Shown: positions 1 to 64,000 of the stretch, one piece after another
Position numbering within the stretch: position 1 is the first letter of the stretch
Layout of the letters: each line of letters opens with the position of its first letter
NCBI RefSeq assembly: GCF_019916085.1
Contig: NZ_CP049834.1
Coordinates: 1,936,501-2,000,500, forward strand
Length of the DNA: 64,000 nt
From: Aquirufa lenticrescens
GTDB lineage: Bacteria; Bacteroidota; Bacteroidia; Cytophagales; Spirosomataceae
Reading direction: 5' to 3'
Notes under the pieces: generated by a model
What the model was told of the DNA's origin: nothing
Database searches by the model: none
The model's input: only the letters and a program-made list of their open reading frames with translations
Translations under genes and position numbers: made by a program

Positions 1-17
1 TTCGGGAGGAATCGTTT

Positions 18-80
18 GGGTATTACGGAAAATACCCCTGATTAAATACATGGCTGGTTGATTGATTGTGGGGGTATTTT
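18..80. other. Competing hairpin-forming repeats upstream of the AraC-type gene
   Basis: The segment at 29-38 (AAAATACCCC) can pair with GGGTATT at 18-24 or with GGGGTATTTT at 71-80, so two mutually exclusive hairpins are possible. The second ends in a short T run (75-81 region). This may be the terminator of a gene lying before the window, or a leader structure of the following gene. Only the pairing is seen; the role is inferred. Confidence 0.35.
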
Positions 81-126
81 TGTACATTCGTTAGAATACC
101 TGTAACCACTCATACCTAACCATTTA

Positions 127-1290
127 ATGCACGAAATTTATAAGTTTGGCCACAGCCTCGCTGTGTTCATGAGCTTTTTCATTATCCTGCTTTTACTGTT
201 AAAATCCTCCGGACCTTTCTTTAAAAGTCCGAAGCGATTTCTTTTTTTCTATTTTCTCATTTTCGGTTTATTCACGCTACTTCATTATTGTCTATTCGTT
301 GAATGGCATGTGGAAATTGTAGCAGTCCTTTTCGGTAATTTTGATGCTTTTTTTTACTTGCTTTATCCTTTGGCCTATTTTTATGTGCGCGGGATGGTAC
401 AAGAAAACACCCTATTATGCCCCAAAGATTTGCTGCATCTGATCCCCTTTTTTATTCAGTTATTGGATATGCTGCCTTATTCTTTAACGTCTTTTGCACA
501 TAAAATTCTGATAGCGGAATTAATTAAATTCGATATTCACGAGTTGGTAAAACAGCAGTTGGGATTTTTCTTCTCTGCTCGTTTTCATTTTTATGTCAAG
601 TTGTTACTGAGTAGTATCTATCTTTTTTATAGTTGTAAAATCTATTTCCGCCATCGTCCTCGAAATGAAAAAAACTTCATTTTGCATTATTGGATTCCCG
701 GCTTCCTATTTGTTCAGATTTTATTAATCCTCTTCTTAGCTTATTTCTTTTTGATTCTGCCCGGCAGTAACCACTTTAAATTAACGTATCAAGGGAATTC
801 TCCTTGGAATTACTTGGGACTGGGTTCTTATTTAGTGCTCTCCTTGAGTGTCTTTTATTTTCCAGAATTTTTGTATGCTCCTTATATTATTGCTGAGCGG
901 GAGGCTAAATTGAAAATTCCGAACTATGAATTGTCGGCAGAGAAATTAGTAGAAATTGAGACAAAATTAGATTTGTATCTAGAGGAGTATAAGCCCTTTT
1001 TAAAGTCCACTTTTTCACTTGCGCAATTATCTGCAACGCTAGATATTCCCGTGCATCATTTTAATTATTACTTTCGGAAGACACAACAGTCTAATTTTTT
1101 GGAGCAAAGAATGCGTTGGCGTATTCGACATGCGAAGGAATTAATAGATGCAGGAAAGGATAAGATAATTACTTTAGAAGCCATCGGTTTAGAGTCTGGT
1201 TTTCAATCGAGAACCACCTTTTTTGTAAACTTCAAAGAATTAGTGGGGGAATCTCCCTCTGCTTATGCTGAAAGAAAAAATAGTAATTAA
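127..1290 (+). CDS. Membrane-anchored AraC-type transcriptional regulator
   Basis: A 387-residue protein. The first ~260 residues are very hydrophobic, with about six or seven membrane segments (for example around residues 10-27, 37-57, 68-90 and 190-215). The C-terminal ~100 residues look like an AraC/XylS double helix-turn-helix domain, with the typical pattern of a conserved Leu-Ala first helix (FSLAQLSATLDIP) and a second helix near the end (EAIGLESGFQSRTTFF). Such membrane-bound AraC regulators are common in Bacteroidota and are thought to sense envelope signals. It is a single gene; a + strand terminator follows ~160 bp after its stop. The ligand and targets cannot be told; the adjacent ABC exporter is a possible target. 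Confidence 0.8.
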   Translation: MHEIYKFGHSLAVFMSFFIILLLLLKSSGPFFKSPKRFLFFYFLIFGLFTLLHYCLFVEWHVEIVAVLFGNFDAFFYLLYPLAYFYVRGMVQENTLLCPKDLLHLIPFFIQLLDMLPYSLTSFAHKILIAELIKFDIHELVKQQLGFFFSARFHFYVKLLLSSIYLFYSCKIYFRHRPRNEKNFILHYWIPGFLFVQILLILFLAYFFLILPGSNHFKLTYQGNSPWNYLGLGSYLVLSLSVFYFPEFLYAPYIIAEREAKLKIPNYELSAEKLVEIETKLDLYLEEYKPFLKSTFSLAQLSATLDIPVHHFNYYFRKTQQSNFLEQRMRWRIRHAKELIDAGKDKIITLEAIGLESGFQSRTTFFVNFKELVGESPSAYAERKNSN

Positions 1291-1451
1291 GGCTATTTTA
1301 GCTGTTTTTTGAGGTGGTTTGTTCGGATTTTCGAAAATGGAACATGTACTTTGTTATTTTTTCTCTCCTCTCAACTTTAATCCTTACTATTGTTTAAGCG
1401 AATCTGATACCGCCTAACCACTAAAAATAATAATAGAACAGATGAATGCAG

Positions 1452-1486
1452 GGAGCGAGGGTTAATGACCCTTTGCTCCTTTTTTT
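1452..1486 (+). terminator. Rho-independent terminator
   Basis: GGAGC at 1452-1456 pairs with GCTCC at 1475-1479, with an inner GGGT/ACCC pairing, followed by a run of T residues to 1486. It reads on the + strand and so would end transcription from the AraC-type gene. It overlaps the last codon and stop of the convergent ABC ATPase gene. The 160 bp between the regulator's stop and this hairpin hold no gene I can see. Confidence 0.75.
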
Positions 1487-2159
1487 ATTTGATATGCCCG
1501 TCTTCCATCTCGATGATTCGGGTCGTTCTAGCTGCAAATTCATTATCGTGAGTAACAATTAATAAAGTCTGCTTATACTCTTCCGCTAATTCTTGAAAGA
1601 TGTTGAATACGATTTCAGAATTCTTTTTATCGAGATTACCAGTAGGCTCATCTCCCATAATGAGAAGCGGGTCGTTGATGAGTGCACGAGCGATGGCAAC
1701 GCGTTGTTTTTGCCCGCCGGATAATTGATTGGGATCCTTTAAAGCTTCGTTTTCTATGCCTAGTATTTTTAATTTTTCGTAGGCTCTATGTTCGATTTCC
1801 TTCTCTGAATATTGCCCTAGCTTTAGGCCTGGGAGCATGACATTACGTAAAACAGAAAATTCGTTTAACAGGTAATGAAATTGAAATACGAAACCAATTT
1901 TTTCATTTCGAACGATGGCAAGTTCTCCCTCTTTTTTATCCTTCATCGATATGCCGTCTACCAAGAGATTGCCTTCATAGTCTGTATCCATTGTGGACAA
2001 AATATAGAGCAAGGTAGATTTGCCACAGCCTGAGCGTCCGATTACAGAAACGAACTCACTTTGCTTCAGCTGGAAGCTAACCTTGTCTAATATCTTCACG
2101 GTCACAGGGTCGTGAAAATATTTTGTAATTTCTTTTGCCTCTAATACAACCTTGTTCAT
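1485..2159 (-). CDS. ABC transporter ATP-binding protein (LolD/MacB type)
   Basis: A 224-residue ATPase. It has Walker A (GRSGCGKSTLL), a Q-loop, the signature LSGGQKQRVAIARAL, Walker B (LLIMGDEPTGNLD) and the switch His (IVTHD). The DEPTGNLD form is typical of the LolD/MacB/FtsE group that pairs with FtsX-like permeases. The start at 2159 was chosen because it lies 1 bp after the permease stop; a frame reaching back to 2198 would overlap the permease by 38 bp. It is last in a three-gene operon with the adaptor and permease, which suggests an exporter of the MacAB kind or a lipoprotein or antibiotic efflux system. Substrate unknown. Confidence 0.88.
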   Translation of the reverse strand: MNKVVLEAKEITKYFHDPVTVKILDKVSFQLKQSEFVSVIGRSGCGKSTLLYILSTMDTDYEGNLLVDGISMKDKKEGELAIVRNEKIGFVFQFHYLLNEFSVLRNVMLPGLKLGQYSEKEIEHRAYEKLKILGIENEALKDPNQLSGGQKQRVAIARALINDPLLIMGDEPTGNLDKKNSEIVFNIFQELAEEYKQTLLIVTHDNEFAARTTRIIEMEDGHIK

Positions 2160-2160
2160 A

Positions 2161-3414
2161 TTATTTTCCTCTAATGATGATGACAGGGTCGATTCCACTT
2201 GCTTTTCTAGAAGGGAAGAAGCCTGCGAAATAGGTAGTCACAATGGCAAACGTTCCACCAATAAAGTAGAATTTTGGATTGTAATTAATCGGGTATGTTT
2301 TGACTGTAGGAAGGGATTCTGTGTTGAAGGGGATTTGGTCAATAAGCGACGATAAACTAAAACCCATTAAAAGCCCCATCAATCCACCAAAAAACCCAAT
2401 ACTCAAGGCAATGGATAGGAAGATTTTATTGACGTCATTTCCAGAAAACCCAACCGCCTTTAAGATGGCAATCGAATCCATTTTTTCGTATATCATCATA
2501 TTCAAAATGTTGTATATCCCGAATCCAGCCACTAATAATAGGGTAATCCCTACTGCATAGGAGATGAGCGTTCTGACGGAGCTACCCGTTTCGAATTGAG
2601 AGTTTGCCGTTTGAATATCCACTGCGTTTAATTCGTAAATTCTACGATACTCTTTGGCTACTTCAGGAGCCCAAAGGATATCTTTTAATTTTACTTGAAT
2701 GTCCGTGATGTAATTACTAGGTTGTCCCAGTAGTTTTTGCGTAGTAGAAAGAGAGCAATAGCTTTGTACATTATCTAAATCCTGTATACCTGATTGGAAT
2801 ATACCTACGACCCTAAGTGCCACCTGATCCCCCTTGCTGGTGGTCACTTGAATGACATCCCCTACATTTGTCATCATTTTAGTCGCGACCCCTTTGCCTA
2901 AAACGATGCTATTGGGGATATTTTTCAAATCAATATAATTGCCAGAGGTTACATAATCACTAAATTTGAACAAACGGTTTTCCTCCACTGGATCAATACC
3001 GAAAATCGCCCCAGTTAAATCCACTGCCCCCACATTGTAAAATACCTGGGCATTTATTTTAGGGGCAACTCCTAAAACACGGTCATCTTTTCTGATGGCC
3101 TCTATGATTGTTTTGCTGTTATTAATGCCTAATAATTCGTTTTTGGGTTTAATTGAAGAAACGAAATTATGACCTTGGGGATTCAAGAAATCGGCAGGTT
3201 GCTTTTCTGAAATTTGAATCTCTTTGTATATCCTTACGTGAGCCGTCCGGTTCGTAATTAAACCATCCAACATATCGTTAAGACCTGACATAAAGCTAAG
3301 CACCGTGATAAACATTGTGATACTAATCGTCACACCAATTGCAGCTACAAGTGTTTGCTTCCACCGCGCAATTAATAAAGAAAAAGCGACCTGATAGACG
3401 AGTTTATATTTCAT
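2161..3414 (-). CDS. ABC transporter permease, FtsX/MacB-like
   Basis: A 417-residue inner-membrane permease. One membrane segment lies near the N-terminus (about residues 20-45), followed by a large periplasmic MacB-type domain (about 50-270) and three C-terminal membrane segments (about 283-310, 330-355 and 380-405), which is the FtsX/MacB fold. The motif YEKMDSIAILKAVGFSGNDV is the usual loop that couples to the ATPase. It sits between the adaptor (2 bp gap) and the ATPase (1 bp gap), so the three are surely co-transcribed. Mechanotransmission to a periplasmic adaptor is the role known for the family; the cargo is not evident. Confidence 0.87.
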   Translation of the reverse strand: MKYKLVYQVAFSLLIARWKQTLVAAIGVTISITMFITVLSFMSGLNDMLDGLITNRTAHVRIYKEIQISEKQPADFLNPQGHNFVSSIKPKNELLGINNSKTIIEAIRKDDRVLGVAPKINAQVFYNVGAVDLTGAIFGIDPVEENRLFKFSDYVTSGNYIDLKNIPNSIVLGKGVATKMMTNVGDVIQVTTSKGDQVALRVVGIFQSGIQDLDNVQSYCSLSTTQKLLGQPSNYITDIQVKLKDILWAPEVAKEYRRIYELNAVDIQTANSQFETGSSVRTLISYAVGITLLLVAGFGIYNILNMMIYEKMDSIAILKAVGFSGNDVNKIFLSIALSIGFFGGLMGLLMGFSLSSLIDQIPFNTESLPTVKTYPINYNPKFYFIGGTFAIVTTYFAGFFPSRKASGIDPVIIIRGK

Positions 3415-3416
3415 TA

Positions 3417-4490
3417 TTACGGCTTTACGATTTCATCCGTGGCTTTCAGGCCGGATAGAATCTCTGCTTTTTGGAAATCTTTTAATCCGATTTTGACTAC
3501 TCTTTCTTCTCCAGAAGCCAAAGTGACGATGGAATCATTTTTCAAGAAATTTCTTGGAACTAAGATGACCTTATCTTTTCGGCTTAATAAGATATTTGCT
3601 TCAAAGGTGATATTGGGGAATAATTTAGGTGGCGCCTTCGTGAATTTTGCTTCCACTAGGAACGTTTTGCTGCGCTCGTTCATTATTTCGGAGATCTTAG
3701 TCACCTTTGCTTCGAACACCTGTTTTTTATAACTGTCCAAAGTCACTACCACATTTTGCCCTTTTTGAACACGTAGAATGTCATTTTCGTCCACTTGTAA
3801 TTCCAATACGAAATCTCTGAAATTACCAATCACGGCAATCGGAGTTTGGGGAGTGACGATTTCGCCTTTTGATTTAAATAAACTATAGACAATGCCATTT
3901 GTCTTAGATCGCAAGGTGAAATCCTGTGCTTGGTTCGTTGAAATTTGTAGATTCTTCTTCGCTTGTGATGAGCTAAATTCCAATATTCTTTTTAAATCTT
4001 TGAATTTCTGGATGGCAGAAAAATAATTCGATTTAGAAGTCTGATAGGCTAATTCTTTAAGCTCAAAATCTACTTTCGTTCCGATTTGCTGGCTCCAAAG
4101 ATTTTTTTGACGATAGTAAAGAGAAGAATCAACCCTGAACTTATTTTTGGCTGTTTCAATGACTAATTTAGCCTCATCTAGTTTGCCTTGATTCGCTGAC
4201 AGGTCATTAAAATTTGCAGCTAAAGCCGCATTCTCTGCACTAAATCGCTGCGTTTCATTTGTAATGGTTAACAAGGGACTTCCAATGTGTACGGAATCAC
4301 CTTCTTGAACCAAAACCTCATTGACAATACCGTTTACGGTTACAAATGCCTGGTATTGGTCAGTTGTTTTTAATACGCCAGAGGCGTAAATGGATTCAGT
4401 GATGGGACCCACCGAGGGAAGGCTAGTTTCTGGCTTCTTTCCACAAGATAAGAGAAGGATCCCAATCGCAAAAAGGACTACATGTTTCAT
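3417..4490 (-). CDS. Efflux adaptor lipoprotein (HlyD/MacA family)
   Basis: A 357-residue membrane-fusion protein. The N-terminus is a lipoprotein signal peptide with lipobox LLSC (Cys about residue 16). A biotinyl-lipoyl-like half (VNGIVNEVLVQEGDSV) is followed by a helical hairpin (about residues 75-190), the second lipoyl half (TNGIVYSLFKSKGEIV) and beta-barrel domains. It is first in the operon with the FtsX-like permease and ATPase and would bridge these to an outer-membrane channel. No outer-membrane factor is encoded nearby, so that partner must come from elsewhere. The family assignment is firm; the substrate is unknown. Confidence 0.87.
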   Translation of the reverse strand: MKHVVLFAIGILLLSCGKKPETSLPSVGPITESIYASGVLKTTDQYQAFVTVNGIVNEVLVQEGDSVHIGSPLLTITNETQRFSAENAALAANFNDLSANQGKLDEAKLVIETAKNKFRVDSSLYYRQKNLWSQQIGTKVDFELKELAYQTSKSNYFSAIQKFKDLKRILEFSSSQAKKNLQISTNQAQDFTLRSKTNGIVYSLFKSKGEIVTPQTPIAVIGNFRDFVLELQVDENDILRVQKGQNVVVTLDSYKKQVFEAKVTKISEIMNERSKTFLVEAKFTKAPPKLFPNITFEANILLSRKDKVILVPRNFLKNDSIVTLASGEERVVKIGLKDFQKAEILSGLKATDEIVKP

Positions 4491-4544
4491 AGTCGTAAAT
4501 TACCCAAAAATCGAACACATTAGAATGATGCTAATCAATTAATT

Positions 4545-5219
4545 CTAAAATAGATGTTCGAATTCTTTGATTTCAGTCATGTTTTCCGGAATTGCACTAA
4601 TTCGCAAACTGTTCCTTTGGATAAGAAATAGGCTAGGGGTGGAGAAAACGCCATACTCTTTTCGCAGCTTTTCGTTCGCTTTAATCGTTTTCCAGTGGGT
4701 AGGAAAGGTCCAAGGATTCATTTCTTCATCTATTTGAATGGCAATGACCGGTAGTTTTATTTTTTCAGAATAGGGGATTAAATCGACCAAAAGTTCGGTA
4801 CAATGAAAGCAAGATGGGCTGTAAAATACGAGTAGAATTGTCGGTTTTTCTGAAAAATACTGTGAAAGCAGGAAATCTTTCAATCGAATCTCCGGCACTT
4901 TTTCTCCGATTTGTAACATTCGAATATGGTGAATTTGTTCGTTGATTTTAGCTCGACTATTAGCGGGGCAATCTGGATCAAGGCTGAATTCTTCCAGCTT
5001 TTCGATCCACTGATTTTTGCCTGTCGAAGCGATTTTTTTGTAATAGAAATCAACAGCTTCTCCATATTTAATGAAGGATTTTGTTTTTAATTCTCTGATG
5101 TGAATTACAACTTGAATAATCGAAATACGCTTCGCTTTTGGTTGATCATAAACGGGAAAGATTACCGCGGGACGTTGTGCAAATAGGGAAAAAGAAAGGA
5201 AAAGTAAGACGTATTTCAT
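4545..5219 (-). CDS. Secreted thioredoxin-like protein (TlpA/AhpC-TSA type)
   Basis: A 224-residue protein with a short N-terminal signal peptide ending near FAQ. The C-terminal half (about residues 105-215) has a thioredoxin fold with the redox motif CFHC (in YSPSCFHCTELL) and a cis-Pro region (FSTPSLFLI). The N-terminal ~100 residues are not recognised and resemble the helical leader of other Bacteroidota TlpA-like proteins. Likely a periplasmic thiol-disulfide oxidoreductase. It lies 6 bp downstream of the FISUMP-type gene and is probably the last member of the surface-protein operon, where it could help cysteine maturation; that link is inference. Confidence 0.75.
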   Translation of the reverse strand: MKYVLLFLSFSLFAQRPAVIFPVYDQPKAKRISIIQVVIHIRELKTKSFIKYGEAVDFYYKKIASTGKNQWIEKLEEFSLDPDCPANSRAKINEQIHHIRMLQIGEKVPEIRLKDFLLSQYFSEKPTILLVFYSPSCFHCTELLVDLIPYSEKIKLPVIAIQIDEEMNPWTFPTHWKTIKANEKLRKEYGVFSTPSLFLIQRNSLRISAIPENMTEIKEFEHLF

Positions 5220-5225
5220 GTTCGA

Positions 5226-5996
5226 TTAATCCCGAATACAACGTACTGATAGTCCAGCGTCCTTATCATTATTTGAAATTTGATTATAGGTCTGAGTCGT
5301 ATAAATGACGAGGCCTTTAGCATAGGTCGCATCTGAATTAGAGGAACTCCAATAAAAAAACTGAGATCCTCTGTTAGTGAGTGTACTATTTACTCCAGTG
5401 CTCAAATAACCCGCTGCGTGCATTTTTAATGCACCTGCATAAGCCTGTGATCGAAGATTCGTATTGTTTACATTTGTCCATTCCGTAACAGTCGGAATTC
5501 TCCAGCCAGCCCCTAGTTCTAAGGTGCAAGGATCATTTGTTGCCCCCCAATTAACGGTTTCTGTATTACTATTAGTTGAAGGAAAAGCAGGGGATGTAGT
5601 TGTTCCATTATTTTTATAGCCTTTTTTCTTATTGAATTGCCAATACCATCCCGCAGCAGCTTCGGATGCATCTGTTTCTGATATGGCTTGATTAGTAGAG
5701 CCCAGATTTTGGGTAATCCAGCATTTTTGAGAACCACTTAGGTTTGAACTGACAGTACCATAGGTGACTGTTTTGTTGACAGGTGCTACCCCATTCGCAG
5801 TGGTATGAACAATCGTTAAATTATTGCCGCATACGAACATAATGGTCTTTTTGCCAAATCGCTCTAAACCTTTGCCACTACCGATTTTACCGCTAAAATC
5901 TACGAAAAGGGTTGGATTTGTGTGCCTAAATCCTGTTTTAGTTAATTGAGCAAAACTCAAAAACGGAATAAAAAGAAAGAAGAGGATTCTTTTCAT
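5226..5996 (-). CDS. Secreted protein with FISUMP (Fibrobacter paralogous) domain
   Basis: A 256-residue secreted protein with a signal peptide (hydrophobic stretch then SFAQ, about residues 1-16). The body shows the Fib_succ_major/FISUMP pattern: a Cys-Trp-ITQNLG start, WGATNDPC, GWRIPTVTEW, a WSSSNS motif and a final SVRCIRD. These domains are frequent in secreted proteins of Bacteroidota and Fibrobacterota, and their function is poorly known. The start at 5996 places the gene 4 bp after the giant repeat protein, which has the kind of N-terminus that elsewhere is fused to FISUMP domains, so the two probably act together on the cell surface. Confidence 0.72.
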   Translation of the reverse strand: MKRILFFLFIPFLSFAQLTKTGFRHTNPTLFVDFSGKIGSGKGLERFGKKTIMFVCGNNLTIVHTTANGVAPVNKTVTYGTVSSNLSGSQKCWITQNLGSTNQAISETDASEAAAGWYWQFNKKKGYKNNGTTTSPAFPSTNSNTETVNWGATNDPCTLELGAGWRIPTVTEWTNVNNTNLRSQAYAGALKMHAAGYLSTGVNSTLTNRGSQFFYWSSSNSDATYAKGLVIYTTQTYNQISNNDKDAGLSVRCIRD

Positions 5997-6000
5997 GTTG

Positions 6001-9000
6001 TTAATAGAAATAATCAATTTGAATTCGATCTCCCGCTACCAAGGTGTAGGTCTCATTGTTCGCTGGAATATAGGTGAATGTGGTTCCCGATAAGCTAAAT
6101 GCTGTTTTAGATATACGAACTCCATTGACGAAAAGTTTTATTACTGCATTGCTGGATTTAGTCTGTGTCAAGGTAAAAGCAGTTTGACCTACAGTCGCCG
6201 TATATTCATCTGATACCTCTCGAACTAAACTAAAATCAGTGCCTTGAACCGCAGCAGTCATGGCAGAAGTTCCATTTCCTTTTAGGATTCCAGTAATGGT
6301 TGAGGCACCTGTTCCTCCATTTCCCACTGCCAAAGTTCCAGTAACCCCCGTTGTTAATGGCAAGCCAGTTATATTAGTAGCAGTGCCTGATGCTGGTGTT
6401 CCTAGTACAGGTGAAGTTAGGGTAGGAGCGGTTAATGTTTTATTAGTTAAAGTCTCAATCCCGGTTAGACTTACTTTTAAATTTAATGCGGTTTGTGTGG
6501 CAGTGCTGATGGGCTTTAACAAATCCGTTGTGTTGTCAACATTCGCTAAGCCGACCATCGCTTTTGTGATGCCTGAAACAGAACCAGTAAAAGTGGGAGA
6601 TGCAATAGGTGCTTTTAGGTTCAAATCCGTGATGTCTGCTTTTAGTGCGAGATCAGTTGAATTGGCTTTTAGATTAAGCGCAGTAATCGTAGCCTTTAAG
6701 TCCAGTGCCGTTTGGGTTGCCGTGCTAATGGGTTTTAATGCGTCGGTTGTGTTATCGACATTCCCAAGACCTACCATCGTTTTCGTAATGCCTGAGACAG
6801 TCCCTGTGAAAGTAGGCGCGTCAATGGGTGCTTTTAAAGCCAAAGAAATAGTGCTCGCTTTTGTATCTAGGGCAGTTTGGGTGGCTGTGCTGATGGGTTT
6901 AAGTAAATCGCTCGTATTGTTTACATTACCTAAACCTACTTTAGTGGGGTTGATTCCTGTGGCTATTTTTACATCAGTAATCGCTCCTGAAGCAATCGTT
7001 GGACTGGAAGCAGTTCCAGTTAAATCTCCAGCTAATCTAATTTTGCCATTCACTAGCGTGGTTGCATCCACCGTTATGGAGGCATCTACGTAGGCCTTGT
7101 TTGCCGCATCGGTAGAAAGCGCAGGAAGGTCAGTTAAGGTAATTTTTTTACCCGTGGGGAATTGTAAATTGCCTTGCATAGTGCTACCCGCTAACTGCAC
7201 ATAGCGAGCATCCGTAGTTCCGATATTATTCGTTATTTCATTCCAGACGGTACTCACATAAATAAAAGTTCGCCCATTGTTTGATCCCGTAGGATCACCA
7301 GATACGATGAATATATCACCTTCCACTGGAGTACTACTCGTGGTAAATGATCCATTATTATAGATTCCAGTGTAATTGCGACCAAGGGAGATGGCGATTT
7401 CTCCTGCAGCGTTAGGGGATACCCCATTTACTTTTTTTACGGTTCCTTTTAAATCTAAAGCCGTTTGTATTGCTGTACTAATGGGTTTATTGGCATCTGA
7501 GGTATTGTTTACATTGCCTAGTCCCACCATTGTAGCTGTGATGCCAGATACATTTCCGGTGAAAGTCGGAGAAGCTGTACCCGCTTTGGTCGCTAAACCG
7601 GCCTCTAATTCTGTCGTGTTTGCTTTTAAATCAAGGGCTGTTTGGGTGGCTGTGCTAATGGGCTTGTCTAGATCAGTCGTATTATTCACGTTTCCAAGAC
7701 CCACCATCGTGGAGGTTATTCCTGATACATTACCAGTGAAAGTGGGTGATGAAATGGGTGCTTTTAGATTAAGGTCGGTAATGTCTGCTTTTAAGGCTAG
7801 ATCGGTGGCATCCGCTTTTAAAGCCAAATCTGTGATCGTTGCTTTTAAGTCTAAGGCCGTTTGTGTGGCTGTGCTTATGGGTTTTGCGATATCAGTAGTA
7901 TTGTTCACATTTGCTAGACCAACCATCGTCGCTGTAATACCTGACACAGATCCTGTAAAGGTAGGTGAAGCGATAGGTGCTTTCAAGTTTACATCCGAAA
8001 TGTCTGCTTTTAGGGCAAGGTCGGTTGTATTCGCTTTTAAATTGACCGAGGTAATACTTGATTTTAAATCGAGCGCTGTTTGGGTGGCCGTGCTAATAGG
8101 CTTCGCTAAATCGGACGTATTATCGACATTTCCTAAACCTACTTTAGATGCACTTATTCCAGAGGCTATTTTAGCATTGGTGATGGCTCCAATTGCAATT
8201 TCTGGGCTAGCTGCTGTTCCCGTTAGATCACCTGATAGTCTGATCTTTCCGTTGATTAAGGAAGTCGCATCGAGTGTTTTAGAAGCATCTACATAGTCTT
8301 TATTAGCTGCATCAGTTGCAGCGGTAGGCAAATCAGTGAGGCTGACCTTTTTTCCAGAGGGGATACGTAAATCACCTTGCATTGTACTTCCTGCTAGTTG
8401 TACATACCTTGCATCAGTCGTTCCGATATTATTTGTTATCTCATTCCAATCTGGGTTCAGGTAAATGAATGTTCGGCCATTATTAGCGCCATCTGGATCT
8501 GCTGAGACAATAAATACATCCCCATCTACTGGTGGTGCACTCGTAATAAAAATACCCCCATTGTACAAACCGGTGTAATTTCTACCTAGCGTAATGACCA
8601 CATTACCATTAGCATCAGGAGAGACCCCATTCACTTTTTTTACGTTACCTTTTAAATTAAGAGCCGTTTGAGTAGCTGTGCTAATCGGTTTCGCAACATC
8701 TGATGTATTGTCGACATTGGGAAGTCCTACCATTGATGCCGTAATTCCAGATACACTACCCGTAAAATTGGGGGAAGCTAAGGGAGCTTTTAAATCCAAA
8801 TCAGAAGTGTTTGCTTTTATCGCCAAATCGCTCCTTGTTACTTTCTCATCTAACGCCGTTTGCATGGCTGTGCTAATGGGCTTATCTAGATCTGCTGTAT
8901 TGTTGACTAACTCTAAGCCTACTTTAGCTGGATTAATGCCAAAAGCAATCTTTTGATCCACTACGCTCGAATCTCTTATCTTAGAACTTTGAATTGCCCC

Positions 9001-9672
9001 ATTTACGATTTTTTCAGGAGTAATGGCATTCGCTTTGATAATCGGTGAAGTAGCATCTCCAGTTAAATCCCCTGACAATTTGATTTTTCCAGGCAAAATT
9101 TCAGAGGCTAAAGGGACCTCATTTAAAATTACTTTATCGATCTGATTTTTGATTTCGATCCGAATCGTTGCTAAATCAGTTTGGTTCAAAAGGCCCGCAT
9201 CGTTTTGAAAGTCAGATAGTTTAGTGGGAGCACCTTTTACATTAAGGTAATCCACCGACTTAGCATATAGTGCATAAGGGCTGTATTGAAGTAGAGAGCG
9301 ACTTACTTCGGTGAAGGCGGTCGCTGAGGGGAATTTGACCTCGACTTGTAACGTTTTTAATGTATCATTCCAAAGAACCGCATCAAATGAATTAATGGTG
9401 ATTTTAGTTCCTTTGCCAATGATGGTATTAATCAGTCCATACTCATCAGTTTGAGTAGTTTGCATTTCTTGATAATCTAGACGCGTTCCCGAAAGTAGAC
9501 TAAATCTCAATTGTATGGCTTTATTCGCGAGTGGTTGACCACTGTAGTTGTTGCCTGGCATCGGAATAGGATTCGGGTCAAGAATAACCGCTTGGTAATT
9601 GATGCCCGTTTTTTGGCCAAAAGAAAAGAGGGAAATCCCTATAAATAGGATTGTGTAGAATAGTTTATTCAT
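6001..9672 (-). CDS. Giant secreted protein with phage tail-fibre-like repeats
   Basis: A 1223-residue protein with a signal peptide (ends near SFGQ). Residues ~20-140 match the N-terminal region of many Bacteroidota secreted proteins (GINYQAV, YSPYALYAKS). The centre holds nine copies of a unit with the core VGLxNVxNTxD followed by KPISTATQTAL, a motif known from phage tail fibres, spaced by heptad-like LALKADITDL linkers that suggest a trimeric coiled stalk. Two ~200-residue super-repeats carry a GRNYTG, NNGRTFIY, GSTMQG module. The C-terminal ~75 residues look like a small beta domain. I infer a fibrous adhesin or receptor-binding protein. No phage gene is nearby. It is co-transcribed with the FISUMP protein and a beta-barrel gene. 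Confidence 0.75.
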   Translation of the reverse strand: MNKLFYTILFIGISLFSFGQKTGINYQAVILDPNPIPMPGNNYSGQPLANKAIQLRFSLLSGTRLDYQEMQTTQTDEYGLINTIIGKGTKITINSFDAVLWNDTLKTLQVEVKFPSATAFTEVSRSLLQYSPYALYAKSVDYLNVKGAPTKLSDFQNDAGLLNQTDLATIRIEIKNQIDKVILNEVPLASEILPGKIKLSGDLTGDATSPIIKANAITPEKIVNGAIQSSKIRDSSVVDQKIAFGINPAKVGLELVNNTADLDKPISTAMQTALDEKVTRSDLAIKANTSDLDLKAPLASPNFTGSVSGITASMVGLPNVDNTSDVAKPISTATQTALNLKGNVKKVNGVSPDANGNVVITLGRNYTGLYNGGIFITSAPPVDGDVFIVSADPDGANNGRTFIYLNPDWNEITNNIGTTDARYVQLAGSTMQGDLRIPSGKKVSLTDLPTAATDAANKDYVDASKTLDATSLINGKIRLSGDLTGTAASPEIAIGAITNAKIASGISASKVGLGNVDNTSDLAKPISTATQTALDLKSSITSVNLKANTTDLALKADISDVNLKAPIASPTFTGSVSGITATMVGLANVNNTTDIAKPISTATQTALDLKATITDLALKADATDLALKADITDLNLKAPISSPTFTGNVSGITSTMVGLGNVNNTTDLDKPISTATQTALDLKANTTELEAGLATKAGTASPTFTGNVSGITATMVGLGNVNNTSDANKPISTAIQTALDLKGTVKKVNGVSPNAAGEIAISLGRNYTGIYNNGSFTTSSTPVEGDIFIVSGDPTGSNNGRTFIYVSTVWNEITNNIGTTDARYVQLAGSTMQGNLQFPTGKKITLTDLPALSTDAANKAYVDASITVDATTLVNGKIRLAGDLTGTASSPTIASGAITDVKIATGINPTKVGLGNVNNTSDLLKPISTATQTALDTKASTISLALKAPIDAPTFTGTVSGITKTMVGLGNVDNTTDALKPISTATQTALDLKATITALNLKANSTDLALKADITDLNLKAPIASPTFTGSVSGITKAMVGLANVDNTTDLLKPISTATQTALNLKVSLTGIETLTNKTLTAPTLTSPVLGTPASGTATNITGLPLTTGVTGTLAVGNGGTGASTITGILKGNGTSAMTAAVQGTDFSLVREVSDEYTATVGQTAFTLTQTKSSNAVIKLFVNGVRISKTAFSLSGTTFTYIPANNETYTLVAGDRIQIDYFY

Positions 9673-9674
9673 AG

Positions 9675-10340
9675 CTATCGTAGGGGAGAGTATTGAATAC
9701 CAAAACCGAATGAAACTGGATTAATCGCGAACTGACTACCGTCTTTTTGAATAGTATTCAATTGCCAAGCCTCTGAGAAGTAGGCGAAAAGGGCGGTATG
9801 ATCGTTCATTTGTTTTGCGAGCTTAATTTCGCCTCCTAATTGCCATTGAATTCGATCAAATTGCTTATTCCCTTGTAGATTATATACTTTATTTCCCATT
9901 TTTTGGGATCCTAAAACCAATTGATTAATCTGCATTATTCCACTGTAAGAAAGACTCACACCTTTGCCTAAACGTGATTTTATACCTAAGCCTAACTTAA
10001 TTCCCACATAGGTAGAAGAATAAGTAAATGGGATGTTTTGTGTCTCTCCAAAGGAATTAAACTGATTGATAGCAATTCCCACTTGGTAGTTTAGTTTACG
10101 CACAAATGCACTCTTTGTTTTAGCCGAATCGACAAGGCGATCATTTCTAAGAATAGAGAGCTGTAAGCCGGCGTCTGGTTGGAAGGAGTTTTGAGCAATA
10201 CCTGCTGGACTTTGAAATCGGAAACTGGCGGAATTCAAACCTATCTGATAATTCCAATCTTGAGCTGAAAGCTTTGAAATAGGAATTATACAGATAAGTA
10301 GAAAGGTATAGAGAGGGGTTAGGTATTTAATGGTATTCAT
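9675..10340 (-). CDS. Outer-membrane beta-barrel-like protein
   Basis: A 221-residue protein with a signal peptide ending near KLSAQ. The rest is a run of alternating amphipathic strands (for example YQVGIAINQF, YVGIKLGLGIKSRLG, VSLSYSGIMQI) ending in FGFGIQYSPLR, consistent with a small outer-membrane barrel, perhaps of the PorP/SprF type. I do not recognise a named family with certainty. The start at 10340 was preferred to 10358 because it begins directly with the signal peptide. It is first in the operon with the giant repeat protein (2 bp gap) and could be its outer-membrane anchor or export partner, by analogy with SprF-type helpers of giant surface adhesins. Confidence 0.6.
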   Translation of the reverse strand: MNTIKYLTPLYTFLLICIIPISKLSAQDWNYQIGLNSASFRFQSPAGIAQNSFQPDAGLQLSILRNDRLVDSAKTKSAFVRKLNYQVGIAINQFNSFGETQNIPFTYSSTYVGIKLGLGIKSRLGKGVSLSYSGIMQINQLVLGSQKMGNKVYNLQGNKQFDRIQWQLGGEIKLAKQMNDHTALFAYFSEAWQLNTIQKDGSQFAINPVSFGFGIQYSPLR

Positions 10341-10493
10341 TTTTTCGTGGTTAGGCATTTTTTCAAAGGCTAAAGCAAGCTACATAAAAGGTTTTAAATG
10401 CGTTATAACATAAATTATTTGCAAATAGGTAATTCCTTAAAATAGGCATTTGGGGTTAAATTTAGCGCATTTTTTATTGTATTAAGTTGATAA

Positions 10494-10513
10494 ATTATCA
10501 GTAAACTGATAAT
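10494..10513. promoter_or_regulatory. Perfect inverted repeat, possible operator
   Basis: ATTATCAG at 10494-10501 and CTGATAAT at 10506-10513 form a perfect 8-bp inverted repeat with a 4-bp centre, in the 266 bp between the divergent barrel and amino-sugar isomerase genes. It is ~95 bp upstream of the isomerase start and could be an operator for a dimeric repressor or an mRNA hairpin. Nothing else in this AT-rich gap looks like a gene. Confidence 0.4.
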
Positions 10514-10606
10514 CTCATTTTTCGATTAGGATTCCAATTAATTATTTTTAATACACTAAAAATGATCTGTTTTTTATTTGGTAACTTGCTGCTTAAATCT
10601 CGCACA

Positions 10607-11305
10607 ATGAAAATTACCTACCTTGAAAATTATGCTGCTCTGAGTGAAAAAGCAGCCCATTTAATTGCATCAGAAGTAAAGCAAAATCCCGACTTGTTGT
10701 TTTGTGCAGCGACTGGAGGAAGTCCTACGGGGATGTATGCTGAAATGGCGAAGGAAAAAGCGCTTTATTCTCAGATGCAGGTAATTAAAATGGATGAATG
10801 GGGAATTATCCCGCTAAGTCATCCAGATTCGTGTGAAACCTATTTGAAAAAGCATTTATTAGGTCCTTTGGGAATATCAAATGACCGATACACCTCCTTC
10901 GATACAGCTCCTGAAGTAGTTGAATCAGAATGCAAACGCATAAGTAAATTTATTCAAGAGAATGGTCCTTTAGATATCTGTATTTTGGGTCTAGGAAAAA
11001 ATGGACATATTGCATTTAATGAACCTGCGGAAACGTTGAATCCAGATTTTCACAAAGCTATTTTAGCGGAATCTACTATTGCACATGATCCAGCTTTATC
11101 AGCTGGGAATGAACCAGCCTATGGTCTTTGCGTGGGAATGGAAGGTATTATGCAATCGAAGAAAATCATTTTCCTGATTACTGGAAAGGGAAAACAAGAC
11201 GCTGTAAAGCGGATTATGGAACGCAAAATTGGAACCGATTGTCCTGCATCTTTTTTGTGGATGCACCCTAATGTGGAATGCTTAATTGATAATTCGGCCG
11301 TCTAA
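10607..11305 (+). CDS. Glucosamine/galactosamine-6-phosphate isomerase family protein
   Basis: A 232-residue NagB/AgaI-family enzyme. It shows the sugar-phosphate isomerase fold motifs: TGGSPTGMY near the N-terminus, KMDEWG, the catalytic region LGLGKNGHIAFNEPAE, and the final LWMHPNVECLID. Members convert amino-sugar-6-phosphates to keto-hexose phosphates with ammonia release, feeding glycolysis; galactosamine-6-phosphate rather than glucosamine-6-phosphate is plausible because this short form is often so annotated. The start at 10607 begins at the conserved MKITYLEN; an upstream ATG at 10562 would add a non-conserved hydrophobic leader. It overlaps the end of the convergent acyltransferase gene by 4 bp. 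Confidence 0.78.
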   Translation: MKITYLENYAALSEKAAHLIASEVKQNPDLLFCAATGGSPTGMYAEMAKEKALYSQMQVIKMDEWGIIPLSHPDSCETYLKKHLLGPLGISNDRYTSFDTAPEVVESECKRISKFIQENGPLDICILGLGKNGHIAFNEPAETLNPDFHKAILAESTIAHDPALSAGNEPAYGLCVGMEGIMQSKKIIFLITGKGKQDAVKRIMERKIGTDCPASFLWMHPNVECLIDNSAV

Positions 11306-12432
11306 TCCTTGTAGGGATGTCGCTCTATCCAGGTGGTAGCAGGTTCTAGAAGTGGGAAAATCCAGGATAGGTTAGTATGTATCATGCCAAAACGGTGCCG
11401 CATTAGACCCTTTAGTCGTACTGCTTTTGCCCCAATGGAGCTTTTAATTTCAAGGGCAGTTCTCCCCAGAATAATACGTTCAAATCCTTGTATGATACCG
11501 CAATTAATGAGGTCATAAAGCATGTTTAAGTACAGCATTTTTTCGCGCTGTATTTTTTCATCGTATCCAAGGAAATAGGTTTCTAATTCTTTGCCATGCC
11601 GAATGACAGTTGTGAATCCAACTAATTGATTTTTAAGGTAATATCCGCGCAATATAAATTCAGATCCTAGGTGTTTTTTGAAGCTAGAAAAGTGTTTTTT
11701 GGGTAAAATAAAGGTGTTAAATGGGGCATTTTTTGCCACATGCAGGTAGAGATCATAAATCGTTTCTTCTGCCTGCAAAATTTCCTCATAATTCAGCTCT
11801 TTCGTGCTAATTTCAGCTCCTTTTTTACGACAGCGCTTAAATTGATCCCGGTATTTTTTAGATAAGTCTGCCACATAATCTTCTTCCTTTTGCCAAATTG
11901 ATTTTATTTCAAAAACCATATTGGGTTGAGAGCTGAATGGGAAGTCTGTTTGAAAGGCAGGGATTTGAAACGCTTGGATTTGGCTCTCCGTAAAATCTTT
12001 AAATATAGTTAAGTGATTTTTTTTTGGCCAAAATTCAACAACCTCCCGAAGCTTTTCAATCACCTTTGATTCATCCGCATCCGGTAAACAGGTATACGCA
12101 TTTTGACCGCTTAACATGTTGTTTCCAACAAGCAATAATTTGGAGGCAAACTGTTTAAATAAAATATTTCTAAGAGCCGTTTTTATCGCATGATCTCTCT
12201 CTCCAAAACTCGGTAAAAGGGCAAGGTCAATTTCTTGAATTAAAGCCGTAGCCATCAGTTTCTCCCCTTCAAAAATGCCAAGAAATGTATTTAGCATATT
12301 TTCAGGTGATGATTCTTCCAAAATTTGCAAGTAGCATTTCTGTAAAAAAATACAAGATTGAGCTACCTGATCCCAGTTATCGGGTAATTCGGCTGTTTTC
12401 GTGAAAAGTTGATGGGTGTAAATTGTACTCAA
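11302..12432 (-). CDS. FemAB/GNAT-like acyltransferase
   Basis: A 376-residue protein with features of the double-GNAT proteins related to FemAB (peptidogalycan biosynthesis/recognition family): a conserved basic motif SKKYRDQFKRCRKKG near residue 190, then LRGYYLKNQLVGFTTVI and ETYFLGYDEKIQREKMLYLNMLYDLI in the second GNAT half. Such proteins transfer acyl or aminoacyl groups; substrates in Bacteroidota are mostly unknown. It is a single gene with no co-oriented neighbour close by; downstream is the convergent sugar isomerase. The family call is reasonably firm, the reaction is not. Confidence 0.6.
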   Translation of the reverse strand: MSTIYTHQLFTKTAELPDNWDQVAQSCIFLQKCYLQILEESSPENMLNTFLGIFEGEKLMATALIQEIDLALLPSFGERDHAIKTALRNILFKQFASKLLLVGNNMLSGQNAYTCLPDADESKVIEKLREVVEFWPKKNHLTIFKDFTESQIQAFQIPAFQTDFPFSSQPNMVFEIKSIWQKEEDYVADLSKKYRDQFKRCRKKGAEISTKELNYEEILQAEETIYDLYLHVAKNAPFNTFILPKKHFSSFKKHLGSEFILRGYYLKNQLVGFTTVIRHGKELETYFLGYDEKIQREKMLYLNMLYDLINCGIIQGFERIILGRTALEIKSSIGAKAVRLKGLMRHRFGMIHTNLSWIFPLLEPATTWIERHPYKD

Positions 12433-12486
12433 TTGGATCGGTTATTGAGGTTGTAACAAGTAGGAGATAGGAATTGTTCCGTCGTT

Positions 12487-12528
12487 AAGTACAAAGCACA
12501 AAGTACAAAGCAAAAAGTTCAAAGTTGG
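12487..12528. repeat. Heptamer array E (AAGTACA type)
   Basis: Six units in exact 7-bp register: AAGTACA, AAGCACA, AAGTACA, AAGCAAA, AAGTTCA, AAGTTGG. It lies in the upstream region of the acyltransferase gene (which starts at 12432) and before the degenerate tRNA copy. No inverted partner with the same unit was seen in the window. It belongs to the same class of 7-bp-period arrays found at four other places. Confidence 0.8.
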
Positions 12529-12603
12529 AATCCCCTCTGGGGATGATCTCATGAAATTTTTGTCCTCCGGACTCATTCCCTCCGGACTGACGCTTCGCGT
12601 CAT

Positions 12604-12670
12604 GTGGCCCCGCCGGGAATCGAGTCGAGCGCGACCCCGGCCGTCTCTAGCGTTTAGAAGGGGCGCTCGT
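12604..12670 (-). pseudogene. Degenerate partial copy of tRNA-Arg(CCT)
   Basis: The 20 bp at 12604-12623 are identical to the 3' end of the tRNA-Arg gene (12685-12704), and 12 bp at 12646-12657 match its anticodon-stem and variable region (12712-12723). The spacing between the two matches is 15 bp longer than in the real tRNA, and the rest does not fold, so this is a broken copy. The direct repeat of a tRNA 3' end is what an integrated element leaves behind. The region is richer in GC than its surroundings. Confidence 0.6.
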
Positions 12671-12685
12671 CTGCTTCCCTCTGGG

Positions 12686-12757
12686 TGGCCCCGCCGGGAA
12701 TCGAACCCGGATCTAGCGTTTAGGAAACGCCTATTCTATCCGTTGAACTACAGCGCC
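12686..12757 (-). tRNA. tRNA-Arg (anticodon CCT)
   Basis: Read on the minus strand, a cloverleaf forms: acceptor GGCGCTG, D-arm GTTC/GAAT, anticodon stem GGCGT/ACGCT around loop TTCCTAA (anticodon CCT, decoding AGG), and T-arm CCGGG/CCCGG with TTCGATT. CCA is not encoded. The acceptor 3' strand is CGGGGCC, which gives a G-G mismatch at position 4:69 and a G-T pair at 6:67. The 3' 20 nt are duplicated at 12604-12623. It lies between a heptamer array and the degenerate copy. Confidence 0.85.
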
Positions 12758-12760
12758 AAT

Positions 12761-12795
12761 ATCTATAATCTCTACTCTCTTATCTCTACTCTCCC
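12761..12795. repeat. Heptamer array D (ATCTCTA type)
   Basis: Five units in exact 7-bp register: ATCTATA, ATCTCTA, CTCTCTT, ATCTCTA, CTCTCCC. The stop codon of hflX (CTA on this strand, 12786-12788) and its last Glu codon lie inside the array. It shares its vocabulary with the inverted pairs at 37954-38081 and 60654-60758. The purine-rich strand (TAGAGAT) is the one read out of hflX, as in the other arrays that follow a gene end. Confidence 0.85.
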
Positions 12796-14063
12796 TCTGG
12801 ATTATACCCATCACTATGCCCCATCAAGTGGTTACCTTCCAGCCAGTTAGGGAAAATCTGCATGTGCTTATCTTTCAACATGTCCATAATCGTCTCGCGA
12901 AGTTCTGCTAAATTACTGCGTTGTTCTGCTGAGATGAAAACGGTTTTAGGGGTGTTGGTTTTCCAGTGTGTACGTTTTAAAAAGGCCGTTACTCGATCCA
13001 TTTTACTCAATTCTGGTTCGCCGTCTATACCTACTTCGGTTCCTTCAAAGAAAATATCTTCGACAGGGAAAAGGTCGATTTTATTGAAGACTAAGATGGT
13101 GGGTTTATCACCCACACCCATTTCATTTAAGATACCTTGAACGACTTCGATTTGTTCCTCAAAATTCGGGTGGGAAATATCTACCACGTGTAATAAGACA
13201 TCCGCCTCACGTACCTCATCTAAGGTCGATTTGAAGGATTCGATCAAGAGGGTAGGGAGTTTGCGAATGAAACCTACGGTATCCGTTAATAAGAAGGGAA
13301 TACCCTCCCAAACCACTTTGCGGACCGTGGAATCTACTGTGGCAAACAATTTATTTTCAGCGAAAACGTCTGTTTTAGCTAGTTTTTGCATTAAAGTAGA
13401 CTTGCCTACGTTCGTGTAACCAACTAGGGAAACCCGAACCATTCGGTCACGGTTTTTGCGCTGGGTGTAGGATTGTTTGTCAATAGCCTCTAATTTGTCC
13501 TTTAAGAAGGCAATTCGGTCGTTTGCAATACGTCTATCCGTTTCTAATTCCTTTTCACCTGGACCACGCATACCTACGCCACCACGTTGTTTGGAAAGGT
13601 GAGACCACATGCGGGTAAGTCGCGGCAACATGTATTGGTATTGTGCGAGTTCTACTTGGGTGCGGGCTTGAACGGTTTGGGCTCTTTGGGCGAAAATATT
13701 CAAGATCAACAAACTGCGATCGAGAACTTTGACCTCTTTGCCGTATTCCTGAATGTTAAATTCAATGTTGCGGACCTGTGAAGGACTTAGGTCGTCGTCA
13801 AAGATGAGCATGTCCACGTCTTTTTCGATGACGTAAGCCATAATATCTTCAAATTTTCCTTTACCTACATAGGTCTTGTTGTCTGGTTTCGCTAAGTTTT
13901 GGGTAAAACTGTGTAGCGTTATCACACCCGAGGTAGAGGCTAGAAAAGCTAATTCCGCGAGGTATTCGGCCGTTTGTTCGGCGTTTTGCTTTTGGGAGGT
14001 AACTGCGACTAAAACTGCGGTTTCTTGTTCCTCATCCGTACTATGTACTACGTTATTTTTCAT
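12786..14063 (-). CDS. hflX: GTPase HflX
   Basis: A 425-residue HflX. The N-terminal HflX domain (about residues 15-190, with the GxGK-type TYVGKGKFEDI and an RMRGPGEKELE-like segment VGMRGPGEKELETDRR) precedes a G domain with Walker A GYTNVGKST, DTVGF (G3) and NKID (G4). HflX is a ribosome-associated GTPase that splits stalled or heat-damaged 70S ribosomes. It is transcribed away from the atpG terminator as a single gene. Its stop codon is supplied by a heptamer array; the length is normal, so the change affects only the extreme C-terminus. Confidence 0.95.
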   Translation of the reverse strand: MKNNVVHSTDEEQETAVLVAVTSQKQNAEQTAEYLAELAFLASTSGVITLHSFTQNLAKPDNKTYVGKGKFEDIMAYVIEKDVDMLIFDDDLSPSQVRNIEFNIQEYGKEVKVLDRSLLILNIFAQRAQTVQARTQVELAQYQYMLPRLTRMWSHLSKQRGGVGMRGPGEKELETDRRIANDRIAFLKDKLEAIDKQSYTQRKNRDRMVRVSLVGYTNVGKSTLMQKLAKTDVFAENKLFATVDSTVRKVVWEGIPFLLTDTVGFIRKLPTLLIESFKSTLDEVREADVLLHVVDISHPNFEEQIEVVQGILNEMGVGDKPTILVFNKIDLFPVEDIFFEGTEVGIDGEPELSKMDRVTAFLKRTHWKTNTPKTVFISAEQRSNLAELRETIMDMLKDKHMQIFPNWLEGNHLMGHSDGYNPEGE

Positions 14064-14070
14064 TTTAGCT

Positions 14071-14100
14071 AAAAAAAGCCTTTCTGGTAAGAAAGGCTTT
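14071..14100 (-). terminator. Rho-independent terminator after atpG
   Basis: AAAGCCTTTCT (14075-14085) and AGAAAGGCTTT (14090-14100) form an 11-bp stem with a GGTA loop. On the minus strand it is followed by a T run (AAAAAA region at 14071-14077 on the + strand), so it ends the atpA-atpG transcript just before hflX begins. Confidence 0.85.
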
Positions 14101-14122
14101 CTTGTTAGGTAAGCTGTTATAC

Positions 14123-15001
14123 TTATGCGTTTAACGCTTCTGCACCTCCTACGATCTCTAAGATTTCCTTCGTAATGGCTGCTTGACGTGAACGGTTGTA
14201 CTCTAATTTCAATGCTTTAATTAATTCCCCAGCGTTCTCGGTTGCTTTATCCATTGCCGTCATACGAGCACCGTGTTCTGATGAATTAGATTCTAGTAAG
14301 GCACGGAAGATGGATAATTTGATTGACTTTGGAATTAATTCAGAAATAATTTCTTCTTCAGATGGTTCAAAAATGTAATCCACTGAACTTGCCTTTTCAC
14401 CTGATTCTGAGGCTACTAAAGGAAGTAATTGCTCTGTTTGAATGATTTGTGTCGCTACGTTTTTCGAATAGTTGAAAAGAACCTCTACTACATCGAATTG
14501 TTTCTCTGTGAAGGCATTTAAAACCACTTCACCAATCTCGCGAACGTTATTGAAGTTCAATCGAGTGAAGATGTCTGCATGAGCTTCATTCACTTTGTAC
14601 CCACGACGTGATAAATACTCACCCCCTTTTTTACCAAGAGCTAATATCTCTACTTGGCCAGCTGCGTGCAAGTCAGCATATTTTTCTTGTACTAAAGCCA
14701 TGGTCGCTTTACCTACGTTCGCATTGAATGCGCCGCAAAGGCCACGATCAGACGTTACTACGATGATTAATGCATTCTTAATTTCACGCACCTCAGTGAA
14801 AGGATTCTCAGCACCTGCCTCTGTTTGAGCAGAAACGGTTGCGATCATTTCCGCTAATTTCTTAGCATAAGGACGCATTTGGTGTATTGCATCTTGGGCA
14901 CGACGCAACTTCGCTGCCGAAACCATTTTCATGGCTTTGGTGATTTGCTGCGTCGAGTTGACAGATACAATTCTATTTCTTACTTCTTTTAAGGAAGCCA
15001 T
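14123..15001 (-). CDS. atpG: F1Fo ATP synthase gamma subunit
   Basis: A 292-residue gamma subunit, the central rotor shaft of F1. The N-terminal helix MASLKEVRNRIVSVNSTQQITKAMKMVSAAKLRRAQ and the C-terminal helix SEHGARMTAMDKATENAGELI are the classic coiled-coil halves; the Rossmann-like middle has SDRGLCGAFN. It lies 12 bp after atpA and the pair ends at a strong terminator. Length is normal for the family. Confidence 0.97.
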   Translation of the reverse strand: MASLKEVRNRIVSVNSTQQITKAMKMVSAAKLRRAQDAIHQMRPYAKKLAEMIATVSAQTEAGAENPFTEVREIKNALIIVVTSDRGLCGAFNANVGKATMALVQEKYADLHAAGQVEILALGKKGGEYLSRRGYKVNEAHADIFTRLNFNNVREIGEVVLNAFTEKQFDVVEVLFNYSKNVATQIIQTEQLLPLVASESGEKASSVDYIFEPSEEEIISELIPKSIKLSIFRALLESNSSEHGARMTAMDKATENAGELIKALKLEYNRSRQAAITKEILEIVGGAEALNA

Positions 15002-15013
15002 AGTATTCTAATT

Positions 15014-16594
15014 TTATGCTTTGTACTTAGCTGCTACTTCATTACCTACACGCTTCAAGGTAGCGGTTAAGTTGTCATCGTATTTCCCTTGACCTAAAGC
15101 TTCTAACGTAGCTTTTTCTGTCGCACGTAATACTTGAATGAAATCTTGTTCGAATTCACGAACTTTTTCTACTGGCACGTTATCTAAGTTACCAGTTGTC
15201 GCTAAATAAATCATCGCAACTTGCTCCTCTACACGTTGTGGTGCGAACTGAGGTTGCTTTAACATTTCTAAGTTACGGCGACCACGGTCAATCGTTAATT
15301 TAGTCGATGCATCTAAGTCAGATCCGAATTTAGAGAAGGCCTCTAATTCACGGAATTGAGCTTGATCTAATTTTAATGTACCAGCCACCTTCTTCATTGA
15401 CTTGATTTGCGCGTTACCACCCACACGAGATACCGAGATACCTACGTTAATCGCTGGACGAATACCTGCGTTAAACAAGTTTGTTTCTAAGAAGATTTGA
15501 CCATCAGTGATCGAAATTACGTTCGTAGGAATGTAAGCCGAAACGTCACCCGCTTGAGTTTCGATGATCGGAAGAGCTGTTAAGCTACCGCCACCTTTCA
15601 CTAAGTGCTTGATCGATTCTGGTAAGTCGTTCATATTACGCGCGATCTCATCCGAGTTGTTTACTTTCGCTGCACGCTCTAATAAACGAGAGTGAAGGTA
15701 GAAAACGTCACCTGGATACGCCTCACGTCCTGGTGGACGACGTAATAATAAGGAAACTTCACGGTAAGCTACCGCTTGCTTCGATAAGTCATCATAAACG
15801 ACTAAAGCTGGACGACCAGTATCACGGAAGAATTCACCAATCGCTGCACCTGTAAATGGAGCGTAGAATTGCATCGGTGCTGGATCTGCAGCTGTTGCAG
15901 AAACGATAACCGTATAATCCATCGCGCCTGCTTTACGTAAAGTTTGCTCAACCTGCTTCACAGTAGAAGCTTTTTGACCAATCGCTACATAGATACAGAA
16001 AACGGGTTCTCCTTTATCGTAAAATTCTTTTTGATTAATGATAGTATCGATACAAACTGCCGTTTTACCTGTTTGACGGTCACCGATTACTAGCTCACGT
16101 TGACCGCGACCTACTGGGATCATCGCATCGATTGCTTTGATACCTGATTGTAAAGGTTCTGTTACGGGTTGACGGAAGATAACCCCTGGTGCTTTACGCT
16201 CTAGAGGCATCTCGTATAAATCACCTGCGATAGGACCATTTCCGTCGATAGGCTCACCTAACGTGTTCACTACACGGCCTAAAATCCCGTCACCTACTTT
16301 AACAGAGGCAATTAAGTTTGTTCTTTTTACGGTATCCCCCTCCTTAACTGAGCTAGAGTCTCCTAATAATACGGCACCTACATTATCCTCTTCTAAGTTC
16401 AAGGCTAAAGCTTTTAGACCGTTTTCAAATACGATCAACTCACCTGCTTGTACGTTAGATAGGCCGTAAATACGTGCCACACCATCACCCACTTGGAGTA
16501 CGGTACCTACTTCTTCTAGTTCTGCGACAGTTTTAGCTTGGGATAATTGCTCCCTTAAAATTGCTGAAACTTCATCTGGTCTTACTGATGCCAT
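15014..16594 (-). CDS. atpA: F1Fo ATP synthase alpha subunit
   Basis: A 526-residue alpha subunit, the non-catalytic nucleotide-binding subunit of F1. It has Walker A GDRQTGKT (about residue 170), the alpha signature [14 protein letters not shown], and the beta-barrel N-terminal domain with [11 protein letters not shown]. It is the first gene of its transcript: 256 bp of intergenic DNA with a divergent FKBP gene lie upstream, so atpH, atpF, atpE, atpB, atpD and atpC are not in this operon. In many Bacteroidota atpA-atpG follow atpB-E-F-H, so here the cluster seems split. Confidence 0.97.
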
Positions 16595-16787
16595 ATAAAA
16601 TGGAGGGGTTTATTAATTTATAAACTGATTTTTAAACTATTTATTTTGAATCAAATTTCGGGTGCAAAATTAGCTAGGAAATTTCAATATTCCCATAATT
16701 ATTACAAAAAAAGACGTTAATCATAAGACTTTTTAAAGAACGTTATTTTGATAAATAATTTACACGTGTTAAATGCCGTTAAAATTC

Positions 16788-16817
16788 TTGAAAGAGAGGC
16801 TTTTTTCTGTATCTTCG
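16788..16817 (+). promoter_or_regulatory. Bacteroidota-type promoter of the FKBP gene
   Basis: TTG at 16788-16790 and TATCTTCG at 16810-16817 are separated by 19 bp, matching the Bacteroidota housekeeping consensus TTG-N19-TAnnTTTG with one mismatch. Transcription would begin about 16823, leaving a leader of ~28 nt before the ATG at 16851. This also argues against the upstream ATG at 16773. Confidence 0.6.
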
Positions 16818-16850
16818 AGGCTTTCTTTTGACATTAAATTAACACGGAAT

Positions 16851-17600
16851 ATGAAAATTAAATTACTTGCCATTCTTACTTGTCTTGTGTCTTTGTCTAC
16901 TTTGGCACAAACTAAATCCAAACCTAAGCCTACCACAAAACCGAAATTAACTATTTCACTGACAAAAGTGCCTGTGAAAGAATTTGCGAATCAAGTGGAT
17001 TCAGTTTCTTATGCCGTGGGTGTATTAGTTGCACAGAATTTCAAGTCTCAAAAGGTGACTTTGAATCCTGCGATGGTGGCCAAAGGTTTTGAGGCGGCTA
17101 CCCAAGGTGGCGCTTTGAAAATGACAGAACAAGAATGCCAAAACGTTGTTTCTTCTTATATGATGAAGAATCAAGAAGCACTTGCTTTGGAAAAATCGAA
17201 AGAATTTTTGCCAAATAAAGAGGCTGGGGAGAAGTTTTTAGCAGAGAATAAAAAGAAAGATTCTATTGTGGTAACTGCTTCTGGCTTACAATACAAAATT
17301 ATCAAATTAGGTACAGGCCCTAAGCCAGTAGCGACAGATAAAGTAAAGACTCATTACCACGGTACTTTAATTGATGGTACGGTATTTGACTCTTCTGTTC
17401 AACGTGGCGAACCTATTTCATTTCCGGTGACTGGAGTAATTCCTGGCTGGGTTGAAGCCTTACAATTGATGCCAGTAGGGTCTAAATTCAAATTGTTTGT
17501 ACCTGAATATTTAGCTTACGGTGTTCGTGGTGGTGGTCAAACGATCAAGCCCTATTCTGCTCTAGTTTTTGAAGTGGAATTATTAGAGATTGAAAAATAA
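16851..17600 (+). CDS. FKBP-type peptidyl-prolyl isomerase (Mip/FkpA-like)
   Basis: A 249-residue exported isomerase. A signal peptide (to about STLAQ, residue 20) is followed by a Lys/Pro-rich linker, a helical FKBP_N dimerisation region (about 45-130, VDSVSYAVGVLVAQNFKS) and the FKBP domain (about 140-247) with the active-site strands VKTHYHGTLIDGTVFDSS, GVIPGWVEAL and YLAYGVRG. It catalyses Xaa-Pro cis-trans isomerisation of periplasmic proteins. The start follows a good promoter. The next gene, a periplasmic C-terminal protease, starts 4 bp after its stop, so the two likely form a periplasmic quality-control operon. Confidence 0.9.
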   Translation: MKIKLLAILTCLVSLSTLAQTKSKPKPTTKPKLTISLTKVPVKEFANQVDSVSYAVGVLVAQNFKSQKVTLNPAMVAKGFEAATQGGALKMTEQECQNVVSSYMMKNQEALALEKSKEFLPNKEAGEKFLAENKKKDSIVVTASGLQYKIIKLGTGPKPVATDKVKTHYHGTLIDGTVFDSSVQRGEPISFPVTGVIPGWVEALQLMPVGSKFKLFVPEYLAYGVRGGGQTIKPYSALVFEVELLEIEK

Positions 17601-17604
17601 ATCT

Positions 17605-19707
17605 ATGAAGAAGATACTTCCTATTTTCATCCCGCTTTCCTTATTGGTTGTTTGGTTTATGCACGGTTCTGATCTGCAGAATCAAATCAATTACCAGGAG
17701 GGAGATTTGCAGCCTTCCGCTTTGCAGCGTAAAGTAGAAAGCAAAGTGTTCGAAATTTTGAGCAATTACCATTACCGCAAGGTGCCGGTAAATGACTCCT
17801 TGTCTTCGAAGATATTTGATTCCTACATAAAGCAATTAGACCCGAATAAGGTGTTCTTTTTAGCGGAGGATATCAATGATATAGAAAAGTATCGTTTTGC
17901 AATCGATGAGGCGTTGAATTTAGGAGATTTAACTCCTGCATTTCAAATTTATAACGTATACCAAAAAAGGATGAAGGCTCGCTATGCTTTCATTACTGCA
18001 CAATTGGATAAACCAACAGATTTTACTGTAGATGAAACCTACCAGCCAAATCGCGAGAAAGCGACTTGGGCAAAATCGGAGGCGGAGTTGGATGATTTTT
18101 GGCGTAAAGATTTAAAACGACAATTGTTAGACTGGAAAATTGGTGGTAAGGCAGACACTACGTCGGTACGCGAATTAAAAGAGCGTTACAAGCGGACGGA
18201 GAAGTATATGGCCAAAACGAAGTCAGAAGACGTTTTCCAAGTCTTTATGAATGCCTACACGGAGAGTATTGATCCGCATACAACCTACATGATTCCTAAG
18301 GCAGCGGAAGAATTCAATAAGGATATGTCTCAAAGTTTCGAAGGAATAGGGGCTACGCTTCGTCTAGAAGGCGATTATGTGAGTATTGTGGATTTAGTTC
18401 CAGGAGGGCCAGCCTACCGCAGCAAGCAAGTGAATCCGAAGGATCGCATCGTGGGTGTAGCGCAAGGAGAGGATGGGAAATTTGTCGATATCATCGGTTG
18501 GTTTACCGATGATGCGGTGAAATTAATTCGTGGTCCTAAAGGAACCGTGGTTCGCTTAAAGATATTGCCCGCCTCTGGTGTGACAGGCTCACCGACTACA
18601 GAAGTCCGCATCGTCCGTGAGAAGATTAAATTAGAAGAGCAGACCGCTAAGAAAGAAATTTTGTTTCAAAAACAAGGCGACAAAACTATTAAAATCGGTT
18701 TAATCACGATCCCAATGTTCTACCGTGATTTCGAAGGCGCTCGTAATAATGAAGCAGGTTTTAAATCAACTTCGGCGGATGTGCGCAAGTTTTTAGTGGA
18801 GTTCAAGAAAGAAGGTATTGATGCCTTGTTAATTGATTTGCGTAACAATGGAGGAGGATCCTTGATTGAAGCTGTTGATTTAACCGGTTTATTTATCACG
18901 TCTGGACCAGTGGTTCAGCGTAAAGAATCAACGGGCCAAATTACCCAAGAAAATGATGAGAATCCAGAATTAGTTTACGATGGCCCTATGGCAGTTTTGA
19001 TCAACCGTTTCTCTGCATCTGCTTCGGAAATTTTTGCTGGAGCCATTCAAGATTACCAACGCGGTATCATCGTGGGAGAGCAATCCTATGGAAAGGGAAC
19101 GGTTCAAAGCGTACTAGATTTAAGTCGTTTCGTTCGATCTGAGAAGGAAAATCCTGGTGTTTTGAAAATCACGTTAGAGAAATTCTACCGTATTACTGGA
19201 AGTTCTACTCAACACAAAGGCGTGAGCCCTGATTTCGCGTTGCCATCTGCTTTCTCTGCGGAGGAATTTGGCGAAAGCTCACAACCAAGTGCGTTGCCTT
19301 GGGATATGATTCGTTCTACGACGTTTACGAAGACGGGAAAAGTAAATCCAGCGACGGTTAAAACGTTGCAGGTAGCTTTCCAAAATCGTTTGAAAACGAA
19401 ACCTGAGCTATTGAAACTGAAAGAGGATTTAGAGCGTTGGAAGAAATTAAAGGAAACGAATTCGATTGCCTTGCAATATGATAAGCGCAAGAAGGAATTA
19501 GACGACCAAAAGAAAAAGCCAGATGAGACTACTGCAGTGATGGAAGCGATGGCGGGAGAGGCAGCAACGGATGTAGAGGGCAAAAAAGCGGAGTCGAAAG
19601 AAAAAGATAAGCACGCGAAAGATACGTATTTGAAAGAGACGCAGCAGATTATTGCGGATTGGCTGAAAGGACCAATGGCAAGCGTAAAACCAGTGGCTAA
19701 AAAATAA
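17605..19707 (+). CDS. prc: Carboxy-terminal processing protease Prc (S41 family)
   Basis: A 700-residue tail-specific protease. An N-terminal hydrophobic signal/anchor (residues 4-18) is followed by the Prc N-terminal helical domain, a PDZ domain (about 235-325, FEGIGATLRLEGDYVSIVDLVPGGPA), the S41 core with the nucleophile Ser in RFSASASEIF and the general-base Lys in QSYGKGTVQ, and a C-terminal DUF3340-like region ending in a charged Lys/Glu-rich tail. It cleaves unstructured C-termini of periplasmic proteins. The start at 17605 avoids an 11-bp overlap with the FKBP gene. The suhB start codon overlaps its stop by 1 bp. Confidence 0.93.
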   Translation: MKKILPIFIPLSLLVVWFMHGSDLQNQINYQEGDLQPSALQRKVESKVFEILSNYHYRKVPVNDSLSSKIFDSYIKQLDPNKVFFLAEDINDIEKYRFAIDEALNLGDLTPAFQIYNVYQKRMKARYAFITAQLDKPTDFTVDETYQPNREKATWAKSEAELDDFWRKDLKRQLLDWKIGGKADTTSVRELKERYKRTEKYMAKTKSEDVFQVFMNAYTESIDPHTTYMIPKAAEEFNKDMSQSFEGIGATLRLEGDYVSIVDLVPGGPAYRSKQVNPKDRIVGVAQGEDGKFVDIIGWFTDDAVKLIRGPKGTVVRLKILPASGVTGSPTTEVRIVREKIKLEEQTAKKEILFQKQGDKTIKIGLITIPMFYRDFEGARNNEAGFKSTSADVRKFLVEFKKEGIDALLIDLRNNGGGSLIEAVDLTGLFITSGPVVQRKESTGQITQENDENPELVYDGPMAVLINRFSASASEIFAGAIQDYQRGIIVGEQSYGKGTVQSVLDLSRFVRSEKENPGVLKITLEKFYRITGSSTQHKGVSPDFALPSAFSAEEFGESSQPSALPWDMIRSTTFTKTGKVNPATVKTLQVAFQNRLKTKPELLKLKEDLERWKKLKETNSIALQYDKRKKELDDQKKKPDETTAVMEAMAGEAATDVEGKKAESKEKDKHAKDTYLKETQQIIADWLKGPMASVKPVAKK

Positions 19708-20507
19708 TGAAAGCGTTAACCGATGTATTGGTAGAATCTTCGCAACTGGTTCGAGAGACCGGACGATGGATTCTGCAGCAATCATCGCAGTTTACGAGTT
19801 CGGATATTATCTACAAAGGAACGAATGATTTAGTTTCGTTTGTGGACCAGCAGGCTGAAGCAAAATTAAAGCAAGGTCTTTCGGCTATTTTTCCAGAGGC
19901 TGACTTTATCGCGGAGGAAACTTCATCCAATTATGAGGAAGTAGGAGATGGTTATTATTGGGTAATTGATCCTTTGGATGGCACCACGAATTTCCTGCAC
20001 AAATTACCCGTATTTGCGGTTTCGGTGGGTTTGATTCTGAATAAACAGCCCATTCTAGGTTTAATATATGAACCGAATCGCGATGAATTATTTACGGCGG
20101 TAAAGGGCCACGGAGCGCATTTGAATGGCAAACCCATCCAAGTTTCCCCTGAAAATTCGCTTGCTAAGTCCTTACTGGCTACCGGATTTCCCTATTATGA
20201 TTTCTCATACCAAGACCGCTATTTAGATTTATTGAAGGAACTAATGCGTTCCTCGCACGGTTTAAGACGCATGGGTGCGGCGGCCATTGATTTAGCGTAT
20301 ACGGCTTGTGGGCGTTTTGAAGGTTTTTTTGAGGCTAATTTGAAGCCCTGGGATGTCGCTGCAGGTAAAATTATTATCGAAGAAGCAGGAGGAATGGTGA
20401 CCAATTTTTCGGGTGGCCAAGACGTTATTTTTACGGGTGAAATTATAGGTGCAGGTCCCATATTCTCGGAATTTTTAGGAACTTTGCAGTCTAAGTGGTT
20501 TGATTAA
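19707..20507 (+). CDS. suhB: Inositol monophosphatase family protein
   Basis: A 266-residue Mg-dependent phosphatase of the IMPase family. The metal-binding motifs are all present: FIAEE (Glu pair), WVIDPLDGTTNF, and the C-terminal LKPWDVAAGKIIIEEAGG. It hydrolyses inositol-1-phosphate or related sugar phosphates; SuhB in Enterobacteria also takes part in rRNA antitermination, which cannot be judged here. It is translationally coupled to prc (TAATG overlap) and is followed 1 bp later by a small Cys-rich membrane peptide. The symbol reflects family membership rather than proven function. Confidence 0.85.
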   Translation: MKALTDVLVESSQLVRETGRWILQQSSQFTSSDIIYKGTNDLVSFVDQQAEAKLKQGLSAIFPEADFIAEETSSNYEEVGDGYYWVIDPLDGTTNFLHKLPVFAVSVGLILNKQPILGLIYEPNRDELFTAVKGHGAHLNGKPIQVSPENSLAKSLLATGFPYYDFSYQDRYLDLLKELMRSSHGLRRMGAAAIDLAYTACGRFEGFFEANLKPWDVAAGKIIIEEAGGMVTNFSGGQDVIFTGEIIGAGPIFSEFLGTLQSKWFD

Positions 20508-20508
20508 T

Positions 20509-20673
20509 ATGGAAAACGGGATCATCTTTTTGGTATTTGCTGCGGCGCTCGTTTATTTAGTTCGCCTAGTATACAATCAGTTTTGGGGTAAGAATGCAGG
20601 AAACTGTGCCAAAGGCTGTGGAACTTGCGCGGCTTCTTCCACCATCGATAAAATGAACAGTGAAAGAAGCTAA
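20509..20673 (+). CDS. Small Cys-rich membrane protein (FeoB-associated type)
   Basis: A 54-residue protein. One N-terminal membrane segment (about residues 4-22, GIIFLVFAAALVYLVRLVY) is followed by a cluster of three Cys in CAKGCGTC (residues 33-40) and a short polar tail. This arrangement matches the small FeoB-associated Cys-rich membrane proteins, common in Bacteroidota and proposed to help iron transport or metal binding. No feoB is in the window. It starts 1 bp after suhB and overlaps the GTG start of the ABC exporter by 14 bp, which supports real translation in this operon. Confidence 0.7.
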   Translation: MENGIIFLVFAAALVYLVRLVYNQFWGKNAGNCAKGCGTCAASSTIDKMNSERS

Positions 20674-22411
20674 TTCCGGTAAAACATTCGATTTTCAGAT
20701 CATTAAACGGTTATACGGCTTTATTCAGCCCTACCGTTTTCGCTTTTGGTTTCTCGTATTTTTGATTCTTTGTATGGCGGGGATTTCACCCGTTGTGCCC
20801 TTACTCATACGCTATACCTTAGATAATTACTTAGGCTTGACTTTCGCCTCCGATTTAGTTCGTATGCTCGGTTGGATGCTGGGAGCACTTTTATTACAAA
20901 CAGGTCTGCAGTTTTCTACCTCTTATTTAGCTGGTTACTTAGGCCAAACCGTCATCCGCGATATTCGTATTCAATTGTATGAAAAGATCGTTAATCTGCG
21001 ATTAGCCTTCTTTGATGCGACGCCTATCGGGCGTTTAGTAACGAGGACGGTGTCAGATATTGAAACATTGAATGATGTCTTTTCAGAAGGTTTAGCTTCC
21101 ATTGCTGGTGATTTACTACAATTATTTCTGATTTTAGGGGTGATGTTTTATGCGGATTGGCGCTTGACCTTGATCATCATTGCGACAGTTCCTTTCATGG
21201 TCTTTTCGACCTATGTGTTCAAGGAATATATTAAGAAGTCATTTAATGAGGTTCGGACGGCGGTAGCTAATCTAAATTCCTTTGTACAGGAGCATATCTC
21301 TGGAATGTTAATCGTCCAAATGTTCCACGCTGAAAAGCAAGAATTAGCGAAATTCAACCGTATTAACGAAGAGCATCGCGATGCCAATATTCGAGGTATT
21401 TTGGCTTATTCGGTCTTTTTTCCGGTAGCTGATGTTATTGCAGCAATTGGAACGGGGCTTGTAGTGTGGGCTGCGTCTACCTATATCGTGAAAGAAGAGA
21501 TGGGAGTGGGGACATTGACTGCATTCATTATGTTCATTAACTTGTTTTACCGTCCCATTCGAATGCTAGCGGATCGTTTCAATACCCTACAAATGGGGAT
21601 TGTGTCAACGGAGCGCATTTTAACCCTTTTGGATTCGACAGATTATATCCAAAATAACGGTACAATTGAGGCGGATCACATCGATGGTAAAATTGAATTT
21701 TCGGATGTTACTTTCGCGTATCAGGAGCCTGAATGGGTAGTTAAAAATGTGAGCTTTACGGTGGAAGCGGGCAAAACCTGTGCTATTGTGGGAGCGACAG
21801 GAGCAGGTAAATCGTCTATTATAGGTCTTTTAGGGCGTTTGTATGATTGCCAAAGCGGTGAAATTAACATCGATGGCGTTCCTCTAACCTCTTACGAAAT
21901 TGGCTCTTTGCGTAAAAATATCGCCGTTGTTTTGCAGGATGTATTCTTGTTTAGCTCATCAATTGCATACAATATTCATTTAGGAGACGAATCCATCACG
22001 AATGAAAAAATGGTAGAAGCCGCGAAAGCGGTGGGTGTCCATGATTTCATTCTTTCACTACCGGGTGGCTATGATTATGAGGTTAAAGAGCGCGGAGCGA
22101 CCTTAAGTGTGGGACAAAGGCAGTTGATTTCGTTTGTACGTGCTTTGGTCCATAACCCGAAGATTATTGTCTTAGATGAAGCTACATCCTCCGTGGATTC
22201 TGAGACGGAAGTGTTGATTCAGCAAGCCATTTCTACGTTGATGAAAGGGCGTACTGCCGTGGTGATTGCCCATCGTCTGTCTACCATTCGGAATTCAGAT
22301 CAAATTTTAGTGATGGACAAAGGCGAAATTAAGGAACGGGGTACACAGGATGAATTATTGGCTTTGGATGGTTTATATGCGCAACTCTATCATCTACAAT
22401 TCAGAAAATAA
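20660..22411 (+). CDS. ABC exporter, fused permease and ATPase (MsbA/MdlB-like)
   Basis: A 583-residue half-transporter. The N-terminal six-helix ABC exporter domain (about residues 15-310) precedes the ATPase with Walker A GATGAGKSS, signature LSVGQRQLISFVRAL, Walker B IIVLDEATSSVD and the switch His (IAHRLST). Homodimers of such proteins export lipids, drugs or peptides; a heterodimer partner is not nearby. It starts with GTG at 20660 inside the end of the small Cys-rich gene, so the two are translationally coupled. Substrate unknown; MsbA-type lipid A export is possible but not shown. Confidence 0.9.
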   Translation: MKEANSGKTFDFQIIKRLYGFIQPYRFRFWFLVFLILCMAGISPVVPLLIRYTLDNYLGLTFASDLVRMLGWMLGALLLQTGLQFSTSYLAGYLGQTVIRDIRIQLYEKIVNLRLAFFDATPIGRLVTRTVSDIETLNDVFSEGLASIAGDLLQLFLILGVMFYADWRLTLIIIATVPFMVFSTYVFKEYIKKSFNEVRTAVANLNSFVQEHISGMLIVQMFHAEKQELAKFNRINEEHRDANIRGILAYSVFFPVADVIAAIGTGLVVWAASTYIVKEEMGVGTLTAFIMFINLFYRPIRMLADRFNTLQMGIVSTERILTLLDSTDYIQNNGTIEADHIDGKIEFSDVTFAYQEPEWVVKNVSFTVEAGKTCAIVGATGAGKSSIIGLLGRLYDCQSGEINIDGVPLTSYEIGSLRKNIAVVLQDVFLFSSSIAYNIHLGDESITNEKMVEAAKAVGVHDFILSLPGGYDYEVKERGATLSVGQRQLISFVRALVHNPKIIVLDEATSSVDSETEVLIQQAISTLMKGRTAVVIAHRLSTIRNSDQILVMDKGEIKERGTQDELLALDGLYAQLYHLQFRK

Positions 22412-22414
22412 ACG

Positions 22415-22422
22415 TATCTTTG
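22415..22422 (+). promoter_or_regulatory. Perfect -7 element of bamD
   Basis: TATCTTTG matches the Bacteroidota -7 consensus TAnnTTTG exactly; no TTG lies at the expected -33 position. The ATG of bamD begins only 8 bp after the element, so a start of transcription 5-7 nt downstream would give an almost leaderless mRNA. Confidence 0.55.
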
Positions 22423-22429
22423 CGGGCTT

Positions 22430-23320
22430 ATGAATTTGAAAAATAAAATAGTAGTTTGTTTAATCGCCTTAATCGGTTTAAGTGCGTGTGGTAAGTTCGA
22501 GAAGTTCAGAAAGAGCGCGAGCGTAACAACGAAATACAAAGCCGCTGTCGATTATTACAAGAAAAAAGAATTTGATAAGGCTGGAATCCTTTTTGATGAG
22601 GTTTTGCCGTTGCTGACGGGAGATTCAACCCAGGAAATGGCTACTTTTTATCAGGCTAAATGTGACTTTGAATTAGCTAATTATACCGTTGCAAATACAC
22701 ACTTCAAGCGTTTTTCAGAGGTTTTCTCTCGTTCTGAATTTGCAGAAGAATCCATTTATATGGCTGCCTTCTCATTGTATAAAGATTCACCTAATTTCAA
22801 TTTAGATCAAACAGGTACTTTGTCCGCCATTAACGAATTGCAGAGTTATTTGAACAATTATCCGGATTCAAAATACCGCGAAGATTGTAGTTTGATGATC
22901 AAGGATCTTCGTAAGAAATTAGAGAAAAAAGCCTACGAAAAGGCGAAGCTGTATTACAAGACGTCACCATTTAATATTGCGTCATTGAAGTCAGCCGTTA
23001 TCGAGATTACGAATTTTCAACGTGACTTCCCTGATTCCGACTACAATGAGGAGATGGCCTATTTCAAGGTAGTTTCCCAGTTTGATTTGGCAAAAAGTAC
23101 AGTTGAATTCAAACAAAAAGAGCGATATGAGGAAGTATTAAAGTTTTATTTAGAATTCATTGATAAATACCCACAAAGCTCTTATCTGAAAACGGCTGAA
23201 AAATGGTACACGACGAGTCAAAATGAAGTGACCCGTATCGCTAAATTAGAAGCTGAATACAAAGCATTGCAGGAAAAAGAGAAGTCGAATACTTCGAAAA
23301 TTGCTACGAGCCCGCAATAG
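22430..23320 (+). CDS. bamD: Outer membrane assembly factor BamD
   Basis: A 296-residue lipoprotein. The signal peptide has lipobox LSAC (Cys about residue 20). The mature part consists of tetratricopeptide-like helical repeats (YKAAVDYYKKKEFDKAGILFDEVL and following), as in BamD/YfiO. It is part of the BAM complex that inserts beta-barrel proteins in the outer membrane. In Bacteroidota bamD commonly heads a cluster with rpoZ, coaBC, porD and recN; here rpoZ and porD follow directly. Confidence 0.9.
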   Translation: MNLKNKIVVCLIALIGLSACGKFEKFRKSASVTTKYKAAVDYYKKKEFDKAGILFDEVLPLLTGDSTQEMATFYQAKCDFELANYTVANTHFKRFSEVFSRSEFAEESIYMAAFSLYKDSPNFNLDQTGTLSAINELQSYLNNYPDSKYREDCSLMIKDLRKKLEKKAYEKAKLYYKTSPFNIASLKSAVIEITNFQRDFPDSDYNEEMAYFKVVSQFDLAKSTVEFKQKERYEEVLKFYLEFIDKYPQSSYLKTAEKWYTTSQNEVTRIAKLEAEYKALQEKEKSNTSKIATSPQ

Positions 23321-23340
23321 TATTTCTTAAAAATTAACGT

Positions 23341-23348
23341 TAAATTTG
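23341..23348 (+). promoter_or_regulatory. -7 element upstream of rpoZ
   Basis: TAAATTTG matches TAnnTTTG and is 20 bp before the rpoZ start codon. No clear -33 TTG was found at the right distance, so this may be a weak internal promoter within the bamD-rpoZ-porD cluster. Confidence 0.4.
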
Positions 23349-23368
23349 CAATCTTAAATTATATAGAG

Positions 23369-23695
23369 ATGTCTAAGACTCCAACAAATCCATCCATCAT
23401 TACACGTGATGTAGACAAGATCGCTGCTAAAACTGGTAACGTTTACGAATCAATTACAATCGTAGGACAACGTGCCCGTCAGATTTCTAGCAAGATGAAA
23501 GAAGAATTATCAGGTAAATTATCTGAGTTCGCTTCTTCTGTAGATAATCTAGAAGAGATTTTTGAGAACCGTGAGCAAATCGAAATCTCAAAATACTACG
23601 AGCGTATGCCTAAGCCTTCGGCTTTAGCTATCGATGATTTTTTAGCTGATAAAGTTGATTTCAGAAACCGCGAAGAAGGTACAACTGAAAACTAA
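23369..23695 (+). CDS. rpoZ: RNA polymerase omega subunit (Bacteroidota type)
   Basis: A 108-residue RpoZ/Rpb6-like protein. The conserved core is VYESITIVGQRARQISSKMKEEL (about residues 25-47), followed by an acidic tail (YYERMPKPSALAIDDFLADKVDF) typical of the Bacteroidota form. It promotes assembly of beta-prime into RNA polymerase. Its place between bamD and porD is the usual one in this phylum. Confidence 0.9.
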   Translation: MSKTPTNPSIITRDVDKIAAKTGNVYESITIVGQRARQISSKMKEELSGKLSEFASSVDNLEEIFENREQIEISKYYERMPKPSALAIDDFLADKVDFRNREEGTTEN

Positions 23696-23720
23696 TCAAC
23701 ACTGATTTTAACGATCGATC

Positions 23721-24623
23721 ATGAAATCAATACGATTTCTGTTGATATTCCTTTTAAGTTCTTGGGCTGTTCAAGCTCAAGAACTTTTAACTTCCATTAG
23801 TATCAGTACCGAGCAATTACAGCTCGATCAGCAGCGAGGCGGTTCTCAAGTCTACGCTGAATTACAAAGAACGATGCAGGAATTTATGAATGGCCGGAGA
23901 TGGTCATCAGATAATTTTGCGACGGAAGAAAAAATCAAACTCAACATCAATTTACTGTTAACAAAATCCTCAGCGCAAGGTGATATTGAAGCTACTGCGC
24001 GTGTGCAAGTGTTGCGTCCTGTTTTTGGCACTTCTTATGAGACTGTATTGTTAAATTTAGTAGACAAGAATTTCAATTTCAAGTACCAATTAGGCACGCC
24101 CATCACCTACAATGACAATAGTTTCTCTGATAATCTGAGTTCGTTGATGGCCTTTTATGCCTATTTGGGATTAACGTATTCTTACGATTCTTTTGGACCT
24201 CGTGGTGGAGAACCATTCGTGCAGAAGTTGAATAATCTAACGAATCTAGCCCAAAATTCGGGTTCAGGATGGGGTGTTATCTCCGATGTGCGAAGCAGAA
24301 TGGGAGTCTCGGAAAACTTGATTAATCAAAATCTTCAACCGATGCGTGATGTCTATTATGATTACCATCGAGTTTATTTAGACAAAATGTCTGAGAATCC
24401 AGATGCCGCCAGAAAAGGTATGTTAGAGATTTTGAAATCGATTCGTCAAATCAATTCATTGCGTCCTGGTGCGGCTAGTATTCGGGTCTTTTTTGATGCC
24501 AAATCAGAAGAAATTATTTCCCTTCTCGATGAAGCCCTGCCGGCAGAACGCCAGCAAGCATTTACGTATTTGAGTACGTTAGATCCGATTAGGACGGAGG
24601 CTTATCGCAGATTATTAAAATAG
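23721..24623 (+). CDS. porD: T9SS-associated protein PorD (DUF4835)
   Basis: A 300-residue exported protein with a signal peptide ending near VQAQ. The pattern of the DUF4835/PorD family is clear: ARVQVLRPVFGTSYETVLLNLVDKNFNFKY near residue 95, then DNLSSLMAFYAYLGLTYSYDSFGPRGGEPF. PorD proteins have been linked to the type IX secretion system of Bacteroidota. The gene starts 25 bp after rpoZ; the coaBC gene that usually lies between them, and recN that usually follows, are absent here. After it come 206 bp without a recognisable gene. Confidence 0.82.
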   Translation: MKSIRFLLIFLLSSWAVQAQELLTSISISTEQLQLDQQRGGSQVYAELQRTMQEFMNGRRWSSDNFATEEKIKLNINLLLTKSSAQGDIEATARVQVLRPVFGTSYETVLLNLVDKNFNFKYQLGTPITYNDNSFSDNLSSLMAFYAYLGLTYSYDSFGPRGGEPFVQKLNNLTNLAQNSGSGWGVISDVRSRMGVSENLINQNLQPMRDVYYDYHRVYLDKMSENPDAARKGMLEILKSIRQINSLRPGAASIRVFFDAKSEEIISLLDEALPAERQQAFTYLSTLDPIRTEAYRRLLK

Positions 24624-24829
24624 CGAGCTGCTTCGTAGCAGTAGCCAAGTTGATTGTGGTCATTCCACAGTAGTCGCAAGTGGCTTAGTAATTAGTCCGA
24701 AGAATAAAAGAGGTTTTTTGAATGAAATTCCCGAACCTAAAATTTTGTTTGGCTGAGAGTATTTTAAAAAGCAATTCAGAAAATTATTGCGCAGCACAAT
24801 TTTCAAATTGTTATTTAAAATGCCTCAGC

Positions 24830-26164
24830 TTATTTTGTTATAGATAAGGGTTTCAACTCAAAAACCGCCACCAATTCCGTCTTATCCGTCACCTTATTTC
24901 GATTATCAATTCGCTGTCCTAGAATCCAGGCAACAGAACCTTTGCTTAACAGAATTTGGGTATTCTTTTTGATAGCTAAGGGTACTTTCTTATCCGTAAG
25001 GAAGTCGGAGATTAATTTCTTCTGATTCATTCCTAAAGGGCAAAACCAATCACCTTCTTGTACTTTGCGGATTTCTAATGGAAAATCGAGTGTATCTGCA
25101 TCTAAACAAGCCACATTCGGATCAGTGATGGCTTTCCAGTCTGCGGTTCGTTCTTCGATGAATATATGCAATTCCTGATTTCCGATTTGTATCACTTCAT
25201 CATCTTCTGAGATAACGATGGGTTTATAATCCGCTTGGCTTTTGAGAGATAAAATCCATTGACCTCTATCGACATTTAGGCTATGGCTTGGTGATTCGAA
25301 AATGGCTCCTACTTTATCAGTCTGTAAGATAGCTTCGATGGAGGCTGAATTGAAATGGTAGCTGAGTAATAGTTCAGTAAGTAAAACGGTACTTTTAGGC
25401 GTAATTGAAGGAATTTTGACCGTTACATTCCCAGTCGTATCAGTAGAGCTGTTTTCGCTGATAAAACCCTGTAATTCTTCTTGCATCCAGGCCTCGATTC
25501 CTTTGATTTTTGAGCTAGTGGCTGCGAGAGTTTGCTCGAAATGGGCGTTAAGTTCTTGGAACTTGGGCATTATTTCATGGCGAATGAAATTGCGTTGGTA
25601 TTTATTGGATTCGTTCGATGAATCTTCGCGCCAAGCCAATTTATGAGCGACTACAAAGTCAAAAATCGCATCTTGGCTGGCAAATGATAAGGGACGTATT
25701 AATTTTCCTGATTTGATAGGAATTCCATGAAAGCCGGCGATTCCAGTGCCTCGAACGAGATTAATTAGCATCGTTTCTGCACTGTCTAATTGGTGGTGAC
25801 CGGTCGCAATAAAATCATAACCTTCTTTTACGCGGATTTCTTCGAACCATTGGTAGCGCAAAATACGGGCGGCCATTTGGGTAGAGATCTTTTCTTGAGC
25901 GGCGAAAGCGTTAGTATCGAAACAGATGGTATGATAGGGCACTTTAAGGGTTTTGGCGAATTTCTTCACGAAAACCTCGTCCGCTAACGATTCTTCACCC
26001 CGAAGGCTGAAGTTGACGTGGGCAATTCCAAATTTGAATTTGGCCAAAGAAAAAAGCTTACTCAATACAATCGAGTCGATTCCTCCGCTTACGGCGATCA
26101 AAATTTTCTGATCAGGTTGGAATAAATTCTCTTTTTGGACAAAATGGATAAAATCTTCCAGCAT
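24830..26164 (-). CDS. tilS: tRNA(Ile)-lysidine synthetase
   Basis: A 444-residue TilS. The PP-loop motif ILIAVSGGIDSIVL lies near the N-terminus, with TGHHQLDSAETMLINLVRGTG and the substrate loop of the N-terminal domain; the C-terminal substrate-binding domain ends with LLSKGSVAWILGQRIDNRNKV. It modifies C34 of tRNA-Ile(CAU) to lysidine so that it reads AUA codons. I chose the start at MLEDF (26164) rather than 26188, as it fits family length and leaves 56 bp to the divergent OstA-like gene. Confidence 0.92.
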   Translation of the reverse strand: MLEDFIHFVQKENLFQPDQKILIAVSGGIDSIVLSKLFSLAKFKFGIAHVNFSLRGEESLADEVFVKKFAKTLKVPYHTICFDTNAFAAQEKISTQMAARILRYQWFEEIRVKEGYDFIATGHHQLDSAETMLINLVRGTGIAGFHGIPIKSGKLIRPLSFASQDAIFDFVVAHKLAWREDSSNESNKYQRNFIRHEIMPKFQELNAHFEQTLAATSSKIKGIEAWMQEELQGFISENSSTDTTGNVTVKIPSITPKSTVLLTELLLSYHFNSASIEAILQTDKVGAIFESPSHSLNVDRGQWILSLKSQADYKPIVISEDDEVIQIGNQELHIFIEERTADWKAITDPNVACLDADTLDFPLEIRKVQEGDWFCPLGMNQKKLISDFLTDKKVPLAIKKNTQILLSKGSVAWILGQRIDNRNKVTDKTELVAVFELKPLSITK

Positions 26165-26220
26165 AAAAATGGTAAATTGCGTGATCAATGGAGCTACGAA
26201 ATTAGCGATTCAATTTCAAG

Positions 26221-27756
26221 ATGCGTTACAAAGGTTGGATTTTCCTGGTATTTCTTCTCAGTTTGTCGTTTTTCGCACAAGCACAGGGGCAGCTTTTACA
26301 AGTCATTCGAGCGGACAGTTTGAATGGGATGCAACAAGAATTAATTGTGCGTAAGACCCTCATAGGTCGTGTATTATTGCAACAAGGAACGACTACACTT
26401 TATTGTGATCAGGCTGTCTTAAATTCAACAACGAATAACGTAGAAGCCTATGGGCATGTGCGTATCATTCAAGCGGATACGGTCACCATTACGGGGGATA
26501 CGGCATTATATAATGGCAATATGCGCCAGGCCTATATAAGTGGAAGAGTGAAATTGGATGATCATACGATTATCTTGAATACGCCCAAATTAGACTATGA
26601 TTTAAACTCTAAAATGGCCATCTATCATTCAGGGGCTAAGATTATCGACAAAAAATCCACCTTAACCAGTCGCGAAGGATTTTACAATACCACCACAAAG
26701 AACTTTTTATTTAAAGAAAAGGTCCGCGTCATCGATAAAGAGGGAGGTTCTGTGAAAGCAGATTCATTGAAATATAACACGCTTTCTAAGGAAGCCTTTT
26801 TTATCGCACCTACGGAAATTGTGACGAAAAAGGATACCGTCATTACAAGCCGCGGATTCTACAATACGATCACGAAAGTGTCGAATTTTACGGGTCGTTC
26901 GACGGCAAAAACCGACGAATATATTCTCACAGCAGATACCTTATTTTACGATTCTCCTACCCAAATTGGGGTGGCAAAAGGGAAGGTTGAATTCGTTAGC
27001 CAAAAAGAAAAGGTAATCCTGAAAGGTGACAATGGGCGTTATGCGGGTAAGACAGGAATTACCCGGGTTTATGGCCATGCCTGGATGCAGAACATCATGG
27101 AGAAAGACACGCTATATTTGACGGCGGATACCCTCGTTTCTGTTAATATAAAAAAAGATTCGATTCGAAAGTTATTTGCCTATAAAAATGTCCTCATATA
27201 CAAGTCAGATTTATCTGGCAGATGCGATTCGCTAGGTTACAATGTGCAGGATTCGATTATTCATTTCTACCAAAAACCGATTCTTTGGACCCAGGATTCG
27301 CAATCTCAAGCGGATTCCATTTCCTTATTTATGGGAAATCAGAAGCTAAAGGAAATGCGTTTGCGTGGCAAGTCATTTGTGATCTCTATCGATTCAGCGA
27401 ACCACTACAACCAGATTAAGGGAAGGAAAGTCTGGGTGCATTTCAAAGAGGATTCTAAATTAAATCGAGTAAATGTAGAGGGGAATGGGGAGAGTATTTA
27501 TTATGTTATCGATGATAAGAAAGTAACCACTGGATTAAATCGGGTGGAGTGCAGTCGAATGAACTTGTTTTTCGAGGATAACAAGGTGAAGAAAATTGCC
27601 TTTATCACGAAGCCAGAGGCGAAGTTTGTACCTCCCAAAGAATGGAAAGGCGACCTACAAGAATTAGATGGATTCCGCTGGCGGATCTCTGAAAAGCCAT
27701 CCCTCCAAACGATTCTGAAAAGAGTCGAATACCCAGTTCTTGTTAAAAAACCTTAA
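26221..27756 (+). CDS. OstA/LptA-like envelope protein
   Basis: A 511-residue exported protein with a signal peptide ending near FAQAQ. The rest is a long run of OstA-like beta-jellyroll repeats (DQAVLNSTTNNVEAYGHVRIIQADTVTITGDTALYNG and later copies such as LTADTLFYDSPTQIGVAKGKVEF), the fold used by LptA/LptD to carry LPS across the periplasm. This large OstA-like protein is typical of Bacteroidota. It probably binds LPS or acts in its transport. It is divergent from tilS and upstream of a small T9SS sorting-domain gene. Confidence 0.8.
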   Translation: MRYKGWIFLVFLLSLSFFAQAQGQLLQVIRADSLNGMQQELIVRKTLIGRVLLQQGTTTLYCDQAVLNSTTNNVEAYGHVRIIQADTVTITGDTALYNGNMRQAYISGRVKLDDHTIILNTPKLDYDLNSKMAIYHSGAKIIDKKSTLTSREGFYNTTTKNFLFKEKVRVIDKEGGSVKADSLKYNTLSKEAFFIAPTEIVTKKDTVITSRGFYNTITKVSNFTGRSTAKTDEYILTADTLFYDSPTQIGVAKGKVEFVSQKEKVILKGDNGRYAGKTGITRVYGHAWMQNIMEKDTLYLTADTLVSVNIKKDSIRKLFAYKNVLIYKSDLSGRCDSLGYNVQDSIIHFYQKPILWTQDSQSQADSISLFMGNQKLKEMRLRGKSFVISIDSANHYNQIKGRKVWVHFKEDSKLNRVNVEGNGESIYYVIDDKKVTTGLNRVECSRMNLFFEDNKVKKIAFITKPEAKFVPPKEWKGDLQELDGFRWRISEKPSLQTILKRVEYPVLVKKP

Positions 27757-27807
27757 AAAGGACAGAGCGGTCTGAAATTGTACTAATTTCGTCTCAACGA
27801 TTTGAGA

Positions 27808-28158
27808 ATGAAAATAGTATTGCGACATATCACTTTAATTTTAGTCCTGGCCACTTTGGTAGGATTTAAAAATGATCCCTATTTATTTCAGGGTGATCGC
27901 ATTTTTGTTTCTCATTTATATCCCAATCCTGCTGCTGAATATGCCTTGGTAGATTACCAGTATTCGGGCAATAACCAAGAGGTCAAAATTGCGATTTATA
28001 ATGTCTTAGGATTGGTAGTGAAGGAAGTCGAATTGGACAAAGAGGATCGCAACGCTAAAATCTCTTTACGCGAATTGAATAGTGGCCTTTACATGTACCA
28101 GTTACTTGTAGATGGGAAACCGGTCGCCACGAAGAAGTTGATGGTACGTAAACAATAA
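27808..28158 (+). CDS. Small protein that is almost only a T9SS type A sorting domain
   Basis: A 116-residue protein. A signal-like hydrophobic segment (about residues 5-20) is followed at once by a C-terminal domain with the type A pattern: YPNPAAEYALVDYQY, VKIAIYNVLGLVVKEVEL, LRELNSGLYMYQLLVDG and KKLMVRKQ. Normally this domain sits at the end of a large cargo and directs it through T9SS; here there is no cargo. The start at ATG 27808 was preferred to TTG 27802. A strong terminator follows 1 bp after the stop. It could be a decoy, a linker subunit or the relic of a larger gene. Confidence 0.75.
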   Translation: MKIVLRHITLILVLATLVGFKNDPYLFQGDRIFVSHLYPNPAAEYALVDYQYSGNNQEVKIAIYNVLGLVVKEVELDKEDRNAKISLRELNSGLYMYQLLVDGKPVATKKLMVRKQ

Positions 28159-28190
28159 AAAAAGAGCCGCTCAATTCGCGGCTCTTTTGA
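28159..28190 (+). terminator. Rho-independent terminator, probably bidirectional
   Basis: AAAGAGCCGC (28161-28170) pairs with GCGGCTCTTT (28178-28187) around a 7-nt loop, with A and T runs on the two sides. It lies between the convergent sorting-domain gene and htpG and can act for both. Confidence 0.88.
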
Positions 28191-28209
28191 TTTGTCTTAA
28201 AGACATGTC

Positions 28210-30027
28210 TTAAAATCCTCCCACCGTTCTTTTAATGAAGGCTGTCAAATCAGCCCCCGTTAACAGATTTTGCGATAGTAAGGCTAGGTCTGAGATTTGT
28301 TTCGCTAGCGCTTTTTGTTCGCTCTCGTCTTTCAAATCAGCTAGTTTACTAATCAATGGGTGGTTTGCGTTGATGGTGATGTTATAAGTGTTTGGCATAG
28401 CTCCAAACATGCCCATTCCGCCACCGCCAGTCTTCGACATGTCACTCATTCTACGCATAAACTCGTTTTGAGTTACGATTGCGGGTAATTCATCGGGTGA
28501 CATCGCTTCCACGGCTACCACTTTTTGTTTGTCATTCAGAGTTTCTTCGAAGACTTTCTTTACGCTCTCTTTTTGCGCATCAGATAAAATCGCTTCTAAT
28601 GTAATCCCCGTATCAATTAATTTGTCGACCGCATCAGCATCTACACGCTTCCATTGCGTCTTTTCTAATTTAGACTCCATCGTGTTAATGAAGTGGCTGT
28701 CGATCAGGGTATCTAATTTAATGACTGAATAACCTTTGTTTTGGGCGGATTGAATAAAGGCATCTTGTTGCTCGACGTCGGTGGTATACAAGAAAATCTT
28801 GTTTCCGTCCTTGTCTGTTTGGGCAGCTTGCACCTCTTCACTGTATTCGTCTAACGTGAAATACTTGTTATTCGTATCTTGAACTAGACAAAAATCTTTT
28901 GCTTTCTCTAAGAATTTCTCATCCGAGATCATTCCGTACTTGATGAATAAACCGATATTCGCGAACTTCTCTTCGAAAGCAGGACGATCCGATTTGAATA
29001 ATTCAGCTAATTTATCTGCTACTTTTTTAGTGATATACGAATTGATTTTCTTCACGTTCGAATCTGCTTGTAAGAACGAGCGAGATACATTCAATGGAAT
29101 ATCTGGTGAGTCGATGACCCCGTGCAATAACATCAAGAATTCAGGAACGATGTCTTTGACCTCATCGGTGATGAATACCTGACGGCTGTAAAGGGAGATT
29201 TTTTCGCGTTGCAACTGCATCTCGTTCTTTACTTTTGGGAAATATAAAATACCCGTCAAATTAAACGGATAGTCCACATTTAAGTGAATCCAGAACAAAG
29301 GCTTCTCTTGGAATGGATATAATTCCTCGTAGAATTTCAAGTAATCCTCGTCTGTTAAATCAGAAGGAGATTTAGTCCAAATCGGGTTCGGGTTATTAAT
29401 TACCTTATCGCCAAACTCAATCTCAATCGGCAAGAACTTGCCGTATTTCTCCAAGATCGACTTTAATTTAAACTCCTCTAAAAACTCCTCTGAGTCTTCT
29501 GCGATGTGCAAGATGATGTCTGTTCCGCGGGTCTTCTTTTTAGCTGGTCCAATCGTGTATTCCGTAGAACCATCGCACTTCCAAGTAGCTGCTTCAGAAC
29601 CCTCTTGATATGATTTTGAAATGATCTCCACTTCTTTTGCCACCATGAAGGCAGAATAGAATCCTAGACCAAAATGTCCGATAATTCCTTTGTCATCCCC
29701 TTGGTCCTTGTATTTCTCTACGAATTCAGTGGCCCCAGAGAAGGCGATTTGGTTAATGTATTTCTTGATTTCTTCTGCGGTCATACCGATACCGTTGTCA
29801 GAAATCGTGATAGTCTTTTTGTCTTTGTCAAAACTCACTTTCACCTTCAGTTCTCCCAATTCGCCGTTAAATTCACCAATGGAACTTAATCGCTTGATTT
29901 TTTGGGACGCATCTACGGCATTTGAAACTAGCTCACGAAGGAAAATCTCGTGATCCGAATAGAGAAATTTCTTGATGATGGGAAAAATGTTCTCGGTGTG
30001 AATGGAGATGTTACCTGTTTCTTTCAT
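28210..30027 (-). CDS. htpG: Chaperone HtpG (Hsp90)
   Basis: A 605-residue Hsp90. The N-terminal Bergerat ATPase has LRELVSNAVDASQKI, ISDNGIGM and IGHFGLGFYSAF; the middle domain includes PLFWIHLNVDYPFNL and FITDEVKDIVPEFL; the C-terminal dimerisation domain ends in LTAFIKRTVGGF. It remodels client proteins with ATP. The gene is a single transcript ending at a shared terminator; the 88 bp up to the divergent DUF3667 gene hold the promoters. Confidence 0.97.
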   Translation of the reverse strand: MKETGNISIHTENIFPIIKKFLYSDHEIFLRELVSNAVDASQKIKRLSSIGEFNGELGELKVKVSFDKDKKTITISDNGIGMTAEEIKKYINQIAFSGATEFVEKYKDQGDDKGIIGHFGLGFYSAFMVAKEVEIISKSYQEGSEAATWKCDGSTEYTIGPAKKKTRGTDIILHIAEDSEEFLEEFKLKSILEKYGKFLPIEIEFGDKVINNPNPIWTKSPSDLTDEDYLKFYEELYPFQEKPLFWIHLNVDYPFNLTGILYFPKVKNEMQLQREKISLYSRQVFITDEVKDIVPEFLMLLHGVIDSPDIPLNVSRSFLQADSNVKKINSYITKKVADKLAELFKSDRPAFEEKFANIGLFIKYGMISDEKFLEKAKDFCLVQDTNNKYFTLDEYSEEVQAAQTDKDGNKIFLYTTDVEQQDAFIQSAQNKGYSVIKLDTLIDSHFINTMESKLEKTQWKRVDADAVDKLIDTGITLEAILSDAQKESVKKVFEETLNDKQKVVAVEAMSPDELPAIVTQNEFMRRMSDMSKTGGGGMGMFGAMPNTYNITINANHPLISKLADLKDESEQKALAKQISDLALLSQNLLTGADLTAFIKRTVGGF

Positions 30028-30115
30028 ATTTTTTAAAATTAATAATCCTAAATTTGGTCTACCTTTTGCAATTTTAATTCCAAGACGGCGGGAGGTGTCA
30101 CATTGTCAGATTACT

Positions 30116-31069
30116 ATGTCAAAATCAAAATTACGTCAAGAAGATAATTGCCTCAATTGTGGCCAAAAAGTGCATACTCGTTTTTGCTCCCATTGTGGTC
30201 AAGAAAACAAAGAGCCTTACGAGACATTTTGGGGATTACTGGTTCACTTTGTCGAGGATATTTTTCATTATGACGGGAAGTTATTTTCTACTATCAAAAT
30301 TCTCTTTACCAAACCTGGATTTTTATCTTCCGAGTACCTGAATGGAAAACGTACGACGTATTTACATCCGATTCGTTTCTATTTATTTACGTCCGCTTTT
30401 TTCTTTATTTGTCTGTTTTATGTGTTTCACCCTTTGGAGAAATACCTTGAAAATCCGGCAACGAAAAAGGAAGCGTCAGTCCCCGTTATTTCCTTTAAAA
30501 ATGAGTTAATGAAGGATCAGAAGGGAAATCCTAAAACCTTTCAAGATTATCTACTTGTTCAATCAAAATTGCCTGCTGCTAAAAGAGACTCAGAATTAGA
30601 ACAAAAAATGGTCAAACAGGCGTATAGTATTGGGGAGGAATATACTAATTCAGAGGATTTATTGAAGGCGCTGGCAGATACGATGCTGCATAAAATGTCA
30701 ACCATCTTATTTATTGCTCTGCCGCTTTTAGCTTTTATTCTGCAATTAGTGTTTATCAGAAGGAAGGGCTTTTATTATATGCACCATGGAATCTTTGTAT
30801 TGCATTTGACAACTAGTTTATTTTTAGTTCTTTTCGTGACGGATGTGTTGGGTTTAGCAGCTTTAGCGCTTCATACGGATTGGATTAGTTCGATTTCGTC
30901 CTGGCTAGTTTTTGCTTGGTTTGTTTATTATTTCGTTGCATTTAAACGTTTTTATCGGTTAACAAGTGGGAAAGCTGTGCTTTATTTTATGGCCACGGCT
31001 TTTTTACAGAATATGTTAATGTTAGTCATTTTCTTAGGTCTACTTATCTTCTCATTCTTTAGTCTGTGA
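30116..31069 (+). CDS. DUF3667-type membrane protein with zinc ribbon
   Basis: A 317-residue protein. An N-terminal zinc ribbon (CLNCGQK then CSHCGQ, about residues 12-30) is followed by the DUF3667 core (FFSTIKILFTKPGFLSSEYLNGKRTTYLHPIRFYLFTSAFFF) and about five membrane segments in the C-terminal part. Function unknown; such proteins are common in Bacteroidota. The start at 30116 is the first Met before the ribbon; upstream in-frame codons overlap the htpG promoter. The PorP-like gene overlaps its stop by 4 bp, so the two are translationally coupled. Confidence 0.75.
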   Translation: MSKSKLRQEDNCLNCGQKVHTRFCSHCGQENKEPYETFWGLLVHFVEDIFHYDGKLFSTIKILFTKPGFLSSEYLNGKRTTYLHPIRFYLFTSAFFFICLFYVFHPLEKYLENPATKKEASVPVISFKNELMKDQKGNPKTFQDYLLVQSKLPAAKRDSELEQKMVKQAYSIGEEYTNSEDLLKALADTMLHKMSTILFIALPLLAFILQLVFIRRKGFYYMHHGIFVLHLTTSLFLVLFVTDVLGLAALALHTDWISSISSWLVFAWFVYYFVAFKRFYRLTSGKAVLYFMATAFLQNMLMLVIFLGLLIFSFFSL

Positions 31070-31959
31070 AAAAAATAGTCTTTTTATTGTGTCTAGCTTT
31101 CGCAGTAAACGCCCAGCAGGAGACCTTGCGAATGGCCTATCCATTTCTTCCTTTAGCCATTAATCCGGCAGATGCGGGAGCGCTGAAGATTTTTTCTGCC
31201 AAAGGGGTTTTTCGCAAAAAGCCTCTTTTCCAAACCATTGGTGGAGCTTCCTCCTCACAACAATTGATGAGCATTGATATGCCTTTGCAAAAGGGGAGCT
31301 GGGGCTTGGGGTTTTTGGGATACAATACAGATCAATCTTATGCGACTCCATCAGGCATGATTTCATCAAATCTAGGTTTAGCTGTGGTCGGTTCTAAGCA
31401 TGAGTTTTGGGGAAGAGGAAATCAACTGAGTTATGGTGTGAATCTAGGTGTTAACCAATATCCAATTCTTGGAAAATCGGGTTCGAGCGAGCTTTTAGGG
31501 AGTATTGGGATAGGGGTGACCTATCGAAAAGAAGCATTTATGGTCGGAATTTCGAAGCCTACGAATCGATTTGATGGTTTGGGTGATGCTCCACTTTATG
31601 TGCAGGCGTCCTATTATTTCCCGGTGGGTGATTTGCATACACTGAAAGTGGGAACCGTTTTACGAAAAGATCAACAGACAAAAGTCGATTTAAATGCCGT
31701 GTTTTGGTTCCAAGAAAAGTTGGGGATAGGATTGTGGTACCAGCAGACGGGATCGGAATTTGGTGATCCAGCTTTAGTAGGTTCACTAGAGGCACCGCTA
31801 GGTTTGAATTTTAGGGTAGGCTACTCCTATGATTTTTTAGGTAAAAATGTGTCAACGCTGGGTTCTACCACGACTAGTGAAGCGTCTGGTTTTCATCAAA
31901 TTTTCCTCCGATATGACCTCGATTTTGGGTTGGGAAAATTGGGGCAATTTAGGCCTTAA
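31066..31959 (+). CDS. PorP/SprF family outer-membrane protein
   Basis: A 297-residue protein with a short signal peptide (to about VNAQQ) and the PorP/SprF pattern: YPFLPLAINPADAG at the N-terminus, GLGFLGYNTDQ, YSYDFLG and a C-terminal strand HQIFLRYDLDFG. Members help export or anchor large T9SS cargo at the outer membrane. It starts with GTG in a GTGA overlap with the DUF3667 gene. The 251 bp after it contain only a weak hairpin (around 32077-32096) and the upstream region of sucA. Confidence 0.85.
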   Translation: MKKIVFLLCLAFAVNAQQETLRMAYPFLPLAINPADAGALKIFSAKGVFRKKPLFQTIGGASSSQQLMSIDMPLQKGSWGLGFLGYNTDQSYATPSGMISSNLGLAVVGSKHEFWGRGNQLSYGVNLGVNQYPILGKSGSSELLGSIGIGVTYRKEAFMVGISKPTNRFDGLGDAPLYVQASYYFPVGDLHTLKVGTVLRKDQQTKVDLNAVFWFQEKLGIGLWYQQTGSEFGDPALVGSLEAPLGLNFRVGYSYDFLGKNVSTLGSTTTSEASGFHQIFLRYDLDFGLGKLGQFRP

Positions 31960-32210
31960 AACAATAGGCTAATTATTGGTGATTTTAGGGGAAAAAATTG
32001 AAATTATTAAAGAAATTTTAGGGGGCTTTTATAATGGATGAAATTCCTCAGAAATTTGTGCACTTATAGCTAAAAAACCCTCGAAAAATTAGGGGTATTT
32101 TGCGGAGCAAATAGTAAATTGCGTAGATTTTAGCATTTATAGATTGTTAAGATTGTACTAAACCAAAACATTGAAACATTTCTTTGGCCTAAAGCCTAGA
32201 AAATTAACTT

Positions 32211-34940
32211 ATGGATCCATTTTCCTACGTAGCCAATGCCGATACGCAAGTCATAGCTGACTTGTATGAGGCGTACAAACAAGATCCCAATTCGGTAGAT
32301 AGCTCTTGGAGAGATTTCTTCAAAGGTTTCGATTTTTCTCAAACCTGGTTAGGCGAGGGAGCTCCTGCGGGCGCTGTTTCAGCTGATTCAAGCCATGTTC
32401 AGAAGGAAATGGCGGTTATCTCCTTGATTAAGGCATTCCGTTCAAGAGGCCACTTATTATCTAAAACTAACCCGGTGCGTGAGCGCAAGGATCGTAAGCC
32501 ACGTTTAGATTTGGCGGATTATTCTTTGTCTGATGCGGATTTAGATACCGTTTTCCAAGCGGGGTCTTTCATGGGTTTAGGTGCAGTGACTTTGCGCACA
32601 ATTCAAGCAGCTTTACATAAAATCTATGCGGGTTCAGTGGGTTTCGAATATTCGTATATCCGCGACGTGCAGCAAAAAGAGTGGTTGCGTAATAAAATCG
32701 AGAAGGAAGCACTTTCATTCAAGCCTACGTTTGAGGAGAAAAAGCACATTCTTCAGAAGATGAATGAGGCCGTTGTTTTTGAGAACTTCTTAGGTACAAA
32801 ATATTTAGGTCAAAAGCGTTTCGGCTTAGAAGGTGGTGAATCTACTATCGCTGGTTTAGATGCGATTATCAATGTGGCAGCTGATGCGGGTGTAAAAGAG
32901 GCGGTAATCGGGATGGCGCACAGGGGTCGTTTGAACGTTTTGGCAAACATCATGCACAAATCATACGAAGCAATCTTTGATGGTTTCGAAGGGAATGTGC
33001 CTCATGAGATTCATGGAGATGGTGACGTAAAATACCACCTAGGTTATTCAAGCAAACATATTTCTCCCAAAGGAAGCGAGATTTCGTTGAAATTAGCTCC
33101 TAATCCATCGCACTTAGAAGCGGTAAATCCTTTAGTTGAGGGTTTCTGCCGTGCGAGTGCAGATGCGCATTATAAAGGAGATTACGATAAAGTATTGCCT
33201 ATTTTAATTCACGGAGATGCGGCGGTAGCTGGTCAAGGTATCGTTTATGAGGTAACTCAGATGGCGAAATTAAAGGGTTACGGGACAGGTGGAACGATCC
33301 ACTTTGTGATCAATAACCAGGTAGGTTTTACAACTGATTTTGAAGATGCTCGTTCGGCGATTTATTGCACGGATGTAGCTAAAATCATCGATGCACCGGT
33401 ATTCCACGTGAATGGAGATGATCCAGAAGCAGTGGTATTTGTGTCTCGTATGGCGGCAGAATACCGTCAAGAATTTAACCGCGATGTATTTGTGGATATG
33501 GTTTGTTACCGTCGTAATGGCCACAATGAATCAGATGAGCCTCGTTTTACGCAGCCTACTTTGTACGCGAACATCACGAATCATCCAAATCCACGCGAGG
33601 TTTACACACAACAATTAATCAAGAACGGTGAGATTGAGGCTAAATTAGCCGAAGAAATGGATTCTGCTTTCAAAGCAGAATTGCAGGCTCGTTTAGATAT
33701 GGTGAAGCAAAAAGTGAGCCCACCCTATGTTCCCTTGAAATTAGATAACCGCTGGTCAGCGCTTCGTTTCTCCAACGAAACAGATTTCGATTCGTCTCCT
33801 AAAACGGCGATCTCGAAAGAAGTGATTGATTCAGTAGCGAAAGCCTTGACTTCTTTGCCAAAAGGTTTTACTGCCTTAAAGCAAATCGAAAAAGTAATTG
33901 CAGATCGCAAAGGATATTTCGAAAAAGGCCAATTAAACTGGGCAACGGCTGAATTATTAGCGTATGGTTCACTTCTTTTAGAAGGCAAACCAGTTCGTTT
34001 ATCTGGTCAAGATGTGCAACGTGGTACGTTCTCTCACCGTCACGTCGTATTACACGATGCGAACACGAATGAGAACTACAATTCGTTAAACCACATCAAA
34101 GAGGGGCAAGAGCAAGCGCAGATTTACAATTCCTTACTTTCTGAGTACGGCGTATTAGGTTTTGAGTTTGGCTATGCCTTAGCGAATCCAGATGCCTTAG
34201 TTATTTGGGAAGCACAATTTGGTGACTTTGCCAATGGTGCTCAAACGATGATTGACCAATTCGTTTCGTCTCACGAATCGAAGTGGGGTACGCAGAATGG
34301 TTTAGTGATGTTATTGCCGCACGGGTATGAGGGCCAAGGTCCAGAGCACTCGAATGCGCGTCCAGAACGTTTCTTGCAGTTAGCTGCGGAAAACAATATG
34401 ATCGTAGCGAACTTAACAACGCCAGCCAATATTTTCCACGCTTTACGTCGTCAATTGACTTGGGATTTCCGTAAGCCATTAGTGGTAATGTCGCCTAAGT
34501 CGATCTTCCGTCACCCGAAAGTGGTTTCGCCTATCGAAGAGTTTACGAAAGGTAAATTCCAAGAGGTGATAGGGGATAGCTATGCAGATAAGGCCAAAGT
34601 GAAGAAGGTATTACTTTGCTCAGGTAAAGTTTACTTCGATCTATTGGATCGCCAAGAAAAAGATAAGCGCAAGGATGTGGCAATTGTTCGTTTGGAACAA
34701 TTACACCCATTCCCTACGAAGCAAGTAGACGCAGAATTAGCGAAATACAAAGGAGCTGATGTATTCTTCGTGCAAGAAGAACCGGAAAACATGGGCTACT
34801 GGTCGTATGTGATCCGTGAATTTGGCTGGTCTAAATTCAAAGGTTTAGTCGCGCGTAAAAAATCTGCTTCTCCAGCGACTGGATTCTTGAAAGTTCACGG
34901 CGTAGAGCAAGCAAACCTAATTAACAAAGCATTCGAATAA
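32211..34940 (+). CDS. sucA: 2-oxoglutarate dehydrogenase E1 component
   Basis: A 909-residue thiamine-diphosphate decarboxylase of the TCA cycle. It begins with the E2-binding segment ([32 protein letters not shown]), and has [14 protein letters not shown], the ThDP region ([30 protein letters not shown]) and the pyrimidine-binding domain ([28 protein letters not shown]). Length is close to the E. coli enzyme (933). It is followed 10 bp later by sucB and then lpd, so the entire complex is encoded in one block. Confidence 0.97.
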
Positions 34941-34950
34941 TAGAATTATT

Positions 34951-36498
34951 ATGGCTATAGAAATGAAAGTGCCCGCTGTGGGCGAGTCGATTACGGAAGT
35001 GACCGTTGCTACTTGGAACAAGAAGGAAGGCGATCACGTGAAATTAGACGAGGTTTTGTGCGAATTAGAATCGGACAAAGCGACCTTTGAATTGCCTGCA
35101 GAGGCGGAAGGTGTGTTGCATATTGTGGCGAAAGAAGGCGATGTTCTTCCGATAGGCGCGATCATCTGTACGATTGAGGCAGGTGGAGCGACGGCTTCGG
35201 TGAAAGTGGCAGATGCTGCACCAGCTGCAACCGTTGCTGAGGCCTCGACGCCAGCACCAGCACCTGCAGCAGCTCCTGCACCAGCGGCGGGTCCTACGTC
35301 TGTTTTAGAAGTAAAAGTTCCTGCGGTAGGGGAGTCGATCACGGAAGTGACGGTTTCTGTTTGGAATAAGAAAACAGGGGATAGCGTTTCTTTAGACGAA
35401 GTACTTTGCGAATTGGAATCAGATAAAGCGACGTTCGAATTGCCAGCTGAATCAGCGGGTGTATTAGAAATTGTGGCTGAATCAGGAACGGTAGTTCCGA
35501 TTGGAGGAATTTTGGCAAGAATCACTGTAGGTGGTTCTGTAGCTGTGGCAGCTCCTGCTCCAGCAGCAGCGCCATCTGCTCCAGCAGCTCCAGCTTCTTC
35601 TGGGGATGCGACTTATGCAGCTGGTCACCCATCTCCTGCAGCAGCAAAAATATTAGATGAAAAAGGAATCTCCGCTGCTTCGGTAGCAGGTTCTGGCGTA
35701 GGTGGACGTATCACGAAAGAGGATGCGGTATCTGCGGTTAAGCCAGCTTCGGCACCGGCTCCAGCTGCTTCTGCTCCAGCAGCACCAGCTGCACCAGCGG
35801 GAGGTACGCGTCGCGAAAAAATGAGTTCATTGCGTAAGACAGTGGCTCGTCGTTTAGTTGCAGTGAAGAATGAAACAGCGATGTTGACGACGTTTAACGA
35901 AGTCGACATGAAGCCTGTGATGGATCTTCGCGGTAAATACAAAGATAAATTCAAGGAGAAACACGGTGTAGGCTTAGGCTTTATGTCGTTCTTCACAAAA
36001 GCAGTTTGCGTGGCTCTAAAAGAGTACCCATCTGTGAATGCAAAAATCGATGGAGACGAAATCGTTTTCCACGATTATTGTGATATTTCCATTGCGGTAT
36101 CTGCGCCGAAAGGCTTAGTAGTTCCCGTGATTCGTTCTGCGGAAAACTTGTCTCTAGCGGGAATCGAATCAGAAGTGGTTCGTTTAGCAGGTAAGGCACG
36201 TGAGAACAAATTGAGCTTAGAGGAAATGAGTGGCGGTACATTCACCATTACGAATGGGGGGGTATTTGGTTCGATGTTATCGACTCCGATTATCAACGCA
36301 CCACAAGTGGCGATCCTAGGTATGCACAATATCGTAGAGCGTCCGGTAGTGGTAGATGGCCAAATCGTCATCCGTCCTATTATGTATTTAGCACTTTCAT
36401 ATGATCACCGTATTATCGATGGTCGTGAGTCGGTTAGCTTCTTAGTTCGCTTAAAGCAACTTTTAGAGGATCCAGCTCGTTTATTATTAGATATTTAA
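34951..36498 (+). CDS. sucB: 2-oxoglutarate dehydrogenase E2 component (succinyltransferase)
   Basis: A 515-residue E2 with two N-terminal lipoyl domains, each with the lipoylation motif [11 protein letters not shown] (Lys about residues 43 and 159), Ala/Pro-rich linkers, a peripheral-subunit-binding domain ([24 protein letters not shown]) and the catalytic acyltransferase domain with the C-terminal His motif [12 protein letters not shown]. The two lipoyl domains are nearly identical over ~40 residues, which points to a rather recent tandem duplication; classical SucB has one. Ala/Pro-rich linkers give mobility to the lipoyl arms. Confidence 0.95.
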
Positions 36499-36504
36499 TC
36501 AATT

Positions 36505-36528
36505 GAATAGGCCTTTAGGGGCCTATTC
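36505..36528. other. Hairpin between sucB and lpd
   Basis: GAATAGGCC (36505-36513) pairs perfectly with GGCCTATTC (36520-36528) around a 6-nt loop, right after the sucB stop. No T run follows, so it may be an mRNA-stabilising or processing hairpin, or a weak attenuator lowering lpd expression relative to sucAB. Confidence 0.55.
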
Positions 36529-36544
36529 GCTTTCAATCGCCTAT

Positions 36545-37951
36545 ATGCAAGATTTTGATGTAGTAGTTATTGGTTCTGGCCCTGGTGGATATGTTTCGGC
36601 GATCCGTTCGGCTCAATTAGGTTTCAAAGTGGCCATCATTGAGAAATACGCTGTGATGGGTGGAACTTGTTTAAATGTAGGATGTATTCCTTCCAAAGCG
36701 CTTTTGGACTCGTCTGAGCATTATTACAATGCCGTTCATAGCTTCGAAGAGCATGGAATCGATATCACGAAGCCGAAGGTGAACATGGGCCAAATGATCA
36801 AGCGTAAAGCGGGGGTGGTTTCGAATTTGAATGCAGGTATATCGTATTTGATGAAGAAAAATAAGATCACCACTTTCCATGGTTTGGGTTCATTTGACTC
36901 CGCTAAAACGGTGAAAGTGACGAAAGAAGATGGTTCTTCCGAAGTGATTTCTGCTAAAAATATTATCATCGCAACTGGTTCTAAACCGACAATCTTACCT
37001 TTTATCCCGGTGGATAAAGAGCGTATCATTACATCTACGGAGGCCTTAAAGATGAAAGAAGTTCCGAAACACTTAATTGTGATCGGTGCGGGAGTAATTG
37101 GTGCTGAATTAGGTTCAGTTTATGCGCGTTTAGGTTCTAAAGTTTCTTTCGTTGAATTTGCGGATAGCATGATTCCTACGATGGACAAGACGATGGGAAA
37201 AGAATTACAGAAGTCGATTGCCAAAATGGGCGCCGATTTCTATCTTTCACACAAAGTGACTTCCGCAGCCGTTAAAGGCAAAGAAGTGACAGTGAAAGCG
37301 CAAGATTCAGCTGGAAAAGAAGTCGAAATCAAAGGTGACTATTGCCTAGTATGTATCGGTCGTCGTCCATATACAGATGGTTTAAACTTAGCTGCGGCTG
37401 GTTTGACTGCTGATGAGCGTGGCCGTGTTGCCGTAGATGAGCATACCCTTCAAACTTCGGTTCCAGGCATTTATGCGATTGGTGACGTCGTTCGTGGTGC
37501 GATGTTAGCACACAAAGCGGAGGAAGAAGGAACCTTAGTTGCGGAAGTAATTGCAGGTCAAAAACCACACATCAACTACAATTTAATTCCAGGTGTTGTC
37601 TACACATGGCCTGAAGTGGCTTCTGTGGGAAAGACAGAACAAGAATTAAAAGCAGCAGGCATCTCTTACAAAGAAGGTTCATTCCCATTCAAAGCCTTAG
37701 GTCGTGCCATTGCATCGGGTGATGTGGATGGCGTGTGTAAAGTGTTAGCAGATGCAACAACTGACGAGATCTTAGGTGTTCACATCATCGGAGCTCGTGC
37801 CGCCGATATGATTGCGGAAGCAGTCGTTGCGATGGAATACCGTGCTTCAGCTGAAGATGTAGTTCGCATGTCTCATGCTCACCCGACGTATACGGAGGCG
37901 ATGAAAGAGGCTTGTTTAGCGGCTACGGCGAAGAGGTCGATACATTCGTAG
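36545..37951 (+). CDS. lpdA: Dihydrolipoyl dehydrogenase (E3)
   Basis: A 468-residue FAD-dependent disulfide oxidoreductase that reoxidises dihydrolipoamide and makes NADH. It has the FAD motif VIGSGPGGYVSA, the redox-active Cys pair in GGTCLNVGCIPSK, the NAD motif VIGAGVIGAELG, and the C-terminal His-Glu dyad in HAHPTYTEAM. The start was set at MQDFDVVV (36545), after the intercistronic hairpin. A 7-bp-period array begins 3 bp after its stop codon. Confidence 0.96.
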   Translation: MQDFDVVVIGSGPGGYVSAIRSAQLGFKVAIIEKYAVMGGTCLNVGCIPSKALLDSSEHYYNAVHSFEEHGIDITKPKVNMGQMIKRKAGVVSNLNAGISYLMKKNKITTFHGLGSFDSAKTVKVTKEDGSSEVISAKNIIIATGSKPTILPFIPVDKERIITSTEALKMKEVPKHLIVIGAGVIGAELGSVYARLGSKVSFVEFADSMIPTMDKTMGKELQKSIAKMGADFYLSHKVTSAAVKGKEVTVKAQDSAGKEVEIKGDYCLVCIGRRPYTDGLNLAAAGLTADERGRVAVDEHTLQTSVPGIYAIGDVVRGAMLAHKAEEEGTLVAEVIAGQKPHINYNLIPGVVYTWPEVASVGKTEQELKAAGISYKEGSFPFKALGRAIASGDVDGVCKVLADATTDEILGVHIIGARAADMIAEAVVAMEYRASAEDVVRMSHAHPTYTEAMKEACLAATAKRSIHS

Positions 37952-37953
37952 TG

Positions 37954-37988
37954 GTTAGATTAGAGATTATAGAGTAGAGAGTATAGAT
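37954..37988. repeat. Heptamer array A, left arm (TAGAGAT type)
   Basis: Five units in exact 7-bp register just after the lpd stop: GTTAGAT, TAGAGAT, TATAGAG, TAGAGAG, TATAGAT. Its inverted partner is at 38047-38081. Together they enclose 58 bp that contain a strong terminator hairpin. Confidence 0.85.
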
Positions 37989-38010
37989 GGGTTCTACCGT
38001 TACAGTCATC

Positions 38011-38038
38011 AAAAAAGGGAGCATTTGCTCCCTTTTTT
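38011..38038. terminator. Bidirectional rho-independent terminator
   Basis: AAAAAAGGGAGCA (38011-38023) pairs with TGCTCCCTTTTTT (38026-38038) around a 2-nt loop, with A and T runs on both sides. It serves the convergent lpd and MATE genes and lies centrally between the two inverted heptamer arms. Confidence 0.9.
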
Positions 38039-38046
38039 GATTCCAT

Positions 38047-38081
38047 ATCTCTACTCTTTACTCTATTATCCCTAATCTACC
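38047..38081. repeat. Heptamer array A, right arm (ATCTCTA type)
   Basis: Five units in register: ATCTCTA, CTCTTTA, CTCTATT, ATCCCTA, ATCTACC, the inverse of the left arm. The stop codon (38072-38074) and the last two codons (Val, Asp) of the MATE gene fall inside the array. Confidence 0.85.
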
Positions 38082-39430
38082 TCTAATTCTTCAAAATTAA
38101 CTTTCTTCGCCCGCGCATAAAAGCGCCATGAAAGCAGGGCAGACGAACAAACTAAACTAGCCGTTAAGCCCACCCAGATGCCCACGGCACCTACTTTCTC
38201 GTAAATTCCTATGTAATAACAAAGTGGAATTCCGACTCCCCAATAGGATATAACGGTAATGGCTGTAGGGATTTTATAATCCTGTAGTCCGCGTAATAAT
38301 CCAAGTGAAACGGCTTGAATGCCATCAAAAAGTTGGAATATAGCACCCCAAACGACCAACGTAACAGCAATCGCAATCACCGGTAATTCTTGCGTATAAC
38401 CTCGTACAAGATATTCGCGGCCGAAGAAAAACAACAGAGCACAAGCACCCATAAATAAGAGGGAAAGGATTAACGCTGCTTTGCCAGACTCGATGATACC
38501 TGCACGGTTTCGTTCGCCAATGGCCGTTCCTACATTAATTCCGCCTGCCACGGCAATTCCGGTGGCCATCATGTACGTTATCGAGGCCATATTAATAGCC
38601 ACAATATGAGCTGCTTGAGCCGTAACTGAAATCCAGCCCATCATCACTACAGCCATGCCAAAAGTCGCAATCTCAAAGAAACCTTGCATTCCAGAAGGAA
38701 TTCCGATGCGAAGAATGTTTTTCTCTAGGACATTCTTGACCACATGGACATGTCCTTTACGCAGGTAAGGTTTGAACTCTTCTCTTGTAAATACATAAAT
38801 AGCTAATGTTCCCGCCATGAATAAACGGGAAAGTAAGGTAGAAATGCCAGATCCGAATAAACCCAAGGCTGGAAAACCCCATAATCCATTGATCAAAATA
38901 TGGTTACCAAATACATTTAAAGCCAATGCGATGATGGTAATCGTCATACCCACGGTAGTCCGTTGCAATCCATCCATGAAGCTTTTCAAAGCGATGAACC
39001 AGAATATAGGTAAAACGGATACCGATATTAAACTCAAGAAGGGTAGTGTCAAGGCTTTGTTAGCCTCTGTTTGACCAAATAAATCGTAGTTTAAACTAAC
39101 GATGTATGTGATCAGAATAGTGATAAGGCCTAAAAAGGTGGCTACTCGCAGGTTTGCGCGCAATAGATTTCCACATTCCGTTTTGTCACCCTCAGCCACG
39201 GCTTTAGAAACCATGGGGGATACAATTTGTATGCAAATGATTCCTATAACCGCAATAGTGAAAAATATGGACTGCGCCATACCGGATGCACCGAGGCTTT
39301 CGGCGGCACCGGTGGACATTTGGCCTACTTGAATCGTATCAGCAAGGCCCATAAGCATAACGCCCAATTCGCCTACCACGATAGGTAAGGCCAATTGGAC
39401 GGTCTGTTTGATTTTAGGAAAAAGAGACAT
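38072..39430 (-). CDS. MATE family efflux transporter (NorM type)
   Basis: A 452-residue inner-membrane protein with 12 predicted membrane segments in two similar halves, as in MATE proteins; conserved features include LPIVVGELGVMLMGLADTIQVG in the first helix. It would export cationic drugs or metabolites against Na+ or H+. It starts in a 1-bp overlap with the murA stop, so it is probably co-transcribed with murA. Its last codons (Val-Asp-stop) are encoded by a heptamer array. Confidence 0.9.
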   Translation of the reverse strand: MSLFPKIKQTVQLALPIVVGELGVMLMGLADTIQVGQMSTGAAESLGASGMAQSIFFTIAVIGIICIQIVSPMVSKAVAEGDKTECGNLLRANLRVATFLGLITILITYIVSLNYDLFGQTEANKALTLPFLSLISVSVLPIFWFIALKSFMDGLQRTTVGMTITIIALALNVFGNHILINGLWGFPALGLFGSGISTLLSRLFMAGTLAIYVFTREEFKPYLRKGHVHVVKNVLEKNILRIGIPSGMQGFFEIATFGMAVVMMGWISVTAQAAHIVAINMASITYMMATGIAVAGGINVGTAIGERNRAGIIESGKAALILSLLFMGACALLFFFGREYLVRGYTQELPVIAIAVTLVVWGAIFQLFDGIQAVSLGLLRGLQDYKIPTAITVISYWGVGIPLCYYIGIYEKVGAVGIWVGLTASLVCSSALLSWRFYARAKKVNFEELEVD

Positions 39431-40737
39431 TAGATACGGACGATTTCTGCGCCGATGGCATTTAGGCGTGTATCAATGTTTTGGTAACCGCGATCGATTT
39501 GTTCGATGTTATCGATGATCGAAGTTCCGTTCGCTGACATCGCTGCGATTAAAAGGGAAACACCCGCACGGATATCAGGAGATGACATGCGAATTCCTTT
39601 TAACGTTTGCTTGCGGTCGAATCCAACAACCGTAGCACGGTGTGGATCGCAAAGGATGATTTGGGCACCCATTTCGATCAAACGATCTACGAAGAATAGA
39701 CGAGATTCGAACATTTTTTGGTGGATTAGGACCGTTCCTTTGGCCTGAATCGCAGTCACTAAAATGATCGATAATAAGTCCGGTGTGAAGCCTGGCCACG
39801 GGTGGTCAGAGATCGTTAACATCGACCCATCGATAAAGTTTTCTAATTCGTAATGCTCTTGAGAGGGGATGAAAATATCATCGCCACGGAATTCCATTTT
39901 GATCCCTAGTTTTTTGAAAACCTCAGGAATGATGCCTAATTCAGGAATTTGGCAGTTTTTGATCGTGATTTCGGATTGTGTCATCACCGCTAAACCGATG
40001 AATGAACCGATCTCGATCATATCTGGAAGCATCGTGTGCTCTGTTCCATGCAATTCGTCCACACCCTCGATGATCAACATGTTAGATCCAATACCAGAGA
40101 TTTTCGCTCCCATGCGGTTCAACATCTTGCTCAATTGTTGCAAATAAGGTTCGCAAGCGGCGTTGTAGATGGTTGTTTTTCCTTTGGCTAAAACGGCAGC
40201 CATCAAAATGTTTGCCGTACCTGTTACAGACGCTTCGTCTAGAAGCATGTACGCACCTTGTAATTGTGACGCATCTACTTCGTAGATTCCGCCATCTTCT
40301 GGGCTATAGTTGAACTTAGCACCTAATTTCATGAAACCAAAGAAGTGGGTATCCAATCTTCTGCGGCCGATTTTGTCTCCACCTGGGGATGGAATACGTC
40401 CTTTTTTGAAGCGAGCCAAAGTAGGTCCTAAAAGCATCACCGAACCACGAAGCGCAGCTGCTTTTTTCTTGTAGGTATCTGAATCTAAGTAATCAATGTT
40501 CACTTGAGAGGCATCGAATTCAATGCTGGACTCGGATAAACGACGCATGCTTACGCCCATATCGCCTAATAAATCAATTAGTTGATTGACGTCGCGAATG
40601 TTCGGGATATTGTGGATGGTTACAGGCTCTGCTGTTAAAACCACGGCACACAAGATCTGTAATGCTTCGTTTTTTGCTCCTTGAGGAGTAATTTCTCCTT
40701 TTAAACGGCGGCCACCGGTTACTTTAAATGATGCCAT
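39430..40737 (-). CDS. murA: UDP-N-acetylglucosamine 1-carboxyvinyltransferase MurA, Asp variant
   Basis: A 435-residue enoylpyruvate transferase for the first committed step of peptidoglycan synthesis. The fold motifs are clear: GEITPQGAKNEALQ at the N-terminus, RGSVMLLGPTLARF, and PDMIEIGSFIG. In the active-site loop the sequence reads SPGGDKIGRRRLDTH: Asp121 replaces the Cys that corresponds to Cys115 of the E. coli enzyme. That Cys is the target of fosfomycin, and Asp variants (known in Mycobacterium, Chlamydia and Borrelia) stay active and are insensitive. It follows DUF4290 by 6 bp, a usual Bacteroidota pairing. Confidence 0.95.
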   Translation of the reverse strand: MASFKVTGGRRLKGEITPQGAKNEALQILCAVVLTAEPVTIHNIPNIRDVNQLIDLLGDMGVSMRRLSESSIEFDASQVNIDYLDSDTYKKKAAALRGSVMLLGPTLARFKKGRIPSPGGDKIGRRRLDTHFFGFMKLGAKFNYSPEDGGIYEVDASQLQGAYMLLDEASVTGTANILMAAVLAKGKTTIYNAACEPYLQQLSKMLNRMGAKISGIGSNMLIIEGVDELHGTEHTMLPDMIEIGSFIGLAVMTQSEITIKNCQIPELGIIPEVFKKLGIKMEFRGDDIFIPSQEHYELENFIDGSMLTISDHPWPGFTPDLLSIILVTAIQAKGTVLIHQKMFESRLFFVDRLIEMGAQIILCDPHRATVVGFDRKQTLKGIRMSSPDIRAGVSLLIAAMSANGTSIIDNIEQIDRGYQNIDTRLNAIGAEIVRI

Positions 40738-40743
40738 AAATGA

Positions 40744-41409
40744 TTACTTATTTTTACGGAAATTGTTATTTCGGTTGTTGTTATTGTTGCTTCTGAAGTT
40801 ATTCTTCCGGTAGTTATTGTTCCGGTTATTGTTGTTGCTATTCGGATATTCCGGTGCGTTATACGCGTTTCTAGCGTTATTTGCCACCTTAGCGTGTCCT
40901 AATCCCTCTTGCGAAAGCTCATCCACGATAGTGCCTAAAAGGTTTTCTGACATCTCTTTGATGTTCTGCCAAATCACCGCATCGTCCACCGATTCTTTGT
41001 TCCAGGTTACATAAAAACCTTTCATCAAGCGGGCGATGTATGCTACTAAAATCTTTTTATCCTCTACTTTTTCTTCAGCAATCGCACGTAGAATTAATAA
41101 TTCGACGTTACGGCCATAATGCTTGAAACGCAAGTTGTGCTGGTTATATGCCACTTTACGCGGTGCTTTTCCTAGCGATTCTGGTGATGGAGAAGGGAAT
41201 GGCCCCTGCACATTTAACTCAAAATTGGACATGATGTATAAATCATCCCAAAGCTTCTTCGAATAATCTTGACTGTTATCCTTCATATTCGGGTGAATTT
41301 GTTTCATCACCTCTACCATCAAAAACGCGTATTTTGTCCGTTGCTCTTCATCGGCAATGGTCAAAATATAATTCACTAATTTTTGAACACTTGATCCGTA
41401 TTCTTTCAT
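40744..41409 (-). CDS. DUF4290 protein with Asn-rich tail
   Basis: A 221-residue cytoplasmic protein. The first ~175 residues match the DUF4290 family (EYGSSVQKLVNYILTIADEEQRTKYAFLMVEVMKQIHP), almost always next to murA in Bacteroidota. The last ~35 residues are low complexity, made of Asn runs with Arg/Lys and aromatic residues (NNNNRNNNYRKNNFRS), like RNA-binding or phase-separating tails. No function is known. It lies 6 bp before murA and 12 bp after the kinase gene, in one operon that starts at asnS. Confidence 0.8.
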   Translation of the reverse strand: MKEYGSSVQKLVNYILTIADEEQRTKYAFLMVEVMKQIHPNMKDNSQDYSKKLWDDLYIMSNFELNVQGPFPSPSPESLGKAPRKVAYNQHNLRFKHYGRNVELLILRAIAEEKVEDKKILVAYIARLMKGFYVTWNKESVDDAVIWQNIKEMSENLLGTIVDELSQEGLGHAKVANNARNAYNAPEYPNSNNNNRNNNYRKNNFRSNNNNNRNNNFRKNK

Positions 41410-41421
41410 ATTTCTGTGCTC

Positions 41422-41772
41422 TTAAAGCATTAAACTCATTAAAATGCGTGGAACGGCGACGAGTAAAAAGACGATGACCGCCCAAATAGCCATCACTAAG
41501 ACTGCTCCAGCGGCATAATCTTTGGACTTCTTCGCTAATTCACTCTGCTCCGGCGAAACTAAATCGGTGATACGCTCTAAAGAGGTATTCAATAATTCTG
41601 CCACCCATACGCCGGCCACCGCTAAGGAAATCCAAAGCCATTCCGACGCCTCAAACCCGACTTTCCAGCCCACATAAATCACGACAGCCGTGCTCACCAA
41701 ATGAAAACGCGCATTGCGCTCATTCTTGATAAGTTCCACTAGTCCATTGATTGCGTGCTTTAAACCAAACAT
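41422..41772 (-). CDS. dgkA: Diacylglycerol/undecaprenol kinase family protein
   Basis: A 116-residue inner-membrane kinase of the DgkA fold with three membrane segments (about residues 25-45, 46-63 and 88-112). The conserved catalytic stretch WVAELLNTSLERITDLVSPEQ and KDYAAGAVLV is present. In Gram-negatives it phosphorylates diacylglycerol; in others undecaprenol. It lies 1 bp from asnS and next to murA, so a role in recycling undecaprenol for the cell wall is plausible but not shown. Confidence 0.88.
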   Translation of the reverse strand: MFGLKHAINGLVELIKNERNARFHLVSTAVVIYVGWKVGFEASEWLWISLAVAGVWVAELLNTSLERITDLVSPEQSELAKKSKDYAAGAVLVMAIWAVIVFLLVAVPRILMSLML

Positions 41773-41773
41773 C

Positions 41774-43204
41774 TTAGAATTCAGCTGTTTTAGGAGTACG
41801 TGGGAAAGGAATCACGTCACGAATATTGCTCATACCCGTCACAAATAGTACTAAACGCTCGAAACCAAGTCCAAATCCAGCATGTGGCGCAGACCCGAAT
41901 TGACGGGTTTCTAAATACCACCAGATGGATTCTTCTTCGATTCCCACCTCTTTCGTACGTTGCAATAATTTCGCATAATCATCTTCACGCTGCGATCCAC
42001 CGATGATTTCTCCAATGCCTGGGAATAAAACGTCCATCGCACGAACCGTTTTTCCGTCCTCATCTAGTTTCATATAGAACGCTTTGATGTCTTTCGGGTA
42101 GTTCGTTAAGATAACCGGTTTTTTGAAGTGTTTCTCTACTAAATAACGCTCGTGCTCTGACTGAAGGTCGATTCCCCATTCAACTGGATAAACGAACTTG
42201 CCATTCTTGTGCGCTTTCGAATTCAATAAGATGTCAATCGCTTCTGTATAGGTCAAGCGTTCGAATTCGTTTTCTGTTACAAAACGTAATTTCTCCGACA
42301 GACTTAATTCCGATTGCTCTTCTTTCTTTTTGTTCTTTTCCTCTTCGATTAAGCGCTTTTCTAAGAATGCAATATCGTCAGCGCAGTGATCTAAGGCATA
42401 TTTGATACAGAATTTAGTGAAGTCTTCCGCTAAATCCATGTTGTCTACTAATTCATTAAAGGCTACTTCTGGCTCGATCATCCAGAACTCCGCTAAGTGG
42501 CGGGTGGTGTTTGAATTCTCCGCGCGGAAGGTAGGTCCGAAGGTATACACTTTGGACAAAGCCATCGCTCCTAATTCTCCCTCTAACTGTCCTGAAACCG
42601 TTAAATTCGTCTCTTTTCCAAAGAAATCTTCCTTGTAATCCACTTTTCCTTCCTCTGTTAACGGAGGATTAATAGGATCCAAAGTCGTCACGCGGAACAT
42701 CTCGCCAGCTCCCTCTGCATCCGAACCCGTAATGATGGGCGTATGTAAATAGAAGAATCCGTTGTTGTTGAAATAGGTGTGAATCGCGTAGGCCAAAGCG
42801 TGGCGGATACGCAATATCGCTGAGAATGTATTGGTCCTAGGACGTAAGTGTGCAATCTCGCGCAAGAACTCTAGTGAGTGTTTCTTAGGCTGTAAAGGGT
42901 ATTTTTCTGGATCCGCTGTTCCGTAAACCTCGATGGAAACGACTTCCACCTCTACGTTTTGGCCTTGTCCTTGAGATGCTATTAATTTACCCGTAACGGC
43001 GATACAAGATCCCGTAGTCACTAATTTTAACGTTTCTTCTGAAACAGTTCCCTCGGAAACAACTGCTTGAATATTGTGGATGGTCGACCCATCATTCATC
43101 GCAATAAACGCGACAGAAGAGGAAACTCTTTTCGTACGAACCCAACCTTTCACAACGATGCTCTGCTGCGTGGGAGTTAAACCTAGTATTTCTTTGATTT
43201 GCAT
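41774..43204 (-). CDS. asnS: Asparaginyl-tRNA synthetase
   Basis: A 476-residue class IIb synthetase. The N-terminal OB-fold anticodon-binding domain ([24 protein letters not shown]) is followed by the catalytic domain with motif 2 ([26 protein letters not shown]) and motif 3 ([15 protein letters not shown]). It charges tRNA-Asn. I set the start at MQIKEILGL (43204), which fits the family; upstream Met codons at 43219 and 43258 would lie on a hairpin in the leader. It heads the operon asnS-dgkA-DUF4290-murA-MATE. Confidence 0.95.
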
Positions 43205-43225
43205 AAATGACTCGGGCATTATTAA

Positions 43226-43246
43226 TAAAAAGGCCTCAATAGAGGC
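43226..43246 (-). promoter_or_regulatory. Terminator-like hairpin in the asnS leader
   Basis: On the minus strand GCCTC (43246-43242) pairs with GAGGC (43237-43233) around TATT and is followed by C and five T, about 22 nt before the asnS start. An upstream GAGG (43256-43253) could pair with the first arm instead. A -7-like TATTTTTG at 43263-43256 would place the transcription start so close that the alternative arm may not be transcribed. An attenuator is therefore only a possibility. Confidence 0.4.
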
Positions 43247-43292
43247 AATAACCCTCAAAAATACGGATAAAAAACCGATTTATTTTATTTAT

Positions 43293-43319
43293 TTGTAATT
43301 AAAAATCGGCTTATCTTTG
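43293..43319 (+). promoter_or_regulatory. Promoter of rpoN
   Basis: TATCTTTG at 43312-43319 is a perfect TAnnTTTG -7 element, with TTG at 43293-43295 (16 bp spacing, a little short). An inverted repeat CCGATTT (43275-43281) / AAATCGG (43303-43309) frames the -33 area and could be an operator. The start codon is 18 bp after the -7 element. Confidence 0.6.
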
Positions 43320-43337
43320 GTGTAGATTATTTAAACA

Positions 43338-44765
43338 ATGCAGGGATTATCCTTAAAACAGAATCAACAACAGAACCTTTCGCCACAACAGATACAATAT
43401 ATCAAGTTGTTGCAGATTCCTACGGCTGAATTAGCGGCTAGGATCGAGGAGGAATTAGAGGATAATCCAGCATTAGAGGAAGGTTTAGATCATAATGAGG
43501 AGCAAGAACCCCGCGAAACACTAGATGACCTGGAGCGTGAGGAGATGGAAGTGGGGGATTATCTGCAAGATGAATATGCTGGCTACAAGATGGCCGGAGA
43601 TTCCTATGATCCCAATGAGGAGACGCGCGAACGCCCTTTGGCCACCGAATCAAGCACCCAAGAATATTTATTGAACCAAATCCGTTACGTCGTTCGTACC
43701 GAGCGCGAAGAAGTTCTCGCCCAGCAAATCATCGGTTCCTTAGAAGAGGACGGCTATTTGCGTCGTAATATTGAGAGCATCGTTAACGATCTTGCCTTCA
43801 CGCAAGGCTTTGAGACGGATTACGATGAAGTGGAGCAAGTATTGTTTAAAGTGCAGTCCTTAGATCCGGCCGGTATCGCCGCTCGTTCCTTGCAAGAATG
43901 TCTTTCCTTGCAATTGCACCGAAAAGAGTCAGACGCACCGGCTCATCTAATCGCCATACGTTTAGTGGATGATTTTTTCGAGGAGTTTTCCAAAAAGCAC
44001 TTCAGCATTTTATTGACTAAACTTGCCATCACAGAAGAGGAGCTCAAAAAGGCGATGCAAGTCATCACCCATTTGAATCCCAAACCAGGTGGGGGAGACG
44101 ACGCACCCATCGCCCCGTATTTACAACCGGATTTCATTATCACGAATCAAAACGGCAAGATTGAGATCAAAATCAACGGAAAAAACGCCCCTGAGCTTCG
44201 TGTTTCCCGTGCTTTCCAAGAAATGTTGCAGACCTACGACAAAGGCGACAAGCAGCAAAAAGATATTAAAGAGGCCGTTACGTTTATTAAACACAAATTA
44301 GACTCCGCATCTTGGTTCATTTCAGCCATTCAGCAACGACAAGGCACCTTGATGAAAACCATGGAGAGTATCGTTGCGAAGCAATATGATTTCTTTTTGA
44401 CGGGAGATGAGTCCGTTTTAAAGCCAATGAAGATGAAGGAAATCGCCGCCATGATCGAAATGGATATTTCCACCGTATCTCGGGTGGTCTCGGCGAAGTC
44501 TGTGCAAGCAGATTTTGGCATCTATCCGCTAAAATACTTCTTCTCCGAAGGCATCACCCACGAATCTGGTGAGGATTTCTCTACCCGCGAAGTGAAGAAC
44601 ATCTTGCGCGAGATCATCGAACAAGAACCTAGCTCAGAACCGCATTCAGATGAGGATTTAGAGCAATTATTACTCGAACGCGGCTTCGTCGTGAAGCGCA
44701 GAACCGTGGCTAAATACCGCGATCAACTGGGGATTCCGGTGGCGAGGTTGAGGAAACACCTTTAA
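43338..44765 (+). CDS. rpoN: RNA polymerase sigma-54 factor
   Basis: A 475-residue sigma-54. Region I is Gln- and Leu-rich (LSLKQNQQQNLSPQQIQYIKLLQIP), an acidic region II follows (about residues 45-95), then the core-binding domain and the C-terminal DNA-binding domain with the RpoN box (RRTVAKYRDQLGIP) near the end. It serves enhancer-dependent promoters with activator ATPases. The C-terminus is the usual one (RLRKHL). Its stop codon TAA is the first three bases of a heptamer array. Confidence 0.95.
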   Translation: MQGLSLKQNQQQNLSPQQIQYIKLLQIPTAELAARIEEELEDNPALEEGLDHNEEQEPRETLDDLEREEMEVGDYLQDEYAGYKMAGDSYDPNEETRERPLATESSTQEYLLNQIRYVVRTEREEVLAQQIIGSLEEDGYLRRNIESIVNDLAFTQGFETDYDEVEQVLFKVQSLDPAGIAARSLQECLSLQLHRKESDAPAHLIAIRLVDDFFEEFSKKHFSILLTKLAITEEELKKAMQVITHLNPKPGGGDDAPIAPYLQPDFIITNQNGKIEIKINGKNAPELRVSRAFQEMLQTYDKGDKQQKDIKEAVTFIKHKLDSASWFISAIQQRQGTLMKTMESIVAKQYDFFLTGDESVLKPMKMKEIAAMIEMDISTVSRVVSAKSVQADFGIYPLKYFFSEGITHESGEDFSTREVKNILREIIEQEPSSEPHSDEDLEQLLLERGFVVKRRTVAKYRDQLGIPVARLRKHL

Positions 44766-44826
44766 ATGGTGAATGGTAAATGGTGAATGGTAAATGGGTG
44801 GATATTAAATGGTAAGTGGTGAATAA
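44763..44826. repeat. Heptamer array C, left arm (TAAATGG/TGAATGG)
   Basis: Units in order: TAAATGG, TGAATGG, TAAATGG, TGAATGG, TAAATGG, an 8-nt variant, TAAATGG, TAAGTGG, TGAATAA. The period is exactly 7 bp except for the one variant. The first TAA is the stop codon of rpoN. Each unit holds TAA or TGA, so all three reading frames are closed within three units. Confidence 0.88.
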
Positions 44827-44894
44827 GGGGCGGTTTTTTATCATTGTGTTGATATGAATTGGACCTTAATTTCTCTATTTTTAGTCCAAAAACA

Positions 44895-45257
44895 ATGACC
44901 ACTAATCTTATTCAAACAAAAACCTTTGCATTTTCTTTGCAAATTATTTCGGTTTATAGAATTCTTCAAATTGAAAAGGAATACGTCTTATCTAAGCAAC
45001 TATTGCGGTGTTCAACCGCTGTGGGAGCCATGGTGATGGAGGCTGATCACGCAGAATCGAGGGCAGATTTTAAACACAAAATGAGTGTCGCCCAAAAAGA
45101 AATTAATGAATCAATCTATTGGCTAAAGCTTTTAGAAGCTGCGAATTATCTTTCGGTAAAACAAATATTTTTACCATTGAAAGATGCGAACGATATTTTG
45201 CATATCATTACAAGAATTTTGATAACAGTAAAGCAAAACATAAAACTGAATACCTAG
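44895..45257 (+). CDS. Four-helix-bundle protein (S23 / 23S rRNA intervening-sequence family)
   Basis: A 120-residue basic protein predicted to be four helices: about residues 8-30, 33-55 (EYVLSKQLLRCSTAVGAMVMEA), 60-90 (RADFKHKMSVAQKEINESIYWLKLLEAANYL) and 97-117. The family pattern of a second helix with LxxQxxRxxxxVGxNxxE and a third with DFxxKMxxAxKExxExxYWLxLL is recognisable. Relatives are encoded in intervening sequences of 23S rRNA genes and resemble Avd of diversity-generating retroelements, forming basic pentamers that bind nucleic acid. There is no reverse transcriptase nearby. It lies alone between inverted heptamer arrays. Confidence 0.82.
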   Translation: MTTNLIQTKTFAFSLQIISVYRILQIEKEYVLSKQLLRCSTAVGAMVMEADHAESRADFKHKMSVAQKEINESIYWLKLLEAANYLSVKQIFLPLKDANDILHIITRILITVKQNIKLNT

Positions 45258-45260
45258 CGA

Positions 45261-45306
45261 CCATTCACCATTCACCATTTCCAATTCATTCACCATTTAC
45301 CATGAA
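45261..45306. repeat. Heptamer array C, right arm (CCATTCA/CCATTTA)
   Basis: Units: CCATTCA, CCATTCA, CCATTTC, a 4-nt remnant, TCATTCA, CCATTTA, CCATGAA. These are the reverse complements of the left-arm units. The array begins 4 bp after the stop of the four-helix-bundle gene and its last unit contains the ATG of the enoyl-CoA hydratase gene. Confidence 0.85.
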
Positions 45307-46072
45307 TTTTTTAAAACTCCACCGCAACGGCCCCATCTGGACTTTGACATTACATCGTCCTGAGGTATATAATGCCTTGAATGCAGGTTTAATTCACGAA
45401 ATCAGGGAAGTGGCTGAAGCGGCGCAGATTGATGACGAGGTGCGTGTTTTAGTCATCACGGGAGAGGGAAAAGCCTTTTGTTCAGGTGCAGATTTGAAGT
45501 CCGGTGTAAGTGATCCTAATTTGGGTAATGTGTTGCGTTCCACTTATAACCCTATGATTACGGCATTGCGTGGTTTAAATAAACCCGTTATCGGAGCGAT
45601 TAATGGGGTCGCTGCGGGTGCTGGCTGTAGTTTAGCCTTAGCCTGTGATTATATTGTTGCACACGAGGATGCGTATTTTTCTGAGTTATTTGTCCAAATA
45701 GGTTTAGCCATGGACGCGGGTTCTACCGCCTTTTTAATGCAGTCTGTGGGATACCACCGAGCTTTTGATTTAGCGACTACCGGTAGAAAGATGGGAGCGC
45801 AAGAGGCGAAAGAGATGGGTCTAGTGGCTGAGGTCGTTTCAGGAGCTGATTGGGAAGGGAAGGTGCATGAGGTGGCTTTAGCCTTTTCGAAAAAAGCAAC
45901 CTTAGCGATTTCCTTAATGAAACGTAGTTTACAACGCGCTTATAATCAGGATTTAGCAGCGACGCTAGCCTCTGAAGCGGAAGAACAAACGATTTTGGGG
46001 CACAGCGAAGATTTTGCGGAAGGGGTGACGGCCTTTATGCAGAAAAGGACTCCTCACTTCAAAGGGAAATAA
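45302..46072 (+). CDS. Enoyl-CoA hydratase/isomerase family protein (PaaG-like)
   Basis: A 256-residue crotonase-fold protein. The oxyanion-hole motifs are FCSGADLKSG and INGVAAGAGCSLALACDY. The first catalytic Glu of classic enoyl-CoA hydratase is Ser here (GCSLAL), and the second acid is the Asp of AMDAGST, a pattern nearer to PaaG-type isomerases of phenylacetate breakdown. So it may be an isomerase rather than a hydratase. Its ATG lies in the last heptamer of array C, so its 5' untranslated region is made of repeat. No other phenylacetate genes are near. Confidence 0.85.
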   Translation: MNFLKLHRNGPIWTLTLHRPEVYNALNAGLIHEIREVAEAAQIDDEVRVLVITGEGKAFCSGADLKSGVSDPNLGNVLRSTYNPMITALRGLNKPVIGAINGVAAGAGCSLALACDYIVAHEDAYFSELFVQIGLAMDAGSTAFLMQSVGYHRAFDLATTGRKMGAQEAKEMGLVAEVVSGADWEGKVHEVALAFSKKATLAISLMKRSLQRAYNQDLAATLASEAEEQTILGHSEDFAEGVTAFMQKRTPHFKGK

Positions 46073-46120
46073 TTTTTAGAAAATTTTAGAGGATAGTTTT
46101 TCATTTTGCCAAAGAAATTC

Positions 46121-46128
46121 TACCTTTG
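46121..46128 (+). promoter_or_regulatory. -7 element of tRNA-Arg(ACG)
   Basis: TACCTTTG matches TAnnTTTG exactly and is 18 bp before the mature 5' end of the tRNA. A T-rich stretch around 46097-46101 occupies the -33 position without a clear TTG. Confidence 0.55.
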
Positions 46129-46146
46129 CAATCCCGAAAGGGCAAT

Positions 46147-46220
46147 GGTTGCGTAGCTCAATTGGATAGAGCATCTCACTACGGATGAGAAGGTTTGGGG
46201 TTCGAATCCCTACGCGACCA
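46147..46220 (+). tRNA. tRNA-Arg (anticodon ACG)
   Basis: A full cloverleaf: acceptor GGTTGCG/CGCGACC, D-arm GCTC/GAGC, anticodon stem TCTCA/TGAGA with loop CTACGGA (anticodon ACG, A34 expected to be changed to inosine by TadA), T-arm TGGGG/CCCTA with TTCGAAT, and discriminator A. CCA is not encoded. A strong terminator follows 3 bp later. Confidence 0.95.
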
Positions 46221-46223
46221 CAG

Positions 46224-46257
46224 AAAAAAGACCTGCACGAAAGTGCGGGTCTTTTTT
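46224..46257 (+). terminator. Rho-independent terminator after tRNA-Arg(ACG)
   Basis: AAAAAAGACCTGCAC (46224-46238) pairs with GTGCGGGTCTTTTTT (46243-46257) around a GAAA tetraloop, ending in a T run. It separates the tRNA from the sugar dehydrogenase-like gene. Confidence 0.92.
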
Positions 46258-46294
46258 GTTTTTTCTTCTATATTTAGGCAACCTATTTAAAACC

Positions 46295-47506
46295 ATGAAG
46301 AAAATTCTTACCCTGTGCTTGCTAGCACCCTCCCTTATTTTTGCGCAAGAAATTAAAGTGCCTGCCGGCTTTCACGTGAGTGAAATAGGAAAAAACTTGG
46401 GCTCTACGCGTCATATAGCCGTTTCGAAGCAGGGCAATGTCTATGCTAAATTATCTAAATTAAAAGAAGGAAATGGTATCGTTTTGTTGAAAGACAAGGA
46501 CAAAGATGGGGTGTTTGAGGAACAGACGTTGTTTGGGAATTATACGGGCACCGGCATCGCGATTCATGATGATTATTTATATGCTTCGTCGAATAAGGGC
46601 GTATTTCGCTATCGATTAAATGAAAAGGGTGAGGTAGCTGATTGGAATAAATTCGAGACGATTGTGGATGGCTTACCCGATCATGGTCGCGATAACGCGA
46701 AGTCGTTTACCTTTGATCAGGATCGCAAAAATATCTATGTGACCATTGGATCTTGGAATGACCCCTGCAGAGAGCCGGGGACTGGGAAAGGGATGAATCC
46801 TTGTGCGGTGTTGGATTCGGCGGGGGGAGTTTGGCGTTTTGAGGCGGCTAAACTGAATCAAGGTTTCGCTGATGGAACGCGTTTTGCGACCGGTCTGAAG
46901 AATGCGGTAGGAATTACCTGGAATAATACGACGAAGTCTTTGTTTGCAATGGCGCATGGTCGCGGTCAATTCCACGATTTTTATTCTCAATATTATACGC
47001 CAAAACAAAGCCAGGAACTTCCTTCAGAAGCAATGTATGAATTCAAAAAGGCGGGCGATGATGCGGGTTGGCCATATATTTACTACGATCATTTCCAAAA
47101 GAAGAAGATCGTTGCTCCAGAATATGGTGGGGATGGAAAGAAAACGGGAGGAGAAAAGGCATTAGATCCTGTAGTGGCTTTTCCGGCACACATGGGTCCT
47201 AACGATATCCTATTTTATACAGGAACAAGCTTCCCTGCTCGCTACAAAAACGGCGCCTTTATTGCGTTTCACGGTCAATCAGCAGAATTAAAGAAAGGTT
47301 ATTTCGTTGCTTTTGTGCCGTTCAAAAATCGGAAACCGTCTGGCCCTTGGGAAATATTTGCGGATAATTTTTCTGGACAAGATTTGGCGAAACCCACAGG
47401 TCCCATCGAACACAGACCTTGCGGCTTAGCTCAAGGACCGGATGGTTCCTTGTTTGTGAGTGATGATTTGAATGGAAGTATTTGGCGAATTAGCTATAAG
47501 AAATAA
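46295..47506 (+). CDS. PQQ-type sugar (sorbosone-like) dehydrogenase
   Basis: A 403-residue exported protein with a signal peptide ending near IFAQ. The body is a six-bladed beta-propeller of the soluble glucose/sorbosone dehydrogenase family: IKVPAGFHVSEIGKNLGSTRHIAVSKQGNVYAKL, the repeated DHGRDNAKSFTFDQDRKNIYVTIGS, GLKNAVGITWN, and a final GLAQGPDGSLFVSDDLNGSIWRI. Relatives oxidise aldoses with PQQ, but many Bacteroidota members have no tested activity. The start at 46295 begins at the signal peptide. The stop abuts the stop of the convergent phosphodiesterase gene with no gap. Confidence 0.8.
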   Translation: MKKILTLCLLAPSLIFAQEIKVPAGFHVSEIGKNLGSTRHIAVSKQGNVYAKLSKLKEGNGIVLLKDKDKDGVFEEQTLFGNYTGTGIAIHDDYLYASSNKGVFRYRLNEKGEVADWNKFETIVDGLPDHGRDNAKSFTFDQDRKNIYVTIGSWNDPCREPGTGKGMNPCAVLDSAGGVWRFEAAKLNQGFADGTRFATGLKNAVGITWNNTTKSLFAMAHGRGQFHDFYSQYYTPKQSQELPSEAMYEFKKAGDDAGWPYIYYDHFQKKKIVAPEYGGDGKKTGGEKALDPVVAFPAHMGPNDILFYTGTSFPARYKNGAFIAFHGQSAELKKGYFVAFVPFKNRKPSGPWEIFADNFSGQDLAKPTGPIEHRPCGLAQGPDGSLFVSDDLNGSIWRISYKK

Positions 47507-48751
47507 CTATTTCAGTGCCTTCTGTAAAACCTTTAAGTTCCCATCTATTGCCTTAGGATCATAACTTAATCCGAGGATTTTGGCCACAAAAGGGTAGACG
47601 TTCACATTCTCGAAACCTTCGAGTTGAAGTCCAGATTTGATGGCAGGTCCCCAAGCTTGGAAACTAGCGCGCATTTCGGGTAGGGCGGTGTCAAAACCGT
47701 GTTTACCTTTCGAGGTTTTGCGGGTAGAGAGGTTGAATACTTGTGGGAGTTTGGGTACTAATAATAGATCGCCTAAACGGTTAAAGCGATCATCTGATTT
47801 GCGGTAATGCCAATGCGCAGGTGTCTCATCAAGCTGAAAAGTCGTAAAACGCGTATCCTTTTTCAATTCCTGGTAGGTAGAATCAATTTTCGATGGCTCT
47901 TTGGCATACACATGCAACAAGGCATCGCCCCAAGGTACTTGAAATGCAGGGGTATTTAATGGAGCCGGTTTGCTTATCGTATTCACATTGTCCACTTCTT
48001 TCATCCCGTGATCGGAGACAAAAACGAAGTTAATGGGCAGTCCTAAGGGAGCAAGCGCAGCCTCTAAATCAGCGATAGCTTGGTCGACAAATTGCACAGA
48101 TTTCTTAACACGCGGGTCTTCTGGGCCAAATTCGTGTGCGTCGTGATCGACCTCCGGAAAATAGAACGTGATTAAATGCGGACGCTTATCAGCGGGTAAG
48201 GAAAGCCAATTTTTGACCTGTGCGATACGTGTTTTGATGTCGATGACCTCGTTGTATACGTAATAATAGGAGGGGTAGGTGTCTTGAATATTCGCATCTG
48301 ACGCCACCCAGTAAAAACTTGCGGCCATCATTTGCTGTTTTTCAGCTAGTACCCAAAGCGGTGTTCCCCCGTACCATTTTCCTTCGCCCACCATTTTCTT
48401 GTTGGACATCCGGTACTCTTGGCCAGAGTTTACATCTAGATAAGTATTGTCCACTAAGCCGTGATGCGCTGGGTATAAACCGGTAGCAATGCTATAGTGA
48501 TTTGGGAATGTTAACGACGGGTAAGAGGGTTGCATATAGCTTGCCTTTACGCCGGAGGTTTCTTTCGATTGCAGTAATTTTGCTTCGTATTTATGCGAAA
48601 AATCGGATCGAAATCCATCCGCAGAAATCAGAATAACATAAGGCTTTTCTTGTTGGATCTTAGCGTTAGATCTACCCGCAATGATGTGTTGGGTAGTATC
48701 TTGTGCCCAGCCTGAAAGGCTAAAAAACAATAATAAAGCGAGTATTCTCAT
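47507..48751 (-). CDS. Exported nucleotide pyrophosphatase/phosphodiesterase (ENPP-like)
   Basis: A 414-residue alkaline-phosphatase-superfamily enzyme with a signal peptide ending near GWAQ. The metal and nucleophile motifs are those of ENPP: ISADGFRSD (Asp), PSYPSLTFPNHYSIATGLYPAHHG (Thr nucleophile in LTFPNH), FPEVDHDAHEFGP and VSDHGM. It should cleave phosphodiester or pyrophosphate bonds in nucleotides or lipids in the periplasm. The helicase stop lies directly next to its start, so it is probably co-transcribed with the helicase. Confidence 0.88.
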   Translation of the reverse strand: MRILALLLFFSLSGWAQDTTQHIIAGRSNAKIQQEKPYVILISADGFRSDFSHKYEAKLLQSKETSGVKASYMQPSYPSLTFPNHYSIATGLYPAHHGLVDNTYLDVNSGQEYRMSNKKMVGEGKWYGGTPLWVLAEKQQMMAASFYWVASDANIQDTYPSYYYVYNEVIDIKTRIAQVKNWLSLPADKRPHLITFYFPEVDHDAHEFGPEDPRVKKSVQFVDQAIADLEAALAPLGLPINFVFVSDHGMKEVDNVNTISKPAPLNTPAFQVPWGDALLHVYAKEPSKIDSTYQELKKDTRFTTFQLDETPAHWHYRKSDDRFNRLGDLLLVPKLPQVFNLSTRKTSKGKHGFDTALPEMRASFQAWGPAIKSGLQLEGFENVNVYPFVAKILGLSYDPKAIDGNLKVLQKALK

Positions 48752-50047
48752 TTACTTCTTTTTCCAGAATTTACCACCGGACTTGCCGCCACCCGGTTTT
48801 CCGCCAGATTTGCCCCCGCCCTTATAGCCGCCGAAAGAGCTTTTTTGAGCAGCTGGATTGTATTCAGGGGTCTCCCCAAATTCCTCCGGTACCGCCGCTT
48901 TCGTTACTTCTTTCTCTAATAGATCTTCGATTGTCTTAAACTTACGTTGCTCAGATTCTGTGATGAACGTATATGCCGTTCCTTTCGTCTGTGCACGCGC
49001 GGTACGACCGATGCGGTGGATATAATCCTCGCCGTCATTGGGCACGTCGTAATTAATCACTAATTCGATTTCGTCGATGTCAATACCGCGGCTTAAGATA
49101 TCCGTGGCCACTAAAATCTTCGTCTTCTTATTTCTAAAATCTTGCAATACCTGCTCGCGAACGTCTTGTTCTAAATCCGAGTGAATCTCTTCCACAGAGA
49201 ATCGTGCGCGTTTTAAATCGGCTGTGAGGGATTTGACGTTTTGCTTTTTGGAACAAAAAACAATCACACGAGTATAGTCCTGCAATTTCAGCAGATGCTT
49301 CACCAGCGGACTCTTTTGCTTCTCATAGACCACAAAAGCCTCCTGAACGATTTGCTCTGGGGGTTTCGAAACGGCGATGTTGATCTCGACCGGATTTTGC
49401 AATAGCTTTTGGGCTAAGGTCCGCATCTTAGGCGCAAAGGTCGCGGAGAATAAGAGGTTCTGGCGCTTTTCTGGCAAGAACGAAATGATCTTCATCAAAT
49501 CATCTGAAAATCCCATATCTAACATGCGATCAGCTTCGTCGAGTACTAAATAGCTGCAGTGTTTTAGGTTCACATAGCCCATATTCAAGTGGGCAATCAT
49601 GCGACCTGGGGTACAAACCACGATATCAACGCCACTCGTTAAAGCCGTTTTCTCTGTCGTAAAGGAATTTCCATCCCCTCCACCATAAATGGCTATCGAG
49701 CTCACATTCGTGAAATAGCCTAATCCTTCCATGTTACCGGCGATTTGAATAGCAAGTTCACGGGTAGGAACAATGATCAGCGCATTAATGTGGTCCTCGG
49801 GATGAGGTTCAGTAATTAATTTGTGGATGATGGGCAAAAGGAAGGCAGCTGTTTTGCCGGTTCCGGTTTGGGCTGAGGCTAAAATGTCGCGGCCCGCTAA
49901 AATAGGTTGGATAACTTGGGATTGTACCGGCGTCGCGGTCTTATATCCCATAGAACTGATACCGTCTAAAATTTGTGGGCTAAGCCCGAGTTCTTCAAAT
50001 GTCAAAGTATGTGTGTTTATTTTACCTTCTGATAGGTGGACAATCAA
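48752..50047 (-). CDS. DEAD-box RNA helicase
   Basis: A 431-residue helicase. In order: Q motif (FEELGLSPQILDGISSMGYKTATPVQSQVI), motif I (ASAQTGTGKTAAF), PTRELA, TPGR, motif II (VLDEADRM), motif III (FSATF), then IVFCSKKQ, DILSRGIDID and HRIGRTARA. The tail is Gly/Lys-rich (about 30 residues), as in RhlE-type cold-shock helicases, and likely binds RNA. The start at 50047 overlaps the upstream PorG-like gene by 26 bp; a TTG nearer the Q motif is an alternative start. Confidence 0.93.
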   Translation of the reverse strand: MIVHLSEGKINTHTLTFEELGLSPQILDGISSMGYKTATPVQSQVIQPILAGRDILASAQTGTGKTAAFLLPIIHKLITEPHPEDHINALIIVPTRELAIQIAGNMEGLGYFTNVSSIAIYGGGDGNSFTTEKTALTSGVDIVVCTPGRMIAHLNMGYVNLKHCSYLVLDEADRMLDMGFSDDLMKIISFLPEKRQNLLFSATFAPKMRTLAQKLLQNPVEINIAVSKPPEQIVQEAFVVYEKQKSPLVKHLLKLQDYTRVIVFCSKKQNVKSLTADLKRARFSVEEIHSDLEQDVREQVLQDFRNKKTKILVATDILSRGIDIDEIELVINYDVPNDGEDYIHRIGRTARAQTKGTAYTFITESEQRKFKTIEDLLEKEVTKAAVPEEFGETPEYNPAAQKSSFGGYKGGGKSGGKPGGGKSGGKFWKKK

Positions 50048-50909
50048 TGCTTCGATCTAAATGGAAGATTAACTGAAATTGGGTAACAAAATAGTGATCG
50101 ACTAAGTTCGTCGCGTATTCGGATGGAATTAAGAGTTTAGTGGTAAATTCCGTTTGTGCTGGTTGGTTTTTAGGCGCTGAAAAAAGATTACCTAGTTGCG
50201 TACGTAAGCTAGCCTCAAAGCCAAAATCCATAAAGTCATTCAACCGATACCGGAAACCTACTCCTACTGGAATAGAAAATCCAATCGATGGAATAGTCTC
50301 ATTATAATTACGAATCATATTTGTAGGATAATCGCTAGCGATCACATCCGCATAATTTCTCCAAGAGGCGCCAGGTATACCAGCACCACCTAAAGAATCT
50401 AACTGATAAAGCTCTGGATTCGTAGAAACCAAGGCAATTCCGGCGGATAAATAAGGCGAGAACCGATTACGCTTCATATAATTCTGTTGATTCCCATTTA
50501 ATTCCAAAAGCCCAGAAAGGCCAAACTCCACGATGTCATTTCTAAAGCGGAAACGCAAATCGGGTGTCTTAGGAAGCAGCGCTGAATTGTCAAATGTATA
50601 ATCATTTCCGGCTAAGCGGATGTAATTCAAATTACCCTTGATGCTGAAATTTTTGCTGACGTGGCGGGTTAAATGGCCTCCTACATTGAAACGACTTTGG
50701 TCATTTACTAGGCGATTAAACATACCTAATTCGTCCGTCAAGCTGTAATAATGCGAGCTACCTGCCCCAAAACCAATCGAAGTATGTGGATTAAATGTCG
50801 TTCTTTTGAAACCGGTTCCTCCTTTTTTACCAATTTTCCAAAATTGCGCTTGGGTTGTTGAACTGAAAGCCAACAAGAGGATAAGGAGGATAGAACTTTT
50901 TCGTAGCAT
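50022..50909 (-). CDS. PorG-like outer-membrane beta-barrel protein (DUF6089)
   Basis: A 295-residue exported protein with a signal peptide ending near TTQAQ. The mature part is rich in alternating beta strands (HTSIGFGAGSSHYYS, FSPYLSAGIALV, IGFSIPVGVGFRYRLNDFMDFGFEASLR, VTQFQLIFHL), as in the DUF6089/PorG group associated with T9SS. I chose MLRKSS (50909) as start because it begins the signal peptide. The last 26 bp overlap the helicase gene. The T9SS link is family knowledge; I am only moderately sure of the family. Confidence 0.65.
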   Translation of the reverse strand: MLRKSSILLILLLAFSSTTQAQFWKIGKKGGTGFKRTTFNPHTSIGFGAGSSHYYSLTDELGMFNRLVNDQSRFNVGGHLTRHVSKNFSIKGNLNYIRLAGNDYTFDNSALLPKTPDLRFRFRNDIVEFGLSGLLELNGNQQNYMKRNRFSPYLSAGIALVSTNPELYQLDSLGGAGIPGASWRNYADVIASDYPTNMIRNYNETIPSIGFSIPVGVGFRYRLNDFMDFGFEASLRTQLGNLFSAPKNQPAQTEFTTKLLIPSEYATNLVDHYFVTQFQLIFHLDRSIDCPPIRR

Positions 50910-51058
50910 AGGGTACGGAATTTTTAACGTCAAAAACAAATATACTCATAATTCGATAAACGCTAAGAGCTTGTATTTATTTTGCGTGGCTAATTTGGAA
51001 TATTTCTAACTTGCTTCTGTCGGGAAGCTTCGGTAATTTTAGGTATAATTCTGTAACC

Positions 51059-51718
51059 ATGAAAAAAATCATTCTCCTTTTGTCAGTTGCTGTTTTGGCA
51101 TCCTGTGGATCTAACTCCGAAGTGAGCGCACCCACAGAGAATTTAAATGAAGTTTTGACGTGTATTGATGCCAAAGGCTTAGTCTCCAAATACGGAGCTA
51201 AATCAGTCATTCTGGATACGTCCATCGTTTCCGGGGACGATACGCTGAAAGGAGCAATCATTTTTCCTGGTACGCCTAAGCAAGCGAACGTATTCTTTCA
51301 CGAAGGGAAAATTTCTGACGTAAGCATCCAAGGTGAAAGTTCTGCTTGGAAAACGGTTTCGGGCTTATATCTAGGTTTGCCATTGCAAGATGTAGAGAAA
51401 TTGAATACGAAAAACTTTACGATCTCGGGTTTTGGCTGGGCACATGGTGGCTCTGTCGTTTCTTGGGAGGGAGGTAATTTAGCCGGTGATAGTACCTTAA
51501 CTCATTTGGCTTCGTTCCGGAATAAACGCCAAAATATCTCAGTAGAAGAATTCAATAAAGTGTCTGGGGAAGCAGAGTTTGACGTGCGTCATCCGTCTAT
51601 CCAACAAATGAATCCCGTAGTAGAGCAAATCACGATTTTGAAACCTTACATTCCTTCGAAAGAAGAGGGGAAAGGTATTGCGAAGAAGATTCAATCCAGT
51701 CAAATACCGGTTCGCTAG
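51059..51718 (+). CDS. Lipoprotein of unknown function
   Basis: A 219-residue protein with a lipoprotein signal (MKKIILLLSVAVLASCGS; Cys about residue 17). The mature domain has mixed alpha/beta character (SGLYLGLPLQDVEKLN, ISGFGWAHGGSVVSWEGG) and resembles no family I can name. It is monocistronic; its 3' end overlaps the convergent MazG-like gene by 4 bp. Likely anchored in the inner or outer membrane and facing the periplasm. Confidence 0.72.
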   Translation: MKKIILLLSVAVLASCGSNSEVSAPTENLNEVLTCIDAKGLVSKYGAKSVILDTSIVSGDDTLKGAIIFPGTPKQANVFFHEGKISDVSIQGESSAWKTVSGLYLGLPLQDVEKLNTKNFTISGFGWAHGGSVVSWEGGNLAGDSTLTHLASFRNKRQNISVEEFNKVSGEAEFDVRHPSIQQMNPVVEQITILKPYIPSKEEGKGIAKKIQSSQIPVR

Positions 51719-52041
51719 GTTAATTTAGGGTTATTTTTGTGGCGGTCCGCATCGCGTTCCGTCTTCTTTAAGAGGTTCTGTTTCAGAGCCTCTTCTAGGT
51801 TAATTCCGGTTTGGTTTGCCAAACAAATCAACACGAATAACACATCAGCCATCTCATCGCCTAAGTCCTTGTTCTTATCGGATTCTTTCTCGGATTGTTC
51901 CCCATAACGACGCGCAATAATACGCGCGACTTCCCCCACTTCTTCGGTCAGCATCGCCATATTTGTTAACTCGCTGAAATAGCGAACCCCTACGGTCTTA
52001 ATCCACTCGTCTACTTGTTGCTGCGCGTTTGAAATTGTCAT
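51715..52041 (-). CDS. MazG-like nucleotide pyrophosphohydrolase
   Basis: A 108-residue all-helical NTP pyrophosphatase. It has the metal-binding ExxE...ExxD pattern: MLTEEVGEVARII and DLGDEMADVLFVLICLANQTGI. Such small MazG-type enzymes hydrolyse non-canonical NTPs or dUTP-like substrates. It lies 2 bp after dtd and forms a small quality-control operon with it. Confidence 0.85.
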   Translation of the reverse strand: MTISNAQQQVDEWIKTVGVRYFSELTNMAMLTEEVGEVARIIARRYGEQSEKESDKNKDLGDEMADVLFVLICLANQTGINLEEALKQNLLKKTERDADRHKNNPKLT

Positions 52042-52043
52042 AA

Positions 52044-52493
52044 TTAAGGGTTTTTAGAGTCGATGATAATGGTGACCGGTCCGTCGTTCGTCAAGTTGAT
52101 TTGCATATCGGCTCCGAAGACGCCGGTTTGGATTTGTTTACCTATTTTTTCAGTCAAAGTTTTAATCATCAGCTCATACAACGGAATGGCTTGTTCAGGC
52201 CGTGCGGATTCCAAAAAGCTAGGGCGATTCCCCTTGCGAGTCGCCGAATACAGGGTAAACTGACTTACTAATAAGAGCTCACCGTTAACGGCCTGTAAAT
52301 CTACATTCATTTTTCCCTCCTCATCGGAGAAAATACGTAATCCAGCTATTTTGCTCGCTAAATACGCCACATCTTCCTGCGTGTCATCTACGTGAATGCC
52401 TAATAAAACCACAAAACCCTGTTGAATGGAGGCTTGCAGTGCACCCTCAATGTGCAGAGTTGCTTGACTTACGCGTTGAATAACGGCAATCAT
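52044..52493 (-). CDS. dtd: D-aminoacyl-tRNA deacylase
   Basis: A 149-residue DTD. The two conserved motifs that form the active site across the dimer are present: SQFTLYSATRKGNRPSF (about residues 78-94) and the Gly-Pro motif near the C-terminus, NDGPVTIIID. It removes D-amino acids and glycine mischarged on tRNA. It lies 2 bp from mgtE and 2 bp from the MazG-like gene. Confidence 0.95.
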   Translation of the reverse strand: MIAVIQRVSQATLHIEGALQASIQQGFVVLLGIHVDDTQEDVAYLASKIAGLRIFSDEEGKMNVDLQAVNGELLLVSQFTLYSATRKGNRPSFLESARPEQAIPLYELMIKTLTEKIGKQIQTGVFGADMQINLTNDGPVTIIIDSKNP

Positions 52494-52494
52494 A

Positions 52495-53871
52495 TTACAA
52501 GAGTAGGTAAACGATCAAGAAATAGACCCCGTAACCTAGGATGTCGTTTGTCGTTGTGATAAACGGGCCACTCGCCACCGCTGGATTTATCTTTAATTGA
52601 TTCAATACCAAGGGGGTAATGGTACCCATTAGACTAGCCAGCATTACCACCGCGAAAAGAGAGATGGAAACGGTCATGGATAACATGATTTGGCCTGAAT
52701 CCACTAATAATGAACATCCAAAAGCGAATATCGCTGCGATTAATGCGTTGATTAAAGCAACTAAGAGTACTTTCTGAAGACGTTTCCACAACGTAGTATC
52801 TAAACCACTTTTGTCTGCTAAAGACTGTACAATCAAAGAGGAGGATTGAATTCCTACATTGCCACCGGTCGAACCAATCAAAGGAATAAAGGCAGAAATG
52901 GCTGGTAAAAGGGAGATGGTGTCGTCGAAACGATCAATGATTTTGGCAGCTAAAAAACTACCCACCATACCACCAATCAACCAAGGCAAACGAGAACGAA
53001 CTAATAACCACACGGAGTCATCTTCCTCCACATCCTCTGAGATACCGGCCATGACCTGAATATCCTCTTGTGCGGATTCTGTGATGAAATCGACCACGTC
53101 ATCGATGGTAATGCGGCCTAATAAACGTCCTTGAATATTAACCACCGGAATGGCCTCTAAATCGTATTTCTGCATTAAATCGGCTACTTCCTCGCCGGAG
53201 GCATAGGTCTGAACCGAAACAATTTCATCATCTTCATAGACGTCTGCGATCTTAGAACCACGCTTCGCTAAAATGATTTTCTTTAAAGAAACAGTGCCCA
53301 ATAACTTCCCGTCATCATCGATGACATACACCGAATACACTTTCTCCACATCCTCTGCCTGCTTGCGGATTTCCTCGACACATTCGGTCACAGTTTGAGA
53401 AATATTAATCTTGATTAACTCTTTTTGCATTAGACCACCGGCACAGTCTTCGTCGTAATGCATTAAATCGATAATGAAACGGGCCTGTTCGCGGTCTTTC
53501 AAGAGTGCGATCACTTCCTCGCGTACCTTGACAGGTTGCTCGTTCAGGATATCCACCGCATCATCGGAGTCAATTACGTTGATGTATTGCGCTACCTCCT
53601 TGGAAGTAAAGTTCTTTAAGAATTTCTTGCGGTCATCTGCGTCTAGGGTTGAGATGATTTCAGCAGCGATTTTCGTGTCAATTAATAACACGATATATTT
53701 CGCTTCTTCCGTTGTTAACTCGATTAAGATTTGCGTGATATCCGCAGGGAATAAGCCGTCTAGCTTCAATAAAATCTCCTCATTCGCCTGATTTTCGATT
53801 AAATGGCGAACGTCCTCTATGAACTCTTTGGTTAGTTCAAACGGAAGGTGATTTGGGTTAACTTCTTCCAT
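52495..53871 (-). CDS. mgtE: Magnesium transporter MgtE
   Basis: A 458-residue MgtE. An N-terminal superhelical domain (about residues 20-130) is followed by two CBS domains (about 135-255) and five C-terminal membrane segments (from about 285), including the pore-lining GSTGGNVGIQSSSL region. Cytosolic Mg2+ binds the N and CBS domains and closes the channel. It is the first gene of a block with dtd and the MazG-like gene, 50 bp downstream of rsmA. Confidence 0.93.
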   Translation of the reverse strand: MEEVNPNHLPFELTKEFIEDVRHLIENQANEEILLKLDGLFPADITQILIELTTEEAKYIVLLIDTKIAAEIISTLDADDRKKFLKNFTSKEVAQYINVIDSDDAVDILNEQPVKVREEVIALLKDREQARFIIDLMHYDEDCAGGLMQKELIKINISQTVTECVEEIRKQAEDVEKVYSVYVIDDDGKLLGTVSLKKIILAKRGSKIADVYEDDEIVSVQTYASGEEVADLMQKYDLEAIPVVNIQGRLLGRITIDDVVDFITESAQEDIQVMAGISEDVEEDDSVWLLVRSRLPWLIGGMVGSFLAAKIIDRFDDTISLLPAISAFIPLIGSTGGNVGIQSSSLIVQSLADKSGLDTTLWKRLQKVLLVALINALIAAIFAFGCSLLVDSGQIMLSMTVSISLFAVVMLASLMGTITPLVLNQLKINPAVASGPFITTTNDILGYGVYFLIVYLLL

Positions 53872-53921
53872 GATTTGAGGGATTTTAGATGAAACAGCGC
53901 AAATTAGTAAAAATAGATCGA

Positions 53922-54704
53922 TTAAGCGCCTAGGTAGCCATTATCTTTCCATAAAATCGTTAACTCGGTGAACTCGGCTACGCCTAGTTGTTCGGCACGT
54001 TTACTCAGTAAGGGATGTTCAGGTAATTGCAAGGCTCTGAGGGCATTACGCAAAGTCTTGCGACGTTGGTTAAAGGCCATCTTCACTAAAGACTTGAATT
54101 TCGCTGGATCGCATTCTAGTTTTTTGTCCCAATTTCGAACCAGGCGAATGACGCCGGAGTTGACTTTGGGAGGAGGGGTAAATACCTCCGGTCCTAAGCT
54201 GAATAAGTACTCGATATCGTAAAAGGCCTGAAGTAGCACGCTTAAAATACCGTAATCCTTATTGCCCGGCTTTGCCGCGAGGCGCACCGCTACTTCTTTT
54301 TGGAGCATGCCTACCACCTCGATGCATTGGTCTTTGTATTCCAAAATGCGGAAGAAGATCTGCGTCGAAATGAAATAAGGGAAGTTGCCCACAATGGCGA
54401 ATTTCTCTTCGCCAAAAATATTCTCCAACGGGTAGCGCAAGAAATCGCCATCAATTAAGCGCGGCCCCGTAAATTCTAAATAGTTCTTACGTAAGTAGTC
54501 CACAGACTCTTTATCGATTTCGATGAGGGAGGTTTCGTATTCCGTTTTTTTGACCAAAAACTGTGTCAACACACCCATCCCCGGCCCAATCTCCAATACT
54601 TTCGTATAGGCTCCAGCGGGCTGCAATCCATCAACGATGCGCTTTGCCGCGTCTAAATCATTTAAAAAATGTTGTCCTAAACTCTTTTTTGCTCTTACTT
54701 GCAC
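53922..54704 (-). CDS. rsmA: 16S rRNA dimethyladenosine transferase (RsmA/KsgA)
   Basis: A 260-residue SAM-dependent methyltransferase that dimethylates two adjacent adenines in helix 45 of 16S rRNA. It has KKSLGQHFLND at the N-terminus, motif I EIGPGMGVLTQ, the catalytic motif IV NFPYFIS (Asn-Leu-Pro-Tyr in most), and the C-terminal RNA-binding helices (KMAFNQRRKTLRNAL). It is transcribed divergently from the sensor kinase gene. Confidence 0.96.
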   Translation of the reverse strand: MQVRAKKSLGQHFLNDLDAAKRIVDGLQPAGAYTKVLEIGPGMGVLTQFLVKKTEYETSLIEIDKESVDYLRKNYLEFTGPRLIDGDFLRYPLENIFGEEKFAIVGNFPYFISTQIFFRILEYKDQCIEVVGMLQKEVAVRLAAKPGNKDYGILSVLLQAFYDIEYLFSLGPEVFTPPPKVNSGVIRLVRNWDKKLECDPAKFKSLVKMAFNQRRKTLRNALRALQLPEHPLLSKRAEQLGVAEFTELTILWKDNGYLGA

Positions 54705-54776
54705 CGGGTCTCTGGGGTTTAAGGAGTAAAATTAAGCCCTTTTTTGTACATTTAAGCAAAATTTTCGATTAAAGGC

Positions 54777-57700
54777 ATGGAGGACAAGCAGGCCCTGATT
54801 AAAACATTGGATTCCCTGAAGCTTTTTGGCATCGTTATGGCGCTCGATGGCACCATTACGCATGCGAATGCCTACACGCACCAATTGCTAGGCTATAAGC
54901 CGGGAGATTTAAATGGTCAGGATTTCTTTAGTACGCTTGTGCCGGACGGAGAGAGCGAAATCCGCCGCACTGCTTTTGACAAAGCCATCCAGACTGGAGG
55001 CCTTTTCGAAGAACGCGAACGGAATTACAAAACGAAATCAGGGGCCATCAAGTGGGTAGAAGTCGCTTCTACCGTGGTCAGCGATAATTTCCTGAGTATC
55101 ATAGGGGAGGACGTCAGCGAGAAGAAGAAAGTATCGGAAGCCCTTTCGCGTTCCAATGCCCAATTACAAGACTTAATTAATAATACGACCGACCTCATCC
55201 AAATCACCGGGGTGACCGGTCGTTTCCTTTTCGTAAACCGTGCCTGGTTAGAAACTATGGGATATACGGAGGAGGAAGCCAAAGATTTAAAAATACAGGA
55301 TGTGCTCCATCCCGAGTTTGCTCATCAGACGCAAGCTCAATTTGATATGTTAGCGAAAGGGGAGGATATTCCAGAATTTACCGCCGTATTTAAACGCAAA
55401 GATGGTCGTAGGCTCTATGTTTCAGGATCTGCTACTTGTCGTTTCGAACGCGGGGTACCTACGGCATACCGTTGTATTCTACATAACTCTACGGCGAAAG
55501 TCCGTGCGGAGCGAGCGAATAAATTATTCTCTTCTATCTCTCAGGTAGCGATCAATTCCTCAAATCTGGATGATTTGTTTGTGAACATTCACAAGCAATT
55601 AGGCGAGGTGATAGACGTGAAGAACTTCTTCATCGCGCAATACGATCCAGGGAAGAGTTATATCTATTTTCCTTACTACATCGATGAGTACTTTAATTCC
55701 CGGGTGCACTTTACGAAGCGCCGATTAGGGAATGGCTTGACTGAATATGCGTTGATGGCGAATAAGCCACTCATTTTACACGATGACGATATCCATCAAT
55801 TAGCCGCGGAAAAGAAGATTTACTTGTACGGGGTGGTTCCTAAAGTCATGCTCTGTGTTCCCCTCCGCATCGGAGATCGGGTGACGGGGATCATTGGGGT
55901 GAAGTCCTATGAGCGCGCGAATAAATACGAGAACCGAGATCTAGAGTTATTGGACTTTATTTCGGGTCAGGTGGCGATTGCGATATCGAGGAAGCAGGCG
56001 GAAGAGGCTTTAGCGAGAGAAACGGCTCGATTAAATTCCATCTTCGAAAGTTCGTCTCACCTCATGTGGTCCGTGAACAAGCGATTGTTGCTCATGAGCT
56101 TTAACCACGACTATGCGGACTTATTGCAGCAAGAGATTGGGATAACGCCACAATTGAATTTCAGCTCGGAGACGATGGGCTTCAAGATGATGGCGCCGGC
56201 GGAACGCAAGGTGATGGAAGAGCATTATAAACAAGCGTTTAGAGGCACGAAACAGCACTTTGAGCTTTGTTTGAAGAAGAAAGACGGGACGGATCGCTGG
56301 TTAGAGATTTATTTGAATCCGATTTTAGACCAGGGTATTATCTCAGAAGTTTCTGGTATCGCTCGGGATATTACGGATATTAAGAAGTACCAAACGGAAC
56401 TGGTGGAAGCTCGCGAACAGGCGGAGCACTCCTTGAAGGTGAAGGAGCAGTTTTTGGCGAATATGTCGCACGAAATTCGGACACCTATGAACGGGGTGAT
56501 TGGGATGGTGGACTTGCTTTGCGATACCCCGCTAGAGGAAGAACAACGGGATTATTTACAAACGATACGGAAGTCGTCGGAGACGCTACTACATATTTTA
56601 AATGATATTTTGGATTTGGCCAAAATCGAAGCAGGCAAAATGGTCTTACATCCTACGGATATTCTCTTAGAGGATGTATTCGATCGATTAATGGCTTTAT
56701 TTACGCCATTAGCGCATCAGAAAGGGAATAAAGTATCCTACAAATTAGATGATAAAGTGCCCGCTTATGTGAAGGCTGATGAGACGCGTTTACTTCAGAT
56801 TCTATCGAATCTTACATCGAATGCACTGAAGTTTACAGAAAATGGTTCCGTTAAGATCTCGGTGAAACCCATTTCAGTTTCTTCCGATGCGACGGAATTA
56901 GAAGTACGGGTGACGGATACGGGGATTGGTATCAGTCCGATGAATTTAGAAAAGCTATTCAACGCCTTCCAACAAGTCGATAATTCTACTTCCAAGAACT
57001 ATGGCGGAACGGGATTAGGTTTAGCGATTTCGCGCGAATTCTGTAAGATGATGGACGGCGAGATTGGGGTGGAGTCTGAGGAAGGAAAGGGAAGTACGTT
57101 CTGGTTTACGATTAAACTCGCGATAGGGGACTCTTCTCTAGCGGCCAAAACGAAGAAAGACGAGAATCTTTCCATTTCAGGGACTTTACATTCCGTACAC
57201 GCTAGAGTCTTATTAGTGGACGATAATGCCACAAACCGCAAGGTAGCAAGTCAGATTTTGATGAAGGCGGGTTGTGAGGTTTTAATGGCCTCCAGCGGCC
57301 AGGAAGCTATTAGTGTATTACAAAAAGACGCTCATTTCGATTTAGTGCTGATGGATATTCAAATGCCAGAAATGGATGGGATGGAGACTACACGTCGCCT
57401 GAAAGCATTGAATCTAGCCTCATTGCCACCTATCGTAGCGATGACGGCTTATGCCATGAAGGAGGATCGCGAACGATTCCTAGCGGCCGGAATGGACGAT
57501 TATTTGGCCAAACCGATACGGGCGCAGCAAATTATTGCGATGGTGTCTCGCTGGGTATCCGAGGGACATGGCTCGGTGGAGGAGGCTTTAGTGAACACTG
57601 ATTTTGTGGTTGATGAAGAAGTATTAGCCTCGCTTTCGGATGCGGTAGGCGGAGATCCGGCTTTCGTGCAAAGCATGTTAGAAGAATTTATTGCGGAGGC

Positions 57701-57944
57701 CAAAGAACAGATTGCGGCTGCTATCTCAGTTCATTCAGCTGGTAGTTGCAAAGGAGTTCAATCTGAACTGCATACGTTGAAGGGAAATTCTGGAACCTTG
57801 GGTGCGGCGCAGGTACATTCGATTTGTGAAAAGATCGAATTGAAGGCCAAAGTTTGCGATTTCTCCCAATTTGCCACCGAGATTGTTGATCTACAAATTG
57901 CTTTAAAGAATTTTGAAGACGCGATTAAAGCCAAATTCGTCTAA
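54777..57944 (+). CDS. Hybrid sensor histidine kinase (PAS-PAS-GAF-PAS-HK-REC-Hpt)
   Basis: A 1055-residue cytosolic-looking hybrid kinase. Domains in order: PAS (about 10-120), PAS (125-240), GAF (255-405), PAS (415-540), HisKA with His565 in [12 protein letters not shown], HATPase (N box [10 protein letters not shown] boxes DTGIGI and GGTGLGLAI), receiver with Asp860 in [13 protein letters not shown], and a C-terminal Hpt with His999 in [13 protein letters not shown]. So a full phosphorelay His-Asp-His is in one chain. No membrane segment is seen, so the signal is probably intracellular. The final response regulator is not adjacent. A weak terminator hairpin follows the stop. Confidence 0.93.
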
Positions 57945-57948
57945 TATG

Positions 57949-57970
57949 CGCCATTTTGGCGTGTTTTCTC
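57949..57970 (+). terminator. Probable terminator after the hybrid kinase
   Basis: CGCCA (57949-57953) pairs with TGGCG (57957-57961) around TTT, followed by the T-rich TGTTTTCTC. The stem is short, so it is a weak terminator at best. Confidence 0.5.
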
Positions 57971-58029
57971 TTTTCGTTTTGCGAAATACAATGTCATTTT
58001 TTCCGAATTTATCGATTGGGTATTCATTT

Positions 58030-58052
58030 GCTAGGTAGGGGGAAAACCTAGC
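58030..58052 (+). promoter_or_regulatory. Hairpin in the clpB leader, next to the start codon
   Basis: GCTAGGT (58030-58036) pairs perfectly with ACCTAGC (58046-58052); the loop AGGGGGAAA holds the only purine-rich ribosome-binding candidate. The stem ends 4 nt before the clpB ATG. A heat-melted control element (RNA thermometer) is possible, since ClpB is a heat-shock protein; a role is not shown. Confidence 0.5.
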
Positions 58053-58056
58053 CGAT

Positions 58057-60657
58057 ATGAACCCAAATAATTACACTTCACAAGCTGGAATTATTATTCA
58101 AAACGCGATGGAAATCGCGAGCCAGAATGGCCAGCAAGCCATTGAAACGGGGCACCTTTTGCAAGCCATCTTGCAAGATGATACCCAAACATCCGCCTTT
58201 CTTTTAAAGAAGAACGGCGTGTCTGTTCTACAAATTCAAGAGAAATTACAAGCCATCCTTTCTTCTTACCCCAAAGTATCAGGCGCTCAGCCTTATGCGA
58301 GCAATGCCTTACAGCAAGTTTTGACGAAGGCAGAGGCTTTGAAAACTGAATTTGGCGATTCGTATGTCAGCGTAGAGATTTTATTTCTCTCTTTAATCGA
58401 ATCCAAAGATACCATCGCAGACTTATTAAAGTCGCTGGGCATCAACAATGCAAATTTTAAGAAATCCATCATAGAATTAAGAGGAAATAGAAAAGTGAAC
58501 GATCCACATGCAGAAGGTACTTACCAGTCTTTGGAAAAATACGGTAAGAATTTAAATGAATTAGCTAAAGCCGGAAAAATCGATCCGGTCATCGGACGCG
58601 ATGAAGAAATTCGCCGGGTCTTGCAGATATTATCCCGCAGAACGAAAAATAACCCCATCCTATTAGGAGAACCGGGTGTAGGTAAAACCGCCATTGTGGA
58701 AGGTCTAGCCCAACGTATCGTCTCTGGAGACGTACCCGAAAACTTGAAATCCAAGATCGTCATGTCGCTCGATATGGGACTTTTAGTAGCGGGAGCGAAG
58801 TACAAAGGAGAATTTGAGGAGCGTTTGAAAGCGGTCATCAAAGAAGTAACCGACTCCGATGGAGAAATTGTCTTGTTCATCGATGAGATTCACACCTTGA
58901 TCGGTGCAGGCGGCGGAGGCGAAGGAGCGATGGATGCCGCGAACTTGTTAAAACCTGCTTTAGCGCGTGGTGAACTTCATGCGATCGGTGCCACGACTTT
59001 GAAAGAGTACCAAAAGTACATCGAGAAAGACAAAGCCCTTGAGCGTCGTTTTCAATCCGTTTTAGTCGAAGAGCCGGATGTCGCAGATGCGATTTCCATT
59101 CTTCGCGGGATCAAGGATAAATACGAATTGCACCACGGTGTACGTATTCAGGATGACGCGGTAATTGCTGCGGTAGAATTATCGAACCGCTACATCTCAG
59201 ATCGTTTCTTACCAGATAAGGCGATCGATTTAATGGATGAGGCGGCTGCCAAAATGCGACTTGAAATTGACTCCGTTCCGGAGGAAATCGATGACATTCA
59301 GCGCAAAATTATGCAGCTAGAGATCGAACGCGAGGCGATTCGTCGCGAGAATAACAAAGAGAAAGAGACGATATTATCCCGTGATTTAGCGGATTTATCG
59401 GAGAAACGAGATGCGTTGAAGGCCAAATGGCAAGCAGAGAAATCCGTGCTCGATGCAGTTCGCGCCGAGAAGGAGACGATTGATCGCTTAAAGCTAGAGG
59501 CAGAACAAGCGGAGCGCCAAGGCGAATACGGTAAAGTAGCCGAGATACGTTACGGTCGTTTAGTCGAGTCGGAACAGAAGTTGAAAGATATGCAAGCGCA
59601 GCCAGCGGGCGAAAACTCGATGTTGCAGGAAGAGGTTACCGCCGAAAACGTGGCAGAAGTTGTCGCGAAGTGGACAGGAATTCCCGTAAGTCGTATGTTG
59701 CAAACGGAAGTGGAGAAGCTATTGCATTTGGAAGATGAATTGCACAAGCGCGTAGCTGGACAGGATCAAGCCATTGAGATGGTTTCGGATGCGGTGCGTC
59801 GCTCTCGTGCTGGATTGCAGGATCCTAAACGCCCGATTGGTTCGTTCATTTTCTTAGGTACGACCGGGGTGGGGAAGACGGAATTAGCCAAGACTTTGGC
59901 CTCTTATCTATTCAATGACGAAAACGCGATGATCCGCATCGATATGTCAGAATACCAAGAACGCCATGCGGTAAGCCGCTTAGTGGGAGCGCCTCCGGGA
60001 TACGTGGGCTATGATGAAGGCGGTCAATTAACAGAAGCGGTGCGTCGCAAGCCCTACTCGGTTGTGTTATTGGATGAGATCGAAAAGGCGCATCCGGATG
60101 TTTGGAACATCTTATTACAAGTATTAGACGAAGGTCGATTAACCGATAATAAAGGTCGTACGGCGAACTTCAAGAACACGATCATCATTATGACGTCTAA
60201 CATCGGTAGCCACTTGATTCAAGAGAAAATGGCTCAGATGGAAGGTTGGAACAATGCCTTGATTTTAGAGGAAACCAAAGAAGAAGTAATGACATTACTG
60301 AAACAGGTTGTTCGTCCTGAATTCTTGAACCGTGTCGATGAAGTCGTGCTGTTCGAACCATTGACCTTAGAGCATGCACGCAAAATTTTGGCGATTCAAT
60401 TCAAAGAGGTTCAAAAGCGTTTAGCAGAACAAAATATCACGTTGGAAGCTTCAGAAGAAGCCTTGAATAAACTCGCTACGGATGGATATGACCCGAATTA
60501 TGGTGGTCGTCCGATGAAGCGCGTACTTCAAAAAGCGGTTCTGAATGAATTGTCAAAGGCTATTTTATCGGGTAAGATTCAGAAAGATTCAGCGGTGATG
60601 ATGGAGTTGGATGCGAAGGGGGAGTTGAGTTTTGAGAATATTATCGTGGAGGTTTAA
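58057..60657 (+). CDS. clpB: ATP-dependent disaggregase ClpB
   Basis: An 866-residue Hsp104-type AAA+ protein. The N domain (1-145), NBD1 with Walker [14 protein letters not shown] and the DEIHT region, the middle coiled coil (about 410-525, the ClpB-specific insert), and NBD2 with Walker [13 protein letters not shown] and DEIEKAHPD are all present. With DnaK it rescues aggregated proteins. It has its own leader hairpin. Its stop codon TAA lies in the first unit of a heptamer array, and the length is normal. Confidence 0.97.
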
Positions 60658-60702
60658 GAGTAGAGAGAGGAGATAGTAGATAATAGATAATAGAGTAGAG
60701 AT
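60654..60702. repeat. Heptamer array B, left arm (TAGAGAT type)
   Basis: Seven units in register: TTAAGAG, TAGAGAG, AGGAGAT, AGTAGAT, AATAGAT, AATAGAG, TAGAGAT. The clpB stop codon is inside the first unit. Together with the right arm (60717-60758) it forms a long inverted repeat with a loop of only 14 bp. Confidence 0.87.
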
Positions 60703-60716
60703 AATTCACCTTTTTT

Positions 60717-60758
60717 ATCTCTACTCTATACTCTCTACTCTCTAATCTATACTCTATT
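60717..60758. repeat. Heptamer array B, right arm (ATCTCTA type)
   Basis: Six units in register: ATCTCTA, CTCTATA, CTCTCTA, CTCTCTA, ATCTATA, CTCTATT. On the minus strand they encode the last residues Asn-Arg-Val and the stop codon of the aldehyde dehydrogenase. The right arm pairs with the left arm, so transcripts from either side carry a long hairpin. Confidence 0.87.
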
Positions 60759-62105
60759 TTGCAAGCAAACCATCCTCGTAAACCGATAAATCGCCTGCGT
60801 TCCTACGCTCGTACTACGTGAATCCGTAGTAGCAGGGAAAGGTCCTCCGTGCACCATAGCGCCAGAAACTTCCACTCCCGTAGGGAAACCGTTGAATAAT
60901 AGACGGCCTACTTTTTGTAATAAGGTATCTATTAGATCCTCTGAAATTTCGGCTTTAGTGCCATGAATAGTTCCGGTTAACTGCCCGTCAATCGATTCTA
61001 TAAATGTCAACATTTCCGCTTCATTTTCGACCAAAATAGCCACGGTGCAAGGCCCGAAAACTTCTTCTAAAATTGCACGATTCGCATTAGCCGCATCTGC
61101 CACAAATAAGGCAGGAGAAGGTAGCTCGCGCGATGTTAATTTGGTAGAATGTTTAGCTAGGTTCGAAACGCCAAAAGTATAGGCTGATGCGATTCCCGGC
61201 ATTAAAAAAGTACCCAATGGTAATTTATCTAATTCCGCAGCCAGCAAATCAAGGAATGCAGCATCTTTCTTTTGAAGGATAAGTAAACCAGGATTCGTGC
61301 AGAACTGACCTACACCCAGGCAGACAGAACCAGCTAGGCTAGCGGCTAGAGCTGATGGGTTTTCGGCGATTTTGTTCGATAATAAAATAACGGGATTCAC
61401 GCTACCCATTTCCGCATAAACGGGAATCGGGTGGGGTCTACGAACAGCTAGGTCATACAAGGCTTTACCTCCTCTGTACGATCCTGTAAAACCTACCGCC
61501 TGAATGTCAGTGTGTTGCACTAATTGTGATCCTACCTCATTCGAAGAACCGTGAATCAAAGCGAAAACACCTGCGGGTAAACCACAAGAAGCGACAGCTT
61601 TAGAAATCGCTGAACCTACTAATTCTCCCGTTTTAGGATGTGCTGGATGCGCTTTGAAAACGACAGGGCAACCTGCAGCTAGGGCAGAAATTGTATCTCC
61701 ACCTGCTACTGAAAAGGCCAAAGGGAAGTTGCTTGCCCCGAAAACAGCCACAGGACCTAGTGGGATTTGGGTTTGAAATAAATCCGGTTTAGGTAATGGT
61801 GCACGGTCCGGTTGAGCGGGATCGTGGATTTCTTTTTTCCAAGCTGGATTGGAGATGAAGTCTGCGAAGGCTTGAATTTGGCCTATTGTGCGACCTCTTT
61901 CTCCCGTAATGCGCGCTTCTGGGAGGTTTGATTCCGTGCAGGCGCTTTGGATTAATTCATCACCTAAGGCCATTATTTCGCGGGAAATGGCTACCAGAAA
62001 TGCCGCGCGATCTACATCGGAAATACGACGGTAAATAGGGAATGCGGCTTTTGCAGCGGCAACGGCTGAGTCGATTTCTGCAATCGAAGCGTCTTTATAA
62101 TTCAT
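60747..62105 (-). CDS. 2-oxoglutarate semialdehyde dehydrogenase-type ALDH, C-terminus replaced
   Basis: A 452-residue NAD(P)-dependent aldehyde dehydrogenase close to the 2,5-dioxopentanoate dehydrogenases of pentose breakdown. The catalytic Cys is in GVGQFCTNPG and the Glu in YAEMGSVNP; AVFGASNFPLAF and the GGPFPATTD loop are typical. Relatives usually continue for ~25 residues after the RPVxxQN motif; here the chain reads RMVCLQN and then Arg-Val-stop encoded by heptamer array B. It also lacks an N-terminal strand present in longer relatives. The 1-bp overlap with the FAH gene shows that both are co-transcribed. Confidence 0.82.
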   Translation of the reverse strand: MNYKDASIAEIDSAVAAAKAAFPIYRRISDVDRAAFLVAISREIMALGDELIQSACTESNLPEARITGERGRTIGQIQAFADFISNPAWKKEIHDPAQPDRAPLPKPDLFQTQIPLGPVAVFGASNFPLAFSVAGGDTISALAAGCPVVFKAHPAHPKTGELVGSAISKAVASCGLPAGVFALIHGSSNEVGSQLVQHTDIQAVGFTGSYRGGKALYDLAVRRPHPIPVYAEMGSVNPVILLSNKIAENPSALAASLAGSVCLGVGQFCTNPGLLILQKKDAAFLDLLAAELDKLPLGTFLMPGIASAYTFGVSNLAKHSTKLTSRELPSPALFVADAANANRAILEEVFGPCTVAILVENEAEMLTFIESIDGQLTGTIHGTKAEISEDLIDTLLQKVGRLLFNGFPTGVEVSGAMVHGGPFPATTDSRSTSVGTQAIYRFTRMVCLQNRV

Positions 62106-62926
62106 TAGGCAACAGTTTGAATGAGGGTTCCAATAGGTTCAATCGTAATGTGGATGCTATCTCCAGATTGTAGCGTGAAGGGTGGATCTGGGACAATGCA
62201 AGTGCCTGTCATCAAATAGACGCCTGATGGAAAGGACATTTCGCGGGTTAAATAATCCACTAATTCGGCGTGTGAACGCTTCATTTGGGAGATTTCAGTA
62301 TCGCCCTGGAACACGCTTTCGCCATTTCGGACGATTTCCATCGAGATGATGGTGGTGGGTTCCAACGGTTTTTCGGTCACTAATAAGCATGGGCCTAGAC
62401 CGGCGGCTGCGTCATAGACTTTGGCCTGAGGCAAATACAAAGGATTTTCGCCCTCGATATCTCTTGAACTCATATCGTTACCGATACTGTAGCCCGCTAA
62501 TTCGCCATGTTTATTGACAAAAAGTGTCAATTCTGGTTCAGGCACATTCCAAAAAGAATCATTCCGAATACGCACCTTTCCGCCGGGTCCTACGGACCGT
62601 AAGCGATTGCCTTTGTAGAATATCTCAGGACGCTCTGCGTCATAAACTTTGTCGTAAAAGGTGTCTCCCCCGGATTCTTTAGACTCTTCCATCCGCGCCA
62701 CTTTACTGCGTAAATAGGTCACTCCGGCCGCCCAAATTTCTTGCGAATCGATGGGGCAGAGTGGAGTTTCGATTTTGGCCTCCTGAAAAGCGAGAGAAGT
62801 ACAATGCTGAAATAGCTGGGACTGATTTATAAAGTCATCCCAATTTCCAGGAACCGTGCAAACTAGCCCTTGCTGATCCTGCACCTGAATTCCAGCCGAG
62901 GTTAAATAAATTTTATAGGTTGTCAT
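62105..62926 (-). CDS. FAH-family protein, likely 2-keto-3-deoxy-pentonate dehydratase
   Basis: A 273-residue fumarylacetoacetate-hydrolase-fold protein. The motifs IWAAGVTYLRSKVARMEES, YDKVYDAERPEIFYKGN, WNVPEPELTLF (metal-binding Glu pair) and YSIGNDMSSRDIEGENPLYLPQAKVYD resemble those of 2-dehydro-3-deoxy-D-arabinonate dehydratase (KdaD type). That enzyme makes 2-oxoglutarate semialdehyde, the substrate of the dehydrogenase encoded next to it. So the pair would perform the last two steps of an oxidative pentose (Weimberg-like) route. It overlaps the YigZ gene by 4 bp. Confidence 0.75.
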   Translation of the reverse strand: MTTYKIYLTSAGIQVQDQQGLVCTVPGNWDDFINQSQLFQHCTSLAFQEAKIETPLCPIDSQEIWAAGVTYLRSKVARMEESKESGGDTFYDKVYDAERPEIFYKGNRLRSVGPGGKVRIRNDSFWNVPEPELTLFVNKHGELAGYSIGNDMSSRDIEGENPLYLPQAKVYDAAAGLGPCLLVTEKPLEPTTIISMEIVRNGESVFQGDTEISQMKRSHAELVDYLTREMSFPSGVYLMTGTCIVPDPPFTLQSGDSIHITIEPIGTLIQTVA

Positions 62927-63507
62927 AGGTTGTCTAGTGAGGTATCAATCTCTGCTGCGTAGCGAGATGCATACGTCAATTCATAAGTACAAAGGTTATC
63001 AATTACCTGATTTACTATCGTAATCGGGTGTTTTTTGCAAATTTTCATCACTTCATTCATCTGAGCATAGCTAAACTGTATGCTGCGGATTTTCATGGGT
63101 TCTTTCTCATAAATTTCCGCTTGTTCTAGCGCATCCACCGCCCCTTCTTTATAAGCTTGAATGAGTCCGGGAACGCCTAAAAGGGTGCCGCCAAAATAAC
63201 GAACAACTGCCACCAACACATAATGCAAATTTTGAGAGAGAATCGTATTCAAAATGGGTTTTCCTGCACTTCCGGAAGGTTCTCCATCATCGTTTGATCG
63301 CGCTTCTTCTGGAGAAAATCCGAGTCGATAGGCATAACAAATATGGCGTGCTTTGGGATGTGCTTCTTTCAAGGAAGCTAGATGGCTTTTGATTTCTTCC
63401 AAATCTTTCACGGGATATGCCCAACTGATGAATTTACTTCCTTTATCTTTGTAAAGTCCTTCAGCTGGTTTTGCGATCGTGAGATAGGAGTCGGGTATCA
63501 ATGACAT
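62923..63507 (-). CDS. YigZ/IMPACT family protein
   Basis: A 194-residue protein. The N-terminal IMPACT domain (UPF0029) has KGSKFISWAYPV, HICYAYRLG and RSNDDGEPSGSAGKPIL, then VVRYFGGTLLGVPGLIQAY; the C-terminal part (about 140-190) is a small DUF1949-like ferredoxin fold. Members may bind translation factors or RNA; the role in bacteria is unclear. It is the first gene of the three-gene operon with the FAH and ALDH genes, by 4-bp and 1-bp overlaps. It is divergent from the NFACT gene. Confidence 0.88.
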   Translation of the reverse strand: MSLIPDSYLTIAKPAEGLYKDKGSKFISWAYPVKDLEEIKSHLASLKEAHPKARHICYAYRLGFSPEEARSNDDGEPSGSAGKPILNTILSQNLHYVLVAVVRYFGGTLLGVPGLIQAYKEGAVDALEQAEIYEKEPMKIRSIQFSYAQMNEVMKICKKHPITIVNQVIDNLCTYELTYASRYAAEIDTSLDNL

Positions 63508-63529
63508 AAGGATAAATTTAGGCTAAGCG

Positions 63530-64000
63530 ATGCACAATAACTATTATTTTCTGCGGATTTTATCAGGTCAATTACGTCAGATATTGATGTATGCACGCTT
63601 GAAACAGTGTTTTTCGCAGGAGAAGGATGAATTAGTTTTAGGTTTTGAACGCCAAAACGGCGACGATTTCTACTTCAAATGCTCCCTCGGTCCTCAATTC
63701 TCTAGTCTTCAATTCCCAGATTCTTTCCACCGTGCCGGTCGAAATTCCATCGACCTGTTCTCTGATTTACTGTTAGCCGAAGTGCAGGAAGTGGAGATGT
63801 ACGAAAATGAACGCGCCTTCGGGATTCATTTTCTGGGCAATTATGTGCTCGTATTTAAGCTTTTTGGGAATCGGGCAAACTTGATTTTGTACCGCGATGG
63901 AGAATACGATTCACAGTTTCAAAAACGACTAAAGAAAGACGATGAGCTTTCTCTAGATTCCATCTCACGTTCCATCGATCAAAGTTTCGAAGCCTTACAG
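63530..64000 (+). CDS. NFACT/RqcH-like protein, N-terminal part only
   Basis: 157 residues are visible before the window ends. The sequence MHNNYYFLRIL, FSQEKDELVLGFE, RAGRNSIDLFSDLLLAEV and FKLFGNRANLILY matches the NFACT-N domain of the fibronectin-binding/RqcH family. RqcH recruits Ala-tRNA to split 50S subunits with stalled peptides and adds Ala tails. The remaining domains lie outside the window. It starts 22 bp from the divergent YigZ gene. Confidence 0.82.
   Translation, partial: MHNNYYFLRILSGQLRQILMYARLKQCFSQEKDELVLGFERQNGDDFYFKCSLGPQFSSLQFPDSFHRAGRNSIDLFSDLLLAEVQEVEMYENERAFGIHFLGNYVLVFKLFGNRANLILYRDGEYDSQFQKRLKKDDELSLDSISRSIDQSFEALQ

Follow-up and report, generated by a model that had tools for sequence, protein, structure and literature searches.

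The region between rpoN and an enoyl-CoA hydratase (ECH) gene in the window (the whole stretch of 64,000 nucleotides of DNA that was analysed) is filled by a PF05635 four-helix-bundle (4HB) gene and inverted TAAATGG/TGAATGG arrays, and inverted arrays are much commoner around 4HB genes in general than around control genes. The explanation that we favour, for which we see about an even chance when its proposed mechanism is included, is that the window locus belongs to a family of small mobile cassettes, each composed of a basic 4HB gene and matching inverted short tandem arrays, mostly of 7 bp.

RESULTS

Structure of the rpoN/ECH cassette

The host genome of the window is a single contig of 2.5 Mb. 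The rpoN gene, encoding sigma-54, occupies positions 43338..44765 of the plus strand, and the 5΄ arm of the cassette, an array of TAAATGG/TGAATGG-like 7-mers on the same strand (44763..44824), begins at its stop codon (44763-44765). This left array of 62 bp was resolved by TRF into 8.7 copies of a 7-mer or 4.4 copies of a 14-mer. A TTATCA-N-TTGATA stem-loop (44835..44856, plus strand) separates the 5΄ arm from the 4HB gene (44895..45257, plus strand), which starts with ATG and contains 120 codons plus the stop. The 3΄ arm is an inverse array (ACCATTC/CCATTTA; 45260..45303, minus strand) and ends at the start codon (ATG, 45302-45304) of the plus-strand enoyl-CoA hydratase/isomerase gene (45302..46072). 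The longest arms of the cassette comprise 28 nt, are 89% complementary and are spaced 463 nt apart. A first-pass annotation of this DNA had described inverted heptamer arrays around a 120-codon 4HB gene, with the left end at the rpoN stop codon and the ATG of the next gene within the right end; the coordinates agree with both limits, and the arrangement as a whole is confirmed by the coordinates, the TRF result and the PF05635 match.

The TTATCA-N-TTGATA stem-loop is a motif at the level of the genus, found at 15 of 53 genus 4HB loci and at none of 98 genus controls; elsewhere, it occurred at 2 of 102 4HB loci of other Bacteroidota, and 4 of all 252 controls carried it. With a single threshold applied to the 64-kb window, four stretches had a period of 7, and none had a period of 5, 6, 8, 9, 10 or 11. 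Period-7 arrays were also observed apart from the 4HB gene. Two inverted arrays lie a few bases from each other in intergenic DNA at 60653-60764, and from 37949 to about 38086 an array of the TAGAGAT/AGAGTAG type and its inverse (the right arm being recognized by eye) bracket a terminator-like hairpin; neither pair encloses a 4HB gene. At 12483-12795, arrays that do not pair with each other are located on both sides of a tRNA-Arg gene (cct, 12682-12758), which is adjoined by an apparent partial tRNA copy.

The window 4HB protein matched PF05635 (23S_rRNA_IVP) with an E-value of 5.6e-20 and 72 bits, compared with a curated cut-off of 33.8, and its earlier assignment to the protein family of 23S rRNA intervening sequences (IVSs) therefore stands. 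Its pI of 9.27 bears out the basic character claimed for it. The closest known structures were 2rld and 2gsc, and the five chains present in each of these homologous entries suggest the pentamer that had also been proposed. We know of no catalytic domain in the 4HB protein. The genome itself contains three PF05635 genes, all of which have inverted repeat flanks with a different unit each time: TAAATGG/TGAATGG, CAGTAGT/CAGTAAT, and a third, longer one of about 26 bp that contains palindromes. According to excerpts of PMC5524665, regions termed phage elements include a 4HB gene adjacent to guanylate kinase.

Inverted flanks at 4HB loci and control genes

For each locus, flanks of 400 bp were taken, the 3΄ flank was reverse-complemented, and its best local match with the 5΄ flank gave the score; a score of 25 or more was regarded as strongly inverted; mispaired flanks were compared using oriented loci. 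The Bacteroidota survey comprised 155 distinct 4HB loci, with 252 other genes, drawn from the stretches that contain these loci, as controls. From the genus, 53 of 60 matches were used, the rest being at contig ends, N-rich or without a complete ORF, and the 102 loci from other Bacteroidota (72 and 30) were taken from the best matches listed for the phylum and the family. Strong inversion was found at 48 of the 53 genus loci, a count that does not represent independent events because many of these loci are orthologues, and at 26/102 loci from other Bacteroidota, compared with 2/252 controls and 24/2525 mispaired 4HB flanks. When the threshold was lowered to 22, the corresponding numbers were 53/53, 37/102 and 8/252 (genus, other Bacteroidota and controls, respectively). 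For other phyla, we searched 29 genomes and used 64 loci among the matches listed, five of which were from Bacteroidota; the genomes had been selected for the presence of TAACTGA arrays. Of the 59 loci outside Bacteroidota, most of them cyanobacterial, 42 scored 25 or more, compared with 2/93 controls and 68/1573 mispaired flanks. As judged from the sequences of these loci, cassettes consisting of a 4HB gene and inverted arrays recur in more than one bacterial phylum.

A period of 7 was present in the aligned arms as well at 37/53 genus loci, 15/102 loci of other Bacteroidota and 32/59 loci of other phyla, and in inverted arms at 0/252 and 2/93 of the respective controls. The first-pass annotation had proposed to ask whether inverted flanks with a 7-bp period are commoner at 4HB genes than at other genes, and these counts answer the question affirmatively. 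When period 7 was evaluated in the flanks (match of 0.7 or more), it was found at 34/53 genus loci, 24/102 loci of other Bacteroidota and 17/252 controls, and each of the periods 5, 6, 9, 10, 12 and 13 was found at most once in any of these groups. Period-7 arrays were common at control genes of the other phyla (22/93), but they were not inverted around the genes. The 11 genus cassettes lacking period 7 in their arms had units of 15 bp or about 26 bp; among the 42 inverted cases of the other phyla, the period of 7 was missing in 10, and at least one (L354) was not array-like. Counting against the favoured model, 76 of the 102 Bacteroidota 4HB loci outside the genus had no arms by the flank test.

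Replacement and movement of gene and arms

hemE was found in 36 genomes, and 30 engB/hemE loci were read. Units at this site were assigned using k-mers of four classes, which were defined after the sequences had been seen, and in 16 of 16 cassettes the same dominant class was present on both sides, with the classes CAGTA and CAGTTG overlapping in two of the 16. Fourteen of the 16 cassettes were usable for comparison with HemE. Among the 44 pairs in which HemE was at least 95% identical, 4HB identity was 75–94% when the unit class was the same (n = 13) and 52–59% when it was different (n = 31). Because 4HB identity tracks the unit class in these pairs, we conclude that gene and arms are replaced together. 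The split was less clean for HemE below 95%, with 58–84% in 10 same-class pairs and 50–70% in 37 different-class pairs. In the 4HB gene tree, the 7-mer and 15-mer cassettes of engB/hemE fell into separate groups with moderate support, and both main subfamilies were represented at the proB/secA site. Comparison of these loci demonstrates a joint exchange of gene and arms at fixed intergenic sites.

Genome G005 carries one cassette type at two sites, L142 and L138, with 84% identity over 502 bp; the homology takes in both GTAGAAT arms and stops at the arms. On both sides of L142, the host DNA is 87–88% identical to that of a locus in genome G002 (L140), from a sister species, up to the cassette, and L140 carries a different cassette, whose 4HB protein is 46% identical over 54 residues and whose arms are TTAGTTATTAGGG. 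Across the three loci, a single site is thus seen with different cassettes and a single cassette at different sites, the boundary being at the arms; the 4HB gene of L142 is broken by two stop codons, which counts against the favoured model. By eye, L138 and a further locus with a 4HB cassette and GTAGAAT arms (L029) adjoin an apparent 5S rRNA gene. A second candidate for movement, L030 compared with L140, was dropped because the host DNA adjacent to L030 matches a place approximately 4.6 kb away in L140, which a local inversion would explain.

The 4HB tree required 13 locus changes, compared with a minimum of 11 and with 34 after shuffling; being close to the minimum, it is nearly locus-stable, and movement appears to be rare. 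At four of eight loci, the orientation of the 4HB gene varied between species (12/4 at engB/hemE, 1/2 at mutS/nadK, 8/1 at rpoN/ECH and 4/1 at proB/secA), and the gene can sit in either orientation between the arms.

The rpoN/ECH site in relatives

Among 23 relatives with an ECH orthologue, nine had a 4HB gene upstream of it, reversed in L053 and broken in L052. Short junctions were found in others (18 bp in L039; 24–59 bp in L042, L043, L054 and L055), and the empty sites for which a search had been suggested are thus present among these relatives. The gap was about 656 bp in three more; a HigBA-type toxin–antitoxin pair replaces the 4HB cassette in L036 and, by eye, in L040, and L037 is grouped with them by length only. 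L041 had a shortened form, and L044–L048 had other repeats or none; tandem palindromic GTAGAGACGCGAT-type repeats occupy the site in L046 and L048, whose genomes contain no 4HB genes. TRAATGG-like arms are common to close and distant carriers at this site, which fits an old presence with losses better than a recent arrival. The window copy looks old and mostly inherited vertically. The earlier description of a self-contained mobile cassette is therefore upheld for the family, by the enrichment of inverted flanks, the joint replacement at engB/hemE and the two sites in G005, and not for the window copy.

Arrays without a 4HB gene

An alternative that we regard as quite possible, if less than probable, is that the 4HB gene acts as a passenger. 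Short repeats specific to a lineage would form intergenic palindromes through slippage and hairpin-templated copying, and the 4HB element would settle in their loops, as IVSs do in hairpin loops of 23S rRNA; the linkage between unit and protein would then arise only from neighbourhood, with replacement through recombination of the flanking genes. In agreement with this, arrays are abundant without the gene. The own genome contains 140 matches (up to two mismatches) to two TRAATGG units, at a minimum of about 30 places among the matches listed (counted by hand), some forming inverted pairs 5–65 bp apart. TRAATGG arrays occur in 15 of 38 genus genomes, and a 4HB cassette with a TRAATGG unit was not seen in all of them. 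TAGGTAW arrays occur in 16 of the 38. Four of these 16 have cassettes that bear TAGGTAA arms, and eight belong to the 10 genus genomes that lack a PF05635 match; in these eight, the arrays give 15–144 matches each, as many as in carriers. A dependence of the arrays on the 4HB gene was accordingly rejected; maintenance of the arrays does not require the gene, and the protein is at most a candidate mobiliser.

The passenger explanation also agrees with the engB/hemE site, where 15 of the 30 loci lack a 4HB gene; at least nine of these have inverted period-7 arrays, and two have no such arrays. At L307 (about 970-1540; own genome C1:1848646-1849182), another small gene, not of the 4HB type, lies within nested inverted arrays of several units; by eye it has a signal-like start, and the polarity of the arrays is opposite to that in 4HB cassettes. 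In addition, the P6b stem of the Nostoc tRNA-Leu intron consists of 7-nt repeats, whose class has been replaced repeatedly, according to excerpts of PMC4476775. However, neighbourhood alone does not account well for the scarcity of inverted period-7 flanks at the control genes described above, or for the same-genome copy in G005, which spans both arms.

Composition and pairing of the arms

The 5΄ arm was richer in G than in C in 42 of 48 genus cassettes and 21 of 26 cassettes of other Bacteroidota. Array units varied between loci and also between species at one locus. Conserved terminal inverted repeats, as in DNA transposons or MITEs, were not found, because the arm unit varies among cassettes, even at one site.

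It seems improbable that the arms function at the RNA level, like those of 23S rRNA IVSs, where cleavage of the stem by RNase III would let the cassette leave host transcripts, so that its insertion is tolerated. The RNA strand of the window cassette does fold with its arms paired (z = –5.4 versus 100 shuffles), and in Coxiella an IVS with inverted ends and a stem of 28 bp is cleaved by RNase III (PMC4990558, in excerpt). However, differences between arms that G-U pairing tolerates were not in excess over those of the A-C type (283 versus 295; 217 versus 185 in the genus), and cassettes were also found between divergent and convergent genes. The idea of an RNA stem kept by wobble pairs was rejected, as no signal was found. 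Given the lack of a G-U preference, we rank a process at the DNA level ahead of one in RNA, despite the good RNA fold. Among the Bacteroidota cassettes from other genera, A-C type differences exceeded those of the wobble type (110 to 66). A test of whether cognate arms are best partners within one locus was also discarded: own arms matched no better than the arms of relatives with the same unit, and the test is confounded by flips in gene orientation.

Movement of the palindromes in trans by a known enzyme, either RAYT (Y1 transposase), as for REP sequences, or a reverse transcriptase, is very unlikely: three Y1_Tnp matches are present in G005, the genome of the two-site cassette, and the own genome has a single RVT_1 match, but Y1_Tnp was found in 12 of 38 genus genomes and not in the own genome, and RVT_1 in 5 of the 38 (absent from 33, including G005), the own-genome gene being approximately 400 kb from the window cassette.

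DISCUSSION

In the mobile cassette model that we favour, the arms would be the ends that matter for movement and would probably be folded as a hairpin, in single-stranded DNA or RNA. The 4HB protein would bind its own array and assist in copying or inserting the cassette, and enzymes of host replication or repair would do the chemistry. Some gene-less palindromes that share the unit of the cassette might be derivatives carried in trans, or relics. Copies of the window type would mostly pass down vertically, with drift in the arms and in the number of units.

The closest known counterpart is a 23S rRNA IVS with an S23/IVP gene, which likewise has a PF05635 protein, one small ORF and complementary ends of tens of bases; the window cassette has complementary ends around one ORF. 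Unlike such an IVS, the window cassette is intergenic, its neighbours being rpoN and ECH (the Rfam search of the window returned two tRNAs only), and its arms are tandem arrays, with a unit that varies by cassette. The mobility of IVSs has long been suspected, as stated in the excerpted part of PMC4990558, whereas for the cassette family there is direct comparative evidence of movement with the arms.

The cassettes can also be compared with heptamer repeats. Excerpts of PMC4679880 describe TAACTGA and other heptamers in Beggiatoaceae, Cyanobacteria and Bacteroidetes, as scattered intergenic direct repeats of 7 bp; 'four helix', S23 and 23S rRNA are not mentioned in the paper. The cassette arms are likewise intergenic 7-bp repeats of the same phyla, and in a Nostocales cyanobacterium (L256, 7120-8000) inverted TAACTGA arrays surround a 4HB gene. 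However, 79 of 80 TAACTGA-array loci lack a 4HB gene, a single locus having one, and heptamer arrays in general failed as markers of 4HB genes. The P6b stem of the Nostoc intron is also built of inverted 7-nt repeats and replaced in class as a whole, but it is non-coding and lies within a group I intron (PMC4476775, same excerpts).

Two further systems share single features with the cassettes. REPIN/RAYT systems combine many short palindromes with one protein gene that may serve them, as the cassettes may do; in contrast, the cassette protein is a 4HB protein, and no Y1 transposase accompanies it in the own genome. Avd of diversity-generating retroelements is a basic four-helix bundle that forms a pentamer, as the window protein may; unlike in those retroelements, no reverse transcriptase lies beside the window 4HB gene, and no Avd-named match was obtained, up to E = 1, in the PDB profile search. 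In the literature searched, with subscription journals largely outside its scope, we found no description of 4HB genes with inverted arrays outside rRNA.

A bolder and rather doubtful extension is that these cassettes constitute a new class of mobile elements without a transposase or reverse transcriptase. Each lineage of the 4HB protein would read the unit of the arrays as the password of the element, the heptamer palindromes dispersed through Bacteroidota and Cyanobacteria would be non-autonomous copies and relics, and rRNA IVSs would be copies that landed in rRNA.

No function is known for the large family of IVS/S23 proteins, and the short heptamer repeats found in Cyanobacteria and Bacteroidota have long been puzzling. 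With 4HB genes and repeats physically linked and exchanged as a unit, it becomes possible to ask directly whether the protein binds the unit of its own arms and whether it moves them.
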